A stretch of DNA of 64,000 bases from Verrucomicrobiota bacterium (lineage in GTDB: Bacteria > Verrucomicrobiota > Verrucomicrobiia > Limisphaerales > VHDF01). Positions 1-64,000 of the stretch are shown piece after piece; the first letter of the stretch is position 1, and the number at the start of each line of letters is the position of its first letter. A program made the translations under genes and the position numbers. The notes under the pieces are model-generated. The model saw nothing but the letters and a program-made list of their open reading frames with translations. It was not told the origin of the DNA and made no database searches. The DNA lies in the NCBI GenBank assembly GCA_016871495.1, contig VHDF01000014.1, forward strand, positions 1-64,000, written 5' to 3'.

Positions 1-64
1 CGAGCCAGAACCGCCCAAGCGGCGCAACAAAGGCCCGCCCAATTCATGAACAGCACACGATGAA

Positions 65-1561
65 CTACTCGGCCTCGTCGTCCGAAAGCTTGCGGTAGAG
101 GGTGGCGAGACTGACGCCCAGCATCTGCGCGGCCTTTTCCTTGTCCCCGTTCACAAAAGCAAGCGCCCGGTTGAGATAGGAAACCTCCTGTTCACGAAGG
201 TATTGCTTCAACGAAACGATGGGCTTGGCAGGGTCCGAAGGCGGAGCGCCCGCCGGTGTGTCCAGGGAAAGATTTTTCACCTCGGGACTCCTCAGGGGGT
301 AAAGAGCATCCGAGAGCACGATCAGGGATTTCGGCGGCAAATCGGGCCGGGACTGGATCTCCGTCTCGAACGAGGAGGCGGAGGCGTACTTGTGCAGGAT
401 GGGGGGGAGGTCCATGACCTGCAACACATGGGTGTCGGCCAGGGCGCACGCGCGTTCGACAGCGTTTTCGAGTTCGCGCACATTGCCCGGCCAATGATGG
501 GCGCAAAGCACTTCCATCGCCTGCCGGGTGACCTGAAACGGCTTGCCGCTTCGCGTGTGAACTTTGTCCCGGAGAAAATGCCCCACCAGCAGCGGAATAT
601 CATCCAACCGCTCGCGCAGACTGGGGATATTGATGGGAATGACATTCAACCGGTAATAAAGATCCTCGCGGAAGGTGCCTTGCTTGACCCGCTCCTCCAG
701 CGGTTCGTTGGTGGCGGCAACCACTCGGACATTGATGTAGATGGGAACATTGTCCCCAACCCGCCTCACTTCCTTCTCCTGGAGAACGCGCAACAAACGG
801 CTTTGCAACGCGGCAGGCATGGACCCGATTTCGTCCAGAAAGATCGTGCCGCCATCCGCCTCTTGAAAGAGTCCTTTCTTGTCCGTAACGGCGCCGGTGA
901 AACTGCCCTTGCGATGGCCGAAGAGTTCGGATTCCAAGAGGTTCTCGGGAATGGCGGCGCAATTGACGGGAACGAAGGGCGCGAATTGAGGGCGGCTGTT
1001 GAAGTGCAGCGCGCGCGCCACAAGCTCCTTGCCCGTGCCGCTCTCGCCGAGAATCAGGGCGGTGCTGTCGGTGTCCGCCACCCGCTCGACCATTTTGAAG
1101 ACATCCTGCATCTTGGTCGAGGACCCAATGATCTGGCTGAACTGGTATTTCTTCTTGAGCTGCTTTTTGAGATACAGGTTTTCCGAAACCGCGTCGTTGT
1201 AAGAGAGCGCTCTTTGAACGCAAAGCTTGAGCTGATCGAGCTTGAAGGGCTTTTCCAGATAATCGTAGGCCCCTTTGCGCATCGCCTCCACGGCCGATTC
1301 GACGGAGCCGTAGCCCGTGATGAGGATCACGATCGCAAGAGGATTGAGGGAGCGGGCTTTGCTGAGGATTTCAAGCCCGTGGGCACGGGCTTTCTCCAGG
1401 TAGAGATCGGTGATGACTAATTCGGGCGCGGTGGCTTCGATGGCCTCCAGGGCGGCATTGCCGTTCGTAAAGGGGAACACCTCGTGCCCCTCCCCGCGGA
1501 GCAACTCCGTAACCATTTGCACCATGGTCACTTCGTCATCGATCAACATCACTTTGGCCAT
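65..1561 (-). CDS. NtrC-family sigma-54-dependent response regulator
   Basis: Two-component response regulator that activates sigma-54 promoters (498 aa). The receiver domain spans about residues 4-115, with the acidic pair in LIDDE, phospho-acceptor Asp52 (VITD) and the conserved Lys in LEKPF. A central AAA+ domain follows, with Walker A GESGTGKE near residue 170 and the sigma-54 contact loop GSFTGA, a common GAFTGA variant. The C-terminus is a Fis-type helix-turn-helix (AAQMLGVSLATLYRKL). I start at the ATG giving MAKVMLIDDE; the longer reading adds 11 residues not expected before a receiver domain. The partner histidine kinase is not in the window and may lie beyond the left edge. The regulated process cannot be read from the context, although a candidate sigma-54 promoter exists at about 57.4 kb. 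Confidence 0.93.
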   Translation of the reverse strand: MAKVMLIDDEVTMVQMVTELLRGEGHEVFPFTNGNAALEAIEATAPELVITDLYLEKARAHGLEILSKARSLNPLAIVILITGYGSVESAVEAMRKGAYDYLEKPFKLDQLKLCVQRALSYNDAVSENLYLKKQLKKKYQFSQIIGSSTKMQDVFKMVERVADTDSTALILGESGTGKELVARALHFNSRPQFAPFVPVNCAAIPENLLESELFGHRKGSFTGAVTDKKGLFQEADGGTIFLDEIGSMPAALQSRLLRVLQEKEVRRVGDNVPIYINVRVVAATNEPLEERVKQGTFREDLYYRLNVIPINIPSLRERLDDIPLLVGHFLRDKVHTRSGKPFQVTRQAMEVLCAHHWPGNVRELENAVERACALADTHVLQVMDLPPILHKYASASSFETEIQSRPDLPPKSLIVLSDALYPLRSPEVKNLSLDTPAGAPPSDPAKPIVSLKQYLREQEVSYLNRALAFVNGDKEKAAQMLGVSLATLYRKLSDDEAE

Positions 1562-1818
1562 GGAATCTGAGGCTAGACCTCCACCAAGAGCCAAGCAAGT
1601 TTGATTCCGCCTAATCTCGTCCTGGGAACGCTTTTCAAGGGGAACAACGAAGCGTTGCGAGTTTTCTGTCCTTGAGCCTGTTGCCGGGGGTCAGGACCCG
1701 GATCTCCATGACGCGGGTAAGTTGGAATGTATGAGAAAGACATGACGAAGCACGAGGCCTATCCCTTATCCTGGAAACGGCAATCGCCGTCTTAAGCAAG
1801 AAAACTCCGCCGGGCCGG

Positions 1819-1838
1819 GGTGCGGAACGGTGACTAAC
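1819..1838 (+). repeat. Short 20-bp intergenic repeat, copy 1
   Basis: The 20 bases reading GGTGCGGAACGGTGACTAAC recur at 28959-28978 with one mismatch. Both copies lie within about 45 bp of the 3' end of a gene. No function is known to me. The rest of the roughly 290-bp spacer between the regulator and the CotH gene shows nothing recognisable. Confidence 0.5.
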
Positions 1839-1854
1839 AAGTCAGTCGGGAGGT

Positions 1855-3633
1855 TTAAGGTCCAGTTGAACTCGCCGCGTTCAGAGCCTTGAGATCGAAA
1901 TCCTCCCAACGAAACGCCCAGACTTCCGTTTCAATGTGGCCGCTGACCTCTTCCCCCAATTTCAGCCCCGAGCGAGACAGCGTGATCGATCCTTTGCTGT
2001 TTGAGATGTAACCGAGAACTCGGTGGGATTTCGTCCCACGAACCCCCGTCACAAGGTAGCCGATGGCCTGCTTGCCATCAAGGGGAACGATCCCGCCCTT
2101 GAGGAAGGCATCTTGATCCACGGAGATGTAAAGGCTCACCGGGGCCGTGACCCCATCCACGGATGCCGTCACGAGTACGGTGGCAAAGTCCGGGTGACGA
2201 GGGTGAATGCCGGTGCGGCTCCGCGCCTGCTTGTCTGAATACTGCCGCCGGTAGTATTCCAGATTCAAGCGTCCGAGGTGTTGCGGTGAAGAAGGCGTCG
2301 GCTCACTGCCGAGCAGGTTCGTCGACCACACCGTCGAAAAGCTCGCCGAGAGTTTGCCGGCCCATTCCAGATGGCGGTTCGGGCGGCTCGGGTAGGTCCA
2401 GGGCGTGGCAGGCTGCGCCAGTTCGGCATCCAGCGCGGCCCGTTGAGTGCGAATGTATTCCCGCACTTTCTTCAAACCAGCGACGAATTGCGGCTTGGGA
2501 ATGGTAATCCGATCCTTCACGAGCACCTCCAGGCGGTCCACTTCCGCCAAAAGTTCCGGCTCTTTCCAGACCATGGCCAGAAGTTCGCGCATTCGATGAC
2601 GATACTTCTCGCGCGTCTCCGGATGATTGTAGAGCAGGCGGGAAAGTTGGCTGTTGGCCACCACCGAGACCGGAGGCACGAAGGGGACAAACACATGCGG
2701 ATCTCCGAACGTCGAGTCCGCGCCCCAGGCGATGAAGTGAAACTTGTCCGATTTGGGATCGTGATAAACGAAGGCGTTGTTTTGATTGCCGGCGAAACCA
2801 TCCCAATGACCGATCAGAACCTCGGTCGCCCAAAAATTGAGATAAGCGTTCAGATCCACGACTTCGGAAACGCGATCGATCATTCCCTCCTTCGAATCCA
2901 AAGCCCGCACCACCCGCTCCAGGTCGGCGCGGTCCTTGGTCTGCTTGTGATTCTTGGACTCGAAGGCATGGACCCAACCGGGACGGAAGTCGCTGAAGGC
3001 AGCTTCATAGAGATGGCCTTGCGGGCTGGAAAAGTGCCGCCGCAGAAAACGTTCGTCCACGGCTTCGAGATGCGAGTAGAGGCCCAGGCTTTTCCCGTTG
3101 ACGGTCACCCGGGCGAGATTGCAGCGCGGCGCGGGCACACCCGCCGCCGCGAACACCCGGTAACCCAGGGCTTGTTGCACTTGCGAAGGATCCTGATTGT
3201 TGTTGTGCAGCGTGAAACGTGCTTCGCCGGCAAACGTCTGGCCTTTCACATACTGATCGAAATCGATGTTGAAAGAGGGGCGTGCCGTGTTATCGGATCC
3301 CAGCAAGCCCCGCTTGCGAATTCCGACGTTCTTGATCGTGACGCCGTCAATGGTGACATCGCCCTTGAACCAGTCGTACGCCCTGGTCAGCGCTTGGGGC
3401 TTCTCACCGCGGTTCTGGCTGAACTGCTCGCTGAGATCTCGCTTCTGCCGCCGGAGCTTTTCAAAATCTTCCGGCGGCAGGGTGATTTGCACTTCCAGCA
3501 ACCGGTTCAGGTCGAAAAATTCATCGTTCGACAAAGCCGCTGGCCCGGTCCCAGCAGCTTGATGGCGAGGGGTGAGGGCGAGGAGGCAGGCCATCGCCAG
3601 CCCGATTCGTGGTGTTTTGTGCAATAAGGTCAT
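1855..3633 (-). CDS. CotH kinase-like secreted protein
   Basis: 592-aa exported protein. An N-terminal signal peptide (hydrophobic GLAMACLLALT) is followed from about residue 40 by a CotH-type domain: LNRLLEVQITLPPEDFEKL, the fold segment VTIDGVTIKNVGIRKRG, and FHFIAWGADSTFG, which corresponds to the W-x-x-D-x-x-F-G active-site segment of CotH proteins. CotH proteins are atypical protein kinases of the spore coat in Bacillus and are widespread outside spore formers. The last 140 residues look like a separate beta-rich domain of unknown role. CotH genes often sit next to VTC and DUF4956 genes; here such a pair exists but 26 kb away. The substrate is unknown. Confidence 0.85.
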   Translation of the reverse strand: MTLLHKTPRIGLAMACLLALTPRHQAAGTGPAALSNDEFFDLNRLLEVQITLPPEDFEKLRRQKRDLSEQFSQNRGEKPQALTRAYDWFKGDVTIDGVTIKNVGIRKRGLLGSDNTARPSFNIDFDQYVKGQTFAGEARFTLHNNNQDPSQVQQALGYRVFAAAGVPAPRCNLARVTVNGKSLGLYSHLEAVDERFLRRHFSSPQGHLYEAAFSDFRPGWVHAFESKNHKQTKDRADLERVVRALDSKEGMIDRVSEVVDLNAYLNFWATEVLIGHWDGFAGNQNNAFVYHDPKSDKFHFIAWGADSTFGDPHVFVPFVPPVSVVANSQLSRLLYNHPETREKYRHRMRELLAMVWKEPELLAEVDRLEVLVKDRITIPKPQFVAGLKKVREYIRTQRAALDAELAQPATPWTYPSRPNRHLEWAGKLSASFSTVWSTNLLGSEPTPSSPQHLGRLNLEYYRRQYSDKQARSRTGIHPRHPDFATVLVTASVDGVTAPVSLYISVDQDAFLKGGIVPLDGKQAIGYLVTGVRGTKSHRVLGYISNSKGSITLSRSGLKLGEEVSGHIETEVWAFRWEDFDLKALNAASSTGP

Positions 3634-3732
3634 CGTCGAGGGTCCTGCGACCGAAAGTACGATGATGTTGCCGGCAGACTGGCCGGCTTCCAGCCTAATC
3701 AGCTCCTTATCCTCGGTGAACTTGCGGGTGCT

Positions 3733-3861
3733 TCATGTGGGCAAAGACCAGATGCCGAGCGCCTTCATCAGGTCCATGACCTCCTCCGTCATCTTGATGC
3801 CATGCTCGATGGAGGTGCTGCCCGCCAGGACGGCACGCTCCACCCCCCTCGCTGCCGGACA
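3733..3861 (-). pseudogene. Amidohydrolase C-terminal fragment
   Basis: The minus strand encodes a short reading frame containing GVERAVLAGSTSIEHG followed by TEEVMDLMKALGIWSLPT and a stop. This matches the metal-binding region of imidazolonepropionase/prolidase-like amidohydrolases, where A-G-x-x-x-I-E-H-G is followed by a helix and W-x-V-P-T. The TIM-barrel before it and the last third after it are absent, so this is a remnant of a dead gene. The left boundary is the stop codon; the right boundary is approximate. The rest of 3634-4029 shows no other gene. Confidence 0.6.
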
Positions 3862-4029
3862 GCGTCGTGTGTCACAGGACCCTGCTCGTGTTCAAAGACC
3901 GCCCACCCGCCGAGAAGTCTCTTGTCGACCCCTCTTCATGAAGCTTTGCCGCAGCCCCTGGGAGACTCCCTGGAAGCGTGACGGTCGACGAGGGACAGGT
4001 TCGACCTGGCAAATTTCAGGGCTGGACGC

Positions 4030-4908
4030 CTACTCCACTTCTCTTGCCCGGTAGAATCGAGCGGCTGCGGAAGCGTTAGCTTCGCTGAATCTGCCTACAG
4101 CTTCAGTCGCCACGAGGGTGCCCGCTTCCTTCCAGGTGACTAAATCCTCGGAGAATTCCACGACATACTTCGACCCCGGCAAGGAAGGCCAACTGATTTC
4201 CAAGGCACCTTCAGGCGAGACCCTGGGATGGTTCATGCTCAACGGATCACGCAACTTGACGGCAAATGCCGTCGAAGTGGTGGCGCCATTCTGGTTGTCC
4301 GTGGCCTTGGCCGTGAAGGAACGCCCTCCTACGGCCAGGGTTGAAAGATCGACCGTGAATTCAAAAGGCGCCGCCGTCACCGTGGTCAGCAAGGTTCCAT
4401 CCGCGAAAAACTCGACTTTCGAAACCGTTCCATCCGAATCCGCTGCCGTGGCCGTCAGCTTCAGCTTGCCGGTTCGCAAGGCGAACGCACTCGAGGCGTC
4501 GCCGGCAACCGTGATGGTGGGCGCCTTGTTGACAGGAGCAGGTACGCTGGAGGCCAGCCACGGACGGGAGGCCCGAAAACCCGCGGTCGCACGACCATCA
4601 CCATCCGGATCACCCATTTCCTCGCCATTCGTGAAACCGTCGCCGTCCGAATCGAGATTAAAGATCCGAGACCAGAATTGCTGGGAACCATTGGGCGTGA
4701 CGAATTGATTCACGTCTTCGCCAAATGAAGTTCGTGGACCTCCGCCGCCGGAGGAGACATGACAGAGGGCACAGCCAAATGTGTTCCCATTCGGCACATA
4801 AAAGCTGGTGCGGAAATTCCGAGCCTGCGCGGTCATCACGACGGAAAAAAGGGCGACGACAAACCCCGGCAATGCCAATCCTCGGAAAAAAACGATGGAG
4901 AATTTCAT
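4030..4908 (-). CDS. Secreted CxxCH / calcium-motif / Ig-like domain protein
   Basis: 292-aa exported protein with a signal peptide ending near TAQA. Residues about 30-100 form a small Cys-containing domain with a CALCH motif (a c-type haem signature, CxxCH) followed by DSDGDGFTNGEEMGDPDGDG, a calcium-binding type acidic loop. This arrangement resembles temptin-like secreted domains. Residues about 125-220 form an Ig-like domain (NKAPTITV to AFAVKL) of the type common in PVC surface proteins. The C-terminus (YVVEFSEDLVTWKE to FYRARE) is the beta-sandwich often found at the end of verrucomicrobial secreted proteins. Whether haem is really attached is uncertain, because the same spacing occurs in disulfide domains. 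Function unknown. Confidence 0.75.
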   Translation of the reverse strand: MKFSIVFFRGLALPGFVVALFSVVMTAQARNFRTSFYVPNGNTFGCALCHVSSGGGGPRTSFGEDVNQFVTPNGSQQFWSRIFNLDSDGDGFTNGEEMGDPDGDGRATAGFRASRPWLASSVPAPVNKAPTITVAGDASSAFALRTGKLKLTATAADSDGTVSKVEFFADGTLLTTVTAAPFEFTVDLSTLAVGGRSFTAKATDNQNGATTSTAFAVKLRDPLSMNHPRVSPEGALEISWPSLPGSKYVVEFSEDLVTWKEAGTLVATEAVGRFSEANASAAARFYRAREVE

Positions 4909-5002
4909 ATTTTAGTTAAAATCTGAAGATTTGTATCTACCTTTGGCCCTGTTTTGAGGCAATCTCTGGATCCGATGTGCGACAAGAAACACAGCGCATG
5001 GC

Positions 5003-5030
5003 TTGACCCCGGGGAGGTTTCGCTCATAAA
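5003..5030 (+). promoter_or_regulatory. Candidate promoter for the LRR gene
   Basis: TTGACC (5003-5008), a 16-bp spacer, then CATAAA (5025-5030), about 38 bp before the first ATG of the downstream gene. The -35 box fits the housekeeping consensus at 5 of 6 positions and the -10 at 4 of 6. Predicted by eye only. Confidence 0.3.
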
Positions 5031-5067
5031 TGGGGATCATCGCCGCCGAATCTGACTCCTATCGCGT

Positions 5068-5934
5068 ATGACATCCTCGTTTCTCCGCTCCTCGATGATC
5101 CCCAAGCTCCCTCTGGCCATGGCCTGCGCCCTGGTCTGCTATGCCATTCATGCCGCCGAACCCGAACCGGAATCACCCCAGGTCAAGTTTCCGGACAAGA
5201 AACTCGAGGCCGCGGTCCGCAAATTCGTCTTCGAAAAGCGCGACAACGACAAACCCATTACCGAGGCCGACATGGTCAATCTCTCGGTCATCGAAGCGAA
5301 AAGCGCCGGAATCACGAACCTTGCGGGACTCGAAAAAGCGGTCAACCTCGCCTCGCTCGACCTCGCCAAGAACCAGGTGGCAGACCTCAAACCGCTGTCC
5401 GGCATGGCCCGTCTGCAATTTCTGGATCTTTCCGACAATCGTGTGGAAGAACTGGGCCCCCTGGCCACCAACCTTGCGCTTCAATACCTCGAACTGTCGA
5501 ACAACAAGGTCCGCGACGTCCGCGCCCTCTCAGGATTGACCAATATGGCCTCCCTCTATCTGAGCGGAAACAAACTGAAAGATGTCGCCCCGTTAACCCA
5601 ATTCCCCAAGATCGCGTCCCTCTACCTCGATCGCACAGGCATTCGCTCGATTCAAGGTCTCGGGCGGTTGCAAACCCTGTTCTCGCTTTCACTGGCCAGC
5701 AATAACATCTCCGACCTGTCCCCTCTGAACGGTCTGAATCGCATTTCGTTCCTCATGCTTGAACACAACAAGGTCAAAGACCTTGCCCCCCTCGTCACCA
5801 TGGGCCAAAACGACAAGGAACAACGATTCGCCCCGTTCTTGCAGGTCTATCTGAAGGGGAATCCCCTCGCCGCCAAGACCAAGCGTGAACAGCTTCCGGT
5901 TCTCGAAAAAATCGGGATGCGCATCAGGAACTGA
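5068..5934 (+). CDS. Secreted leucine-rich-repeat protein (internalin-like)
   Basis: 288 aa with a signal peptide (MACALVCYAIHAAEP). The ATG at 5095 would give a more compact signal peptide and is an alternative start. Residues about 60-95 are a cap region. They are followed by about seven 22-residue leucine-rich repeats of the SDS22/internalin type, for example LQFLDLSDNRVEELGPL and MASLYLSGNKLKDVAPL. Such proteins are binding scaffolds; the ligand is unknown. The gene ends 11 bp inside the convergent RfaE2-like gene, so the two 3' ends overlap. Confidence 0.85.
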   Translation: MTSSFLRSSMIPKLPLAMACALVCYAIHAAEPEPESPQVKFPDKKLEAAVRKFVFEKRDNDKPITEADMVNLSVIEAKSAGITNLAGLEKAVNLASLDLAKNQVADLKPLSGMARLQFLDLSDNRVEELGPLATNLALQYLELSNNKVRDVRALSGLTNMASLYLSGNKLKDVAPLTQFPKIASLYLDRTGIRSIQGLGRLQTLFSLSLASNNISDLSPLNGLNRISFLMLEHNKVKDLAPLVTMGQNDKEQRFAPFLQVYLKGNPLAAKTKREQLPVLEKIGMRIRN

Positions 5935-6412
5935 GCTTTTTCAACAGGCGAGTCGTCGAACGGCCCGGCAGAAAGGGGAGAAAAATGATTCTCCCCCCGT
6001 TCGACTCCACCACCCTTCGTTCGTCCTGCGGAATCGTCTCCACGGTATAGTCGCCCCCCTTAACATAAATGTCAGGCCGAGCCTCGGCCAGAAACGCCGT
6101 CGCCCGCAGTTCGTCGAAAACACAGACGCCGCTGACGGATTCCAGCGCCGCCAACACGGCCGCTCGGTCCTCCTCGGGGTTGACCGGGCGTCCTGTTCCC
6201 TTGAGTTCACGCACCGAACGGTCGCTGTTCAATCCCACCAACAACGCATCCCCGGCGTTTCGCGCCGCCTCCAAATATTGCGCGTGTCCGGCGTGCAAAA
6301 TGTCGAAGCAGCCATTGGTCACCACGAGCCGCAACCCTCGTGAACTCAATCCTTCCCTCCAACCGGGCAACGCGGACCTCGTCAAAATCTTCGTTCGAAA
6401 GCCTTGGGGCAT
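5924..6412 (-). CDS. RfaE2-like ADP-heptose/glycerol-phosphate nucleotidyltransferase
   Basis: 162-aa cytidylyltransferase-fold enzyme resembling the second domain of HldE, which adenylylates heptose-1-phosphate for lipopolysaccharide core synthesis. Signatures seen are TNGCFDILHAGHAQYL with the catalytic HAGH, LVGLNSDRSVRELKG, and the C-terminal PDIYVKGGDY. It lacks the sugar-kinase half, so it is the stand-alone type. I start at the ATG giving MPQGFRTKIL; the upstream extension to 6772 has no family resemblance and overlaps the nrdJ 5' region. The end overlaps the LRR gene tail-to-tail. Exact substrate is not certain from sequence alone. Confidence 0.85.
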   Translation of the reverse strand: MPQGFRTKILTRSALPGWREGLSSRGLRLVVTNGCFDILHAGHAQYLEAARNAGDALLVGLNSDRSVRELKGTGRPVNPEEDRAAVLAALESVSGVCVFDELRATAFLAEARPDIYVKGGDYTVETIPQDERRVVESNGGRIIFLPFLPGRSTTRLLKKLSS

Positions 6413-6781
6413 GCGGACAGTTTGAGATCGGCAGGTAGCCGCTGGAAACCACAAAATGTTCCTCCGGTCCGACCCGCCCCTTTCCGGTCCTCGTTCACCA
6501 GCATTTCCCACCCCTTGGGCAGTTCCAGTTTCCGGACTCAAAAGGTCGATTTCTCGGAGAATCTGATGGAATCTGCGTTGAACCTGATTTTTCACAGATT
6601 TTTCCTTGTCACCACAATCCCTAGTGCTACCCTCCGAGGACTGCGCTACTAAATGGGGTCCACGAGACTTCGAGGGAGCGTATTTTGCTTCGAAAACCAA
6701 GCTGTTTTCGCCGTTTTTTTGCCATTGCCAGAAAGTCCCAAGTTCCATCTCCACCCGAAACCCATTCACCACCCGCTCGCC
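6413..6781. other. Divergent intergenic region before nrdJ
   Basis: 369 bp between the divergently transcribed RfaE2-like and nrdJ genes. It must hold both promoters, but I could not identify convincing boxes. I looked for a cobalamin riboswitch, which would fit a B12 enzyme, and for NrdR-like palindromes, and saw neither. The open frame reaching upstream to 6653 on the plus strand has no family resemblance. Confidence 0.5.
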
Positions 6782-9700
6782 ATGATTGATGCCCAGGATT
6801 CAGTGATCGCGCCTGTCGGCGCCAGCCGCCGCAAATCTAAACCCGTCGCGTCTGCACGACCGGCTCGGGAACGTGCGAAACGCGGAAGCCGGACCCACCC
6901 TTTGGATCTCGCCCGCGTCTTCAGCAAGGCTCATATCCATCCCTTCGACGAAATCGAGTGGGATCGGCGCAATGCAGAGATCACCGATGACGCGGGGAAG
7001 GTCATTTTCAAACAGGAGAACGTGGAGGTTCCCAAGAGTTGGTCCATGCTCGCGACCAAGGTGGTGGTGTCGAAGTACTTTTATGGCGAGCAAAACACTC
7101 CGGAACGCGAAACCTCGGTGCGCCAACTCATCCAGCGCGTTTGTCGCACCATCGCGGATTGGGGGGTCAAGGATGGCTATTTCAGCAAGGCCGCCGGCGA
7201 GGTCTTCTGCGACGAATTGACCTGGCTTTGCGTCAACCAATACGGTGCGTTCAATTCGCCGGTCTGGTTCAACGTCGGGCTGTTCCACCAATACGGCATC
7301 GGGAAAAACTCCGCCCGGGGCAACTGGTATTACAATCGTCAGCACGGAGAAGCGGAGCGCGCCCCCACCCAGTACGAATACCCCCAAGGCAGCGCCTGCT
7401 TTATTCAGTCCGTCGAGGACAACATGGAAGACATCATGCGCCTGGCGTACAGCGAGGCGATGCTCTTCAAATACGGTTCCGGCACGGGCACCGACCTGAC
7501 GCCCATTCGCTCGAGCAAGGAAAAACTCAGCGGCGGCGGGCGTCCCAGCGGTCCGTTGTCGTTCCTCAAGGTGTACGATCAGGTGGCCAACGTGGTGAAG
7601 TCCGGAGGCAAAACCCGGCGGGCGGCGAAAATGAACACGCTGCGCGATTCCCACGGGGACATTGAGGAGTTCATCGACGCCAAGCAGAAGGAGGAAAAGA
7701 AGGCCTGGGCGCTCATCGAACAGGGTTACGACGGCTCTTACAACGGCGACGCGTACGGCAGCGTCATGTACCAAAACGAAAATCTCTCGGTGCGCGCCAG
7801 CGACGAGTTCATGACCGCGGCCCTCGAGGGTGGGGACTGGTGGACCCGCTCGGTCACGACCGGAAAACCCCTGGAGAAAAAGAGCGCCACGGCCCTCCTC
7901 CGCAAGATCGCCGAGGGCACGTGGATCTGCGGCGATCCCGGGTTGCAATACGACGGAGCCGTTCAAAAGTGGCATACCTGCAAAGGGACGGAACCCATCC
8001 ATTCCACCAATCCCTGCTCGGAATACGTATTTCTCAACAACACCGCTTGCAACCTCGCCTCGCTCAATCTGATGCGCTTCAAGCGCGAAGACGGCGTGTT
8101 CGAAGTGGAACGATTCAAGGCGGCCGTGCGCATCTTCATCACGGCCCAGGAAATCCTGGTCGATAATGCCAGTTATCCGACCAAAACGATCGCCGAAAAT
8201 TCCCACCTGTTTCGGACCCTCGGGCTGGGTTACGCGAATCTTGGCTCCCTCATCATGAGCTACGGACTTCCCTACGACTCCGACGAAGGACGCGCGCTTG
8301 CCGGCGCCTTGACGTCCATCATGACGGGGCACGCCTACGAGCAATCCTCGGCGATTGCCGCCGCCATGGGACCCTTTAAGGGCTACCGCGAGGCTCGCTG
8401 CACTCATGTGCCCGTGCCTCTCGCGCCCGACAACGTGGAATCCATGCTCGGCGTGATCCGGTTGCACCGGGACGCCGTCGAAACCATCGCGCCATCGAAG
8501 GACTTCGCCTCGCTCAAAGAGGAAGCGCGTTTGTGCTGGGACCGTGCCCTCGCCTCGGGAAACGAGCACGGCTATCGCAACGCCCAAGTCACCGTGCTGG
8601 CGCCCACCGGCACGATCGCGTTCCTGATGGATTGCGACACGACCGGAGTCGAGCCCGACATCGCCCTCGTCAAGTACAAGCTCCTCGCCGGCGGGGGCAT
8701 GCTCAAGATCGCCAATCGAACCGTGCCCGAAGCGCTCGAACGTCTGAACTACAGCGCCGCCGAGATCGCCGCCATCGTGGCCTACATCGAAAAACACGAC
8801 ACCATTGAGGATTACGAGGAGAACGGCGTTGGATTCCGCAGTGGACTCAAGCCCGAGCATCTGCCGGTCTTCGATTGTGCCTTCCGCGCCAACCACGGCC
8901 AGCGAAGCATTCATTATCTCGCGCATTTGAAAATGATGGCGGCCGCGCAACCGTTCATCAGCGGCGCGATTTCCAAGACCGTCAATCTCCCGAGGGAGTG
9001 CTCCGTCGAGGACATTCAGGACGCCTACGTGCAGGCCTGGAAGATGGGGTTGAAGTGCGTGGCAATTTACCGCGACGGTTCCAAGCGGTCGCAGCCGCTC
9101 AACACCAGGAAGACCAACGAAGGCGGCGAAAAGCCGGATGGCGCCACACTCGATGGGAAGGTCAAAGGCCTGGAAACCGAACTCCAACGCCTCCGCGAAG
9201 CCGCGATCCAGCCGCTCCGCCGCCGCCTGCCGGAAACACGCCGCGCCGTGACGCACAAGTTCGATATCGCCGGCCACGAAGGCTATCTGACCGTTGGGCT
9301 CTTCGAGGACGGCCAGCCCGGCGAGCTTTTCATCACCATGGCCAAGGAAGGCTCCACCATCGGCGGCCTAATGGACAGCATCGGCACGCTCACGAGCATG
9401 GCGTTGCAATACGGAGTGCCGTTGGAGGCGCTCGCCCGCAAGTTCGCCCACCAGCGATTCGAGCCTTCCGGCTTCACCAAGAATCCAGACATCCGGAACG
9501 CCTCCTCGATCATCGACTACGTTTTTCGCTGGATGGCTCACCAGTTCATTCCGGGGTATCGCGACTCCCAACGGCCCGCCCAGACGGAACTCCCCATGCC
9601 CGACTTGGATGCCGAGTTAAAAAAAAACTTGAACCGGCCGGTGCCTGACCTCCCTGTCGTTGAGGAGAGCGATACCGCCTTCGAGGCGAAAACAGCCCTG

Positions 9701-9877
9701 ATGACCGCCCTGCGCTCACGTCCGCGCGTGTCCGTGGCGACCCTTGAACGCGTCTCCCTCACCACGTTCGAGAATCAGCAAGATGCGCCTTCGTGCCCGA
9801 ATTGCGGGCATATCGCGGTTCGCAACGGAGCCTGCTACAAGTGCCTCAATTGCGGCGAAAGCCTGGGATGCAGCTAA
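6782..9877 (+). CDS. nrdJ: Adenosylcobalamin-dependent (class II) ribonucleotide reductase
   Basis: 1031-aa enzyme reducing ribonucleotides to deoxyribonucleotides with a B12-generated thiyl radical, independent of oxygen. The catalytic barrel includes QGSACFIQSVEDNM, the substrate loop HSTNPCSEYVFLNNTACNL and LAPTGTIAFLMDCDTTGVEP. From about residue 820 there is a TSCPD-type domain (GGLMDSIGTLTSMAL). The tail is a Cys-rich zinc-ribbon/redox segment (CPNCG, CYKCLNCG) expected to re-reduce the active site. I start at the ATG giving MIDAQDSVIAP; the 43 residues upstream look non-coding. No class I or III reductase is in the window, and the debranching enzyme gene begins 12 bp downstream. Confidence 0.95.
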   Translation: MIDAQDSVIAPVGASRRKSKPVASARPARERAKRGSRTHPLDLARVFSKAHIHPFDEIEWDRRNAEITDDAGKVIFKQENVEVPKSWSMLATKVVVSKYFYGEQNTPERETSVRQLIQRVCRTIADWGVKDGYFSKAAGEVFCDELTWLCVNQYGAFNSPVWFNVGLFHQYGIGKNSARGNWYYNRQHGEAERAPTQYEYPQGSACFIQSVEDNMEDIMRLAYSEAMLFKYGSGTGTDLTPIRSSKEKLSGGGRPSGPLSFLKVYDQVANVVKSGGKTRRAAKMNTLRDSHGDIEEFIDAKQKEEKKAWALIEQGYDGSYNGDAYGSVMYQNENLSVRASDEFMTAALEGGDWWTRSVTTGKPLEKKSATALLRKIAEGTWICGDPGLQYDGAVQKWHTCKGTEPIHSTNPCSEYVFLNNTACNLASLNLMRFKREDGVFEVERFKAAVRIFITAQEILVDNASYPTKTIAENSHLFRTLGLGYANLGSLIMSYGLPYDSDEGRALAGALTSIMTGHAYEQSSAIAAAMGPFKGYREARCTHVPVPLAPDNVESMLGVIRLHRDAVETIAPSKDFASLKEEARLCWDRALASGNEHGYRNAQVTVLAPTGTIAFLMDCDTTGVEPDIALVKYKLLAGGGMLKIANRTVPEALERLNYSAAEIAAIVAYIEKHDTIEDYEENGVGFRSGLKPEHLPVFDCAFRANHGQRSIHYLAHLKMMAAAQPFISGAISKTVNLPRECSVEDIQDAYVQAWKMGLKCVAIYRDGSKRSQPLNTRKTNEGGEKPDGATLDGKVKGLETELQRLREAAIQPLRRRLPETRRAVTHKFDIAGHEGYLTVGLFEDGQPGELFITMAKEGSTIGGLMDSIGTLTSMALQYGVPLEALARKFAHQRFEPSGFTKNPDIRNASSIIDYVFRWMAHQFIPGYRDSQRPAQTELPMPDLDAELKKNLNRPVPDLPVVEESDTAFEAKTALMTALRSRPRVSVATLERVSLTTFENQQDAPSCPNCGHIAVRNGACYKCLNCGESLGCS

Positions 9878-9889
9878 CACCCGTCTCCT

Positions 9890-12800
9890 ATGGGATGGGT
9901 TCCAACCACGCCTCCCGATCTCACCTTCACTTCGTCCGCGGGAGAGCGGGTGCTGCGCTTCGTCGGTGACTGGCTGGTCATCCGGCTCACGGATCGCCGC
10001 GGCGTTTCCGGAGCCTGGACCCCCTTTCTCCGCACCACGGTGGGGCGGGCTCGGGTCGAGCGTGAACGCATCATCCGAGCTGCCCGAAACACCGAGCGAG
10101 GCCATGACGAAGCTTGGGTGGACCTTCCGATGGCCAGGGAAAACGAGAGTTCCTGGTGCATCACGGTGCCTTTGGCGGAAGTGGGTTTCTTTCGCGCCAA
10201 ACCTTTCCTCGTCGATGGCCAGGGCCGCCAATACTGGCCCGCCGGCGAAGACCTCGGCATCAGCGTCCATCCGAACGATTATCGCACCGCGAACACGCTC
10301 TACTGCGCCTTCACGAGGTTGTTCGGTCCGTCCCGCTTCGCAGACCAGGCCAGGAGTGAAGCCTGGGAAAAGCGGCTGGGCGAACTGGACGAACTCGGTT
10401 TCACCGCCATTCCACCTTCGGGAAAATTGCGCGATCTGACCCGCCAGATCCCTCACATCTTCGACCGGCTCGGTTTTCGCATCCTGCAGCTTCTCCCGAT
10501 CAATCCCACCCCCACAACCCTCGCAAGGTTCGGACGCTTCGGGAGTCCGTATGCCGGACAAGATTTGACCGCGATTGACCCCGCGCTGGTCGAGCTGGAC
10601 CGCCGGACGACAGGCGTGGAGCAGTTTCTCGAACTGGCTGACGAGGTTCATGCGAAGGATGGAAAACTTTTCCTCGATCTCGTGATCAACCACACCGGAT
10701 GGGGCTCGAGACTGTTCGAGGAACATCCCGAGTGGTTCTTGCGCGATGCTGACGGAAGGTTCGCGAGTCCGGGGGCGTGGGGTAACGTCTGGGAGGATCT
10801 GGTCGAGTTGAAACCCGATGGCCCGGAACTTTGGGAATCGTTCGCCAGCGCCTTTCTGGTGTGGTGCCGCCGGGGGGTCGATGGTTTTCGCTGCGACGCG
10901 GGATACAAAGTGCCGATGCCGGTCTGGCGCTACGTGGTGGCCCGGGTGCGCACCGAGTTCCCGAACACGCTCTTTCTGCTGGAAGGCCTGGGGGGCGGTT
11001 GGTGGGACACGGAAGCGCTGTTGACCGAGGGGGGCATGCAATGGGCCTATTCGGAGCTGTTCCAGGAGTTTACCAGCAGACAAATCGCCGGATATTTGGA
11101 TCACGCGATTCAGGCCAGTCAGCGCGTCGGCTTGCTCGTCCATTACAGCGAGACTCATGACAACAACCGCCTGGCCGTCCAGGGCCGGGCGTGGTCTCTG
11201 CTGCGCAACCAACTTTGCGCGCTGACAAGCCCTAACGGCGGCTATGCCATCACCACAGGCGTCGAATGGCTGGCCACGGAAAAGGTCAATGTCCACCAAA
11301 ATTCGGGTTTGCGCTGGGAGGCTCCCGACCATATCACGCGAGAAATCGCCACCCTCAACCGCCTTCTCGCCGAACATCCCTGTTTCTTCGATGGAGCCAG
11401 CCTGGAGCGATTGAGTCCGCCCGACAGCGCGGTTTATGTCCTGCTGCGGCAGTCCCAGGACCGCCGTCACGCCGTGTTGATCGTGGTCAATCCTCAGGAT
11501 GAAGCGCCCCAAAGGGCCCGATGGACCCTTCCTCGCGCGACGTCCCCCGACGATCCACGCTACCATTTCAGCGCATGGCGGGACCTGCTCGGCCAAACCG
11601 CGCCAGCCCTAGAAGTGGATTCGGACGGTGGATGTTTTTCCGAGATTCCACCATGCACTGCCTATTGCCTCGCTCCTGCCGGCGACTACGAAATCGCGCA
11701 AGGCCAGGCGTACCGCGCATCCAGCTCGCGCCGGGCCTGGGCCATGCAGAGAGCCGGGGAAATCGATGAAGCGACGTGCCTCGCACTCGCCCGAGCCAGA
11801 GGCATCGCAGAGGCGGTGGAACAAGATCCGGCGGGGTTCCTGGCGATGCTCACCCGCCCGTTTGAGCCGGAACCAGACAACCCCGCCTTCGATTGCACCC
11901 GAAGAACAGCCGAACTCCGAAGGCGCGGCGATTATCTACCCGTGACGGAATGGAGCGAAAGCGACACGAGCCGGATTACGCTCGTGCCTGCCGGACATTG
12001 GCTGCTGATTCATCATCCTGAACCTTTCACCGCCACCTGCACCCGTGGAAACGACTTCCACCCCATGCGGCTCGAGAGTTGTCCGGTCCAAAACGGGTGG
12101 ATCGCGGCCGTGGCACCCAACGGCGGGCTCGGACATTCCCGGTTGAACTTGCGCACCCGGCGCAGCCCGGCGGCGAGCTTCACCGGCGCCCTTCATTTCT
12201 TGAATCCACCCACCCCGGTTCAAGCGTTGGGTTCAGTTTCTGCCCAGCCCGCACCGGCACAGCTGTTGCCGAATCAGCTTGTGTTGCTGACCAACGGACG
12301 AGGCGGGATGTGTCGGGTTCGGCTGGATCTGGGCCGGATCGAATCCAAATACGATTGCCTGCTGGGCGCGAATCTTCATCCGTCGTTGCCGGTGGATCGT
12401 CATGTCCTCGTCAAGCGTTTGCGATTGTGGAGCAACGCGAACCGGTTTCTGACGCCGCTCGATTTCCATAACCTCTCGGATTTCCAACTCGAACCGATCC
12501 CCCGATGGGCCTTCCGCGCCTTTGCCGGTGCGGGATCGAACATCCCCGTGGAAGTTTCCATGAGCATGGACGCGTTTGCCAACACGGTTCGCGTGCGGCT
12601 CCACCGCCCTCGCCACGAGCACGCGGATCTTTTCCCGCTCGTCTTGACCGCCCGCCTGGATCTGGAGGATCGCAGCTTTCATTCGGAAACCCGGAGAGGT
12701 CCCGGCGCAGACGATCATTTCCGGCGCCACACGAGTGCTTTGAAGAATCCGGCGGGATTCCGGTTCAAACCGGCGGAGGATCGCCCGCTCACGGCCTTTT

Positions 12801-14284
12801 GCGCGACCGGAGATTACCATGAAGCACCGGAATGGTCCGAAAATATTCCCCATCCCCACGAGGCTTCGCGCGGCCAAACGGCCAGCGGGGACGCCTTCAG
12901 TCCGGGTTGGTTTGAGATGGCACTCGAGCCCGGCGCTTCCGCCGAACTGGTCATCACCGCGGAAAGCGTCCCCGAGACTGCCTTGGCGTTGGCGGAAAAC
13001 CGGCTCTCCAACACTCCTCCCCTCAACGTCACCCCCGGGCGCTCGCGATTTTTTTCGCGCCTGGCGCGAGCGGCGGACCAGTTTCGCGCGCGCCGTGGAG
13101 AAGGCGAGACGGTGATCGCGGGTTATCCTTGGTTTCTCGATTGGGGAAGGGACAGTCTCATCGCCGCCCGGGGCTTGATCAGTTGCGGCAGGACGGAGGA
13201 AGTCCTCAACCTGTTATGCACATTCGCGCGTTTCGAAGCGGGTGGCACCCTGCCGAATAGCATCCACGCGCAGGACGCCTCGAACCGCGACACTTCCGAC
13301 GCGCCCCTCTGGCTGGGCGTGGTCGTGGAGGAGCTGGCCTCAGCCTGCGCGAAGTCCACAAACCCCACCGATGTCCTGGCTGTCCCCGTGCATCCGCGAG
13401 GACGCCGCATGGTGGAGGTGCTGGAATCCACCGCCACCCATTATCTGCGGGGCACTGCCAACGGAATTCGAGTAGACCCCGATTCCGGATTGGTTTGGAG
13501 CCCGGGGCATTTTACATGGATGGATACCAACTACCCCGCGGGAACCCCTCGCGAAGGCTATCCCATCGAGATTCAGGCCCTCTGGGTCCGCCTCCTCAGA
13601 CAACTGGCCATGGCCGAGGGCACGAAGGACCCAAGCCATTGGCGAGCCTGGGCGGAGAAAGCCGCTGCCTCGCTGGAAGGTTTGTTTTGGCTGGAACGGA
13701 AGGGTTGGTATGCCGACGTGCTCAGGGCGCCGGCTGGAGTTTCCGCCCAAGCCGCGCACATCGACGACGCGCTCCGTTCCAACATGATCCTGGCGATCGC
13801 GCTGGGCACCCTTGGATCGAGCGAAGGCGGGCGAGTGCGGTCACGGCGCGCCGTGCAAGCCGCAACCAGGCACTTGGTCGTCCCGGGTGCGCTTCGCTCT
13901 TTGGCTCCCTTGCGGGTCGAACTTCCGTTGCCGGTCAAGGGCCATGATGGACGACTTCTCAACGATCCGCATCATCCCTACTGGGGACACTATGAGGGCG
14001 ACGAGGATACCCGGCGCAAACCCGCCTACCACAACGGCACCGCTTGGTGCTGGACGTTTCCCTCATTCTGCGAAGCGATGCTCCGAGCGTGGCCGGATGA
14101 TCCGCAAGCACGCTCGGCGGCGCGCAGCTATCTTGATTCGTCGGAGTTACGGCTGGACGAGGGTTGCCTCGGCCAACTGCCGGAGATTCTGGATGGCAAC
14201 GCGCCCCATCGAGCGCGGGGATGCGACGCTCAAGCCTGGAGCGTGACGGAGGCGGCGCGAGTGCTCAGCCTGTTCGAATCCTGA
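9890..14284 (+). CDS. Bifunctional glycogen debranching enzyme (GH13 + GH133)
   Basis: 1464-aa protein with two catalytic parts, resembling eukaryotic AGL in layout. Residues about 100-560 are a GH13 4-alpha-glucanotransferase barrel: DGFRCDAGYKVP (nucleophile Asp), FLLEGLGGGWW (acid Glu) and HYSETHDNNR. Residues about 1030-1460 are the amylo-alpha-1,6-glucosidase (GDE C-terminal) module: GYPWFLDWGRDSL, GGTLPNSIHAQDASNRDTSDAPLW and YHNGTAWCWTFP. The middle 450 residues are beta-rich linkers. Together they would move maltosyl units and hydrolyse alpha-1,6 branch stubs in stored glycogen. Typical bacterial debranchers (GlgX, about 650-700 aa) have only a GH13 part. It follows nrdJ by 12 bp, with no obvious functional link. 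Confidence 0.88.
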   Translation: MGWVPTTPPDLTFTSSAGERVLRFVGDWLVIRLTDRRGVSGAWTPFLRTTVGRARVERERIIRAARNTERGHDEAWVDLPMARENESSWCITVPLAEVGFFRAKPFLVDGQGRQYWPAGEDLGISVHPNDYRTANTLYCAFTRLFGPSRFADQARSEAWEKRLGELDELGFTAIPPSGKLRDLTRQIPHIFDRLGFRILQLLPINPTPTTLARFGRFGSPYAGQDLTAIDPALVELDRRTTGVEQFLELADEVHAKDGKLFLDLVINHTGWGSRLFEEHPEWFLRDADGRFASPGAWGNVWEDLVELKPDGPELWESFASAFLVWCRRGVDGFRCDAGYKVPMPVWRYVVARVRTEFPNTLFLLEGLGGGWWDTEALLTEGGMQWAYSELFQEFTSRQIAGYLDHAIQASQRVGLLVHYSETHDNNRLAVQGRAWSLLRNQLCALTSPNGGYAITTGVEWLATEKVNVHQNSGLRWEAPDHITREIATLNRLLAEHPCFFDGASLERLSPPDSAVYVLLRQSQDRRHAVLIVVNPQDEAPQRARWTLPRATSPDDPRYHFSAWRDLLGQTAPALEVDSDGGCFSEIPPCTAYCLAPAGDYEIAQGQAYRASSSRRAWAMQRAGEIDEATCLALARARGIAEAVEQDPAGFLAMLTRPFEPEPDNPAFDCTRRTAELRRRGDYLPVTEWSESDTSRITLVPAGHWLLIHHPEPFTATCTRGNDFHPMRLESCPVQNGWIAAVAPNGGLGHSRLNLRTRRSPAASFTGALHFLNPPTPVQALGSVSAQPAPAQLLPNQLVLLTNGRGGMCRVRLDLGRIESKYDCLLGANLHPSLPVDRHVLVKRLRLWSNANRFLTPLDFHNLSDFQLEPIPRWAFRAFAGAGSNIPVEVSMSMDAFANTVRVRLHRPRHEHADLFPLVLTARLDLEDRSFHSETRRGPGADDHFRRHTSALKNPAGFRFKPAEDRPLTAFCATGDYHEAPEWSENIPHPHEASRGQTASGDAFSPGWFEMALEPGASAELVITAESVPETALALAENRLSNTPPLNVTPGRSRFFSRLARAADQFRARRGEGETVIAGYPWFLDWGRDSLIAARGLISCGRTEEVLNLLCTFARFEAGGTLPNSIHAQDASNRDTSDAPLWLGVVVEELASACAKSTNPTDVLAVPVHPRGRRMVEVLESTATHYLRGTANGIRVDPDSGLVWSPGHFTWMDTNYPAGTPREGYPIEIQALWVRLLRQLAMAEGTKDPSHWRAWAEKAAASLEGLFWLERKGWYADVLRAPAGVSAQAAHIDDALRSNMILAIALGTLGSSEGGRVRSRRAVQAATRHLVVPGALRSLAPLRVELPLPVKGHDGRLLNDPHHPYWGHYEGDEDTRRKPAYHNGTAWCWTFPSFCEAMLRAWPDDPQARSAARSYLDSSELRLDEGCLGQLPEILDGNAPHRARGCDAQAWSVTEAARVLSLFES

Positions 14285-14291
14285 CCCGCCG

Positions 14292-14307
14292 GGCGGTGAG
14301 CACCGCC
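14292..14307. terminator. Hairpin between convergent genes
   Basis: GGCGGTG (14292-14298) and CACCGCC (14301-14307) form a short GC-rich inverted repeat between the stop codons of the debranching enzyme and gatB. It could act on both strands. There is no clear T-run, so assignment as a terminator is tentative. Confidence 0.3.
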
Positions 14308-14315
14308 GAACGACT

Positions 14316-15740
14316 TCAGTTCGAAAGCTGCTTCTCCAGAATGGAACCGACGAGGGACGGGTTGGCCTTGCCTTTGCTCAACTTCATGACCTGGCCTTTG
14401 AGAAAGTTCAGCGCGGCGGCCTTGCCGGCGCGAAAATCCTCGGCGCTCTTCGGATGAGCGGCAATCACGTCCTCGCAAAACTTCTCCAAAGCCGCGGTAT
14501 CGCTCACCTGAGCCAAACCTTTCCTGTCGACGATGGACCCCGGCGAAGCGCCGGTGAGGAAAGTCTCTTGAAAGACTTCTTGCGCGATCTTGGAACTGAT
14601 GCGCCCGCTTTCCACCAAAAGCACCAACTCTGGAATCGCGGACGCGGGAAATTTCAACCCGTCAAGTCCTACTCCGTGTTCGGCCATGAGAGCGCGCAAA
14701 TTGTTGATGATCCAATTGGCAATCGATTTGGAATGGCCGCCCGCGCGAGCCACAGCCTCGAAATAGTTCCCCAACGCCGCCTCCGCCGTCAGCACTTCGG
14801 CATCGCCCTCAGGCAAGGCAAAATCCCGCATCAAGCGCATTTTCCGGTCCAGCGGAAGCTCCACCATCCGGGCACGCACGGATTGCAGCCATCGCTCGTC
14901 CGGTTGGAGCGGCATGAGATCGGGTTCAGGAAAATACCGGTAATCGTGGGCATCTTCCTTGGAGCGCATGGGTTCCGTAATCCCCGCCACGTCGTCCCAA
15001 CGCCTCGTCTCCTGGCTCAAGGCCCCGCCTCCGCGCAGAACCCCGATTTGGCGCGGAATTTCAAAGTCGAGCGCACGGCGCACGGCGCTGAAGGAATTCA
15101 TGTTCTTGATCTCGATCTTGGCGCCCAGTGTCGAGAACCCCTTGGGCCGCACGCTCACGTTGACGTCGCAACGGACCATGCCCTTTTCCATGTCGCAATC
15201 ACTCACCCCGCCCTGAACCAGCACCGCTTTCAACGCGTTCAGGTACTCCACCGCCATGTCGGGGCTTGTGATATCCGGCTCGGAGACAATCTCCAACAAG
15301 GGAACGCCGGCACGGTTGAAATCGACTCCGCTGTGGCGGTCGAAATGGAAATTCTTGCCCACGTCCTCCTCGAGATGAGCCCTCGTGATCCGAACCCGCA
15401 CCACGCCGCTCCCGAACTCGAAATCGAGCCACCCGTTCCGGGTGGAAGGCATGGCGTACTGCGTGATTTGATAGTTCTTGGGCACGTCCGGATAGAAGTA
15501 GTTCTTGCGATCAAACTTGGCCGTCCGGGGAACCTCGCAATGCAGAAGCAAGCCGGTGAGGGTCGTCAGTCTGAGGGCTTCCTCATTCGGCACGGGCAGC
15601 ACGCCCGGCAACCCCAAGCACACGGGACACACGAGGGTGTTCGGACCGGCCCCAAACGCGTTGGCACATCCACACCACATCTTGGAGCGGGTCTTGAGCT
15701 GAACGTGCGTCTCGAGGCCGATGATGGGTTCGTAATCCAT
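14316..15740 (-). CDS. gatB: Aspartyl/glutamyl-tRNA amidotransferase subunit B
   Basis: 474 aa, the usual family length. GatB phosphorylates and binds the misacylated Glu-tRNA(Gln) or Asp-tRNA(Asn) and passes ammonia to it. Seen: the opening YEPIIGLETHVQLKT, the zinc-site region MWCGCAN...CPVCLGLPG, KNYFYPDVPKNYQITQY, and the C-terminal YqeY/GatB tail (FLKGQVMKLSKGKANP). It is the last gene of a minus-strand gatC-gatA-gatB run and begins 15 bp after gatA ends. Confidence 0.97.
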   Translation of the reverse strand: MDYEPIIGLETHVQLKTRSKMWCGCANAFGAGPNTLVCPVCLGLPGVLPVPNEEALRLTTLTGLLLHCEVPRTAKFDRKNYFYPDVPKNYQITQYAMPSTRNGWLDFEFGSGVVRVRITRAHLEEDVGKNFHFDRHSGVDFNRAGVPLLEIVSEPDITSPDMAVEYLNALKAVLVQGGVSDCDMEKGMVRCDVNVSVRPKGFSTLGAKIEIKNMNSFSAVRRALDFEIPRQIGVLRGGGALSQETRRWDDVAGITEPMRSKEDAHDYRYFPEPDLMPLQPDERWLQSVRARMVELPLDRKMRLMRDFALPEGDAEVLTAEAALGNYFEAVARAGGHSKSIANWIINNLRALMAEHGVGLDGLKFPASAIPELVLLVESGRISSKIAQEVFQETFLTGASPGSIVDRKGLAQVSDTAALEKFCEDVIAAHPKSAEDFRAGKAAALNFLKGQVMKLSKGKANPSLVGSILEKQLSN

Positions 15741-15755
15741 GGGGAATTCTCCGCT

Positions 15756-17231
15756 TCAAACGCCCTCAGCAAGAGGCGGGAATTGGCGGTGCCAAGCATT
15801 GCTCTGCTCATAGGCGTGGGCGACGCGCAGCAACGTCTCCTCCCCGAATGAAGGGCAGAGGATCTGAAGTCCAATCGGCAGCCGTGGATTCGCGGTCCAT
15901 CCGCACGGCACGCTGACACCACAGTTGCCCGCCAAATTACAGGAAATGGTGAAAATATCGGACAAATACATTTGCAGCGGGTCGCTTGATTTTTCCCCCA
16001 CGCGAAAGGCGGCGGTCGGCGTCGTGGGCGACACGATGGCATCCACTTGCCTGAAAGCGTTCTCGAAATCCTGACGGATCAGCGTGCGCACTTTCTGGGC
16101 GCGCAGATAATACGCGTCGTAATAGCCGCTGCTCAGCGCGTACGTCCCCAGGATGATGCGGCGCTTGACCTCCGGCCCAAATCCGGTGCCCCGGCTCGCC
16201 GAATACAATTGGGCGGGATCAGCCCCATCCACCCGCAGGCCATAGCGGATGCCGTCAAATCTCGCGAGGTTGGCACTGGCCTCCGCCGTCGCCAAAATGT
16301 AATAGGTCGCAACGGCGTACTCGCTGTGCGGCAGCGAAACCCCCCGGACTTCCGCCCCGAGGTTCTGCAATTGCTTCACCGCCGCGTCCACGGCGGCTTT
16401 GACCTCCGGATCCAGCCCGCCCACCATGAACTCCTTCGCCAAACCAACCCTCAAACCCTTCAAATCGCGGCCCAGCACCGCCTCGTAGTCGGGCACCGGT
16501 TCAGGCAGACTCGTGCAATCTTTCGGATCATGACCGCTGATCACACGCAACAGGATCGCGGCATCGCGGGTGTCCCGGCTGAACGGCCCGATCTGATCCA
16601 AAGACGAGGCAAAAGCGATCAACCCATAGCGCGAAACGCGTCCGTAGGTGGGCTTGAGTCCCACCACCCCGCAGAGCGCCGCGGGCTGCCGAATGGACCC
16701 CCCGGTGTCGGATCCCAGGGTGGCGGGCAGCTCATGAGCCGCCACGGCCGCGGCGGAACCGCCCGAACTGCCACCCGGAATCCGGGTCGTGTCCCATGGA
16801 TTCAGCGTGGTCCGGAAACCCGAGTTCTCGGTTGAACTGCCCATGGCGAATTCATCCATGTTCAAGCGCCCGATGATCACGGCGCCCGCTTCCCGCAGCC
16901 GGCTCACCACCGTCGAATCATAGGGCGAGACAAACCCCTGCAGAATCTTCGAGGCGCAGGACGCGGGGTGTCCGCGGGCGACGATGACGTCCTTCAACCC
17001 GATCGGCAGGCCCAACAAGGGCTTCTGCTGGTGCGAAACTCCGTTCGCGATCTCCCGATCCGCCGCGTCGGCTTGAGCCATTGCGTCCTGCTCATCCCAG
17101 CTCAAGAAGGCATGGATGGAGGGCTCCGTCCTCCGGATGTGCGCCAGGCAATCGCGCACGATGTCCCGGGAGGATGCCTCCCTCTTTTCCAGCCGCGCGC
17201 GCAACTCGCTCAAGGTCAGATGATGCAGCAT
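15756..17231 (-). CDS. gatA: Aspartyl/glutamyl-tRNA amidotransferase subunit A
   Basis: 491-aa amidase-signature enzyme releasing ammonia from glutamine for tRNA-dependent amidation. The Ser-cisSer-Lys catalytic triad is visible: Lys in [10 protein letters not shown], the glycine/serine loop [14 protein letters not shown] and the nucleophile Ser in [13 protein letters not shown]. It lies between gatC (14 bp upstream) and gatB (15 bp downstream). The operon implies the organism makes Gln-tRNA and/or Asn-tRNA by the indirect route. Confidence 0.97.
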
Positions 17232-17245
17232 GGGGAGAAGCTCGT

Positions 17246-17533
17246 TTACTCGACGATTTTCGGAACGATAAAAAGCCCTCCGGCCTTGGAAGGCGCGTTC
17301 CGCAGTGCGTCCTCATGCCCCAGCGAAGAGGTGATCTCATCCGGACGCATCACATTCACGCGTGGGAAAGGATGGGCGGTGGGTTCTACTTGGGAGACAT
17401 CCACTTTCTTGAGCTGCTCGATGTAGGCGAGGATCGAACCCAACTGGGAGGAGAGGTGGGCTTGCTCCTCGCCGGTCAACTTCAGCCTTGCCAGATTCGC
17501 CACGTAGCGAATGTCAAATTCGTCCTGGGCCAT
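17246..17533 (-). CDS. gatC: Aspartyl/glutamyl-tRNA amidotransferase subunit C
   Basis: 95-aa small subunit that ties GatA to GatB. Typical features are the N-terminal [14 protein letters not shown] helix, a middle helix [12 protein letters not shown], and the VEPTAHPFP...MRPDEI segment. Its size matches the family. First of the three gat genes; the HPr gene ends 56 bp upstream on the same strand and may be cotranscribed. Confidence 0.95.
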
Positions 17534-17589
17534 AGAATTCGAAAAGTGGAATGCGGGCAGGCCGGGCTCGGGCCTCGCCGGGTGAGCGC

Positions 17590-17892
17590 TTAATCTTCCC
17601 CAAACTTGCCGCGCAGGAGCGATTCAATCTCGGTCACGGCTTGAGCGGCGTCGCCCCCTTCCGCGATGACCGTCAGCTTCGATCCCTGCCCGGCCGCCAG
17701 CATCATGAGCCCCATGATGCTCTTTCCATTCACCCGCTCGCCGTCCTTTTCAACATGGATCTCAGCGGCGAACCGGCTCGCGGTCTTGACAAATTGCGCG
17801 GCCGGCCGGGCGTGAATGCCCAGCTTGTTGGACACCGTCAGCACTCTGACGATGGAATCGACGCTGCCGGTGCTTTTGCTCGTCGCGCTCAT
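17590..17892 (-). CDS. HPr family phosphocarrier protein
   Basis: 100-aa HPr-like protein. The phospho-histidine is in GIHARPAAQFV and the regulatory serine in GKSIMGLMMLA, as in HPr proteins phosphorylated both by enzyme I and by an HPr kinase. About 14 extra residues precede the fold. No PTS permease or enzyme I is nearby, so a regulatory role or a distant partner is likely. Lies just upstream of gatCAB on the same strand. Confidence 0.92.
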   Translation of the reverse strand: MSATSKSTGSVDSIVRVLTVSNKLGIHARPAAQFVKTASRFAAEIHVEKDGERVNGKSIMGLMMLAAGQGSKLTVIAEGGDAAQAVTEIESLLRGKFGED

Positions 17893-17962
17893 GGCTGGGG
17901 CGCAGTATGGTGCGTCGTCCCGGAGCGGGGCAATGCCGAAGATGCCCGGAAGCCCTTGAAAT

Positions 17963-19342
17963 TTAGGCCGGAACCGGAGCGGAAGCGGAGGATGTTCGCG
18001 CGCCCGCGGGGGAGGCAGTCCCGCCAGGCTTGCCTTTTCGGTGTCTCCAGAATCGCCGTCGGCGCGATCTCGTCTCCTCCGCGGAGTAAAGCCGCTTGAT
18101 CAAGTCCACCATCCCGGCTTCCAGCCTCGCCACGGACATTTGCTTGGGTCGCAAATTGACATCGAACAATGTGCAGGCATCCCACGCGGTCTCCTCGATC
18201 AGCCGCCCTTCCTGCTTCAACCGCGCATAGAGGGGCGTGCCCGGAAAAGGCGTCAGCACCGTCACCTGCACCTCATAGAGAGACGATTCTCGGACGAAGT
18301 CGAATACACGATCGAACGCCGACTCGGTGTCGGCGTCCAAGCCCAGAATGAAGCAGCCATTGACGGTGATGCCGTAGGATTGAATGCGATCGATGGCTTC
18401 GAGATAACGATCCCGCCGTCTCCATTTCCAGTTCGCCTTCTCCTCAAGGCCGTCCAGGCTGTCCTTGGCCGGGCTCTCCAATCCGATCAAGACCTGCCGG
18501 CATCCCGCGTCCCTCATCAATCCAAGCAGTTCGGGATCGTCCGCCACCCGCACGTCGGCTTCGGTAAACCACGGCACATTCTCGCGAGCCAGCGCCCGCA
18601 AGAGCTCCTTGGCGTGCCCTCGATGCACAAAACTATTGTCATCCGCAAACTCAATGAAAGGCCTGGGCCATAAGGCGCGGATGGCCTTGATCTCCTCCAT
18701 GACCTTGGCCACCGGCTTGGTCTTGTAATGGGCCGTCAAAAGGATCGAACTCGCGCAGAGCGAGCAGCGGTGCGGACAACCCCGGCTGGTTTGCACCGTC
18801 AGCCGGTTGTAACGCGAAGGATCCAACAAATCGAAGCGAGGCAGAGGAGCTTGCCGGAGATCGAAACTCTCCCCTCGTGGAGCTCGATAGACCGGCTTCA
18901 GGGTTCCCGAATCCAGGTCGGACAGCACCTCGGGCCAGATCAATTCCCCCTCTCCAACGGCAACAGAACCGACCTGGGCCACCCCTTCGTCCGGAAGCGC
19001 GGTCGCATGCAGTCCGCCGAGAATGACGGGAATCCCCTTGGCACGGTAAGCCGCCGCAACCTGGTAAGCATCCCGAATCTGGGCCGACAACGATGTCAGG
19101 GCCACAAGGTCAAAGTCCATCGGCAAGGTGTCCAACCCTCGTAAATCCGCGATCTCATGGTAGCTGAGTTCGAACCCGTCCGGCGTCATCCCCGCCAGTG
19201 TCAGCAGCGAAAGGCTGGGCAGGGAGGCGATGACTTCGCTCCGTTCGACGAAGCCCGGCATCGTCAATCCCGCGGCCACCAGTTCCGGATTCCTGGCCCG
19301 CACTCCGCTCATGGCGATCAGTCCAATACGCTTGGTTTTCAT
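17963..19342 (-). CDS. B12-binding-domain radical SAM protein
   Basis: 459-aa radical S-adenosylmethionine enzyme. The N-terminal third is a cobalamin-binding-like Rossmann domain (IPVILGGLHATALPDE). The 4Fe-4S cluster motif is CPHRCSLC (CX3CX2C), followed by FIEFADDNSFVHRG and GCFILGLDAD, typical of the B12-radical SAM class. The C-terminus is basic (RSRRRRFWRHRKGK). I start at the ATG giving MKTKRIGLIAMSG; this ATG overlaps the stop of the upstream membrane-protein gene as ATGA, suggesting translational coupling. The substrate is unknown. Family members methylate or rearrange lipids, hopanoids, tetrapyrroles or natural products. Confidence 0.88.
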   Translation of the reverse strand: MKTKRIGLIAMSGVRARNPELVAAGLTMPGFVERSEVIASLPSLSLLTLAGMTPDGFELSYHEIADLRGLDTLPMDFDLVALTSLSAQIRDAYQVAAAYRAKGIPVILGGLHATALPDEGVAQVGSVAVGEGELIWPEVLSDLDSGTLKPVYRAPRGESFDLRQAPLPRFDLLDPSRYNRLTVQTSRGCPHRCSLCASSILLTAHYKTKPVAKVMEEIKAIRALWPRPFIEFADDNSFVHRGHAKELLRALARENVPWFTEADVRVADDPELLGLMRDAGCRQVLIGLESPAKDSLDGLEEKANWKWRRRDRYLEAIDRIQSYGITVNGCFILGLDADTESAFDRVFDFVRESSLYEVQVTVLTPFPGTPLYARLKQEGRLIEETAWDACTLFDVNLRPKQMSVARLEAGMVDLIKRLYSAEETRSRRRRFWRHRKGKPGGTASPAGARTSSASAPVPA

Positions 19343-19728
19343 GGTTTCATCAACTCCTTCAAGGTCATTCCCGTCCCCGCCAGAAGTCCCAGGATCGGCA
19401 CCGCAAAAGACCATCGAAACGAGGGACGCCACGCCATGAGATAGCAACACAGGGGCATGCCCAAGGCGCCGAGGGCGAACCCCCAACTCGCCACCCGCGC
19501 CGAGAGCGCCGGGAATTCCAATTGGGAACCCGTCATCCAGAATTGAAGATTGAGGTAAGCCATGCCGAAAAAGGCAATGTGCCCGAGCCGCATCATGCGG
19601 CGGCGCAGACTGGCATAGCCTCCCTGCCAGCGATCCTCGTGAAATTTCAGCCCGAGCAAGGCTCCCGAAACCACACCCGCCAAAACCCAAACCCAGGCAA
19701 TCACCAGATTGAGATGCAAGATCGATTT
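19339..19728 (-). CDS. Small integral membrane protein coupled to radical SAM gene
   Basis: 129 aa from the ATG giving MKSILHLNL (an upstream ATG adds 7 residues). About four membrane segments are seen: LVIAWVWVLAGVVSGALLG, LGHIAFFGMAYLNLQF, FALGALGMPLCCYLM and FAVPILGLLAGTGMT. There are no catalytic motifs. Its last codons overlap the radical SAM start by 4 bp. Unknown function; it may deliver or hold a lipid-like substrate for the neighbouring enzyme (inference from coupling only). Confidence 0.7.
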   Translation of the reverse strand, partial: KSILHLNLVIAWVWVLAGVVSGALLGLKFHEDRWQGGYASLRRRMMRLGHIAFFGMAYLNLQFWMTGSQLEFPALSARVASWGFALGALGMPLCCYLMAWRPSFRWSFAVPILGLLAGTGMTLKELMKP

Positions 19729-19877
19729 CATCGATGCTTCATTGAACACCCTGGCGACCTCCGTGTCGCATTGATATTTCCAAGCCCGGAATCGATCCGG
19801 TCAATGATCCCCCTCTTCCAGATTCGCAAGGGGACGCCAAGCACCGCGCCTGCATCGCCGCCGCCGAGCCCGCCTCG

Positions 19878-20798
19878 TCAAGGCACGCGGTTCAGCAGTT
19901 CCGCGTGCGGCTCGTTGTCGTTATTCCAACGCCGCAGCGGACGATCCGTCCGGCTGAAAAGATCATCGCGCTTGATGCTCTCGACATGACCGTCGCAGAA
20001 GGCGACGTTGTAGCGGCCGCCATGCCTCTTCAGAGTCGCCTTGATGATCCCCTTGCTGCCCGGCCAACCGCTCTGCTCGACGCCGTTTCGTGAATTGATG
20101 TCGAGCAGTCCCATGCCGCTGTAATTGTCATACGGCAAATCGACGCCATAGACGTTCTTGGTCATCGTCTTGGGAGACCAGATGAGATGCGCGTCTCCCA
20201 TGGCCATCATGTCCGAGGGCGCCACCACTCTGGACTCGCGCAACCGGAACAGACTGGAATCCTCGTGCATCTCCTTCGGTGTCGCCCGCACCATCGATCC
20301 CCCAAGCCCGAGGTCGCTCGGGGTCCATTTCGTGCCGTTGGCATTGTAACCGTAGCTCCCCAGGGGCGAACCGCCCTGATTGCCGCTGGCCGTGACGCCT
20401 TTGAAATCCGGGCACGCGTACAGCTTGTTGGTCCAGTTCGACGACGTGTACGGCTCCAGCGTTTCCGGCCAAAACTTGAACTCCAAACTCAACGAAGGAT
20501 CCACGCTGTAAACCGGGTAATAACCGTGATCCATCACATGCAACTGCAATCCGAGCGCGATTTGGCGAACGTTGCCGCGGCAGGCGATGTCCCGGCCTTT
20601 GGCTTTGGCCCGCGCCAGACTGGGCAGCATCATGGAAGCGAGCAGCCCGATGATGGCAATCACCACCAGCAATTCGATGAGCGTGAAGCCCGCGCGCGAA
20701 CGGACCGGAGAAGGGAATGTTGGCGAACCCCGTCGCCCCGTCCGGATCACACGCAGTCCCCGGGGAAAGGTCGAGGAATTGTGAGAGGGCGCCAGCAT
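19878..20798 (-). CDS. Prepilin-type cleavage/methylation protein (H-X9-DG type)
   Basis: 306-aa pseudopilin-like protein. A basic leader is followed by the type III signal [18 protein letters not shown], cut between Gly and Phe by prepilin peptidase. The globular part has the PVC-typical tail [16 protein letters not shown], which fits the H-X9-DG motif. These proteins occur in very many copies in Verrucomicrobiota and Planctomycetota genomes and are probably assembled through type II secretion-like machinery. The start is uncertain because the leader is long. It follows the secreted-protein gene by 13 bp on the same strand. Confidence 0.88.
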
Positions 20799-20811
20799 GC
20801 CGTCATGGACC

Positions 20812-21915
20812 CTATTTCAGCGAGACCACACGGTAATAGCGCCCGCCGCTGCGATTGCTTTCCTCGTCCAGATGAAAGTTCGCCGGCGTGGTGGCCAGCG
20901 AAACCCATGTCGATCCCGGCGCCAAACTCGAGGTTTGCTCCACCCGGTATTGCGAAGTGCAGGCGGAGGCCGTCCAACGCAACAGGGCCCGTCCGCGCGA
21001 ATCCACCGTGATTCGCAAATCGCTCACGGGCCCCGGGGTGTCGCAGCCTTCGTTCGGCTTTCGATTCGTCTCGAACATGCGGACGAAAAAGTCCGCGCGG
21101 GCGAAATTGTCGGGGGGCGGCGTGGCGTTCCCTTCGAGCGTTCCCGTGGTTTCCGAGGCGATGGTGGCCACGATTCCCCGACCGGGCATGATCCAGTAGT
21201 AAAATCGGCTGAAAACGGGATTGCCCAAATTGTTGAAGCTGCCATTGCCCTCCTCGTCCTCGGTGAAGAGCTGCATTTGAATCTCATCCAGTTGATTGAT
21301 CCGCAGCGCGTCTCCGAATCCGATTTTCGGGAGATCCACCACCCCGTACGCATCCGCAGAGAAACGGCTGGTGATCAAAATCCGAATGGAAAACGCGTCC
21401 CCGAGGAGATCGAGATCGTTGGTAAACGTCACCAGATTGCTCCATTGATCGCCGAGGCGGATCTGAGCGGGGAAATCCACGACCGGCGCTCCAAACACCA
21501 GCTCGCCACTGAGAAACAGCCCCTCGTTGCTGCGGGCGCCGTAAACGGTGCGCCCGACGTTCGGCACATGCTCGTAGAACAACCACGCCTGATCCCCGCT
21601 CGAAACGGTGGTCTTGCGTTCGGCGATTTTCGCAGCCGGAAAGAGGGCGCCGAATGCAGCGGACTTGGGATCCACATACTCGTAGAGGAACACTTCATTG
21701 GTGGGGCCGCTGGCAAAATCCCAAAACTGGGGGCCTCCTTTCTTGCCGATCAGCGAGGAAACGTCGACCAAAGCGCCCTTCTTGTTCGAGTAAGCGCGGT
21801 AGTACTCGCCGATCTTGTAGGTCATGTCCTGGTCCGTGATCACGGGTTGCGCCGATGCCGCAGTCAACCCGGCCATCAACACCGCGACCCACAGGAACAG
21901 CGTCGGAATCTTCAT
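20812..21915 (-). CDS. Secreted protein of unknown function
   Basis: 367 aa from the ATG giving [10 protein letters not shown]; a longer reading adds 8 residues. A signal peptide ([14 protein letters not shown]) is followed by a beta-rich body with no family I recognise. The end, [15 protein letters not shown] to [11 protein letters not shown], resembles the C-terminal beta-sandwich seen in the protein at 4030-4908 and in other verrucomicrobial exported proteins. It lies directly upstream of the prepilin-like gene, so a shared surface role is possible. Confidence 0.65.
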
Positions 21916-22142
21916 AATTTCAAGGACAGTGCACCGCATCCAAACCAGTTCAAAAACACTGGACTACCTGGAAATATAAGCACCTTTTATGCCGTCACAA
22001 GCCGCAAAACGGGCTCGGGGCCAAAGGTTGAAATCAAAGGGCCGCGACCCACAGCGGCCGGCGCGGCGGGCAAAATAACGCGTCGATCTGCGCCAAATTC
22101 ACGCGCACCCGGGCCTGTGCGCGGCAACCACCGGCTGACCGG

Positions 22143-22745
22143 TCAGGCCGCCGGCAACCGGCGTCCGCCCAGCACATCATCCACATGCACCGCCTCCATC
22201 CCCGCCGCGCGAATGGCTTGCATGCCCAGTTCGGTGTCTTCATAGCCGCGGCAGCGGCCGGGGTCGACCCCGATTCGGGAAGCCGCCTCCAAAAAGATGT
22301 CGGGTGCCGGCTTTTGCCGCCGCACCTGTTCGCTGGTCACCACGGCGGCAAACAGCCCGCGGATGCCCAAGCGCCGCAACACCAAGTCGATGATGTCGCT
22401 GGTTCCGCCCGAGGCGACTGCGAGCGGGATCCGCCCGTGATAGGTCCGGGCGATTTCGACCACGGGTTCGATGGGTTGAACGTGGTCCATGAACTCGAGA
22501 TAGGCGTTTTCTTTTTCGCGGGCAATGGCCAGAGGGTCAAGCGAGCGTCCCTGCTCCTCCGCCAGCATGCGCACGATATCCCGGGCCGGCACGCCGCCGA
22601 GGGCATAAAACCGCTCCTCCGTAAAACCCAGATCGTATTTTCTCGAAGTCGCGTTCCACGCAAGCCAGTGCAGCGGCATGGTGTCGGCCAGCGTTCCATC
22701 GCAATCGAAAACGATGCCCGCAAGTTCCTTTGGAGCGCAGTTCAT
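22143..22745 (-). CDS. HAD-superfamily phosphatase (beta-phosphoglucomutase-like)
   Basis: 200-aa haloacid-dehalogenase-fold enzyme. Motif I is FDCDGTLADT with the nucleophile Asp, motif II is AVASGGTSD, the conserved Lys is in RRQKPAPDIFLEAA, and motif IV is GYEDTELGMQA. The helical cap after motif I marks it as subclass IA, the group holding sugar-phosphate phosphatases and beta-phosphoglucomutase. The substrate cannot be called. It starts 4 bp after prfA ends and is probably cotranscribed. Confidence 0.88.
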   Translation of the reverse strand: MNCAPKELAGIVFDCDGTLADTMPLHWLAWNATSRKYDLGFTEERFYALGGVPARDIVRMLAEEQGRSLDPLAIAREKENAYLEFMDHVQPIEPVVEIARTYHGRIPLAVASGGTSDIIDLVLRRLGIRGLFAAVVTSEQVRRQKPAPDIFLEAASRIGVDPGRCRGYEDTELGMQAIRAAGMEAVHVDDVLGGRRLPAA

Positions 22746-22749
22746 GAAT

Positions 22750-23829
<1,080 letters not shown>

Positions 23830-23856
23830 TCGGCGAAGCCCTCCGAATAAAACGAA

Positions 23857-23886
23857 CCGCCCGCCGGGCTTCGGCCCGGCGGGCGG
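23857..23886 (-). terminator. Rho-independent terminator after rpmE
   Basis: A perfect 13-bp GC stem (arms 23857-23869 and 23874-23886) closes a 4-base loop reading TTCG on the plus strand and CGAA in the minus-strand transcript. On the minus strand the stem is followed by TTCGTTTTATT. It lies 15 bp after the rpmE stop and before prfA. Confidence 0.75.
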
Positions 23887-23901
23887 CGGAAAGCGAAAAG
23901 A

Positions 23902-24150
23902 CTACTTTTTCTTCTTCGTCTGTTTGGCGGCGTTGGCTTCCTGCGCCGCCTGGGTCTTCGCCATGCGCTGCTGGAACTTGTCCACGCGTCCAGCCGTATC
24001 GACGAATTTCTGCTGCCCGGTGTAGAACGGATGGCAGACGTTGCAAATGCCGATCAGGATGCTGGTGCGCGTGGAGCGCGTTTTAATCACGTTGCCGCAG
24101 GCGCAACGGATTTCGGCGTCTTGATAGCGCGGATGAATGTCAGCTTTCAT
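23902..24150 (-). CDS. rpmE: 50S ribosomal protein L31
   Basis: 82 aa from the ATG giving [10 protein letters not shown], the conserved start of L31. Zinc-type cysteines are kept (IRCACGN and [10 protein letters not shown]), so it is the C+ zinc-binding form. A Lys-rich tail (AKQTKKKK) ends it. A longer frame upstream has no similarity. The transcript ends at the strong hairpin just downstream. Confidence 0.95.
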
Positions 24151-24228
24151 AGCAAAGGGGGCAAACCATACCAATCGCTCTCCACGTGACAAGACGTATT
24201 TTGGAACGGTCCGCAAAGAAGTTCCGGA

Positions 24229-26310
24229 TCAGGATCGCCCGCACCAGGCGAGCGCGGTCTCCACCAGCCTGCCCGTGCTCATTCCGTGCTTCTCGTAGAG
24301 CTGATCCGCCAGGTAGGCGGATTGCCCGAATTCCCCGCCGATGGCCAGCGACCGCACCTCGTGCCGGACTCCCGCCTGCGAAAGCGCGTGCGAAAGGATC
24401 GAGCCCATGCCGCCGGTCCGTTGATGATCCTCGATCGTGATCAACCGGCCCTGGGCTTGCCGCACCAGAGGGGTGAGAGTTTCGACGTCCACTCGATTCA
24501 CAAAAGGCACTCCGACCACGGTGGCAGAGACGCCTTTCTCCGCCAGGATCCGGCCTGCCTCGATGGCCTTGCCGAGCAAGGTTCCGCATCCCGCGATCAC
24601 GACGTCGGAACCCTCTCGAAGAACCTGTGCCTTGCCCCATTCGTAACGAGCCCCCTCCACCCACCACAACGGATAATTCTCGCGACCCACGAAGAATAGG
24701 ACGCTCTCACCCGCCTCGCCGCGTTTCCGTGCCTCCGCGATCTGTCGCACCGCTTGAAGCATGAGCGCTTCCGCCTCGTCCGCGCAGGAGCAGGCCACCA
24801 CCACCGTGTGGGGAATGGCGCACGTCGCGGCGAAATACGTGGTGGCTTGATGGGACGCGCCGTCGGCTGCGTCCTGGAACCCGACATGCGAAAAAATGGC
24901 GATCACCGGCGCCTGAGACAACGCCGCCATGGTCAGCGGCAGGTTGCCTTTGGTCACCCCAAATTGACCGAAAGTATCCACAATGGGAATATACCCCCCC
25001 TTCGACAGCCCGGCACCGGTGCTGATCATGTTCGCCTCCGCAATGCCGACCTCCACAAATCGATCCGGAAACCCCTTCTGGAACGGGCTGATCCCGGTGG
25101 AGCCCTGGACATCGGACGAGACCGAAAAAACGGGATAGCCTTCCTGGGCGGCCTTGATGGCGCCCTTGGCCAATCCGGATTGAACCTTGTCCGTTTTGAC
25201 CGGGGCTGGAGCGGAGGCAGCGGACGCGGCCGCGGCGGCTTTGGCCTTTTTCGCCTCGTCCTTCTTCTCCCATTCCAAGCGGAGGGCTCGAGCCCATTCT
25301 GTCAATTCGGCTGGGGGCTGGCCGCCGTAGATCTCGCTGACGAATTCGATGATTTTTTCCCCATTGGCCAGGGGGAAACCGTGCCCTCCGGAGGAGCTCT
25401 CCTCGGTCGATTTCACACCATAGCCCTTGATCGTCTTGAACCACAGGCAGACTGGCTGATTCGGCTGGCGCGCGGCCGTTTCGATGGCCTCTTCGAACGC
25501 GTGGTAACACGCGGTAAGATCGTGTCCGGAAGAAACTTTGATGACCTTCCATCCCAGCACTTCGAGGGAGGCAAACGTCGGAGCCATCGAGAAAGCGTCC
25601 TTGGTGATGCGCCCGGAAAGTTTGGTGTCGTTGTCCGAGATCACCATGACGAAGGGGTTCAGCTTGCCCCGCCCAGCCAGGCCAGGAATCGCGGCAAAAG
25701 ATTCTTTCGCCTCCCCTTCCATCGACGCTCCGTCGGAAACGATGGCCACCGTCACGCGGTCGCGTCCCGCGAGTTTGTCCGCCAAGGCCAGGCCTTGGGC
25801 TTGAGGAAGGGCCGAGCCCAGCGGGCCGTTGCTTAAAAGCACGCCCTCGGGATTGAGGTGGGATTCGCCGTGGCCCGTGAGTTTGCTGTCGATGCTGCGG
25901 AACCCTTTGAGATCGGCAAAGGACAGGCCGTCGAAACCATAATTGGACCGCAGCGCGTAGATCCCGTTTTCGGCATGACCGGCGTCATTGACAAAGTTGA
26001 AGGCTTCATGCCAAGGCCGACCGGCGGTGGCGAACATCAAGGCGTGGAGCGCGGCCAGCATGTCCGCAAAGGCGGCGGGTCCGCCCCAATGACACGCGGC
26101 GCCACCATTCACGGCGTGCACATCCATCAAAGCGACGAGCGCCCGCGTCGCGCGTGGATCCGCGACGGTCACAGCCTGACCGGCTCGATTCTGGATTTGG
26201 ACCGAGTATCGAGGGGGGCGATTGGGGGTTGCGGCGAGTTTGGAAACACCGGGGAGGGGTTTGAGCGGTGGAGCTTCAAGCTGTTTGCTGGGAGACGTGT
26301 CGGCGGCCAT
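24229..26310 (-). CDS. Transketolase family protein
   Basis: 693-aa thiamine-diphosphate enzyme transferring two-carbon units between sugar phosphates. The N-terminal half has the cofactor region IVSDGASMEGEAKESFA and VMVISDNDTKLSGR. The C-terminal half has DTFGQFGVTKGNLPLTMAA, ASHQATTYFAATCAIPH and RLITIEDHQRTGGMGS. A Lys/Ala-rich linker (KKDEAKKAKAAAAASAASAP) joins the two halves. The N-terminal substrate region reads GGAACHWGGPAAF instead of the usual SGHPG type, so the specificity may differ from classical Tkt. Monocistronic as far as can be seen. Confidence 0.85.
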   Translation of the reverse strand: MAADTSPSKQLEAPPLKPLPGVSKLAATPNRPPRYSVQIQNRAGQAVTVADPRATRALVALMDVHAVNGGAACHWGGPAAFADMLAALHALMFATAGRPWHEAFNFVNDAGHAENGIYALRSNYGFDGLSFADLKGFRSIDSKLTGHGESHLNPEGVLLSNGPLGSALPQAQGLALADKLAGRDRVTVAIVSDGASMEGEAKESFAAIPGLAGRGKLNPFVMVISDNDTKLSGRITKDAFSMAPTFASLEVLGWKVIKVSSGHDLTACYHAFEEAIETAARQPNQPVCLWFKTIKGYGVKSTEESSSGGHGFPLANGEKIIEFVSEIYGGQPPAELTEWARALRLEWEKKDEAKKAKAAAAASAASAPAPVKTDKVQSGLAKGAIKAAQEGYPVFSVSSDVQGSTGISPFQKGFPDRFVEVGIAEANMISTGAGLSKGGYIPIVDTFGQFGVTKGNLPLTMAALSQAPVIAIFSHVGFQDAADGASHQATTYFAATCAIPHTVVVACSCADEAEALMLQAVRQIAEARKRGEAGESVLFFVGRENYPLWWVEGARYEWGKAQVLREGSDVVIAGCGTLLGKAIEAGRILAEKGVSATVVGVPFVNRVDVETLTPLVRQAQGRLITIEDHQRTGGMGSILSHALSQAGVRHEVRSLAIGGEFGQSAYLADQLYEKHGMSTGRLVETALAWCGRS

Positions 26311-26801
26311 AAATTCTGACGGATTTCAGTTTCGGACGGAATTACAGTGGATCCAAGCACCAGAGCGGCTGGATTCTTGCCACTCAGTTGAGCCAATCTA
26401 CGCGGTGGCGGAGCTCTTGCGAAGCCTTTCCATCATGAGCCCCGGCGCGGAAAATAACGCGATTTCGACGGATTCCATCTGTCGAATCTCGGACTCTAGG
26501 TATCGGATTTCCAATAGGAAACATTATTTTTCCACGGGGATTTGCGAATTTGCGAAACATGAAACGAACTTGATTGGGTACCACCGCAGGCCTGGATCCG
26601 TTCGAATCGCGCTTGAATTCAAACGCGAAAACAAACCGGATTTCGCCAGGTCAAATTCAACTGCGACGTCCACAATCTCGACTTGGCCTGCATGACTCAC
26701 TTCCGGCAGGGGTGGAGGCGGTCATGAGGATGCGGGCCAGGGTTTGAAGCTCGCGCAATGGAATTCCCGCGCTTGACGGAGAGGGGGGCGCCAAGGAGCA
26801 T
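26311..26801. other. Intergenic region without recognised features
   Basis: 491 bp between the divergent transketolase and oxidoreductase genes. It is locally less GC-rich than its surroundings and presumably holds both promoters. I see no RNA gene, repeat or convincing open frame. A ribosome binding site AAGGAG (26793-26798) precedes the TTG used by the next gene. Confidence 0.5.
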
Positions 26802-28935
26802 TTGGCAACACCCGGCTCCGGCATAAGCATTGCTCAAATCGTCATTCTCGGAGGCGGCTGCGCCGGAGTCGCCTGCGCCAGGGAATTAAGGCGCGAGCTG
26901 GATCCGAACCAAGCCGAGATTACCCTGTTCAATGAGGAAAACCGCCGGAGTCGCCTGCGCCAGGGAATTAAGGCGCGAGCTGGATCCGAACCAAGCCGAG
27001 ATTACCCTGTTCAATGAGGAAAACCATTTGGTTTTCAGTCCTCTCTTGGCGGACGCCGTGGGGGCTTCGCTCAATCCCCTGGATGTCGTGGTCCCCCTCC
27101 GCCAGTTGCTGCCGGGCGTGAATTGCCGGACCCAGGAGATCGTTCGCATCGACCTGCAAGGAAAACGGGTCGTGGGTAAAGGACATGGCAGTCCCGACAC
27201 CGAATTGGCATTCGACCATCTGGTGATTGCCTCGGGCCAGGTGGCCAACATGAATGCGGTGCCGGGCATGGCAGACCACGCGTTTCCGTTGAAGACCGTG
27301 GCTGACGCCAGCGTGCTGCGAGCCCATGTGCTCGAACAGCTTGAACTTGCGGAGATCACCCAGGATCCCGAACGGAAGCGCTGGCACTTGTCATTCGTCG
27401 TTGTCGGAGGAGGCTACAGCGGCGTGGAGGCGGCCGGCGAAATCAATGACTTGGTGCGCAGCAGCCTTCGCTTCTTCCGGCATGTGCGCCGGGAGGACGT
27501 TCGCGTCTCGCTCATCCATTCGCGCGGCCAGTTATTGCCGGAAATCGGAGACGCGCTTCGCGATTTCGCCCGCGTCAAAATGGAGGGCGCTGGAGTCGAG
27601 GTTTTGCTCAACGCCCGGGTGCAGATGGCGACTCCTGAAGGGGTGGGGCTCGCCGACGGAAACTTCATCCGGGGCGCCACCACGGTCTGCACCGTGGGCA
27701 GCATGCCGGCTCCCATTCTGGCCAAGCTCGAAGTGGGCAAGGACAAGGGCCGCCTGCGCGTTGAACCCGACCTGCGGGTGCAAGGCCGGAACGACCTCTG
27801 GGCCATCGGTGATTGCGCCACGATTCCGAATGCGTTTGATGGACAGCCCTGCCCTCCGACCGGCCAGTTCGCGGAGCGGCAAGGAAAACAAGCCGCGGCC
27901 AATATCGCTCGTGTCTTGCGAGGAGAACCGACCCGGCCTTTTTCCTTCAAGCCGCTTGGACAGCTCTGTTCGATTGGCGGCCACAGCGCGGTGGCCGAGG
28001 TCTTCGGCTGCCGCCTTTCGGGATTCCTGGCTTGGTTCGTCTGGAGGGGCGTGTATCTCTTCAAGCTCCCCTCCTGGTCCCGCCGCTTCAAGGTGGGGTT
28101 CGACTGGGCGTGGCTGCTCGTTTTCGCGCGCGATCTCAGCCATTTGAAGGCGCGGACGACGGATCGCGTCTCTCACGCGCACTTCGAGCCGGGGGATTTC
28201 ATTGTCCGCCAGGGGGACGCTTCGGCTAACTTTTACGTCATTGAAAAAGGCGAAGTGGAGATCCTCAAGGAATCGGGGTCGCCTCCCAAGTCCGACATGA
28301 TCGCGGTGCTGGGACCGGGCTCGTTTTTCGGAGAGCAGGCGCTGGTCAACAACAGTCCGCGCATCGCGTCGGTGCGCGCGAGGACGGCGGTGGAAGTCGT
28401 CGTCATGGGCCGGAATGTTTTCGATCAGGTTTCCAAGACGCTTGCGCCCCTTCGCGTGGCGATTGCCCAGGCGCTGAATCGCCGTTCGCAGGACGCCTGG
28501 AAAGACCAACCCCTGGCCCAGGAAATCATGAAACGCACGGAAGTGAATGCGATCCTCGACCCGGCTCCCCAGCCTTTCTTGGCGCCCACCGCCACCCTGC
28601 TCGAAGTGAGCGAGGCCTTTGTGGAATCCGGCAACGACTGTTTCCTGGTTTCAAGCGATGGGATGAACCTGGCGGGGATTGTCACCATGACGGATTTGAT
28701 GCGCGCGCACAGCACGCCATCGGACGGCCTTCAGACATTGGGGGAATTCATGACCGCGCAACCCGTGGCTCTTTGCCTGGGCGACTCCTGCGAAGCCGCG
28801 GCCTCGACGTTTCGAGAGCACAAGCTCAAGACGTTGCCGGTGGTCGAAAAAGGCACGCGCAAACTCGCCGGATGCGTGCGCGCACGCCGCCTCATGGCCT
28901 ATGTGCTCCGGGAAATGCGAAAGTCCAGGCCGTAA
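26802..28935 (+). pseudogene. NDH-2-like FAD oxidoreductase + cNMP-binding + CBS pair (frameshifted)
   Basis: The first frame (TTG start 26802, AAGGAG 3 bp upstream) begins with the dinucleotide-binding strand QIVILGGGCAGVACAREL, but an 82-bp tandem duplication shifts it to a stop at 27015-27017. The second frame, from ATG 26932, runs 667 aa without the GxGxxG motif. Removing one copy restores a single protein: a FAD/NAD oxidoreductase like type II NADH dehydrogenase (VVVGGGYSGVEAAGEI; DLWAIGDCATIP), then a cyclic-nucleotide-binding domain (about residues 415-515 of the long frame, FGEQALVNNSPRIASVRA) and two CBS domains (about 540-665). As sequenced the gene is probably inactive. Expected role: membrane-associated NADH oxidation gated by nucleotides. 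Confidence 0.8.
26861..27024 (+). repeat. Perfect 82-bp tandem duplication
   Basis: Unit 1 is 26861-26942 and unit 2 is 26943-27024. The two are identical and both begin CGCCGGAGTCGCCTGC. As 82 is not a multiple of three, it breaks the reading frame of the oxidoreductase just after its first beta strand. Confidence 0.97.
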
Positions 28936-29250
28936 GAGCCCGGACCCGTTCGAGCCGAGGTGCGGAACGGTGAGTAACTTGAGCATCAAGGTGGACCGGT
29001 GGTATCGTCGCTGCGCTCCTCAACCACCGGCTAAAAGCTGACAAGCCTCCGGCTTGCGACCGAGCCGCTGCACGTCGCTCTGGTCTCACATCCCTTCTGC
29101 ATCCGTCCCGCATCTCCCGCTTGGGGGCAGGAGCGCGCCGCACTCGACGGCGATCGGAGCCCCTGCGTCATCTGGCAAAAAAATCTTTTAACCGAAAGAG
29201 AATCGTGACTGTCTTGCCATCAAATCGTAACCTGAGATCAAATCGCCTCC
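28936..29250. repeat. Intergenic palindromic elements
   Basis: Spacer of 315 bp. It holds copy 2 of the 20-bp repeat (28959-28978; copy 1 at 1819). It also holds an 8-bp inverted repeat, CCGGTGGT (28996-29003) with ACCACCGG (29023-29030), and a tight hairpin CAAGCC-TCC-GGCTTG (29042-29056). These look like repetitive extragenic palindromes or a weak terminator after the oxidoreductase gene. No gene is seen. Confidence 0.5.
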
Positions 29251-30003
29251 ATGATGCCCTGGCTGGAGTCCAGTCTGAAAGTGTTTGAACCCATTTCGCT
29301 GAGCGAAATGGAAAACGTAAAGCTCATGGACCGGCTCGACACCAAGTTCACCTTTCACTCGAACCGACTGGCGGCCATCCTGGAGGCCATGCGCCCGGAC
29401 TACTGTGTTCTGGAGGTCAAGGGGGTCCGAGCCAGCCGCTATGAAACCCTGTATTTCGATACCGGCAATCTCGACCTGTATGCCCGGCACCACAGCGGAA
29501 AGTTCAGCCGCCACAAGATTCGGTACCGGAGATATCTGGATTCCGAGCTCTGTTTCTTCGAGGTCAAAGCCAAGAACAACAAGGGGCGGACGATCAAAAA
29601 GCGCATTCAGCGCCAGGAGATCCCCAGCGACATTGAAACCGAGTCCGAGCAGTTGTTGCGGACGGAAACGCCTTTCGCCGCGCGGGATTTAAAGCCGGCG
29701 ATCTGGGTGAATTTCACCCGGCTGACCTTCGTGAGCAAGGCTTCCCCGGAAAGGCTCACGATTGACTTGCAGCTGTCCTACAAGCGCGGCTCCGCGGAAG
29801 TCAGCTTTCCGCAGCTCGTGATCGCGGAAGTCAAACAGGAAAGGTCGTCCTCTCCCTCGCCCTTCCTGAAGTTGATGCGGGACCTGCGAATTTCTTCGGG
29901 AAGCATGAGCAAGTACTGCTTTGGGATCATCCATCTCTTTCCCGGAGTAAAAATGAACCTGTTCAGGGAACAGGTGAAACAGTTAAAGGAATTAACCACA
30001 TGA
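29251..30003 (+). CDS. VTC-domain (polyphosphate polymerase-like) protein
   Basis: 250-aa protein of the VTC/CYTH-like tunnel fold. Basic and acidic residues typical of the triphosphate tunnel are seen: DRLDTKFTFHSNRL, SRHKIRYRRY, CFFEVKAKN and TIKKRIQRQE. In yeast the VTC4 domain makes polyphosphate from ATP; bacterial VTC proteins next to DUF4956 genes are uncharacterised or linked to polymer metabolism at the membrane. The stop overlaps the next gene's start by 4 bp (ATGA), so the two are coupled. Activity is predicted only. Confidence 0.85.
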   Translation: MMPWLESSLKVFEPISLSEMENVKLMDRLDTKFTFHSNRLAAILEAMRPDYCVLEVKGVRASRYETLYFDTGNLDLYARHHSGKFSRHKIRYRRYLDSELCFFEVKAKNNKGRTIKKRIQRQEIPSDIETESEQLLRTETPFAARDLKPAIWVNFTRLTFVSKASPERLTIDLQLSYKRGSAEVSFPQLVIAEVKQERSSSPSPFLKLMRDLRISSGSMSKYCFGIIHLFPGVKMNLFREQVKQLKELTT

Positions 30004-30626
30004 TGTTTCTACAAGCCGACCCCGCGCCAGCGCTGGGATTCTTCTCCGATCTCGTCAACAAGCTGGGCGATAAGTATTTTCTCCGCCTTCTCACCGACGC
30101 CATCGCTGTCTGCGTTCTGTTGTTTGGAATCTATTATCCCAACAACCACCGGAACCGCGAATACTTGTTCACCATGTTCACCTTCAATGTGGTGATTTTT
30201 CACATCGGCTTCCTGCTCAAATCCGTCGAGCTTTCGTTGGGCGCGGCCTTTGGGTTGTTCGCCGTTTTCGGCCTCCTCCGCTATCGCACGGAGGACATCC
30301 CGATGAAGGACATGACCTACCTTTTCATTTCCATCGCCATTGGACTCATCGTCGCGGTGACCCAGGGCGACTGGGAACCGGCGGTCGTCTGCTGCATCAT
30401 CTTGCTTCCCACCTTTCTGCTCGACAGCAGTTGGATCTTCCGCAAGCAAGTCCACAAGGATGTCCGCTACGAGCAGGTGGAAATGGTCAAGCCTGAGAAT
30501 CATGAGAAGCTCAAAGAGGAACTCCGGAAACGCACCGGCCTCGACATCCATTTCATCCGCGTCCTGGACATCGACTTCGTCCGTGACACCGCGACCATCC
30601 GCATTTTTTACTACGAACGAACCTAG
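30000..30626 (+). CDS. DUF4956 membrane protein
   Basis: 208 aa with about four transmembrane segments (AIAVCVLLFGIYYP; FNVVIFHIGFLL to GLFAVFGLLRY; TYLFISIAIGLIVAV; VVCCIILLPTFLL) and a C-terminal cytosolic domain (LRKRTGLDIHFIRVLDIDF). DUF4956 proteins regularly pair with VTC proteins and often with CotH proteins. Translationally coupled to the VTC gene, so the pair probably forms one membrane complex (inference). Confidence 0.88.
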   Translation: MMFLQADPAPALGFFSDLVNKLGDKYFLRLLTDAIAVCVLLFGIYYPNNHRNREYLFTMFTFNVVIFHIGFLLKSVELSLGAAFGLFAVFGLLRYRTEDIPMKDMTYLFISIAIGLIVAVTQGDWEPAVVCCIILLPTFLLDSSWIFRKQVHKDVRYEQVEMVKPENHEKLKEELRKRTGLDIHFIRVLDIDFVRDTATIRIFYYERT

Positions 30627-31038
30627 GCCAGACCGCTTCGTTCCCGCCGGTGGGGGCTCGAACATGAGGCACTGATCCGAATGGAGTTCACGGGAATGGG
30701 TCAAAACGGGTCGCTCCCCACGGCCCTCGACAAGAAGGGCCAGCAGCCTCCAAGTCTAGGTCGTTCTCAAGCAATTCGCTTCGAGGGCACTTTATGCCCA
30801 AAAAGCCAAAGATCATGGGGAACTCAGACGAGGATTCCAAACGAAAGAAAGGCTTTCGCCGCCAAGATCTTGCGAGAGATCGATGCTGAGCAATTGCCGT
30901 TTCCAGGTTTGTCGCCCTCATCGAAAAGCAGCGGCAGGCCGGCCTTTCACGCGAGGGTGGGAAGTTTCGTCCCTTTCTCCTGACCGCAATGGATGATTAG
31001 ATCTCGCGCAACCCTAAGCTCTGTTTCCTGTAGAATAG
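30627..31038. other. Intergenic region, no supported gene
   Basis: 412 bp. Short open frames of up to 100 aa exist on both strands, but none resembles a known family and they overlap one another. It ends at the TAG (31036-31038) where the truncated DUF3160 frame opens. Confidence 0.45.
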
Positions 31039-33141
31039 GAATATGAGCTCTCGGTCTTCGTTTCCACGGATGCCATCCTGCAAGCCTGGCATCGCAGCTA
31101 TGACGCCATGCTTGAGGAATTGGAGGAAACCAGCCTGTTCTTCCTGATGGAGCAAATGCTGGATGGAATGTCGGGGGAAATCATGAACGTGTCGCGACTG
31201 GCCGGAGAGGGCGTTTTGAAATCCAGCGTCCTGGACGCGGACCTCTTCGTGACCGTGGCGCGGTCCCTCCTTGCCGGCACCCTCATCTCCTCGCCGCTGA
31301 AACAAGCGGACCGGGTCGCCGCCACGCTGCAGGCCATCAAATCCGAATCCTTGGTGGAATGTTTCGACCTGTTCGGAAACCCGCGCACGGTGGATTTCTC
31401 GCAATTCAAAGTCCGTGGGCACTACGAAAATTCGATCCGCCTCGAACGATACTTCAAGGCGGTCATGTGGCTGGGCCGAACCGATTTGCGGGTGGCCGGT
31501 CCTCCCTTCGAGGATTGTCGGGGACGCTTTCACGAACCTTACGAGCGCGAACTCGGCACGGCGGTGGTGCTCTATCACCTCCTTCAGCGCTCCGGCCAAT
31601 TTCAAAACTGGTTCCAAGCCGAACAAGTAGTGCAAGCCTTCGTCGGATGGACGGATTCCATGAATTTTGGGCATCTGGGAGGATTGCTGGCCGGCGCAGG
31701 CTACCAAGAATTGACCGCGATCAAGGACGTCGCGGCTTTGCAGCGGCTTCAAAAGCTGATCAACAGCAGCAAACTCGGGGTGCAGCACATCAAGAGCGAC
31801 TATTTTGTGGCGCCCCTCGGCCCCGAACGTCTGGCCTTACCGCGATCGTTCACCGTGTTCGGCCAACGCTTCGTCCTGGACAGCTGGGCCTTGGCGAAGG
31901 CGGTCTATGACGACATTCTCTGGGTGGCGGATGGCCGCACGAATGAGGTGGTTCGCCGGGTGCCAAGCGCGCTTGATGTCGCCTTCGCTGCATTGGGCAA
32001 CAGCCAAGTCGTGCCGGAGCTGGTGCGTCGCATCGGGGATTCAGCCGCGAAATCCAGCCTGGACCACAGCGTGCGTTTTCGGGACGGAATGCCCTTCCAG
32101 CACAATTTAGAGGCGGTGCGCCGGGTCATCGACGCGCAGTCCGAACCCATCTGGCGGAGCACACTCTACGCGGGCTGGCTGGACACGCTTCGACAGTTGT
32201 CCTCGCCCACGGTGGACGCAAGATATCCCGAAGCGATGCGCACCAAGGCGTGGGCGATGAAAACACTCAACACGCAACTGGCATCCTGGACCGAGCTTCG
32301 ACACGACACCATTCTTTACGCGAAGCAGTCCTACACACCGCCGGGCCAGTGCAGCTATCCGGATGGCTTTGTCGAACCACGACCGGAATTCTGGTCCCGG
32401 CTTGACCGGCTGGCGCTGGACGCGGCGCGATTGATCGCGCGACTGCCGGTTCCGCAGCAAGCCACCGTAACGATTCAAACTCGCCTGGAATTCGGAGGCC
32501 AGGAGAAGCAAGTCAACCTGGCGAGTGTGAAGGACAACCAAGTGCGATTCCTCGAGTATTTCGCGGGCCATGCGAACCGGCTTCGGCTGCTGGCCGAAAA
32601 GGAGTTACGACAGGAGCGGCTCAACGTGGACGACATTCGCTATTTGGACCAGTTGATCCAATCCACTCGTTTCAACGGCGCCGGGGGGCCGAGGCGTTAT
32701 GACGGTTGGTACACTCGGATGTTCTATCAGAACGCGCTGGTGCCCGACCCCGATTTCTATTTGTCTGATGGGGCGCAAAAATACGACGCATTGGTGGCCG
32801 ATGTGCATACCGATTTGCCAAGTATCGTTCACGGGGATCCCGGCGGCGTGCTCCATCAAGCCACGGCCGGCGCGCATTTGCTGGTGCTGGCGGTGGATCA
32901 TGGCTCGGAAAAGATGATTTATGCGGGGCCTGTTTTCAGCCATTACGAGTTCGAGGTCGTGGGTCCGCCGAAGCGATTGAGCGACCGCGAGTGGAAGTTC
33001 AAGCTCTTTGAAGCGGGGCTTGGGGAGCATCCTGGTTTCGAACCCAATCCCGCGGACGGACCGGAATGGAAACTTCCCTCCCACCCCGAATGGACCCGCG
33101 AATACTTGGCACCCTCCCCTGACCGGCTTGCCAAGCCTTGA
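31039..33141 (+). pseudogene. DUF3160 protein, 5'-truncated
   Basis: The frame from ATG 31108 gives 677 aa of a DUF3160 protein (FVGWTDSMNFGHLGG; GVQHIKSDYFVAPLGP; ELRHDTILYAKQSY). Family-like sequence continues upstream of that ATG in the same frame (ELSVFVSTDAILQAWH) until an in-frame TAG at 31036-31038, with no usable start codon. The signal peptide and roughly the first hundred residues expected in this exported family are absent. It is therefore probably a truncated gene, unless it is expressed from 31108 as a leaderless cytosolic form. DUF3160 has no assigned function. Confidence 0.75.
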
Positions 33142-33541
33142 AGGCTTGATTTCTGCCTGGCACGAAACCACCGCCGGGCATCTCCTGCAGTTTGTTCCCC
33201 TGCGCCTGACTAGGCCCGCGCCAAAGTCTCGATTGGCCGTGAAAAGCATGACCGCGCGCATCGGCGTGGCGTGCCGCCCATAAACCACCGGGTACATTGA
33301 AAATGCGACGCCGGCGGCGGTTCGTTTGCAGCGTCTGGTTCTGGAATCGATTGACGAAAGCCCCCAGCGCGTCCGAATCGCTCCATGCCTCACGCGGCGC
33401 AAATTGATGACGCTGTGCCTCACCCATGCGACCGATCCCAAAACGTGTTCCGTCGGCCATCCACAACCGGAATCCGCCCGGCGGAGTCGACGATGAAACC
33501 AACATGCCTTCGCCGCGGTCATAAGCACCAGCCACAACCGC
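33142..33541. other. Gap with possible degraded minus-strand coding sequence
   Basis: 400 bp. On the minus strand, neighbouring frames carry protein-like pieces (GEGMLVSSSTPPGGFRLWMA and, in another frame, YPVVYGRHATPMRAVMLF) that could be one frameshifted gene. I cannot name the family. It fits the surrounding pattern of broken genes but is not firm. Confidence 0.3.
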
Positions 33542-33790
33542 ATGGGTGCCATACTCTCGCTTCTCACGGACGCCGTTGTCCTCTCAGGCCGGCTCGCCCT
33601 TGCGCAAAGCCATGCGCCAGTCAACGACTGGAAGCCCTGCCCCTCGCATCAGGCCGGCAAGCCGTATCCGCAATTCAACCCGGAAGGCCGGGTAACATTC
33701 CGCATCGTCGCGCCGGGAGCCAAGACCGTGGGCTGCCCGTTTCGCGACAGCAGCGAGTTCGCGCCCTTGCCCTTGCTGTTCAAGGACTGA
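33542..33790 (+). pseudogene. Esterase remnant with the catalytic middle deleted
   Basis: An 82-residue frame. It begins with a signal-like segment, then NPEGRVTFRIVAPGAKTV, which resembles the N-terminal CBM48-like domain of enterochelin-esterase/XynZ-type esterases (e.g. GRVTFRxxAPxAxxV). It ends FRDSSEFAPLPLLFKD, similar to the last residues of such esterases (R-x-x-L-x-x-F-A-P-L-L-F). The roughly 250 residues with the Ser-Asp-His machinery between them are missing, so this looks like an internal deletion. The C-terminal match is my recollection of the family and is less certain than the N-terminal one. Confidence 0.55.
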
Positions 33791-33802
33791 GTCATCCCTT
33801 GA

Positions 33803-36104
<2,302 letters not shown>

Positions 36105-36114
36105 AAGGAATCCC

Positions 36115-36438
36115 GTGAACACACGTCATCGTTTCCGTTCTTGTTTGCTTGCGGCCCTCGCGCTCGCCGTGATGTCACCGGCTCGCGCTGCCGAATCCAC
36201 CGCCGCCTTGAAGGACCTTTTCAAAGATCACTTCCTGATCGGCACGGCGGTGAACCGGAGCATGGTGACCGGCAGCGCGGGCTTTCGCCGGAGCGCGGAC
36301 CAGAACGCGCAAGATGTCGCGCTGCTCAAAAAACACTTCAAAAAGATCACGGCCGAGAATGACATGAAGTGGCCGCTCAACCATCCGCGCGATGCGCGAT
36401 GCGTGAGGCGAGAATTGGGATTCTCGTTTTCACGGTAA
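36115..36438 (+). pseudogene. GH10 endo-1,4-beta-xylanase N-terminal fragment
   Basis: 107-residue frame beginning 10 bp after the PVC fragment. It has a signal peptide (LLAALALAVMSPARAA), then LKDLFKDHFLIGTAVNRS and HFKKITAENDMKWPLNHPR, the start of the GH10 barrel (I-T-A-E-N-x-M-K-W). Similarity ends abruptly at residue 93; the acid/base and nucleophile glutamates are absent. The sequence after the break (36396 on) looks like intergenic repeat-type DNA. Confidence 0.75.
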
Positions 36439-36456
36439 TGCGCCAGGCTCTCGCGC

Positions 36457-37728
36457 ATGCCCGGCGAAAAACTGCCCCCCGCGCCCCCGTTTGCCCCGAC
36501 CCGCGGGTCTGTGGTGGAGGCCGTGCGCCACGGCGGACCTTCTAGCGAGAGAGCGACGGCCGAACCGTGCTCTTGGGAATCATGGTTGGGGACTTCCCTG
36601 TTGAGTCTCTGGCTTGGAGTCCTCGCGGTCAGCGGCCCAGGCTCGTTGCACGCTGCCATCAAGCTGGAGGACACCGGATATCACGTCTTTCCTGGCGACG
36701 AAATCCAAGACGCCGTGGAAATGGCTGCCACGAACCGCATCCAGAAAACCGTCTGGGTTCACGCGGGGGAGTACCGGCCCGGCAGCCCACGCCAGGCGAT
36801 GATCTGGTTCAACCGTGTTCATGATGGCGTCCGCTTGTTGGCGCGCGGCCCTGTCACCTTGACGGCGGTGAATTCCCATCTGGGCGCGCCCGGCGACAAG
36901 GGCTATCCCGCCGCCGTCAACCACGTGATCTATCTTGGCGACGGAGTCACTTCAAATACGGTGGTGGAGGGCTTCCGCATCATCGGGGCCAACGGATTCC
37001 TGACCCGTTCCCAGACCAAAAAATTCGAGCCCAACGTGAAGCTGCCCAAGAACCTGTTCTTCTACGCGGACGGCGGCGCCATCAAAATTTTTGGCCACTC
37101 CTCGCCCGTGATTCGGCGCGTGGAAATCGCGGACAACTTCACCAGTCCTTGCGGAGCGGGCATTTCAATTCAACAAATGGGTCTGCGGGACCGGCCTGTG
37201 CTCATTGAGGACTGCGTGTTTGTTCGCAATCGGGCCCAGGTCACCGGCGCGGCTCTCGACCTGCTTGCCGGCAGCTCCGCCGTGGTCCGCAATTGCCTTT
37301 TCACCGCCAACGTCTCGAACCTCGGCGAGGACGTCGTGGCCCGCCAATCGGGTGAGCGCCCCTTCATCAACAGCGGCTGCATCACGGTGTTCCAAAACTC
37401 GAAGCTCGAATTGATCCGATGCACCCTGACGGGCAATCGGAACGGCGTGGACGACATGGGTGGAACGAGCGTCTATCGCGACTCCATCTTTTGGGACAAC
37501 AACCTCGACACTGGAATCAAGGGAACCGTGCGATACGATCTGGCGGTCAACGCGGGCGCGAACGTCCAAGGCTGCTTCATCCAGGGAACCGTCCATGACG
37601 TTCGCAAAGTCGTCTCCGTGGAGGCCAACAACTTGCGTCCGCCCCCTCCCCGCTTCGACGCACGGTTCGTACCGGCTGATCCCGCATATGCCCGGGCCGG
37701 CTATCGACCGGTTCCGTTCATACCGTGA
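36457..37728 (+). CDS. Secreted right-handed parallel beta-helix protein
   Basis: 423-aa frame. About 45 unlikely N-terminal residues precede a signal peptide (SLLSLWLGVLAVSGPGSLHA), so the true start may be the TTG near 36591. The body has the rung pattern of pectate-lyase-like helices: VWVHAGEYRPGSPRQ, VVEGFRIIGANG, PVIRRVEIADNFTSPCGAG, AVVRNCLFTANVSN and LELIRCTLTGNRNGVDDMG. No catalytic residues of a named polysaccharide lyase can be assigned. It ends 1 bp from the convergent CRTAC1 gene. Confidence 0.75.
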   Translation: MPGEKLPPAPPFAPTRGSVVEAVRHGGPSSERATAEPCSWESWLGTSLLSLWLGVLAVSGPGSLHAAIKLEDTGYHVFPGDEIQDAVEMAATNRIQKTVWVHAGEYRPGSPRQAMIWFNRVHDGVRLLARGPVTLTAVNSHLGAPGDKGYPAAVNHVIYLGDGVTSNTVVEGFRIIGANGFLTRSQTKKFEPNVKLPKNLFFYADGGAIKIFGHSSPVIRRVEIADNFTSPCGAGISIQQMGLRDRPVLIEDCVFVRNRAQVTGAALDLLAGSSAVVRNCLFTANVSNLGEDVVARQSGERPFINSGCITVFQNSKLELIRCTLTGNRNGVDDMGGTSVYRDSIFWDNNLDTGIKGTVRYDLAVNAGANVQGCFIQGTVHDVRKVVSVEANNLRPPPPRFDARFVPADPAYARAGYRPVPFIP

Positions 37729-37729
37729 T

Positions 37730-39706
37730 TCACCGGTTTGACTCGGACTCCCGCACGCGCAAGAGCCCGTTGCGAGGCAAGCCATCACTCACCACCTGAC
37801 GGACGCCCGAGGGCCAGTCGATTTCCACGCGATCCACAGCGGGTCCGTCGCCCAATCCGAAATACAGCGGCATCGCGCTTTGCGAAAGATAGCCCGACTT
37901 GCCGTCATGCATTCGGGTGTAAACCCGATTCCCCGCCACCACGCGCAGGGTGGCCCCCAAACCGTCGCGGTTGGATCGTGTGCCTTCGAGGCTGACTTTC
38001 AGATAGCGGGGAGGACGGCGTTCAGAGAGGTTGCTGACGAGGACCTGCGGGACGTCATTCCACTCGCTGAGCACCGCGTCGAGGTCTCCGTCATCATCAA
38101 GATCGAATGCCACGGAAGCACGGCTGCTGGCGGAACCACGGACGACCACCCTGCCCGCAGTGTCCTTGCAGAGCGGATGCTTGCGGTCTTCGCCCGAGCA
38201 ATCGAGGGTGAAGAAATCGACTTCGATCTTCCGGCCCGACCGGGGCTCCAGGCCGACCACGAATTCGCTGTCCAGGAACCGCCGGCCTTCGTCATTGAGG
38301 AGGAGGGAATTGGGCGCGTAACGCAATGGATAACCCATGCCCGCCGTCACCAACACATCCTCGAATCCATCGGCGTTCCAATCGGCCACCGTGACTGCCC
38401 ACGGCCAATAGGTTTCGAGGCCGAGGGCTTGGGAAGACTCCTCGAAGACCCCGGGGCCGCGCTGGCGGTAGAAGGCGTTGCCGAAAATATTATTGGAGGC
38501 GCTTCGAAAATTCGCCGGCGACCATTCCGCCGCGCACCACACTTCGCTGGTCCGCTTCTCGAACGCCTCGCTGAAATCCCTCTCCCCTGCCTGGATTTGA
38601 ACGGAGGTCATATCCGAATGCATATCCGTCACGAGCAACTCCATGAGGCCGTCCAGGTCATAATCGAAAAACTTCATGCCCATCGAGCCCCAGGGGGTCT
38701 TCGGAAAGTGCGCCTTCGTCTTCTCGCGAAATCCGCGGCCCGCTTGATTTTCGTAGTATTGGTCGGAACCGGACATGCTCAGGACGTAAAGATCGGGAAA
38801 TCCGTCGCGGTTCAGATCACAGAAGCCTGCATCTCCGCTCCAGCCCCGATGTTCGAGCCCGGCAGCCTTGGAAACGTCCTCGAACCTGCCTCCCCCGCGA
38901 TTCACATACAGCACACTGGCCTCGCTCCGCGCAGGAAACATCCAGCCTTGAAAAGCATCGGATCGTCCGAGGAAAAAGCCGCCGCGTCCCCGCTCGTTAC
39001 GGGTGTAAACCCCCACGTTGCAAACGAACAGATCGAGAAGGCCATCGCGGTTGTAATCGAAGAAAACGGCTCCGGAACTGTGCGCGGGTCTGGCGGACCC
39101 CAGACCCGCTTGTTCCGTGACATCCTCGAAGCGCCCGCCTCCGAGATTGCGGAAGAGTTTGTTGCCCATGCGGACCGTGGTCACAAAAAGGTCCGCACGC
39201 CCGTCGTTGTCGATGTCGGCAAATGACGCGCTCACTCCGATGCGATCGGCCAGGCCGACTCCCGCGCGATCGGTGATGTTTTCAAATCTTCCGCCGCCCG
39301 TGTTTCTCCACAACTGGCTCGAACCCCACTGATTCACAAAATAGAGATCGATTCGCCCGTCGCCGTCCACGTCCGCGGCGGCCAATCCATTCCCATGGTC
39401 GTAGTGGACCGCCTTGTACGTCTTGGCTCCGTCATCGACCGGGCGCTGGCGAAAGTCGATGCCGCTCTGCGCCTGGCGATCGGTGAACGAAAAATCATGA
39501 AAGATTTTCCAGGATCGCGACGCTTCGACCTGGCGGGCGCGACGCATTTCCAACGCGGCTTCGGTCGCAGGATTTGCGGACATCGCGTTAAGAACCCGGG
39601 GGCTTGCGTCCTCCGCCATCCCGAGCCACGAGACCAATCCCAAGAGCCCAAGCGCCGCGACCCCCCGCCATCCCGTCCGGTGAAATCCGAGAATTGAAGC
39701 CAGCAT
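37730..39706 (-). CDS. CRTAC1 family protein (FG-GAP repeats + ASPIC/UnbV)
   Basis: 658-aa exported protein with an N-terminal hydrophobic signal (GVAALGLLGLVSWLGMA). Many FG-GAP/VCBS calcium-binding blades follow, for example ADVDGDGRIDLYFVNQWG, ADIDNDGRADLFVTTVR and FDLDDDGDLDAVLSEW, forming a beta-propeller. The C-terminal ASPIC/UnbV domain (DGLGATLRVVAGNRVY to VEIDWPSGVRQVV) closes it. Third gene of a three-gene minus-strand operon with SUMF1 (27 bp upstream) and a larger CRTAC1 protein. Such proteins are presumed extracellular adhesive or carbohydrate-binding proteins; no substrate is known. Confidence 0.88.
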   Translation of the reverse strand: MLASILGFHRTGWRGVAALGLLGLVSWLGMAEDASPRVLNAMSANPATEAALEMRRARQVEASRSWKIFHDFSFTDRQAQSGIDFRQRPVDDGAKTYKAVHYDHGNGLAAADVDGDGRIDLYFVNQWGSSQLWRNTGGGRFENITDRAGVGLADRIGVSASFADIDNDGRADLFVTTVRMGNKLFRNLGGGRFEDVTEQAGLGSARPAHSSGAVFFDYNRDGLLDLFVCNVGVYTRNERGRGGFFLGRSDAFQGWMFPARSEASVLYVNRGGGRFEDVSKAAGLEHRGWSGDAGFCDLNRDGFPDLYVLSMSGSDQYYENQAGRGFREKTKAHFPKTPWGSMGMKFFDYDLDGLMELLVTDMHSDMTSVQIQAGERDFSEAFEKRTSEVWCAAEWSPANFRSASNNIFGNAFYRQRGPGVFEESSQALGLETYWPWAVTVADWNADGFEDVLVTAGMGYPLRYAPNSLLLNDEGRRFLDSEFVVGLEPRSGRKIEVDFFTLDCSGEDRKHPLCKDTAGRVVVRGSASSRASVAFDLDDDGDLDAVLSEWNDVPQVLVSNLSERRPPRYLKVSLEGTRSNRDGLGATLRVVAGNRVYTRMHDGKSGYLSQSAMPLYFGLGDGPAVDRVEIDWPSGVRQVVSDGLPRNGLLRVRESESNR

Positions 39707-39733
39707 AGGTTCGCCGTTCAGGGCTTGGAGGCG

Positions 39734-40567
<834 letters not shown>

Positions 40568-40584
40568 TCGAGACCTAGATGTAT

Positions 40585-43500
40585 TCACGGAGTGAAACGC
40601 AATTTGATGGAGTCGGCACTGCCGGGCACGCTGACGGTCGCTTCCCCCCCTCCGGGCCACCGAATCCACACCCCGGAAGGAGAACCCTTTCCACCCAGGA
40701 TCTGAGAGGCCGCATGTTGGGACAGATAACCCGAACCCGCACTCACGACGCGGGCAGGGCCACGACGTCCATCGGGATGGACCAACCGGAGCACCGCACC
40801 CACGCCATCAGGATTGCCCGGAGGTCCCTCCAGTTCAACCCTCAATCCGGACTTGGCGTTCCGATTCATCCAGATTCGAGTCGCCCCCTGGTGCTCCCCA
40901 ACCGCCAAATCCACCCGGCTGTCCCGATTGAAATCTCCCATGGCCAGACCCCGCATCGGACCTTGCGGCCCCTCTCGCATCCGAGATTCGTCAACCTCGG
41001 CAAAGGCGCCTCCCCCTGATCCACGCAGGAGCACCAAACCACCCGCATCCTGCCGGTCCAAATCCCATTCCGCGCCAAAGTGATTCTGTCCCAGGATCAA
41101 GTCTTCCACGCCATCGGCATTCCAGTCGGCGACTCCAAGTCCGAACGTCATCGAGAGCTGAGCTGGCATGGGAAGCGCCCGGTATTCCCAACGTCCGCCC
41201 CGATTGAGCAACACGCATGAGTCGAGAAACGCGGCTTCCACCGATCCGGCACGGGAAGACTCCGCGCCCAGCAACTGCTCCACCGACGCGGAAGCGAATG
41301 CCAGGTGAGTGGGGAATCGGGAAAGAAGTTCAGGGAAATCGCGGGACAGGCTCGTGCGATCCCGCAACGGCATCCAGCGCCCGGCGGTTTGAGCCGCTTC
41401 CATGAGTTGCAGGAATCCAATGCCCTTCCAATCTCCGTGATAGAGCCGATAAGGTCCCGGCGCATAAAGCTCATACATCGTATTTCTTCCGGCGTTGCCC
41501 CCCACGAGGTCCAACTGTCCATCCCCGTCAAAATCCCCAACCGCCAGGCTGTTCCAACGACCGGTCCAGCGCGAAAGCCCCGCCGATGAGGTCACCTCCA
41601 TGAATCGGCTCTGATCATTGTGGAAGAGGCGGATGCTTCCCCAATCGGCGGCCAGCGCAAGATCAGCATCTCCATCGCCATCGAAATCGGCAAACACCGC
41701 CGAGCTGATCATGCCCACTCGGCGAAAGGGCGCCGATTCCGCGGGAACCAATCGACCGGCGTCGTTCATCAGCAGAGTGGAATCAGCCGGTTCCGGAACG
41801 CGTCCCGGATGGCAACGCCCTCCCGCAAACACATCCAAATCCCCGTCCCCATCCACGTCCGCGGCGGCCAGACAGCTCAAGGCGGAAGCTCCCAAATCAA
41901 GTTCTTGTCGAACCGTCGCGTCCTGAGCCGAGAGCACGAACAATTTCGAAGGCGTTCCCGGAGGCAGTTTGTAATTCGACATCGCCACCAGCAAGGCTCG
42001 TCCGCCGCGTCCATCGGGCCAGGCGAGGATCGCCGCCTGATCCCCCGCCGTTTTGAATTCATGCGGCAACTCCCGGAATCCCCGTCCCGCTTGGTTGACG
42101 AACAACGCCAGCTTGCCCTCCCGACCCGCGGAAACTGCCAGATCATCCCAGCCGTCACCGGTCCAATCCACCCCACTCACGCCCGGACCGCTGGATCCGA
42201 GGCGCATGGGCAGCAGCGGCTGCCAGAGGTTCTCGTCGAACGCTTCATCGACGTGTCGATGTGACAACACGGAGGAAAATTCAAACAACCCGGGCTCGGA
42301 ATCTCGCTTCGTGAAGGGGGACGCGGCCGCAGGATCTTTCGGTTCGGAAATGTCATAAACAGAGTTGGGCTTCAGTTCCGGGATCACCGTTCGCCGTCCC
42401 GAGGGCCACCGCACTTCCAATTTCGAAGGCCCCGCGTTTCCCACCGCGAACATCCGGGCGGGCTCGTCGCCCGAAAGATACCGGCCTCCCGCGATCACCT
42501 CCTGATCGAGCCGTCCTTGCGGCCCGTCCACCACCAACCTGGCCCCAATGCCCCTGGTGTTGGGCGGGGATCCTTGCAGGCGGATCAACACCCGCGCGCC
42601 GGGAGCGTCGTTGCGATAGAGGCCGGGAGCCTCGTTCAAATGATTGACGACAAGATCCAAATCTCCATCTCCATCCAGATCAGCCTGAGCCATGCCGAAG
42701 GAAACTCCCTCGTGGCCAAACCCCCAATCGGAGGGCGCGGGTTCGAAACGTCCACTTCCGGCATTGCGAAAAGCCGCGTTGCGCGTGGGCCAGCGCGGAT
42801 GCAATTGGAGATAGCGTTTGAGCTCCGTCTCGCTCAGACGTTGCTTGGGATTCTTGAATCGGTCGTTGGCATCCTGGTCCATGACGTCGAATTCAAATCC
42901 ATTCGTGACGAGCAAGTCTTCGTCGCCGTCGAGATCGACGTCCATGAACAGGGGCGTCCAACTCCAGTCCGTCGCAGCGAGTCCGGCAAAGAGCGCGGCT
43001 TCGGCGAAGCCCCCGCCCGGACGTCCGAGGAACAGGGTGTTGCGATTGAATTGGAGCCGCGCGTCGGGGTTCGCGTATTCGGCAGGATCAGGACGGTCCC
43101 GCACCAACTGCCGTTGGCGCCGTTCCGGGGAGCGCGCCAGCATATCCACCACGAAGAAATCGAGAAGGCCATCCTGATTCACGTCGGCGAAATCGACGCC
43201 CATCGAAGACCGGCTGGTGTGGCGTATCTTCCACGCTTCCAAAGCGCGAAACGTGCCCTTGCCGGTATTGATCCAGATGCGGTCCGGGGAAGTGTTGTCG
43301 TTGCAGACGTAGAGATCGGGAAATCCATCTCCATTGAGGTCGCGAAACATCGCCGCCAAACCCCAGTCACGAAAAGGAGGGATCGGCCTGCCCTGCTCGT
43401 CCTGATACGTTCCCGGCTCAAATTCGATGGCTTGGAACTTTCCGCCGCCGAGATTGCGATACAGGCCATGGGTTTCGGGAAGTTCACGGACCTTGCCGTC

Positions 43501-44325
43501 CGGCAGGGCTTCAAATCGGCCTTTCCAGCGGGATGAACGAGTCGATTCTCCGTTGACGCGGGTAACTTCCCACTGGTCGCCCTTGCGTGCCACGGCGAAG
43601 CGGGTGGTGGGATCCGCCAGCATCATGGCGTCGATAAAGTGCGTGCAGTAGAGGTCGAGGTCCCCGTCACCGTCGATGTCCGCCAGCGTCAAGGAGGTCG
43701 CCGAAGCAGTCTTGGAGAGCCCCGAGTCCGGCCTTTCGATGAAACGTCCGGCCCCGTCGTTGAGAAACAACCGGGTGCCGACAGCGATGCCGTTGACCAG
43801 GAGATCCAGATCGCCGTCCCCGTCGACATCCGCGAATGCGCTTCCCGTTGAGATCTGGCCGATGCAGGCCGCCGGACCCGCATCGCGTTCTTGAAAACGC
43901 CACTGTCCCAGATTTTTGTAGAGCCGGTTCGGTCCTTGCAACGCGCAAAAGTAAAGATCAGGCAAACCATCGGCGTCGATATCACCCAAGGCCAATCCGG
44001 CACCGTTATGAGCCACCGCATTGGTCAGGTAGGGTTCGCCTCGGAAGAAGTTCGTGAAAGTCACTCCCGCGCCAGCCGCTCCGATCTGGACAAATCCTTG
44101 GGCGGAGTGTGTTTCGAAGTGAACCGTCTTGGACTGAACCCCCGGCACGGCGGCGGCGCGAGGCTCACTGCAGGCTGAAAGCATCCAGGCCACCCATAAG
44201 CACACGGTGAGTTTTCCCAGCCGGGACACCCGGGTCCAAGCGCACGGCGCCAAAGCAATGGACCTGGCCAGAGACAACTCTTTCGAGAACCCAGCTCGGG
44301 GCGATCCATGCACGGGATGTTTCAC
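40585..44325 (-). CDS. Giant tandem CRTAC1 lipoprotein (two FG-GAP/ASPIC units)
   Basis: 1246 aa. The leader ends in a lipobox-like LSAC (Cys near residue 52), suggesting a lipoprotein. Two successive units follow. The first has FG-GAP blades (GDIDADGLPDLYFCAL; VDLDGDEDLLVTNGFEFDV) and an ASPIC/UnbV domain (GIGARLVVDGPQGRLDQE; LEVRWPSGRRTVI). The second has further blades (ADVDGDGDLDVFAGG) and a second ASPIC/UnbV (DGVGAVLRLVHPDGRR; VWIRWPGGGEATV). This is about twice the common CRTAC1 length. First gene of the operon, 17 bp before SUMF1. Function unknown; probably a surface-exposed calcium-dependent binding protein. Confidence 0.87.
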   Translation of the reverse strand: MKHPVHGSPRAGFSKELSLARSIALAPCAWTRVSRLGKLTVCLWVAWMLSACSEPRAAAVPGVQSKTVHFETHSAQGFVQIGAAGAGVTFTNFFRGEPYLTNAVAHNGAGLALGDIDADGLPDLYFCALQGPNRLYKNLGQWRFQERDAGPAACIGQISTGSAFADVDGDGDLDLLVNGIAVGTRLFLNDGAGRFIERPDSGLSKTASATSLTLADIDGDGDLDLYCTHFIDAMMLADPTTRFAVARKGDQWEVTRVNGESTRSSRWKGRFEALPDGKVRELPETHGLYRNLGGGKFQAIEFEPGTYQDEQGRPIPPFRDWGLAAMFRDLNGDGFPDLYVCNDNTSPDRIWINTGKGTFRALEAWKIRHTSRSSMGVDFADVNQDGLLDFFVVDMLARSPERRQRQLVRDRPDPAEYANPDARLQFNRNTLFLGRPGGGFAEAALFAGLAATDWSWTPLFMDVDLDGDEDLLVTNGFEFDVMDQDANDRFKNPKQRLSETELKRYLQLHPRWPTRNAAFRNAGSGRFEPAPSDWGFGHEGVSFGMAQADLDGDGDLDLVVNHLNEAPGLYRNDAPGARVLIRLQGSPPNTRGIGARLVVDGPQGRLDQEVIAGGRYLSGDEPARMFAVGNAGPSKLEVRWPSGRRTVIPELKPNSVYDISEPKDPAAASPFTKRDSEPGLFEFSSVLSHRHVDEAFDENLWQPLLPMRLGSSGPGVSGVDWTGDGWDDLAVSAGREGKLALFVNQAGRGFRELPHEFKTAGDQAAILAWPDGRGGRALLVAMSNYKLPPGTPSKLFVLSAQDATVRQELDLGASALSCLAAADVDGDGDLDVFAGGRCHPGRVPEPADSTLLMNDAGRLVPAESAPFRRVGMISSAVFADFDGDGDADLALAADWGSIRLFHNDQSRFMEVTSSAGLSRWTGRWNSLAVGDFDGDGQLDLVGGNAGRNTMYELYAPGPYRLYHGDWKGIGFLQLMEAAQTAGRWMPLRDRTSLSRDFPELLSRFPTHLAFASASVEQLLGAESSRAGSVEAAFLDSCVLLNRGGRWEYRALPMPAQLSMTFGLGVADWNADGVEDLILGQNHFGAEWDLDRQDAGGLVLLRGSGGGAFAEVDESRMREGPQGPMRGLAMGDFNRDSRVDLAVGEHQGATRIWMNRNAKSGLRVELEGPPGNPDGVGAVLRLVHPDGRRGPARVVSAGSGYLSQHAASQILGGKGSPSGVWIRWPGGGEATVSVPGSADSIKLRFTP

Positions 44326-44783
44326 AACGCGTTCGAGCTCGAACTTGAGGAAAAGCGACCGCTGCCGCCAGCAGGAACATCCGCCGAGGAAAGAAAGTTG
44401 CGCGAGTTCATCGCAGCGCAGTAACGCTGAGGGTCGTCTTCACTCGCGGACGAGCGGGAGGGGGTCTGGGTGACGCGGATCAAGGAGGGGATGAAGGACG
44501 AGGTGATGGAGGAACGGAAAATCGAAGCGGGATCCAAGACGTTGGAGGACCAGCGGGTGAAACGGTGCCATGGGGAGATGGCGCGGAGGATCAAGGCGCT
44601 GGTGGTGGCGGGCGGGACGGAGAGGGAAATGACACTTGGAACGAATCAGTTGGAATGGACGGCGGCGACGGTGGTGGTCGAGCGGTTGCCTTAGGAATTG
44701 GAGGCCGATTTCCGGCGGGGCAATCGGCCCTGGCCCAACGCAAACTTCGTCGGAGGCAAATCCGAACTGGCCGGCCGGCGTGC
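44326..44783. other. Intergenic region left of the repeat
   Basis: 458 bp between the CRTAC1 lipoprotein start and the dispersed repeat. A plus-strand frame of 74 aa (44470-44694, MTRIKEGMKDEVMEERKIEA...) and a shorter one before it have a plausible charged composition but match no family I know and lack a ribosome site. They may be a degraded gene. No RNA gene seen. Confidence 0.35.
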
Positions 44784-44970
44784 CGCGCTGCTCGATGCGG
44801 ACGCGACTCAACACTCGCACCGTGAGCCCTCCCTCTCCCCGCAGCGCAGCGCGGGGAGAGGGCCGGGGAGAGGAGCCTTCGAACCATGAGACGGCAATGC
44901 ATTCCCACGCTCCTCCTCTCCCCAGCCCTCTCCTCCACCGAGTGGAGGAGAGGGAGTTCTGATGGCGGCG
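44784..44970 (+). repeat. Dispersed ~187-bp double-hairpin repeat, copy A
   Basis: More than 90 percent identical by eye, and in the same orientation, to 57932-58119. It holds two strong hairpins. Hairpin 1 has a 12-bp stem (44831-44842 with 44851-44862) around an 8-base loop. Hairpin 2 has a 13-bp stem (44926-44938 with 44942-44954) around a 3-base loop. Differences from copy B fall largely in loops and linkers. It lies 56 bp beyond the ureG stop codon, at the left end of the urea module. Confidence 0.9.
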
Positions 44971-45026
44971 GACCACCATGGCGAGAGTGCGACCGCTCAA
45001 GGATTCCATCTGGACCGGTTTCCATT

Positions 45027-45785
45027 TCAGTGGCGATGCGGGAGTCCAAGCGCGTGCTGCCAGGCGTGGAGGATGTGGTCCACAATGAGATCCACACCCA
45101 GGCCGTTCTTGACCTGGGCCAGGACGAACGGACCGCGCCCGCGCATGTTTGCCGCATCTCTCGACATCACGCCGAGATCCGCCCCGACCGCCTCCGCCAG
45201 ATCAGTTTTGTTGATCACCAGAAGATCGCTTTGGGTCAGACCCGGCCCGCCCTTGCGCGGGATCTTGTCTCCTCCCGCCACGTCAATCACCTGGATCGTG
45301 AAATCCGCCAGTTCCCGGCTGTAACAGGCGGCCAAGTTGTCGCCTCCCGATTCAATCAACAGCAGTTCGGTGTTGAATTCGCGATGAAGATCCTCCAGGG
45401 CCATGAGGTTGGAGGAAATATCCTCGCGAATCGCCGCATGCGGGCAGGATCCGGTCTCAACCGCGCGGATGCGTTCCGCGGGCAATGCCTGGTGACGAAT
45501 CAGGAATTCGCCGTCCTCCCGCGTGAAAATGTCGTTGGTCACCGCCGCCAGGTTCATTCGATGCCGCAGGGCGAGACAGAGCTGAAGCATGAGGGCGGTT
45601 TTCCCACTTCCGACAGGGCCTCCGATTCCCACCGTGAATGCGCGCCGCTTATAATCTCGATCCAGGGGCGGCTGGCGTTCATGAAAATGGCCCGGATGCT
45701 CCATCGCCTCGTGGGTGTGACCAGCGGGACCGTGGTGATGATCGTGATGGTGATCGTGGGCATGCGAGTGCGAGTGCGAAGGCAT
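45027..45785 (-). CDS. ureG: Urease accessory GTPase UreG with His-rich tail
   Basis: 252-aa SIMIBI GTPase supplying nickel to urease. The P-loop is [14 protein letters not shown], and [18 protein letters not shown] (metal-binding Cys-Pro-His), [16 protein letters not shown] and [13 protein letters not shown] are typical of UreG. The first 37 residues carry 15 histidines ([18 protein letters not shown]...), making it about 45 residues longer than minimal UreG. No ureE lies in the cluster, so the tail may store or bind nickel. Last gene of the urea operon, 30 bp after ureF. Confidence 0.95.
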
Positions 45786-45815
45786 AAGAAGCGCGGGTTG
45801 GATGGAGCCTCGGAT

Positions 45816-46520
45816 TCAGCTCTGGAAAAGACGGGTGTGTAATCGGTCGTGAGCCCCTTGCCATAGGTCCAGCAACGGGGCGCTTTGGGCGATTTCATCA
45901 AGGGCGAGTTGCATCCCGTGGCGAACCACTGCCTCCGCCACGGAGGAGAGCTCATGCTGGAGCGACTGGGCTTCCATGGGGCCAATTACGTTGAGCCGGA
46001 TCGCGGAAGCGACGGCGTTGCGCAATTGCATGAACAGGCAGGCGCGGAGAGCGGTCAGGACGTCCATCCTCAACTCGCCGGCCACGAAACCAAAAACAGG
46101 GGCAAAATGGAGGAACCGCGGAGAGACGCCGTCCACCGCGATGGACATTCCGAAGGTCCGTTGTGCGGCTATGGCCAGGGCGCGTCCCTGCAACCGGCTG
46201 GCCCGGTTGGCGACATGGTTGGAAGTCCAGGCCTCACAAACGTCGTCGATCTCGATCAACCGCGCGGGTTGGAGCAGGACTTCGCGAACCATTGGAAGTT
46301 GTGAATTCCCGGCCTGCCGGAGGCTGGCCACGATCCAAGATTGCAGTTCGACACGCTGGCGGATGGCACCGTGATTCCAGGCGGCTTCCAGACCCCCGGA
46401 ATGGGCAAAGCCGCCGGTAGGAAACGCCGAATCAATCAGCTGCCAGATCACAAAAACATCCGGGGCCTTCGGTTCGGACGCGGCCCCTGGGTCATGAGGA
46501 ATGGAAAACCGGGCCGTCAT
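45816..46520 (-). CDS. ureF: Urease accessory protein UreF
   Basis: 234-aa all-helical protein bridging UreD-bound urease and UreG during nickel insertion. The family opening IWQLIDSAFPTGGFAHSGGLEAAW is clear, followed by helices QLRNAVASAIRLNVIGPMEAQ and the C-terminal LLDLWQGAHDRLHTRLFQS. It begins 16 bp after ureC ends. Confidence 0.93.
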   Translation of the reverse strand: MTARFSIPHDPGAASEPKAPDVFVIWQLIDSAFPTGGFAHSGGLEAAWNHGAIRQRVELQSWIVASLRQAGNSQLPMVREVLLQPARLIEIDDVCEAWTSNHVANRASRLQGRALAIAAQRTFGMSIAVDGVSPRFLHFAPVFGFVAGELRMDVLTALRACLFMQLRNAVASAIRLNVIGPMEAQSLQHELSSVAEAVVRHGMQLALDEIAQSAPLLDLWQGAHDRLHTRLFQS

Positions 46521-46536
46521 CGCTACGATCTCCGGA

Positions 46537-48252
46537 TCAGAACAGGAAATAACGCTGGGCCAGGGGAAGGCTGGAGGCGGGATCGCATTTCAGAAGAACT
46601 CCATCGGCCCGGACTTCGTAGGTCTCGGGATCCACGGTGATTTTGGGGAGTGCGTCGTTCCAGCGCATCGAATGTTTGCCAATGTTGCGGCATCCGGACA
46701 CAGCTTCAATTCTCTTACCGAGACCGTAACCGGCGGCAACCCCGCGCTCCAGGCAGAGTCGGCTGACGAAGGCGGCTGAAATGGGTCCCCCCGCCCGGCT
46801 GAAAGCGCCGAACATCGGGCGCATGAGCACCGGTTGCGGTGTGGGAATGCTGGCGTTGGCGTCCCCCATCTGAGCCCAGGCGATGAAACCACCCTTGATA
46901 ACCATCTCGGGTTTGGCTCCGAAAAATGCGGGCCTCCACAGAACCAGATCCGCCAGCTTGCCGGTCTCCACCGAACCGACCAGATGGGAGACCCCGTGTG
47001 CGATTGCGGGATTGATGGTGTACTTGGAAATGTAACGTTTGATGCGCAGGTTGTCGCTGCCGGCAGTTTCGCCCGGAAGGGCTCCTCGCTGCTGCTTCAT
47101 CTTGTCGGCCGTCTGCCACGTGCGGGTGATCACTTCGCCAATCCGGCCCATGGCCTGCGAGTCGGAACTCATGATGCTGATCGCGCCAAGGTCGTGCAGG
47201 ATGTCTTCAGCGGCGATGGTTTCACCGCGGATCCGGCTTTCGGCGAAAGCCACATCCTCCGGCAATTCCGGGTCGAGATGATGACACACCATCAGCATGT
47301 CGAGGTGCTCGTCCAGGGTATTGACGGTGTAAGGCCGGGTTGGATTGGTAGAACTCGGCAAGACATTGGGTTCCCCGCAAACCCGGATGATGTCCGGAGC
47401 GTGCCCACCGCCGGCGCCTTCGCTGTGATAGGTATGAATGGTTCGACCGCAAATGGCCTGAAGGCTCGCTTCGACAAAACCGCTTTCGTTCAGAGTGTCG
47501 GTATGGATGGTAACCTGGACATCATGCTCATCAGCCACCGCAAGGCAGCAGTCGATCGCCGCCGGCGTCGTTCCCCAATCCTCGTGGAGTTTGAGCCCGA
47601 TGGCTCCGGCGAGGATCTGATCCGGAAGCCCCTCCGGCAAGGCGGTGTTGCCCTTGCCGGTGAAGCCGAAATTGAGGGGCAGAAAGTCCACGGATTGCAG
47701 CATCGCCCGTAGGTAGAAGGGCGAAGGGGTGCAGGTGGTGGCGCAGGTGCCGGTGGCGGGCCCGGTCCCACCGCCGATCATCGTCGTCAACCCGGCGGCG
47801 ACAGCTTCGTGCGCCTGCTGGGGACAAATGAAATGGATGTGGGTATCGAGACCTCCGGCCGTCAGAATCATTCCTTCTGCCGCAATCACCTCGGTGGTCA
47901 CACCCACCACCATGCCGGGTGTGACGCCGGCCATGACATCCGGATTTCCCGCTTTGCCAATGCCCGCAATCAGACCGTTTTTGATCCCGACGTCAGCTTT
48001 GAAAATGCCGGTCGAATCGACGACGAGGGCGTTGGTGATGACGCAGTCCAGGGCGCCCGCGGCATCCACACCCGCCGCCTGTCCCATCCCCTCGCGAATC
48101 ACCTTGCCGCCACCGAATTTGCATTCGTCGCCGTAAACGGTGTGATCCCTTTCGACCATGAGATAGAGTGACGTATCTCCGAGCCGGAGCCGGTCGCCGG
48201 TGGTCGGGCCGAACATTCCGGCATACTGCGCGCGTGGGATGATTCTTGCCAT
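46537..48252 (-). CDS. ureC: Urease alpha subunit
   Basis: 571 aa, standard length for the catalytic subunit hydrolysing urea to ammonia and carbamate. Nickel ligands and active-site residues are seen: [13 protein letters not shown], the carbamylated Lys in [28 protein letters not shown], the flap [14 protein letters not shown] with its catalytic His, and [18 protein letters not shown]. All key positions appear intact. The start codon directly abuts the stop of ureAB. Confidence 0.97.
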
Positions 48253-49011
48253 TCAAGCCTCTTGATCCGAGAAACCACCGGCGGTCACCTGTTGCTTGGC
48301 CTTGAGCCATGACTCAACGCCAACCGGCCCAGGAGCAAGGTTGTTGCCTCCACGAATGATTCGGGCACCCGCGATATCCACCAGAACCACGGTCTTGGTT
48401 TCACCCGGCTCGAAACGAACCGCGGTTCCGGCCAGGATGTCCAACCGCTTTCCGTAGGCCTTCGCCCGGTCGAACTGGAGCGAGGCGTTGGTCTCGATGA
48501 AATGATAATGACTCCCGACCTGCACGGGGCGATCACCGAGGTTCGTCACCTTGAGCTCTACCGCGTCGCGCCCGGCGTTGATCTCCAGGCATCCCTCGGC
48601 CGGAATGCAAAGCCCCGGTTCGCCGGACACCGTCTCCGGTTTGAACAGATCCAGCGAAGGAACGGGAAGGAAACTGCCATAAAGCGCCAGTTCGAGATTC
48701 CCGTTTTCCGAGACAACCGGAAGATGAACGGTCACCAGCTTCGATCCGTCGGGGAATGTCCCCTCCACCTGAACTTCGGCGATCATTTCGGGAACACCGC
48801 TCATGACCTGGTTCCGCCCCAGCAGCTGGCGGCCGAGATCCATGAGTTCCGCAACCCGCCTGCCGTCGCGGATGAATTCCAGCAGCACCGTGGCGATCAG
48901 GGCTACGGCTTCGGGATGATTCAGGCGCACCCCGCGGGCGAGTCTTTTCTGGGCGAGAAACCCCGCCTGATGCAGGGTCAATTTGTCCAGTTCACGGGGC
49001 GTGAGATGCAT
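48253..49011 (-). CDS. ureAB: Fused urease gamma-beta subunit
   Basis: 252 aa. Residues 1-100 are UreA ([58 protein letters not shown]). Residues about 125-245 are UreB ([52 protein letters not shown]). Such gamma-beta fusions occur in several bacteria, for example Helicobacter UreA. It starts 4 bp after ureD and abuts ureC with no spacer. Confidence 0.95.
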
Positions 49012-49015
49012 GGCG

Positions 49016-49900
49016 TCAGTTCCTGCGAGACCAGGGGTCCCCTTCCAGCAAGTCGAACACAGGCTTCAGCCAGCGATGCAATTCGGCCGACAAATCCTCG
49101 ATACCGGTGGAGGCGGCACGAAGCACCACAGGACCCGAACCCATCCGGCTTGCCGAAACCAGGGTGGAAGCACGCCGACGGACCGGGCGCCTCGCCACAT
49201 CCTCCACCAACAAGGCGGCAGATTCCCTCAACCGCGGGCCGTCCAGGAACAGGGTGGCGAAAACCGTGTACGGACCGGGGAGATGGCCGGTGGCTGAGGG
49301 ATCCCCGCCAGGAATGATCCTCGTCGCGTCGAGAAACAAGCGTCCGTGGCCCGAGAGCAGAACCTCGTTCCGACTCGAGTAACTGGAGAACTCCCAGCGT
49401 TCCCCGCAGGCAACTCGTCCGCAGGAAAACCAGTCCAGCACCACCAGACTGGCATCAGACTCCAGCTCAAACCGCTGTGTCTGGCGATGGCTCGATCCGG
49501 CGAAGAGTTGCACGGTCTCCGGAGTGAAAACGAGCAGCCCACCCCTGGCGACGCGGGCCTGGGTGTGATGGGTGGAGGGAAGAAGGGCGGGATTGCGATA
49601 AATCTTGGTGGAAGCCTGAGTGCCCGCGAAGCAACAGGCGCCCCTGCCCACCTCGACTTCCAGCCGGGTCTGGTCACCCGCCACGACTCCGCCACCGTGG
49701 CTGCTGCCATAAACCCAAACGCTGGGACCGCGCGACTTCGGAGCCAGCATTTTCATCGGGCTGGTGGCATAACTTGATGTCAGCGCCGACAGGCCTTCGA
49801 CCCGTTCGACCCGCACGGAGGCATGCCCGGCTCGCGGAGCGCGATCGGCCGGAGGAACAGGAGCAGCGACCTCCATGATGTCACACGGACTGGCAATCAT
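49016..49900 (-). CDS. ureD: Urease accessory protein UreD
   Basis: 294-aa scaffold protein that binds apo-urease first and carries UreF/UreG. Recognisable segments are [49 protein letters not shown] and the middle [21 protein letters not shown]. Its ATG overlaps the stop of urtE (ATGA), which physically joins the urea transporter and urease halves into one operon. Confidence 0.92.
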
Positions 49901-50667
49901 ACCGTCAAATACTTTCGAATCAGCGTGTCGTCCAGATTCTTCATGGGACCCTGGGCCACGATGCTGCCGCGGTCCATGACAAAAAAGCGGTCGCCGACTT
50001 CGAGACAGAAATCGAGGTATTGTTCCACGAGCAGAATGGCAATCCGCCCCTCGGTCTTGAGCGTTCGAATCGCGTCACCGATCTCATCCTTGTAGTTGTG
50101 TTCCGTCGGATGGACGTTCAGCCCCTCGGCCCGAAGCTTTTTGATCGTGTCACCGATTTGATCGATGATGTTGGGCTGGATTCCCTCGGTCGGTTCATCG
50201 AGAAGCAAGACCTTGGGATTGGTCAAGAGAGCTCGGGCGATGGCGAGTTGCTGCTGCTGGCCGCCGCTGAGGACCCCCCCCTTGCGGGAGAGCATTTCCT
50301 TGAGGACCGGGAACAAGTTGAAAACGCGATCGAGTTCACCATTCAGTTTCTTGCCCTGAGCCACGGCGCCGATGCGCAGATTTTCCCAGACGGTGAGCGT
50401 GGGGAATATGTCGCGTCCCTGGGGCACGTAGCCGAGTCCCGCCCGCGCCCGTTCATCGGGCTTGCTTCCCCCGAACTCACGCTCCCCGATTTTGATGGAG
50501 CCGCTGTCCGGGGAAACCAGTCCGGTAATGGCCTTGAGCGTTGTGGTCTTGCCGACGCCGTTGCGTCCCATCAGGCAGGCGACCTGGCCCGGCTCGACCT
50601 CCAGGCTGACCTCGCGGAGGATGCGGGAACCGTCGTAGCTGACGTGCAGGTTGGTAAGTTTGAGCAC
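49897..50667 (-). CDS. urtE: Urea ABC transporter ATPase UrtE, with internal insertion
   Basis: 256-aa ABC ATPase. Walker A is GRNGVGKTT, the signature is LSGGQQQQLAIARAL, Walker B is VLLLDEPTEGIQPNIIDQ and the H-loop region is AILLVEQYLDF, all typical of UrtE/LivF. It is about 25 residues longer than usual. Between Walker B and the H-loop the helix IGDTIKKLRAEG is repeated as IGDAIRTLKTEG, separated by LNVHPTEHNYKDE; a 75-bp imperfect repeat in the DNA (50049-50086 and 50122-50160) underlies it. The insertion is in frame, so the protein may still work. Starts 5 bp after urtD. Confidence 0.93.
   Translation of the reverse strand: MLKLTNLHVSYDGSRILREVSLEVEPGQVACLMGRNGVGKTTTLKAITGLVSPDSGSIKIGEREFGGSKPDERARAGLGYVPQGRDIFPTLTVWENLRIGAVAQGKKLNGELDRVFNLFPVLKEMLSRKGGVLSGGQQQQLAIARALLTNPKVLLLDEPTEGIQPNIIDQIGDTIKKLRAEGLNVHPTEHNYKDEIGDAIRTLKTEGRIAILLVEQYLDFCLEVGDRFFVMDRGSIVAQGPMKNLDDTLIRKYLTV
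50049..50160 (-). repeat. In-frame 75-bp imperfect duplication inside urtE
   Basis: Two similar segments offset by 75 bp, around CGTCACCGAT (near 50074) and TGTCACCGAT (near 50149), encode the doubled helix in UrtE. The divergence between the copies suggests this duplication is older than the two perfect ones in the window. Confidence 0.7.
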
Positions 50668-50672
50668 GGGAT

Positions 50673-51452
50673 TCAGGCGGCTGCGGATTCAGTCTTTTTC
50701 TTTCGGCCGAGATAAACCTCGATGACGCGCTCATCGTTTTGGACTTCATCCACCGCCCCCTCGCACAGCACGCTGCCCTGATGAAGCACGGTTACTTTGC
50801 GGGCGATCTGGCGGACGAAGGTCATGTCATGCTCGATGACGATGATGCTGTGGTGACCGGCCAGGCTGAGGAGCAGTTCACCGGTCTTGCGCGTCTCCTC
50901 ATCGGTCATCCCGGCAGCCGGTTCATCCACCAGGAGAAGTTTGGGGTTCTGGGCCAGCAACATGCCGATCTCGAGCCACTGCTTCTGCCCGTGACTCAGC
51001 GAGCCGGACTTGGTGGCGGCAAAATCGGCCAGGCCGATCGTCTTCAGCACCTCGTGAATGCGGTCCTTCTGGGTCGTATTCAACCGGGTGAAAAGACAGG
51101 ACCAGATCGAACGGCTCCCTTCGAGCGAGAGCCAGATGTTTTCGAAAACCGTGTGATCCATGTAAACCGACGGGGTCTGGAACTTGCGCCCGATTCCCAG
51201 TCGGTTGATTTGGTACTCGTTCAACGCCGTGAGATCCGTGCTCCGCCCAAACTCAACCTTCCCTTGGTCCGGCCGCGTCCGTCCGGTGATCAGATCGAGC
51301 AAGGTGCTCTTGCCGGCGCCATTCGGGCCGATAATGACCCGCAGTTCCCCCAGATCCATGTAGAAATTGAGGTTGTTGATCGCTTTGAAGCCGTCAAAGG
51401 TCTTGGTGACCCCTTCGAGGGTCAGAATAAATTCTCTTGGCGTGGTGGTCAT
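50673..51452 (-). CDS. urtD: Urea ABC transporter ATPase UrtD
   Basis: 259 aa from the ATG giving MTTTPREFILTLEGVTK; the longer open frame runs into non-conserved sequence. Walker A is GPNGAGKSTLLDLITGRTRP, the signature is LSHGQKQWLEIGMLLAQNP and Walker B is LLLVDEPAAGMTDEE, the UrtD/LivG pattern. Works with UrtE as the ATPase pair. A 168-bp spacer separates it from urtC, in which I see no gene. Confidence 0.94.
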   Translation of the reverse strand: MTTTPREFILTLEGVTKTFDGFKAINNLNFYMDLGELRVIIGPNGAGKSTLLDLITGRTRPDQGKVEFGRSTDLTALNEYQINRLGIGRKFQTPSVYMDHTVFENIWLSLEGSRSIWSCLFTRLNTTQKDRIHEVLKTIGLADFAATKSGSLSHGQKQWLEIGMLLAQNPKLLLVDEPAAGMTDEETRKTGELLLSLAGHHSIIVIEHDMTFVRQIARKVTVLHQGSVLCEGAVDEVQNDERVIEVYLGRKKKTESAAA

Positions 51453-51620
51453 CGAGCGGGGGAGGGACTCAACGGTTTTTGGCGGAGTGGAGGAGGGGAA
51501 AGCCGAAGGGCCAAAGAAGTCGGCGTTCGGAAGCGTTTGAACCAGCCCAAGGCCATCCACCCGTGGTGTGGAGGGTTGTCGTCCTCCCCAAAGGAGATCC
51601 GGAGGAAGCGGGAAATCCTT

Positions 51621-52802
51621 TCATCGTGGTTTGCACGGAACGCCGGGAGCCATAGGTTGGGCTTGCGTGTCGGCCGGGGGAGGTTGGCGAGATTGGGAAA
51701 GTTTTCGTTTCCACGCTGAAATCTGGGCCGGGATTCCGATGATTCCTTGCGGCAGAAAGAGCGTGACCACCACAAAGAGAGCCCCAAGAATATAGGGCCA
51801 TTGCTCGGCAAAGGCATGCGTGGCCCAACTTTTCAGCGCATTGCACCCCACGGCGCCGAGAATCGGCCCCAGGAGGTTTCCCCGCCCACCCACCGCACAC
51901 CAAACCACAGCCTCCAACGATTTCTCCGGAGCCATTTCGCTCGGATTGATGATCCCCACCTGCGGAACATAAAGCGCCCCGCCGAGACCGGACAAGGCTG
52001 CCGCAAGGACAAACACAAAGAGCTTGAAGTTCGCCGTCGCGTAACCCGAAAAGAGAACCCGATTCTCGCTGTCCCGGATTGCCCGCTGAATCAGTCCAAA
52101 TTTGGTGGTCGTCAGCCATCGGCAGAGACCATAGGAACCCAGCAACAGTACACCCGACGCGATGTAAAGGGTTCGTTTGACGGCGGGAGAATTGATGTCG
52201 TGGCCCAGAATGAATTTGAAGTCGGTCAGGCCGTTGTTGCCTCCGAACGTGAAATCGTTCCGGAAAAACATCAGCGTGGCGGCATAGGTCAGGGCCTGGC
52301 TGAGAATGGAAAAATACACTCCCTTGATGCGGGAGCGAAAGGCGAGCCAGCCAAACAAACCGGCGACCAGCGCCGGCACCCAGACGGTGGCAAGGGCGGC
52401 GAAACCGAAGCTCTTGAACGGAATCCAATGGGGAGGGAGTCCGCCAGTGTCTGGATACTTCTTGGCGAACTCCAGGAACACCATGAAATCCGGAATGTCG
52501 GCCTTGTACTGGCCGAGTTTTCCGACCATCAGGAGCAGGTGCATGCCCAGAGCGTAACCCCCGAGCACGAAGAAAAGGCATTGGGTCAGGCTGAGCAATC
52601 CGGTGTAACCCCAGAGCAGGTTCACCCCCAACGCGAGCACCCCGTAGCACAGGTATTTACCGTAAACGCTGAGGGTGAAGCTGCTGATGTGAAAGGCGCT
52701 CTCCTTCGGAACAAACGCGTTCAGGCAGGGGAGGACGAGGAGTGCAACCAGAGCAATCAGGCCCACGACCAGCAGTTCGACTTTGCAGAAACCCTCCTTC
52801 AT
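51621..52802 (-). CDS. urtC: Urea ABC transporter permease UrtC
   Basis: 393 aa from the ATG giving [14 protein letters not shown]. About ten transmembrane segments, e.g. [20 protein letters not shown] and [16 protein letters not shown], with the LivM-type signature [10 protein letters not shown]-like segment [17 protein letters not shown]. Forms the membrane channel with UrtB. Starts 4 bp after urtB ends. Confidence 0.93.
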
Positions 52803-52806
52803 AGGG

Positions 52807-54486
52807 TCAACCCTCAAGGCTGCGGCTGCGTGTGACAAAAAGACCGGCTGGCCGCCATTGGAGGAACAAGATGATGGCGGCCAGCACGGTGATTTTACCC
52901 ATCACGGCCCCCAGCCACGGCTGGAGAATCTGGTCCGTGACCCCCACCCCCAGGGAGGCAAACACGGTTCCCAATAAATTTCCGACCCCGCCCATCACCA
53001 CGATCATGAAACAATCCACAATGTGGTTCTGGCCGAGACTAGGGCCCACGTTTCCGATTTGGGAAAGGCAGGCGCCGGCCATCCCGGCCAGCCCTGATCC
53101 AAACATGAAGGTGAGCATGTTGACGCGATCGGTTCTCACGCCGAGGCAACTCGCCATCGCCCGGTTCTGCATCACAGCCCGGATCTGCAGACCCACCGGG
53201 GTCCGGACCAGCAGCAGCCAGGTTCCCAAAACGACCAGGACGGCGAACGCGATGACGAAGAGTCGGTTGTAGGCCAGCAAAACGTCATGGACCACGTAGC
53301 TTCCGCTGAGCCAACGGGGCGAGCTGACCTGGACATTGGCGGCGCCAAAAATGTGCCGGAAGATCTGCTGCAAGAGCAGGCTCACCCCCCAGGTGGCCAG
53401 CATCGACTCGAGCGGACGTTGATAGAGAAACCGGATGATCCCGCGTTCCAGCGCGAGCCCGACCAGGCCGGCAAAAAAAAACGAGGCCGCAAGTGCCGCT
53501 GGAAAATAACTGTCGAACCCCGCACCCGACGCGCCAAAAGCCGACTTGAACAGATTCTGGACCACATAGGTCGTGTAAGCCCCGACCATCATGACCTCGC
53601 CGTGTGCCATGTTGATCACCCCCATCAATCCAAAGGTGATCGCCAGTCCGAGCGCCGCCAGCAGCAACACCGCCGAAAGGCTGAATCCCCGGAACACCGT
53701 GCCATACAGATTGCCCCACCAGATGTAGTTTTCGATCAGGTCCACGGCTCGATGCACCGCGGTGACGGTCGCCTCATCCTTCACCCGGCCTGCTTTGACG
53801 TCTTCCCGAAGCTTTTGCAGAAAGCTCACGGATTGGATCGAACGAATTTCGCCCAGGAGCGTGACGGCCGCCGACCGGATGCCGGGATCATCCGAGACCA
53901 TCCGGGTCAGGGCCACCGCCTCCGTCAGCGATTGGCGAACCTCCTTGTCGGATTCAATCTTCAGCCGCGCTTCGAGGAAGGGAAGGTAATCGGCGTTTTG
54001 TTCCTGCCCGATCTTGACCACCGCATCCCGGCGCTGGCGCGGTTGAGGACGGGCTAGCGCGTAGAGATCGAGGGTCGTTTTGATGACCTTGCGCAGCTTC
54101 GCAGTGGTGTCGGCCGGAGTCAGCTCGCTAGCGGAAAAAAGAAGCGGTTTGCCGGAGGCATCCTTGATCGGCTCGGACGCGGGCCATTGGAGCCCCTGCG
54201 CTTTGCCCTCCGCGTCGGTCGCGGGATCCAGAAGAAACGGCAGCTTGAGCCCTCCCGGACCCTCATGAATGTAAAGACTGCCCAACCGCCAGGCCCCGAG
54301 CACCTGCTCGATCAGCGGATCAGGCGTATGCGCGAGATCGCGGATCAGGGCCGCCTGTTCGGTGGCGTCATCGCTCAGGATCGCCTTCATCAGGCTCGCC
54401 CGGGCAGCCGCATCGGCACGCAACATCGCGGGCGAGCCGAACCCCATCAGGAGCACGAGCGAAGTGATGAGTGATCTGGCGAACAT
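52807..54486 (-). CDS. urtB: Urea ABC transporter permease UrtB
   Basis: 559 aa from the ATG giving [11 protein letters not shown] signal-like segment and a long extracytoplasmic N-terminal region (about residues 20-270, with helical repeats of the HEAT type) precede the LivH-like permease ([39 protein letters not shown]). The long N-terminus is a known UrtB feature. The upstream open frame to 54576 runs through the 62-bp tandem duplication and is not coding. Confidence 0.93.
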
Positions 54487-54528
54487 GATGAGGCGGGCTC
54501 TGGATCGAGGAGAAATAGGCGGCGGACA

Positions 54529-54652
54529 GACGAACGGGGATTCACCCGCCCGCCGCCGAGATGACTGGCGGCCCAAGGGAGGCCGCCGGCGACGAACGGG
54601 GATTCACCCGCCCGCCGCCGAGATGACTGGCGGCCCAAGGGAGGCCGCCGGC
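54529..54652 (-). repeat. Perfect 62-bp tandem duplication with hairpins between urtA and urtB
   Basis: Unit 1 is 54529-54590 and unit 2 is 54591-54652. Each unit contains GGCGGCC-CAAGGGA-GGCCGCC, a 7-bp stem with a 7-base loop. Two successive hairpins therefore sit in the urtA-urtB spacer and would be present in the transcript, where they could lower expression of genes after urtA or protect the urtA message end. Confidence 0.95.
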
Positions 54653-54662
54653 TCGGGGTGAT

Positions 54663-55907
54663 TTACCGCACGGTGAGGAACTGGGAGCTAAACGGTTCGC
54701 CCGCGACGCCGTTCATGGTCTTGATGATCTTGAATTGGCCGTTGGCCAGGGTTTCACCGATGAAGGCGTTGTTCACTAGGTGATGATTCTTCTGCATGGT
54801 GACTTCGCCCGCGGGACCTTTGAACTTCAGGCCATACATGCCTTCACGAACTTTATCCACTTCGAAAGATCCGGCCTTTTCCACGGCCATCTTCCAGAGA
54901 TGAACCCCCATGCGGGATAGATTCATCGGGCTGCAGGTGACGCGACCTTTGGTATCGATTCCACTGACGGTGTAGTCCACACCCGTGACCTTGGGTTCTT
55001 TCAACCAGGTCATGAAATCCGAGACGAACTTGGCATTCTCAGGAGACTTGGTCGACATGAAGTAGGTCCAGCAACCAAGATGGCCGACAAGGTCCTTGGC
55101 AGGGAGACCGCGGAATTCATCCTCCGAGATCGAAAAGGAAACCACGGGGCAGCTCTCGCTGGTCAGACCGGCGTTGGCGAACTCCTTGAAGAAGGGCACG
55201 TTGGTGTCCCCGTTCAAAGTGCTGATCACGCAAGATTTCCCGCCCGCCGAGAATTTTTTGATCGAGGCGACGATGGTCTGGTAATCCGTGTGTCCGAAAG
55301 GCGTGTAGATTTCCTCAATGTCTGAATCGGGAATCCCCTTCGACTTCAGATACTGCTTGAGGATCTTGTTCGTGGTGCGGGGATACACATAGTCCGAACC
55401 AAGGAGGTAAAACTTCTTCTTCCCTTCCGCGAGCATGTAGTCCACCGCCGGAATGGCCTGCTGATTCACAGCCTCCGCCGTGTAGAAGATGTTCTTGGAA
55501 AGCTCCTCACCCTCGTATTGAACGGGATAAAACAGCAGGCCGTTGTGCCGCTCGAAAACCGGCAGCACGGACTTGCGGCTCACGGACGTCCAACAACCGA
55601 AAACGACCGAAACCTTGTCCTTCACCAGAAGTTGTTCGGCCTTTTCGGCGAACAAGGGCCAGTTTGAGGCCGGATCCACCACCACCGGCTCGATCAAATA
55701 GGACTTGCCGCCGGCGCGGACCCCGCCGGCCTTGTTGATCTCGTCGAAGGTGAAGAGGAGGACATCCTTCAACGAGGTTTCGCTGATCGCCATCGTGCCG
55801 CTGAGCGAGTGGAGGATGCCCACCTTGACGGTTTCCGCAACCGCCTGCGCAACGAGTACCGTCGACAAGGCGGATCCGAGAAGATACTTTAGGAACTTGT
55901 TTTTCAT
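54663..55907 (-). CDS. urtA: Urea ABC transporter substrate-binding protein UrtA
   Basis: 414-aa periplasmic binding protein. The signal peptide is [17 protein letters not shown]; the mature start [20 protein letters not shown] is the type I urea/short-chain-amide binder pattern. Further family segments are [31 protein letters not shown] and [13 protein letters not shown]. First transport gene of the module, after the porin (89 bp upstream). Confidence 0.95.
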
Positions 55908-55996
55908 GGGAATAGGGATTGGATTGTTAGGAGTTTGGAAAAAGGGGCCGACGTGTTCACGCAGCCCTCAAGGGGTCGAACAGACCTTGCTGAGAC

Positions 55997-57289
55997 TTAG
56001 AACAGATAGCTGACACCCGCGCCAAAAATCACGCGGTCCTTGGCCGTATCAAACCCACCACTGTAGGAGGTGTGGTCATACCGAATTTCCGGCTGAACCT
56101 TGATCATCGGAGTCGGCTTCCAGTTGAAGGTCAGCGCGAGGCTTTGAATGGAGCCGTCGGGATCAGGCGAAAGGATGGCACTGAGAGGGCGGCCCGGAAG
56201 ACCTATGCCCTTCAAACCACCACCGTCCTTGTCCTCAAGATGCTCCGCCCGAAGCGCGATTCCGAATTTCTCCGTGAAATCATACCACAACCAGCCGCCC
56301 ACAGACCAAAGATCCGCGGTGGTGCCCGCCGCGGGGTCGAAGACGAAGTAATCGAATTCAAATCCCGTGTGGAATTTTTCGGTGATATCATAACCGGCCA
56401 GGACGGATCCCCCCTTCACGCTCATCGTGCTCGATTCGTCGCCGCCAAAACCGATCAGGTTGGCCCAGAGTTTCTCGTTGGGCTTGAGTCCGATGCTGCC
56501 GATCACGGTCTTGCCGTTGTTGCCATCAATCGGACCCGCATACATGCCGTTCTGAACGCGGAGCTTGAGATCGAGCCACTCCGTGAAGGTATAGCCCAGT
56601 TGAACACCGGCCGACGGACCGTTGCCCGTAAAGAACCATTGATATCCCTGCGAGAAGTTTGGATTGGCCGCGCCACCGTCACCCGACTCATAATTCAAGA
56701 GGGAAATCAACTGACCGGCCTTGATGTTCAGGCCGTCGCCGATCGGGACATTCAATTCAACAAATGCCTCACGAAGATTCTCCAGTCCCTGATAAGCTCC
56801 GCCGGTGTTGAGGACAGGCGCGTCCTCACCCCAGATCATGGAGGTGCGGAAACCTGCATCCCAGGCGTCACCGCTGCGCTCCACCGGCGGGCTGGCCAGA
56901 GTGACTTTGACCTTGTTGAGCGAGAACGAATTGTGGGTCGTGTTCCACAAGTATCCGTCCGATTTCTTGTCCAAGGGTTCCTTCGAATTGTAAAAATAGG
57001 AGGCCTGGACATAACCGCTGATGGTGATTTCGGAAGCCGCGGAAATCAGCTTCGGTGTTTCCTTTCCGCTCGGCAGGATGCCCTCTTTTTGGGCGACGGT
57101 CTCGATGGCCGTCAGGCGCTTGCGGAGGTCCTGATTCTCCTGCTCAAGTTTCTCGATCCGACTGGAGTCCTGACCGATTGCGAGCAAAGCGGTTCCGGCA
57201 AGCGCACCCCCGGCGGAAAGCGTTCGCCATAGGGAACCACTGCGCAAGAGCTGCCCTCTTGATTTCGATCGTGGGGAGTAGGGAGGCAT
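55997..57289 (-). CDS. Outer-membrane beta-barrel porin (OmpL/BBP2-like)
   Basis: 430 aa from the ATG giving MPPYSPRSKS; a TTG 51 bp upstream is an alternative. A signal segment (GGALAGTALLAIG) is followed by a short coiled coil (IEKLEQENQDLRKRLTAIE) and then a barrel of alternating strands ending in the outer-membrane signature FGAGVSYLF with a C-terminal Phe. It resembles the putative beta-barrel porin-2 family. Position at the head of the urt-ure operon suggests it admits urea (inference). Confidence 0.82.
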   Translation of the reverse strand: MPPYSPRSKSRGQLLRSGSLWRTLSAGGALAGTALLAIGQDSSRIEKLEQENQDLRKRLTAIETVAQKEGILPSGKETPKLISAASEITISGYVQASYFYNSKEPLDKKSDGYLWNTTHNSFSLNKVKVTLASPPVERSGDAWDAGFRTSMIWGEDAPVLNTGGAYQGLENLREAFVELNVPIGDGLNIKAGQLISLLNYESGDGGAANPNFSQGYQWFFTGNGPSAGVQLGYTFTEWLDLKLRVQNGMYAGPIDGNNGKTVIGSIGLKPNEKLWANLIGFGGDESSTMSVKGGSVLAGYDITEKFHTGFEFDYFVFDPAAGTTADLWSVGGWLWYDFTEKFGIALRAEHLEDKDGGGLKGIGLPGRPLSAILSPDPDGSIQSLALTFNWKPTPMIKVQPEIRYDHTSYSGGFDTAKDRVIFGAGVSYLF

Positions 57290-57340
57290 GTGTAGGTGTA
57301 GTGGGTTGTTGTTCGTTGAGGTTGAATACTTCTTGACCAA

Positions 57341-57931
57341 GGAATCTGTGTTCCCTGATGACGCCCTGGCTCTAGCTACCTCGATGCCATCCGCCCCTCT
57401 CCACGTCTCACATTCTTTTCATGAAGATCCAACAATCTATTCATACACGCTCAAATCCTCTGACACATTTGGGTAATGGTACTCCGGCGGCAGAATGAAA
57501 ATCAGTTGTGGAGTGCATGCATCAGTTGAACGAAGACTTCAATGGTGCATGGCCCCAAGCGCTGAAGTGCCCGCATCTGTCTTCTTTTGAGCAGGATGGC
57601 CAAAAAAACGCAGCTTGTTTTGAAAACCCTTTCGGGCCCGTTGAAAACAGACATCCACACCTCGAGTTCGGCCTGAAACAGGATGGTTCCGAAAACACTC
57701 ATTCAAAGTGTTCCCTGCCCTTCCTGCTCCAGGGCTCACCTGATGTTTACCTCGGAGGCCAGTGGGTAGATCACGGTGAATCTCAAGATTCTATTCGCCG
57801 CTAAAGTTCAATCATCCAGCCGATGCGCTTGCGGATGGCAGCGGGCCTCCACGGCGGCAGGGGCAAGACCGCGCTCGCGCAAGCCTTCCCTCACAAGGAA
57901 GCCGATGCCTTTCCGGGCGGTTGCTGCTCGT
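57341..57931. other. Intergenic region upstream of porin
   Basis: Sequence between the porin 5' end and repeat copy B. Apart from the candidate sigma-54 site, it holds only overlapping short frames on both strands, up to about 98 aa, without family resemblance or good ribosome sites. It is locally AT-richer near 57400-57500. No RNA gene recognised. Confidence 0.4.
57374..57389 (-). promoter_or_regulatory. Candidate sigma-54 (-24/-12) promoter of the urea module
   Basis: The minus strand reads TGGCATCGAGGTAGCT: TGGCA at -24 and GC at -12 with the required 10 bases between GG and GC. The predicted start is about 57363, 20-75 bp upstream of the porin start codons. Sigma-54 promoters are typical for nitrogen-controlled urea genes, and an NtrC-type activator lies in the same window. 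One base of TTGC is changed (TAGC), so this is tentative; no enhancer palindrome was found. Confidence 0.4.
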
Positions 57932-58119
57932 CGCGCTGCTCGATGCGGACGCGACTCAACACTCGCACCGTGAGCCCCCCTCTCCCCGCAGCGCAGCGCG
58001 GGGAGAGGGCCGGGGAGAGGGGCCTTCGAGCCATGGGACGGCAATGCATTCCCACGCTCCTCCTCTCCCCGACCCTCTCCTCCACGCTGTGGAGGAGAGG
58101 GGGAGTTATGATGGCGGCG
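57932..58119 (+). repeat. Dispersed ~187-bp double-hairpin repeat, copy B
   Basis: Same orientation as 44784-44970 and over 90 percent identical. Hairpin 1 arms are 57978-57989 and 57998-58009; hairpin 2 arms are 58073-58085 and 58089-58101. The loop of hairpin 2 differs from copy A (GCT versus CGA) while the stem is unchanged, so the structure appears to be kept. The remaining 230 bp before the next gene shows no feature. Confidence 0.9.
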
Positions 58120-58349
58120 ACAACCTGTGGTGCACGGCCATGCGCTGCGCCGGACCTTCATTCCCTCGCAGTTGACCCTGCGGCGGAAGGCCCGTAACCT
58201 CCCGAAAAATCACGCGGCCCAGCTGGATTGGGTTAAAACTCCCGCTTGCCGCCCGCCGATTCCTTTCCTGGCGCACTCCGGTCCGCCCTGATCGGGACGG
58301 GTGTGTTTTCAATCGAACCGCGCCGCCAAACTCCAATCGCCGCCACGCC

Positions 58350-61300
58350 ATGATCCTCTCGCGAGCTCTTCTTCTCCTTCCCTGCTGCTTGCTGCTCGGC
58401 ACGCCCGCGCAGGCCGCCACGCGCAACGGCAAGTCCTACGATTTCCCCATCTACACCAACAAGCCGCCCGGCAAGCAGGTGGGAGGACAACACGCCCCCG
58501 CCACCACGTCCGCCCTGCCCCCCGCCGAAGCGCAGAAGAAATTCAAAGTGCCCCCGGGCTTCGAAGTCCGCCTTTTTGCCGCCGAACCGGAAGTCGTCAA
58601 TCCCGTCGCCATGACTTGGGACGATCGCGGACGTCTCTGGGTGTTGGAGCTCTACGAATATCCCCAGGGAGCCAAGCCCGGCGAGAAATCGCGGGACCGA
58701 ATCAAGATCCTGGAAGATACCGACGCGGACGGCGTGGCGGACAAGGTCACGGTCTTTGCGGACGGATTGAATCTGGCAACCGGACTTTTGTTCGGCAACG
58801 GCGGAGCGTATGTGGGTCAAGCACCACATCTCCTTTTCCTCCGGGACACCAACGGCGATGACAAGGCGGACCAGCGGGAGATCCTTCTCACCGGCTTCGG
58901 GCTCGAAGACCGCCATGAGTTATTAAACGGGTTTGCTTGGGGGCCCGACGGCGCGCTCTACATGACGCACGGCGTGTTCACGTTCGCAAACGTCATCGAT
59001 CCGGCGAATCCTTCGGCTCCACCCGTGCACATGAACGCCGCGCTGGCGAGGTTCCATCCCGGCACGAGAAAGTTCGAAGTCTACGCCGACGGCACCAGCA
59101 ATCCCTGGGGGGTGGATTTCGACCGGTACGGCAACGCCTACGTCAGCGCTTGCGTGATCGATCATCTGTTTCATCTCGCCCCGGGCGGCAGTTATGTCCG
59201 CCAAAGCGGCGTGCCCACGAACCCGTACGTCTACGACTTGCTGCGGTCCATCGTCGATCACAAGCATCACATGGCAGCCTACGCGGGCGTGAACGTGTAC
59301 CAGGGAAATCAATATCCGGCGGAGTGGAAGGGCCGTGTCGTCATGGGCAACATCCATCAAAGCGCCCTCAACCAAGACCGGCTGACTCCCAACGGATCGA
59401 GCTTCAAAGCCTCCGAAGAAGCGGATTTCCTGCTGGCGAACGACGGCTGGTTCCGCCCCGTCAGCACTCAGACGGGTCCCGACGGCGCGTTGTGGGTGAT
59501 GGATTGGTACGACCGGTATCCGTGCTACCAAAACGCCAATGCCGATCCTGAGGGCGTCGATCGGGAACACGGCCGCATTTGGCGTGTCGTGTTCACGGGC
59601 GACCGCCCCGGCGCACCTGTCCCCAGCCGTCCCGGCAAGGACATGGATCTTTCCCAATCCAGCCCCCGCGAGCTGACCGCGCTTCTGGATCATCCCAACA
59701 TCTGGCACCGCCGCGTGGCTCAGCGCCTGCTTCGCGAGAAGAAGGATGCTTCGATTCGTTCCGACTTGGCGGCGTTGGCGACAGCGGCGAACAAGCCGTT
59801 GGAGACGCGGTTGTTCGCTTTCTGGACCCTTCACAGCACGGAACTGCTGGAGGAGTCGTTTCTCGACCAAATGGCCAGGGATTCGGAACCGGCCCTGCGT
59901 TCCTGGGCAGCGAGGTTCACCGGCGAACGCAGGCTCGCGAGCGAGCGAGCGTCCGATCGCTTGATCCTGCTGGCGTCGGATCAGGATCCGTCGGTTCGCT
60001 TTTCCGTCGCGGTGGCCACGCGCCAATTCACCTCGGGTTCCCTGACGGTGAACACGCCTCCTCCCTCGGGAGCAGGGATGAATTGGGCGGGCATCCTGGT
60101 GCCGCTCATCGAGAAATCCGCCGACGCCAAGGATCCACTGATCCCGTTCGCCGTCTGGCTGGCGGTCGAACCCTTGTTCGTGGAGGATCCGGGTCCGGCT
60201 CTCCAATGGCTGGCGGAATCCGGACGGGAGCACCTGCCATTGTCCGGTCAGTTGGCGCGCAAAGTGGCTCGCCGGCTCTGCGACATGAACGACGCCACCA
60301 AGATCGATCTTGCGGTGGACTTCGTGCAGAAGGCACTGGCCGTGTCGCCTGAAATTGCGGTCAACGCCATCAGCGGCCTTTTGGAAGGCCAGCGCGGCAA
60401 GGCGCTCGTGCCCACGGTTCCCACCGGCGAATTGCTTGCCCGTTTGTCCCGGCACTCGGATCCGGTGGTGCAGGAGCGCGGACGTCAATTGGGAACGCTG
60501 TGGGGCGATGCCGCGGCCATTCTGCAAACCATCCGCACCCTCCAGGACGAACAAGCCCCGTTGGACAACCGCCTGCAAGCCGCGCGCTCGCTCCGCCAGT
60601 TGAACAACGACACGGCCCGCGCAGCGATGTTGTCGCTGGTTCAAGGTCAAACGCCGGATCGCCTGGCCGTCGAGGTGCTCTCGGCCTTGAGCGAAGCCGG
60701 GGGGAACACCGTGCCCGACACCATCGTGAGCCGGTGGGCCAGCTTGACTCCCGCCGCCAGACGGGCCGCGGCCGACACCCTCGCTTCCCGGCGCAACTGG
60801 GCTCGATCCTTTCTGGCCGCGATCGAACGCCGCGAAATCTCGCCCAGCGACCTTCCCGCCGCCGTCGTTCGCACCCTCGTCAATCATCGCGATGAATACC
60901 TGCGCAACAACGCCCTCCGCGCCATCGGCCAGTTCCGGGAAGCGGATTCCGACAAACTTCAGCGCCTCGCGGAAAAGCGGAAGGTGGCGCTGGCGGGTTC
61001 TCCGAATTTAGGCGCGGGGCGCGATGTCGCCACTCGAACTTGCTTCGTTTGCCACAAGTTCCACGGCGAAGGGGGAGAAGTGGGGCCGGACCTCACCGGG
61101 GTCGGACGCTCCACGCTCGACGCGCTGCTGCGCAACGTCATTCATCCCAACGAAATCATCGGGAAAGGTTACGAGAACGTCGAACTCGAGACCAAGGACG
61201 GCCGCACGGTTTCCGGCCGTCTCGTCGAGGAGAATGAGGTGTCGCTCAAACTGCTGGCAGCCGGTCCCAAAGAAGAAGTGGTGGCCAAATCCAATCTCGC

Positions 61301-61907
61301 CTCGCGCCGGGTCAGCGAACTTTCCGTCATGCCTGAAGGGCTGGAACAAATGCCGGACGAAGACTTTCGGAACATGATTTGGTACATCCTGAATCCGCCC
61401 CAGGACCAGAAGCCCATGACACCCGAACGCTGGCGCGAGCTGGTGGGAGACGACAAGCCCTCCGCGGCGCTCGGCATCGCGACGGACGGAGAGTCGGTCG
61501 CCTTGTGGAATCCGGAATGGCGGATAAAAAGCGGCGCCGCCGAAGGATTGCCGCGCAAGGAAGCCGAGTTCGCCGGCCGCCGGAACGTTCTGATCACCCA
61601 TCCCTTCCACGAGCGTGAACCCGCCCGCGTCGAGCGGAGACTGGACGTCCCCTCGGACGGACGAACCCGGATACGAGTCGCGCTGACCGCCCATGAGCGG
61701 GGGGATTGGGTTTTCATCGCGCGCGTGAACGGGAAAGACGTGAAAAGGCAGGAAATCAATTCGAAGGAACCGCGTTGGAAGATGGTCGAGGTGGATCTGA
61801 GCGAGTATGCTGGGAAAAGCATCGAAGTGGCTCTCGAAAACGCGTCCAGCAGCTGGGATCATGAGTTTGGATACTGGCAGGGCCTGGAAGTGGTCACGGA
61901 GAAGTGA
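58350..61907 (+). CDS. Giant PVC-type haem-binding (CxxCH) beta-propeller protein
   Basis: 1185-aa exported protein with signal peptide LLLLPCCLLLGTPAQAA. Residues about 60-430 are the PVC-type beta-propeller dehydrogenase-like domain (FEVRLFAAEPEVVNPVAM; VWVMDWYDRYP; HGRIWRVVF). Residues about 440-880 are HEAT-like helical repeats. From about 885 there is a cytochrome c domain with haem motif CFVCHKFHGEGG and a distal Met candidate in the SVMPEGLEQMPDEDF region. The C-terminus is a carbohydrate-binding-like beta-sandwich. Members of this family are thought to oxidise sugars or alcohols in the periplasm and pass electrons to the haem. Complete, unlike the fragment at 34811. Monocistronic. Confidence 0.9.
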   Translation: MILSRALLLLPCCLLLGTPAQAATRNGKSYDFPIYTNKPPGKQVGGQHAPATTSALPPAEAQKKFKVPPGFEVRLFAAEPEVVNPVAMTWDDRGRLWVLELYEYPQGAKPGEKSRDRIKILEDTDADGVADKVTVFADGLNLATGLLFGNGGAYVGQAPHLLFLRDTNGDDKADQREILLTGFGLEDRHELLNGFAWGPDGALYMTHGVFTFANVIDPANPSAPPVHMNAALARFHPGTRKFEVYADGTSNPWGVDFDRYGNAYVSACVIDHLFHLAPGGSYVRQSGVPTNPYVYDLLRSIVDHKHHMAAYAGVNVYQGNQYPAEWKGRVVMGNIHQSALNQDRLTPNGSSFKASEEADFLLANDGWFRPVSTQTGPDGALWVMDWYDRYPCYQNANADPEGVDREHGRIWRVVFTGDRPGAPVPSRPGKDMDLSQSSPRELTALLDHPNIWHRRVAQRLLREKKDASIRSDLAALATAANKPLETRLFAFWTLHSTELLEESFLDQMARDSEPALRSWAARFTGERRLASERASDRLILLASDQDPSVRFSVAVATRQFTSGSLTVNTPPPSGAGMNWAGILVPLIEKSADAKDPLIPFAVWLAVEPLFVEDPGPALQWLAESGREHLPLSGQLARKVARRLCDMNDATKIDLAVDFVQKALAVSPEIAVNAISGLLEGQRGKALVPTVPTGELLARLSRHSDPVVQERGRQLGTLWGDAAAILQTIRTLQDEQAPLDNRLQAARSLRQLNNDTARAAMLSLVQGQTPDRLAVEVLSALSEAGGNTVPDTIVSRWASLTPAARRAAADTLASRRNWARSFLAAIERREISPSDLPAAVVRTLVNHRDEYLRNNALRAIGQFREADSDKLQRLAEKRKVALAGSPNLGAGRDVATRTCFVCHKFHGEGGEVGPDLTGVGRSTLDALLRNVIHPNEIIGKGYENVELETKDGRTVSGRLVEENEVSLKLLAAGPKEEVVAKSNLASRRVSELSVMPEGLEQMPDEDFRNMIWYILNPPQDQKPMTPERWRELVGDDKPSAALGIATDGESVALWNPEWRIKSGAAEGLPRKEAEFAGRRNVLITHPFHEREPARVERRLDVPSDGRTRIRVALTAHERGDWVFIARVNGKDVKRQEINSKEPRWKMVEVDLSEYAGKSIEVALENASSSWDHEFGYWQGLEVVTEK

Positions 61908-61964
61908 CCGGACCGGGTTCCGGACGCCGGGAAGTTTGCGGCAACATCCTTCATTGCAAATGGC

Positions 61965-63470
61965 ATGAATTTGGCACGCTTGGTCACCTTGGGTTCCCTG
62001 GGCCTGGCCGCGCTGCTTATCTTCCTCCTAGCTTGGAAGCCCGCGCCCGCCACGGGCAAGCGCCATTCATCCACGCCTCTCCCATCCCTGCTCGTGTATT
62101 GCGCGGCCGCATTGAAACCCGCGGTTGAAAAGGCCGCGCACGAGTTTGAAGCCGAGACCGGACGGCGGGTTCAAATTCAGTTTGGCGGGTCCGGAACTCT
62201 CCTCAGCAATCTGCGCATCGCGAAGCAAGGGGATCTGTTCATCGCGGCGGATGACTTCTACTTGCAAGCGGCCCGGTCCAACCAACTCGTCGCCGAAACG
62301 ATTCCCCTGGCCCGCATGTCTCCCGTGCTGGCGGTGGCCAAGGGGAATCCCAAACAAATACGCAACCTTGAGGACTTGGAACGCGGGGATGTCCGCCTGG
62401 CGCTGCCCAACCCTGAAACGGCCGCCATCGGACGTTTGGCCCGCGAACGCCTGATGGCGCAAGGCCGGTGGCAAAGCCTGTCGTCGCGAGCCGTGGCGCT
62501 GAAGCCCACCGTCAACGACCTGGCGAACGATCTCAAACTGGGCAGCGCGGACGCGGCCATCGTGTGGGATGCGACGGTCAGGCAGTATCCGGAATTGGAA
62601 GCGGTTCCGGGCGAATTCCTCGGATCCGTCGAGTCGGAAATCTCCGCCAGCGTGCTCGCCTTTAGCCTGCAGCCTGCCGAAGCCTTGCAGTTGGCGCGTT
62701 TTCTCGGATCCCCGCAGCGTGGCGTTCCTCATTTCGAACGGTTCGGTTTTCGCGGAGTGGAAGGCGACGCGTGGGCGGTTCGGCCCGAGATCGTGGTCTA
62801 CAGCGGAGGCGTCAATCGATTGGCCATCGAGGAAACGCTGCGGCGGTTCGAGCAACGCGAAGGCGTCAGCATTTCCCGGGTTTACAACGGCTGCGGCTTG
62901 TTGACCGCGCAGATTCGCGCCGGGCAAAAGCCGGACGCCTACGTGGCGTGCGACGTGTCGTTCTTGCAGCCGGTCGCCGGACAGTTCCACGCCGGGCTTG
63001 AACTGGCCGAGACGCGAATGGTCATCGCGGTCAAGCCGGGCAATCCAATGGGATTGAAAACGCTTTCCGACCTGGCGCGTCCGGGATTGAAACTCGGCCT
63101 GGCCCACGAGGAGCAAAGCGCCCTGGGCGCACTTTCCTTGCGAGTGTTGAGGGAGCAACACTTGGCGGATGCCGTCGCGTCCAACGTCGTCGTGCGCACG
63201 CCCACCGCGGACCTCCTGATCAACCAATTGCGGGCCGGCGCGCTCGATGCCGCGCTGGTTTACGAAGCCAATGCCAAGCCCGCCGCCGCTCATATGGACT
63301 TCTTCGTGGTCGACTGGCCAAGCGCCTTTGCGATCCAACCCGTCGCGGTCGGACGGCACACCGCTTATCCGCGGTTGATGGCCCGTTTGGTCCAGGCCCT
63401 GGCTTCTCCGGAATCGCAAGACCGGTTTGTCGCTCAAGGTTTCAAGTGGCGGAGAACCCCGAAGCCATGA
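61965..63470 (+). CDS. Tandem ModA: two molybdate-type substrate-binding domains fused
   Basis: 501 aa with an N-terminal signal or anchor (LGSLGLAALLIFLLAW). Residues about 42-260 form one ModA-like domain (LVYCAAALKPAVEKAAHEFE; IQFGGSGTLLSNLRIAKQGD; DAAIVWDATVRQ). Residues about 270-495 form a second (IVVYSGGVNRLAIEETLRRFE; DAYVACDVSFLQPVA; DAALVYEANAKP). Single-domain ModA is about 250 aa, so this is a head-to-tail fusion. It may bind molybdate/tungstate or another oxyanion. Its stop overlaps the modB start (ATGA). Confidence 0.85.
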   Translation: MNLARLVTLGSLGLAALLIFLLAWKPAPATGKRHSSTPLPSLLVYCAAALKPAVEKAAHEFEAETGRRVQIQFGGSGTLLSNLRIAKQGDLFIAADDFYLQAARSNQLVAETIPLARMSPVLAVAKGNPKQIRNLEDLERGDVRLALPNPETAAIGRLARERLMAQGRWQSLSSRAVALKPTVNDLANDLKLGSADAAIVWDATVRQYPELEAVPGEFLGSVESEISASVLAFSLQPAEALQLARFLGSPQRGVPHFERFGFRGVEGDAWAVRPEIVVYSGGVNRLAIEETLRRFEQREGVSISRVYNGCGLLTAQIRAGQKPDAYVACDVSFLQPVAGQFHAGLELAETRMVIAVKPGNPMGLKTLSDLARPGLKLGLAHEEQSALGALSLRVLREQHLADAVASNVVVRTPTADLLINQLRAGALDAALVYEANAKPAAAHMDFFVVDWPSAFAIQPVAVGRHTAYPRLMARLVQALASPESQDRFVAQGFKWRRTPKP

Positions 63471-64000
63471 AGCGCGCTTCGACCAACACCGCCCCGCTTT
63501 CCTCCGCGGACCGCCGGTTTTACGCTGCGCTGGCGGTGTTGGGCGGGAGCTATGGGGTCATGGTTGCGGCCCTGTTGCTGGCGGATCTCGCCTACACAAC
63601 CCCGGGCCACCTCTGGACTTCGCTGCAATCCTCGGAAATCCGCTACGCCATCCGGCTCAGCTTGCTCTCCTGCACCCTGACCACCTTGATGTCGCTTTGG
63701 GTGGCGATTCCGCTCGGCTACCTGCTGGCCCGTCGCCGTTTTCCGGGAAGCGTCCTGGTGGATTTGTTGGTGGATATTCCGATGGTCCTGCCGCCGTTGG
63801 TCATCGGCCTCAGTTTGCTCATCCTTTTTCAAACCGCCCCGGGGCGCATGATCGAACGTGTGCTTCCGGTGACCTACGCGGTGCCCGGAGTCATCCTCGC
63901 GCAATTCATGGTCTCCTGCGCCTTTGCGGTTCGCACGATGCGCACCACCTTCGAGCAAATGAATCCCCGGGCGGAACAAGTGGCGTTGACGCTGGGATGC
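63467..64000 (+). CDS. modB: ModB-like ABC transporter permease (partial, runs off window)
   Basis: 178 codons are visible from ATG 63467; the frame is still open at the window end. Transmembrane segments include the YGVMVAALLLADLAY, LSLLSCTLTTLMSLWVAIPLG and LVDIPMVLPPLVIGLSLLIL stretches. The start of the ABC permease EAA loop (EQVALTLGC) is at the edge. Coupled to the tandem ModA gene by a 4-bp ATGA overlap. The molybdate assignment follows from the neighbour and the family pattern. Confidence 0.85.
   Translation, partial: MKRASTNTAPLSSADRRFYAALAVLGGSYGVMVAALLLADLAYTTPGHLWTSLQSSEIRYAIRLSLLSCTLTTLMSLWVAIPLGYLLARRRFPGSVLVDLLVDIPMVLPPLVIGLSLLILFQTAPGRMIERVLPVTYAVPGVILAQFMVSCAFAVRTMRTTFEQMNPRAEQVALTLGC

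Follow-up and report, generated by a model that had tools for sequence, protein, structure and literature searches.

The gene at issue lies on the forward strand of the window, by which we mean the whole stretch of 64,000 nucleotides analysed, and its product is predicted to be an NDH-2-like flavin oxidoreductase carrying two added domains of regulatory type. Pfam matches comprise Pyr_redox_2 (PF07992, E 4e-37), NDH2_C (PF22366, E 5e-10, 40 bits against a cut-off of 27.7), cNMP_binding and CBS; those to Pyr_redox_2 and NDH2_C exceed the curated cut-offs. Like members of the type II NADH dehydrogenase (NDH-2)/Pyr_redox_2 family, the gene joins a Pyr_redox_2 fold with two dinucleotide-binding sites to an NDH2 C-terminal domain. 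Unlike them, it adds cNMP-binding and CBS parts, and in the assembly its frame is broken at the glycine loop for FAD. An intact FAD-binding GxGxxG within one chain, present in the relatives, is missing here. No NCBIfam equivalog scored above its cut-off for the gene product. The neighbourhood is ordinary. Genes for a peptide release factor and a transketolase lie upstream on the opposite strand, and VTC-domain, DUF4956 and DUF3160 genes follow downstream. An interspersed repeat of about 143 bp (28990-29132) sits directly downstream of the broken gene; about ten near-full copies of this family, 91-95% identical, occur elsewhere in the part of the genome examined.

The break coincides with a tandem duplication, and the locus is made up of the following parts:

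26802..27017, + strand: N-terminal open frame of 71 aa with a TTG start, holding the first beta strand and GGGCAG of the FAD-binding domain (Pfam Pyr_redox_2, E 4e-6, residues 12-48)
26861..26942, + strand: tandem unit 1, 82 bp, in frame with the N-terminal part (Tandem Repeats Finder, direct comparison)
26943..27024, + strand: tandem unit 2, 82 bp, identical to unit 1 and in frame with the downstream part (Tandem Repeats Finder, direct comparison)
26932..28935, + strand: downstream open frame of 667 aa with its ATG in unit 1, holding the rest of Pyr_redox_2, NDH2_C, cNMP-binding and CBS (ORF and Pfam)

A preliminary description of this DNA had reported two identical, adjacent 82-bp units, and both Tandem Repeats Finder (one array, 26861-27025, period 82, 100% identity) and direct comparison bear this out. 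The units stand head-to-tail and are followed by one shared base: the exact match runs for 83 positions, so that the unit edges have a single base, C, in common. An exact 82-bp repeat cannot have arisen by chance. Since 82 is not divisible by three, the repeat shifts the frame. Reading from the TTG at 26802, the upstream frame gives LATPGSGISIAQIVILGGGCAGVACARELRRELDPNQAEITLFNEEN through unit 1, loses the frame in unit 2 and terminates at a TGA (27015-27017), precisely where the preliminary description had ended it. That description had also let the 667-aa frame restart inside unit 1 without GxGxxG. Its ATG is indeed at 26932, and the motif occurs solely in the upstream frame. Because unit 1 starts within the Cys codon of GGGCAG, at its third base, the downstream frame lacks the glycine loop; it retains just the final A-G of the motif, and the GGG part is missing. 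The site had been placed just after the first beta strand. The duplication in fact cuts the glycine-rich loop itself. Removal of one unit yields, as had been claimed, one clean protein. At 683 aa it compares with 671-693 aa for full-length relatives of the same architecture, counted from the nearest Met. Apart from the break the downstream frame is undamaged (a 681-aa open frame), and the break must for that reason be young.

Which of the two states is ancestral? We compared the site with 14 other loci, five of the same order (G017, G008, G053, G050 and G035, the last also taken from its public record) and nine from other groups, the whole set being drawn from Verrucomicrobiota, Planctomycetota, Ignavibacteria, Thermodesulfobacteriota/'Deltaproteobacteria', SAR324 and Dadabacteria. 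At all 14 the site reads GGGF-(A/G)-G-V into a conserved N-terminal domain, in a single unit and one frame. The best matches in 320 genomes of the order are likewise open through the site, and in-frame stops were noted in this set only in two distant matches of 39-40% identity. No duplicated or broken site was found among the relatives read across it, that is, the 14 loci and the best order matches. With a single unit in relatives across several phyla, the duplicated state is the derived one. Near-identical DNA was absent from the 320 order genomes, the nearest having 68% DNA identity. The combination of NDH-2, cNMP-binding and CBS domains itself occurs sporadically in several phyla, with 50-64% identity. 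Shorter relatives (about 545-553 aa) appear to be without the CBS part, since their match stops near residue 520-545.

We also scanned 2.75 Mb of the 5.06-Mb genome for tandem duplications. Only two exact two-copy duplications longer than 30 bp were present, the 82-bp one and a second of 62 bp (54529-54652):

54529..54590, no strand assigned: unit 1 of the 62-bp exact tandem duplication (Tandem Repeats Finder, direct comparison)
54591..54652, no strand assigned: unit 2 of the 62-bp exact tandem duplication (Tandem Repeats Finder, direct comparison)

This second duplication sits between urea-transporter genes, urtA-like (54663-55907, - strand) and urtB-like (52807-54576, - strand); the true start of the latter is probably near 54486. 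It is a separate event of the same sort as the 82-bp one. Its unit edges have 0 bp in common, and the unit is GC-rich. On the minus strand it folds into a pair of hairpins (z -1.6); its fold z values, -0.9 and -1.6, are modest. The scan further returned a 28-bp exact tandem duplication and short-unit arrays. Diverged tandem duplications of 53 bp (98% identity), 28 bp (92%) and 176 bp (88%) are also present. An assembler cannot produce diverged copies, and tandem duplication therefore does occur in this lineage. Both long exact duplications fall within one 64-kb window, where the chance of the second landing is about 2%. This clustering is mildly unexpected and could hint at a local factor, including a local assembly fault.

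From the perfect identity of the units, the preliminary description had offered three options: a very recent event, a reversible phase switch, or an assembly error. The first is best supported, by the exact units, the one-unit relatives and the undamaged frame. Quite probably the locus underwent a spontaneous, illegitimate tandem duplication very recently, leaving two 82-bp units or a short array with more of them, and the resulting allele is a revertible loss of function. An exact adjacent copy with little homology at its edges, derived with respect to relatives, is what such an event leaves behind, and all of this is found here.

Could the second unit instead be a product of assembly or library preparation? 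On that account there is one real unit and an intact gene, and the other unit stems from a chimeric read, local gap closure or a consensus error. The assembly is a draft of 201 contigs, both exact duplications are on one contig, and unit edges with 0-1 bp in common resemble random joins. Against this stand, besides the diverged tandem duplications of the same genome, the contig ends. Among 75 contig ends compared, ten pairs have common terminal sequence, eight of the ten by exactly 127 bp; the start of the window's contig and the start of contig C7 are among the pairs that share such sequence. At branch points, de Bruijn assembly leaves exact end overlaps of constant length, and common SPAdes settings have 127 as their largest k. 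We infer from the overlaps that the assembly was made with a k=127 de Bruijn graph. Such a graph needs 128-mers over the junction to write a second unit, which makes a plain assembler error unlikely and argues that the reads contained the duplication junction. As minor alleles are removed as bulges, this argument speaks to the presence of the junction and not to its share of cells. Unmerged contig ends would repeat at k length (127, or 99/77/55), whereas the repeats measure 82 and 62. The values 62 and 82 would fit the 'k+1' of an assembler run at k=61/81, a reading contradicted by the 127-bp end overlaps and by the other periods, 28 and 53. The stretches examined contain no Ns, except for one contig; contig C199 of the genome is wholly N (1807 bases), its sequence being either withheld or masked. 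In the literature we found nothing specific on short tandem duplications made by assemblers. We hold with moderate to high confidence that the duplication is real in the sequenced DNA, and an artefact appears unlikely.

The number of units was addressed by simulation: de Bruijn graphs were built for versions of the window containing between one and five units. With k set to 99 or 127, a single unit was returned as single and a pair as a pair. Arrays of 82-bp units with three members or more collapsed to two via the shortest path, and 62-bp arrays of that size came out, at k=127, as three. The 82-bp array therefore has at least two units and the 62-bp array has two. This use of contig-end overlaps, reading the assembler's k from them and bounding claims about tandem arrays, can be applied again to similar findings.

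The very recent duplication that we favour would act through the frame shift, after which the FAD-binding domain is not expected to be complete in any product; the predicted consequence is loss of function. Loss of the NDH-2-like enzyme would be tolerable, given that complex I is encoded at two loci in the genome; a second copy of the gene was not found elsewhere in it. How might the duplication have arisen? With only 1 bp shared at the edges, and 0 bp in the 62-bp case, nothing points to classical slippage between short repeats. A hairpin-driven duplication was set aside, the fold of the 82-bp unit being ordinary (z 0.1-0.2). Ku-dependent end joining is unlikely in a genome that is 97% complete and has no detectable Ku (PF02735). 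Non-homologous template switching at the replication fork is the remaining ordinary route and may have produced it. Exact tandem duplications, once formed, are prone to unit loss. Slippage or recombination between the neighbouring, identical units would remove one of them and repair the frame, so the allele should be reversible in one direction; the edges offer nothing for re-duplication. We infer that the junction was the main allele in the reads, and that deletion of a unit takes place at an appreciable rate.

Does this reversibility amount to a switch? An evolved phase-variation system would gain and lose units repeatedly, turning the oxidoreductase on and off within the population. The repeat is exact, its length is not a multiple of three and it is positioned close to the 5' end of the gene. 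More than two units may also be present, since k=127 writes any number from two upwards as two. What such a system would need is a sequence that promotes switching in both directions and recurrence at the same site in relatives. Here the edge is 1 bp, with no flanking or edge repeat to drive re-duplication, the 82-bp unit has no unusual fold (z about 0), and none of the relatives read across the site, whether the 14 loci or the best order matches, is duplicated or broken there. The gene product is a metabolic enzyme, not a surface structure, and the gene is not of the kind usually switched. We found no positive evidence of an evolved switch in the sequence or the relatives and consider it very improbable. 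Of the phase-switch option offered earlier, what survives is that any exact tandem duplication can revert. A bolder version, equally improbable in our view, is a long-unit contingency switch, in which an 82-bp array of cell-variable unit number toggles a cNMP/CBS-regulated NADH dehydrogenase, perhaps together with other loci such as the 62-bp duplication in the urea-transporter operon. Least probable of all is a split but working gene, in which the overlapping 71-aa and 667-aa frames yield either a pair of functional chains or, by frameshifting, the full-length protein. In its favour, the downstream frame begins with an ATG in unit 1 and has no other damage. Against it, the glycine loop that FAD binding needs is parted from its domain, relatives make one chain, and by eye there is no ribosome-binding site or frameshift signal before 26932.

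Spontaneous tandem duplications that cause loss of function have been described in the pneumococcal capsule genes cap3A (type 3), cap8E/wchA and tts (in a passage of PMC4022640 that cites Waite et al. 2001, 2003). These are the closest precedent for the very recent duplication proposed here, and the present allele belongs to a long-known sort: in both, an exact tandem duplication within an open frame leads to loss of function. The pneumococcal duplications are recurrent in culture and affect surface genes, whereas ours is a single event, known from a single assembly and affecting an oxidoreductase. The capsule duplications reportedly revert by losing one unit. Phase variation at simple sequence repeats (slipped-strand) is similar in that unit loss by slippage alters the frame. 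It differs from the present case, which has two long units, no short-unit tract and no machinery for regain. If real, the allele shows an uncultured bacterium caught with a loss-of-function mutation that can still be reversed. Gene predictions then call for caution as well: the enzyme will be listed as truncated, whereas it is whole in relatives.

Other repeats were noticed in passing. A pair of direct repeats of about 189 bp, 94% identical, lies 13 kb apart in the window (44784-44970 and 57932-58119). An Rfam 5_ureB_sRNA match (47806-48098, 87 bits, gathering 40) runs antisense to the urease alpha-subunit gene (46537-48252, - strand) and is probably no true sRNA, scoring because it is complementary to conserved urease coding sequence. 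Outside the window, a sharply bounded interspersed element of 134 bp with imperfect terminal inverted repeats (CCGTGTATCCCGATGTTG... / ...CAACATCGGGATGCACCG) is distributed genome-wide, with 85 copies in 2.75 Mb (examples at L124:1-80, L112:18141-18220 and L164:2554-2634). Over the 80 bp compared, identity among the copies is 99.1%, with 49 of the 85 identical, and order relatives gave only short partial matches (3/19). The element is MITE- or REP/BIME-like and has apparently spread recently.
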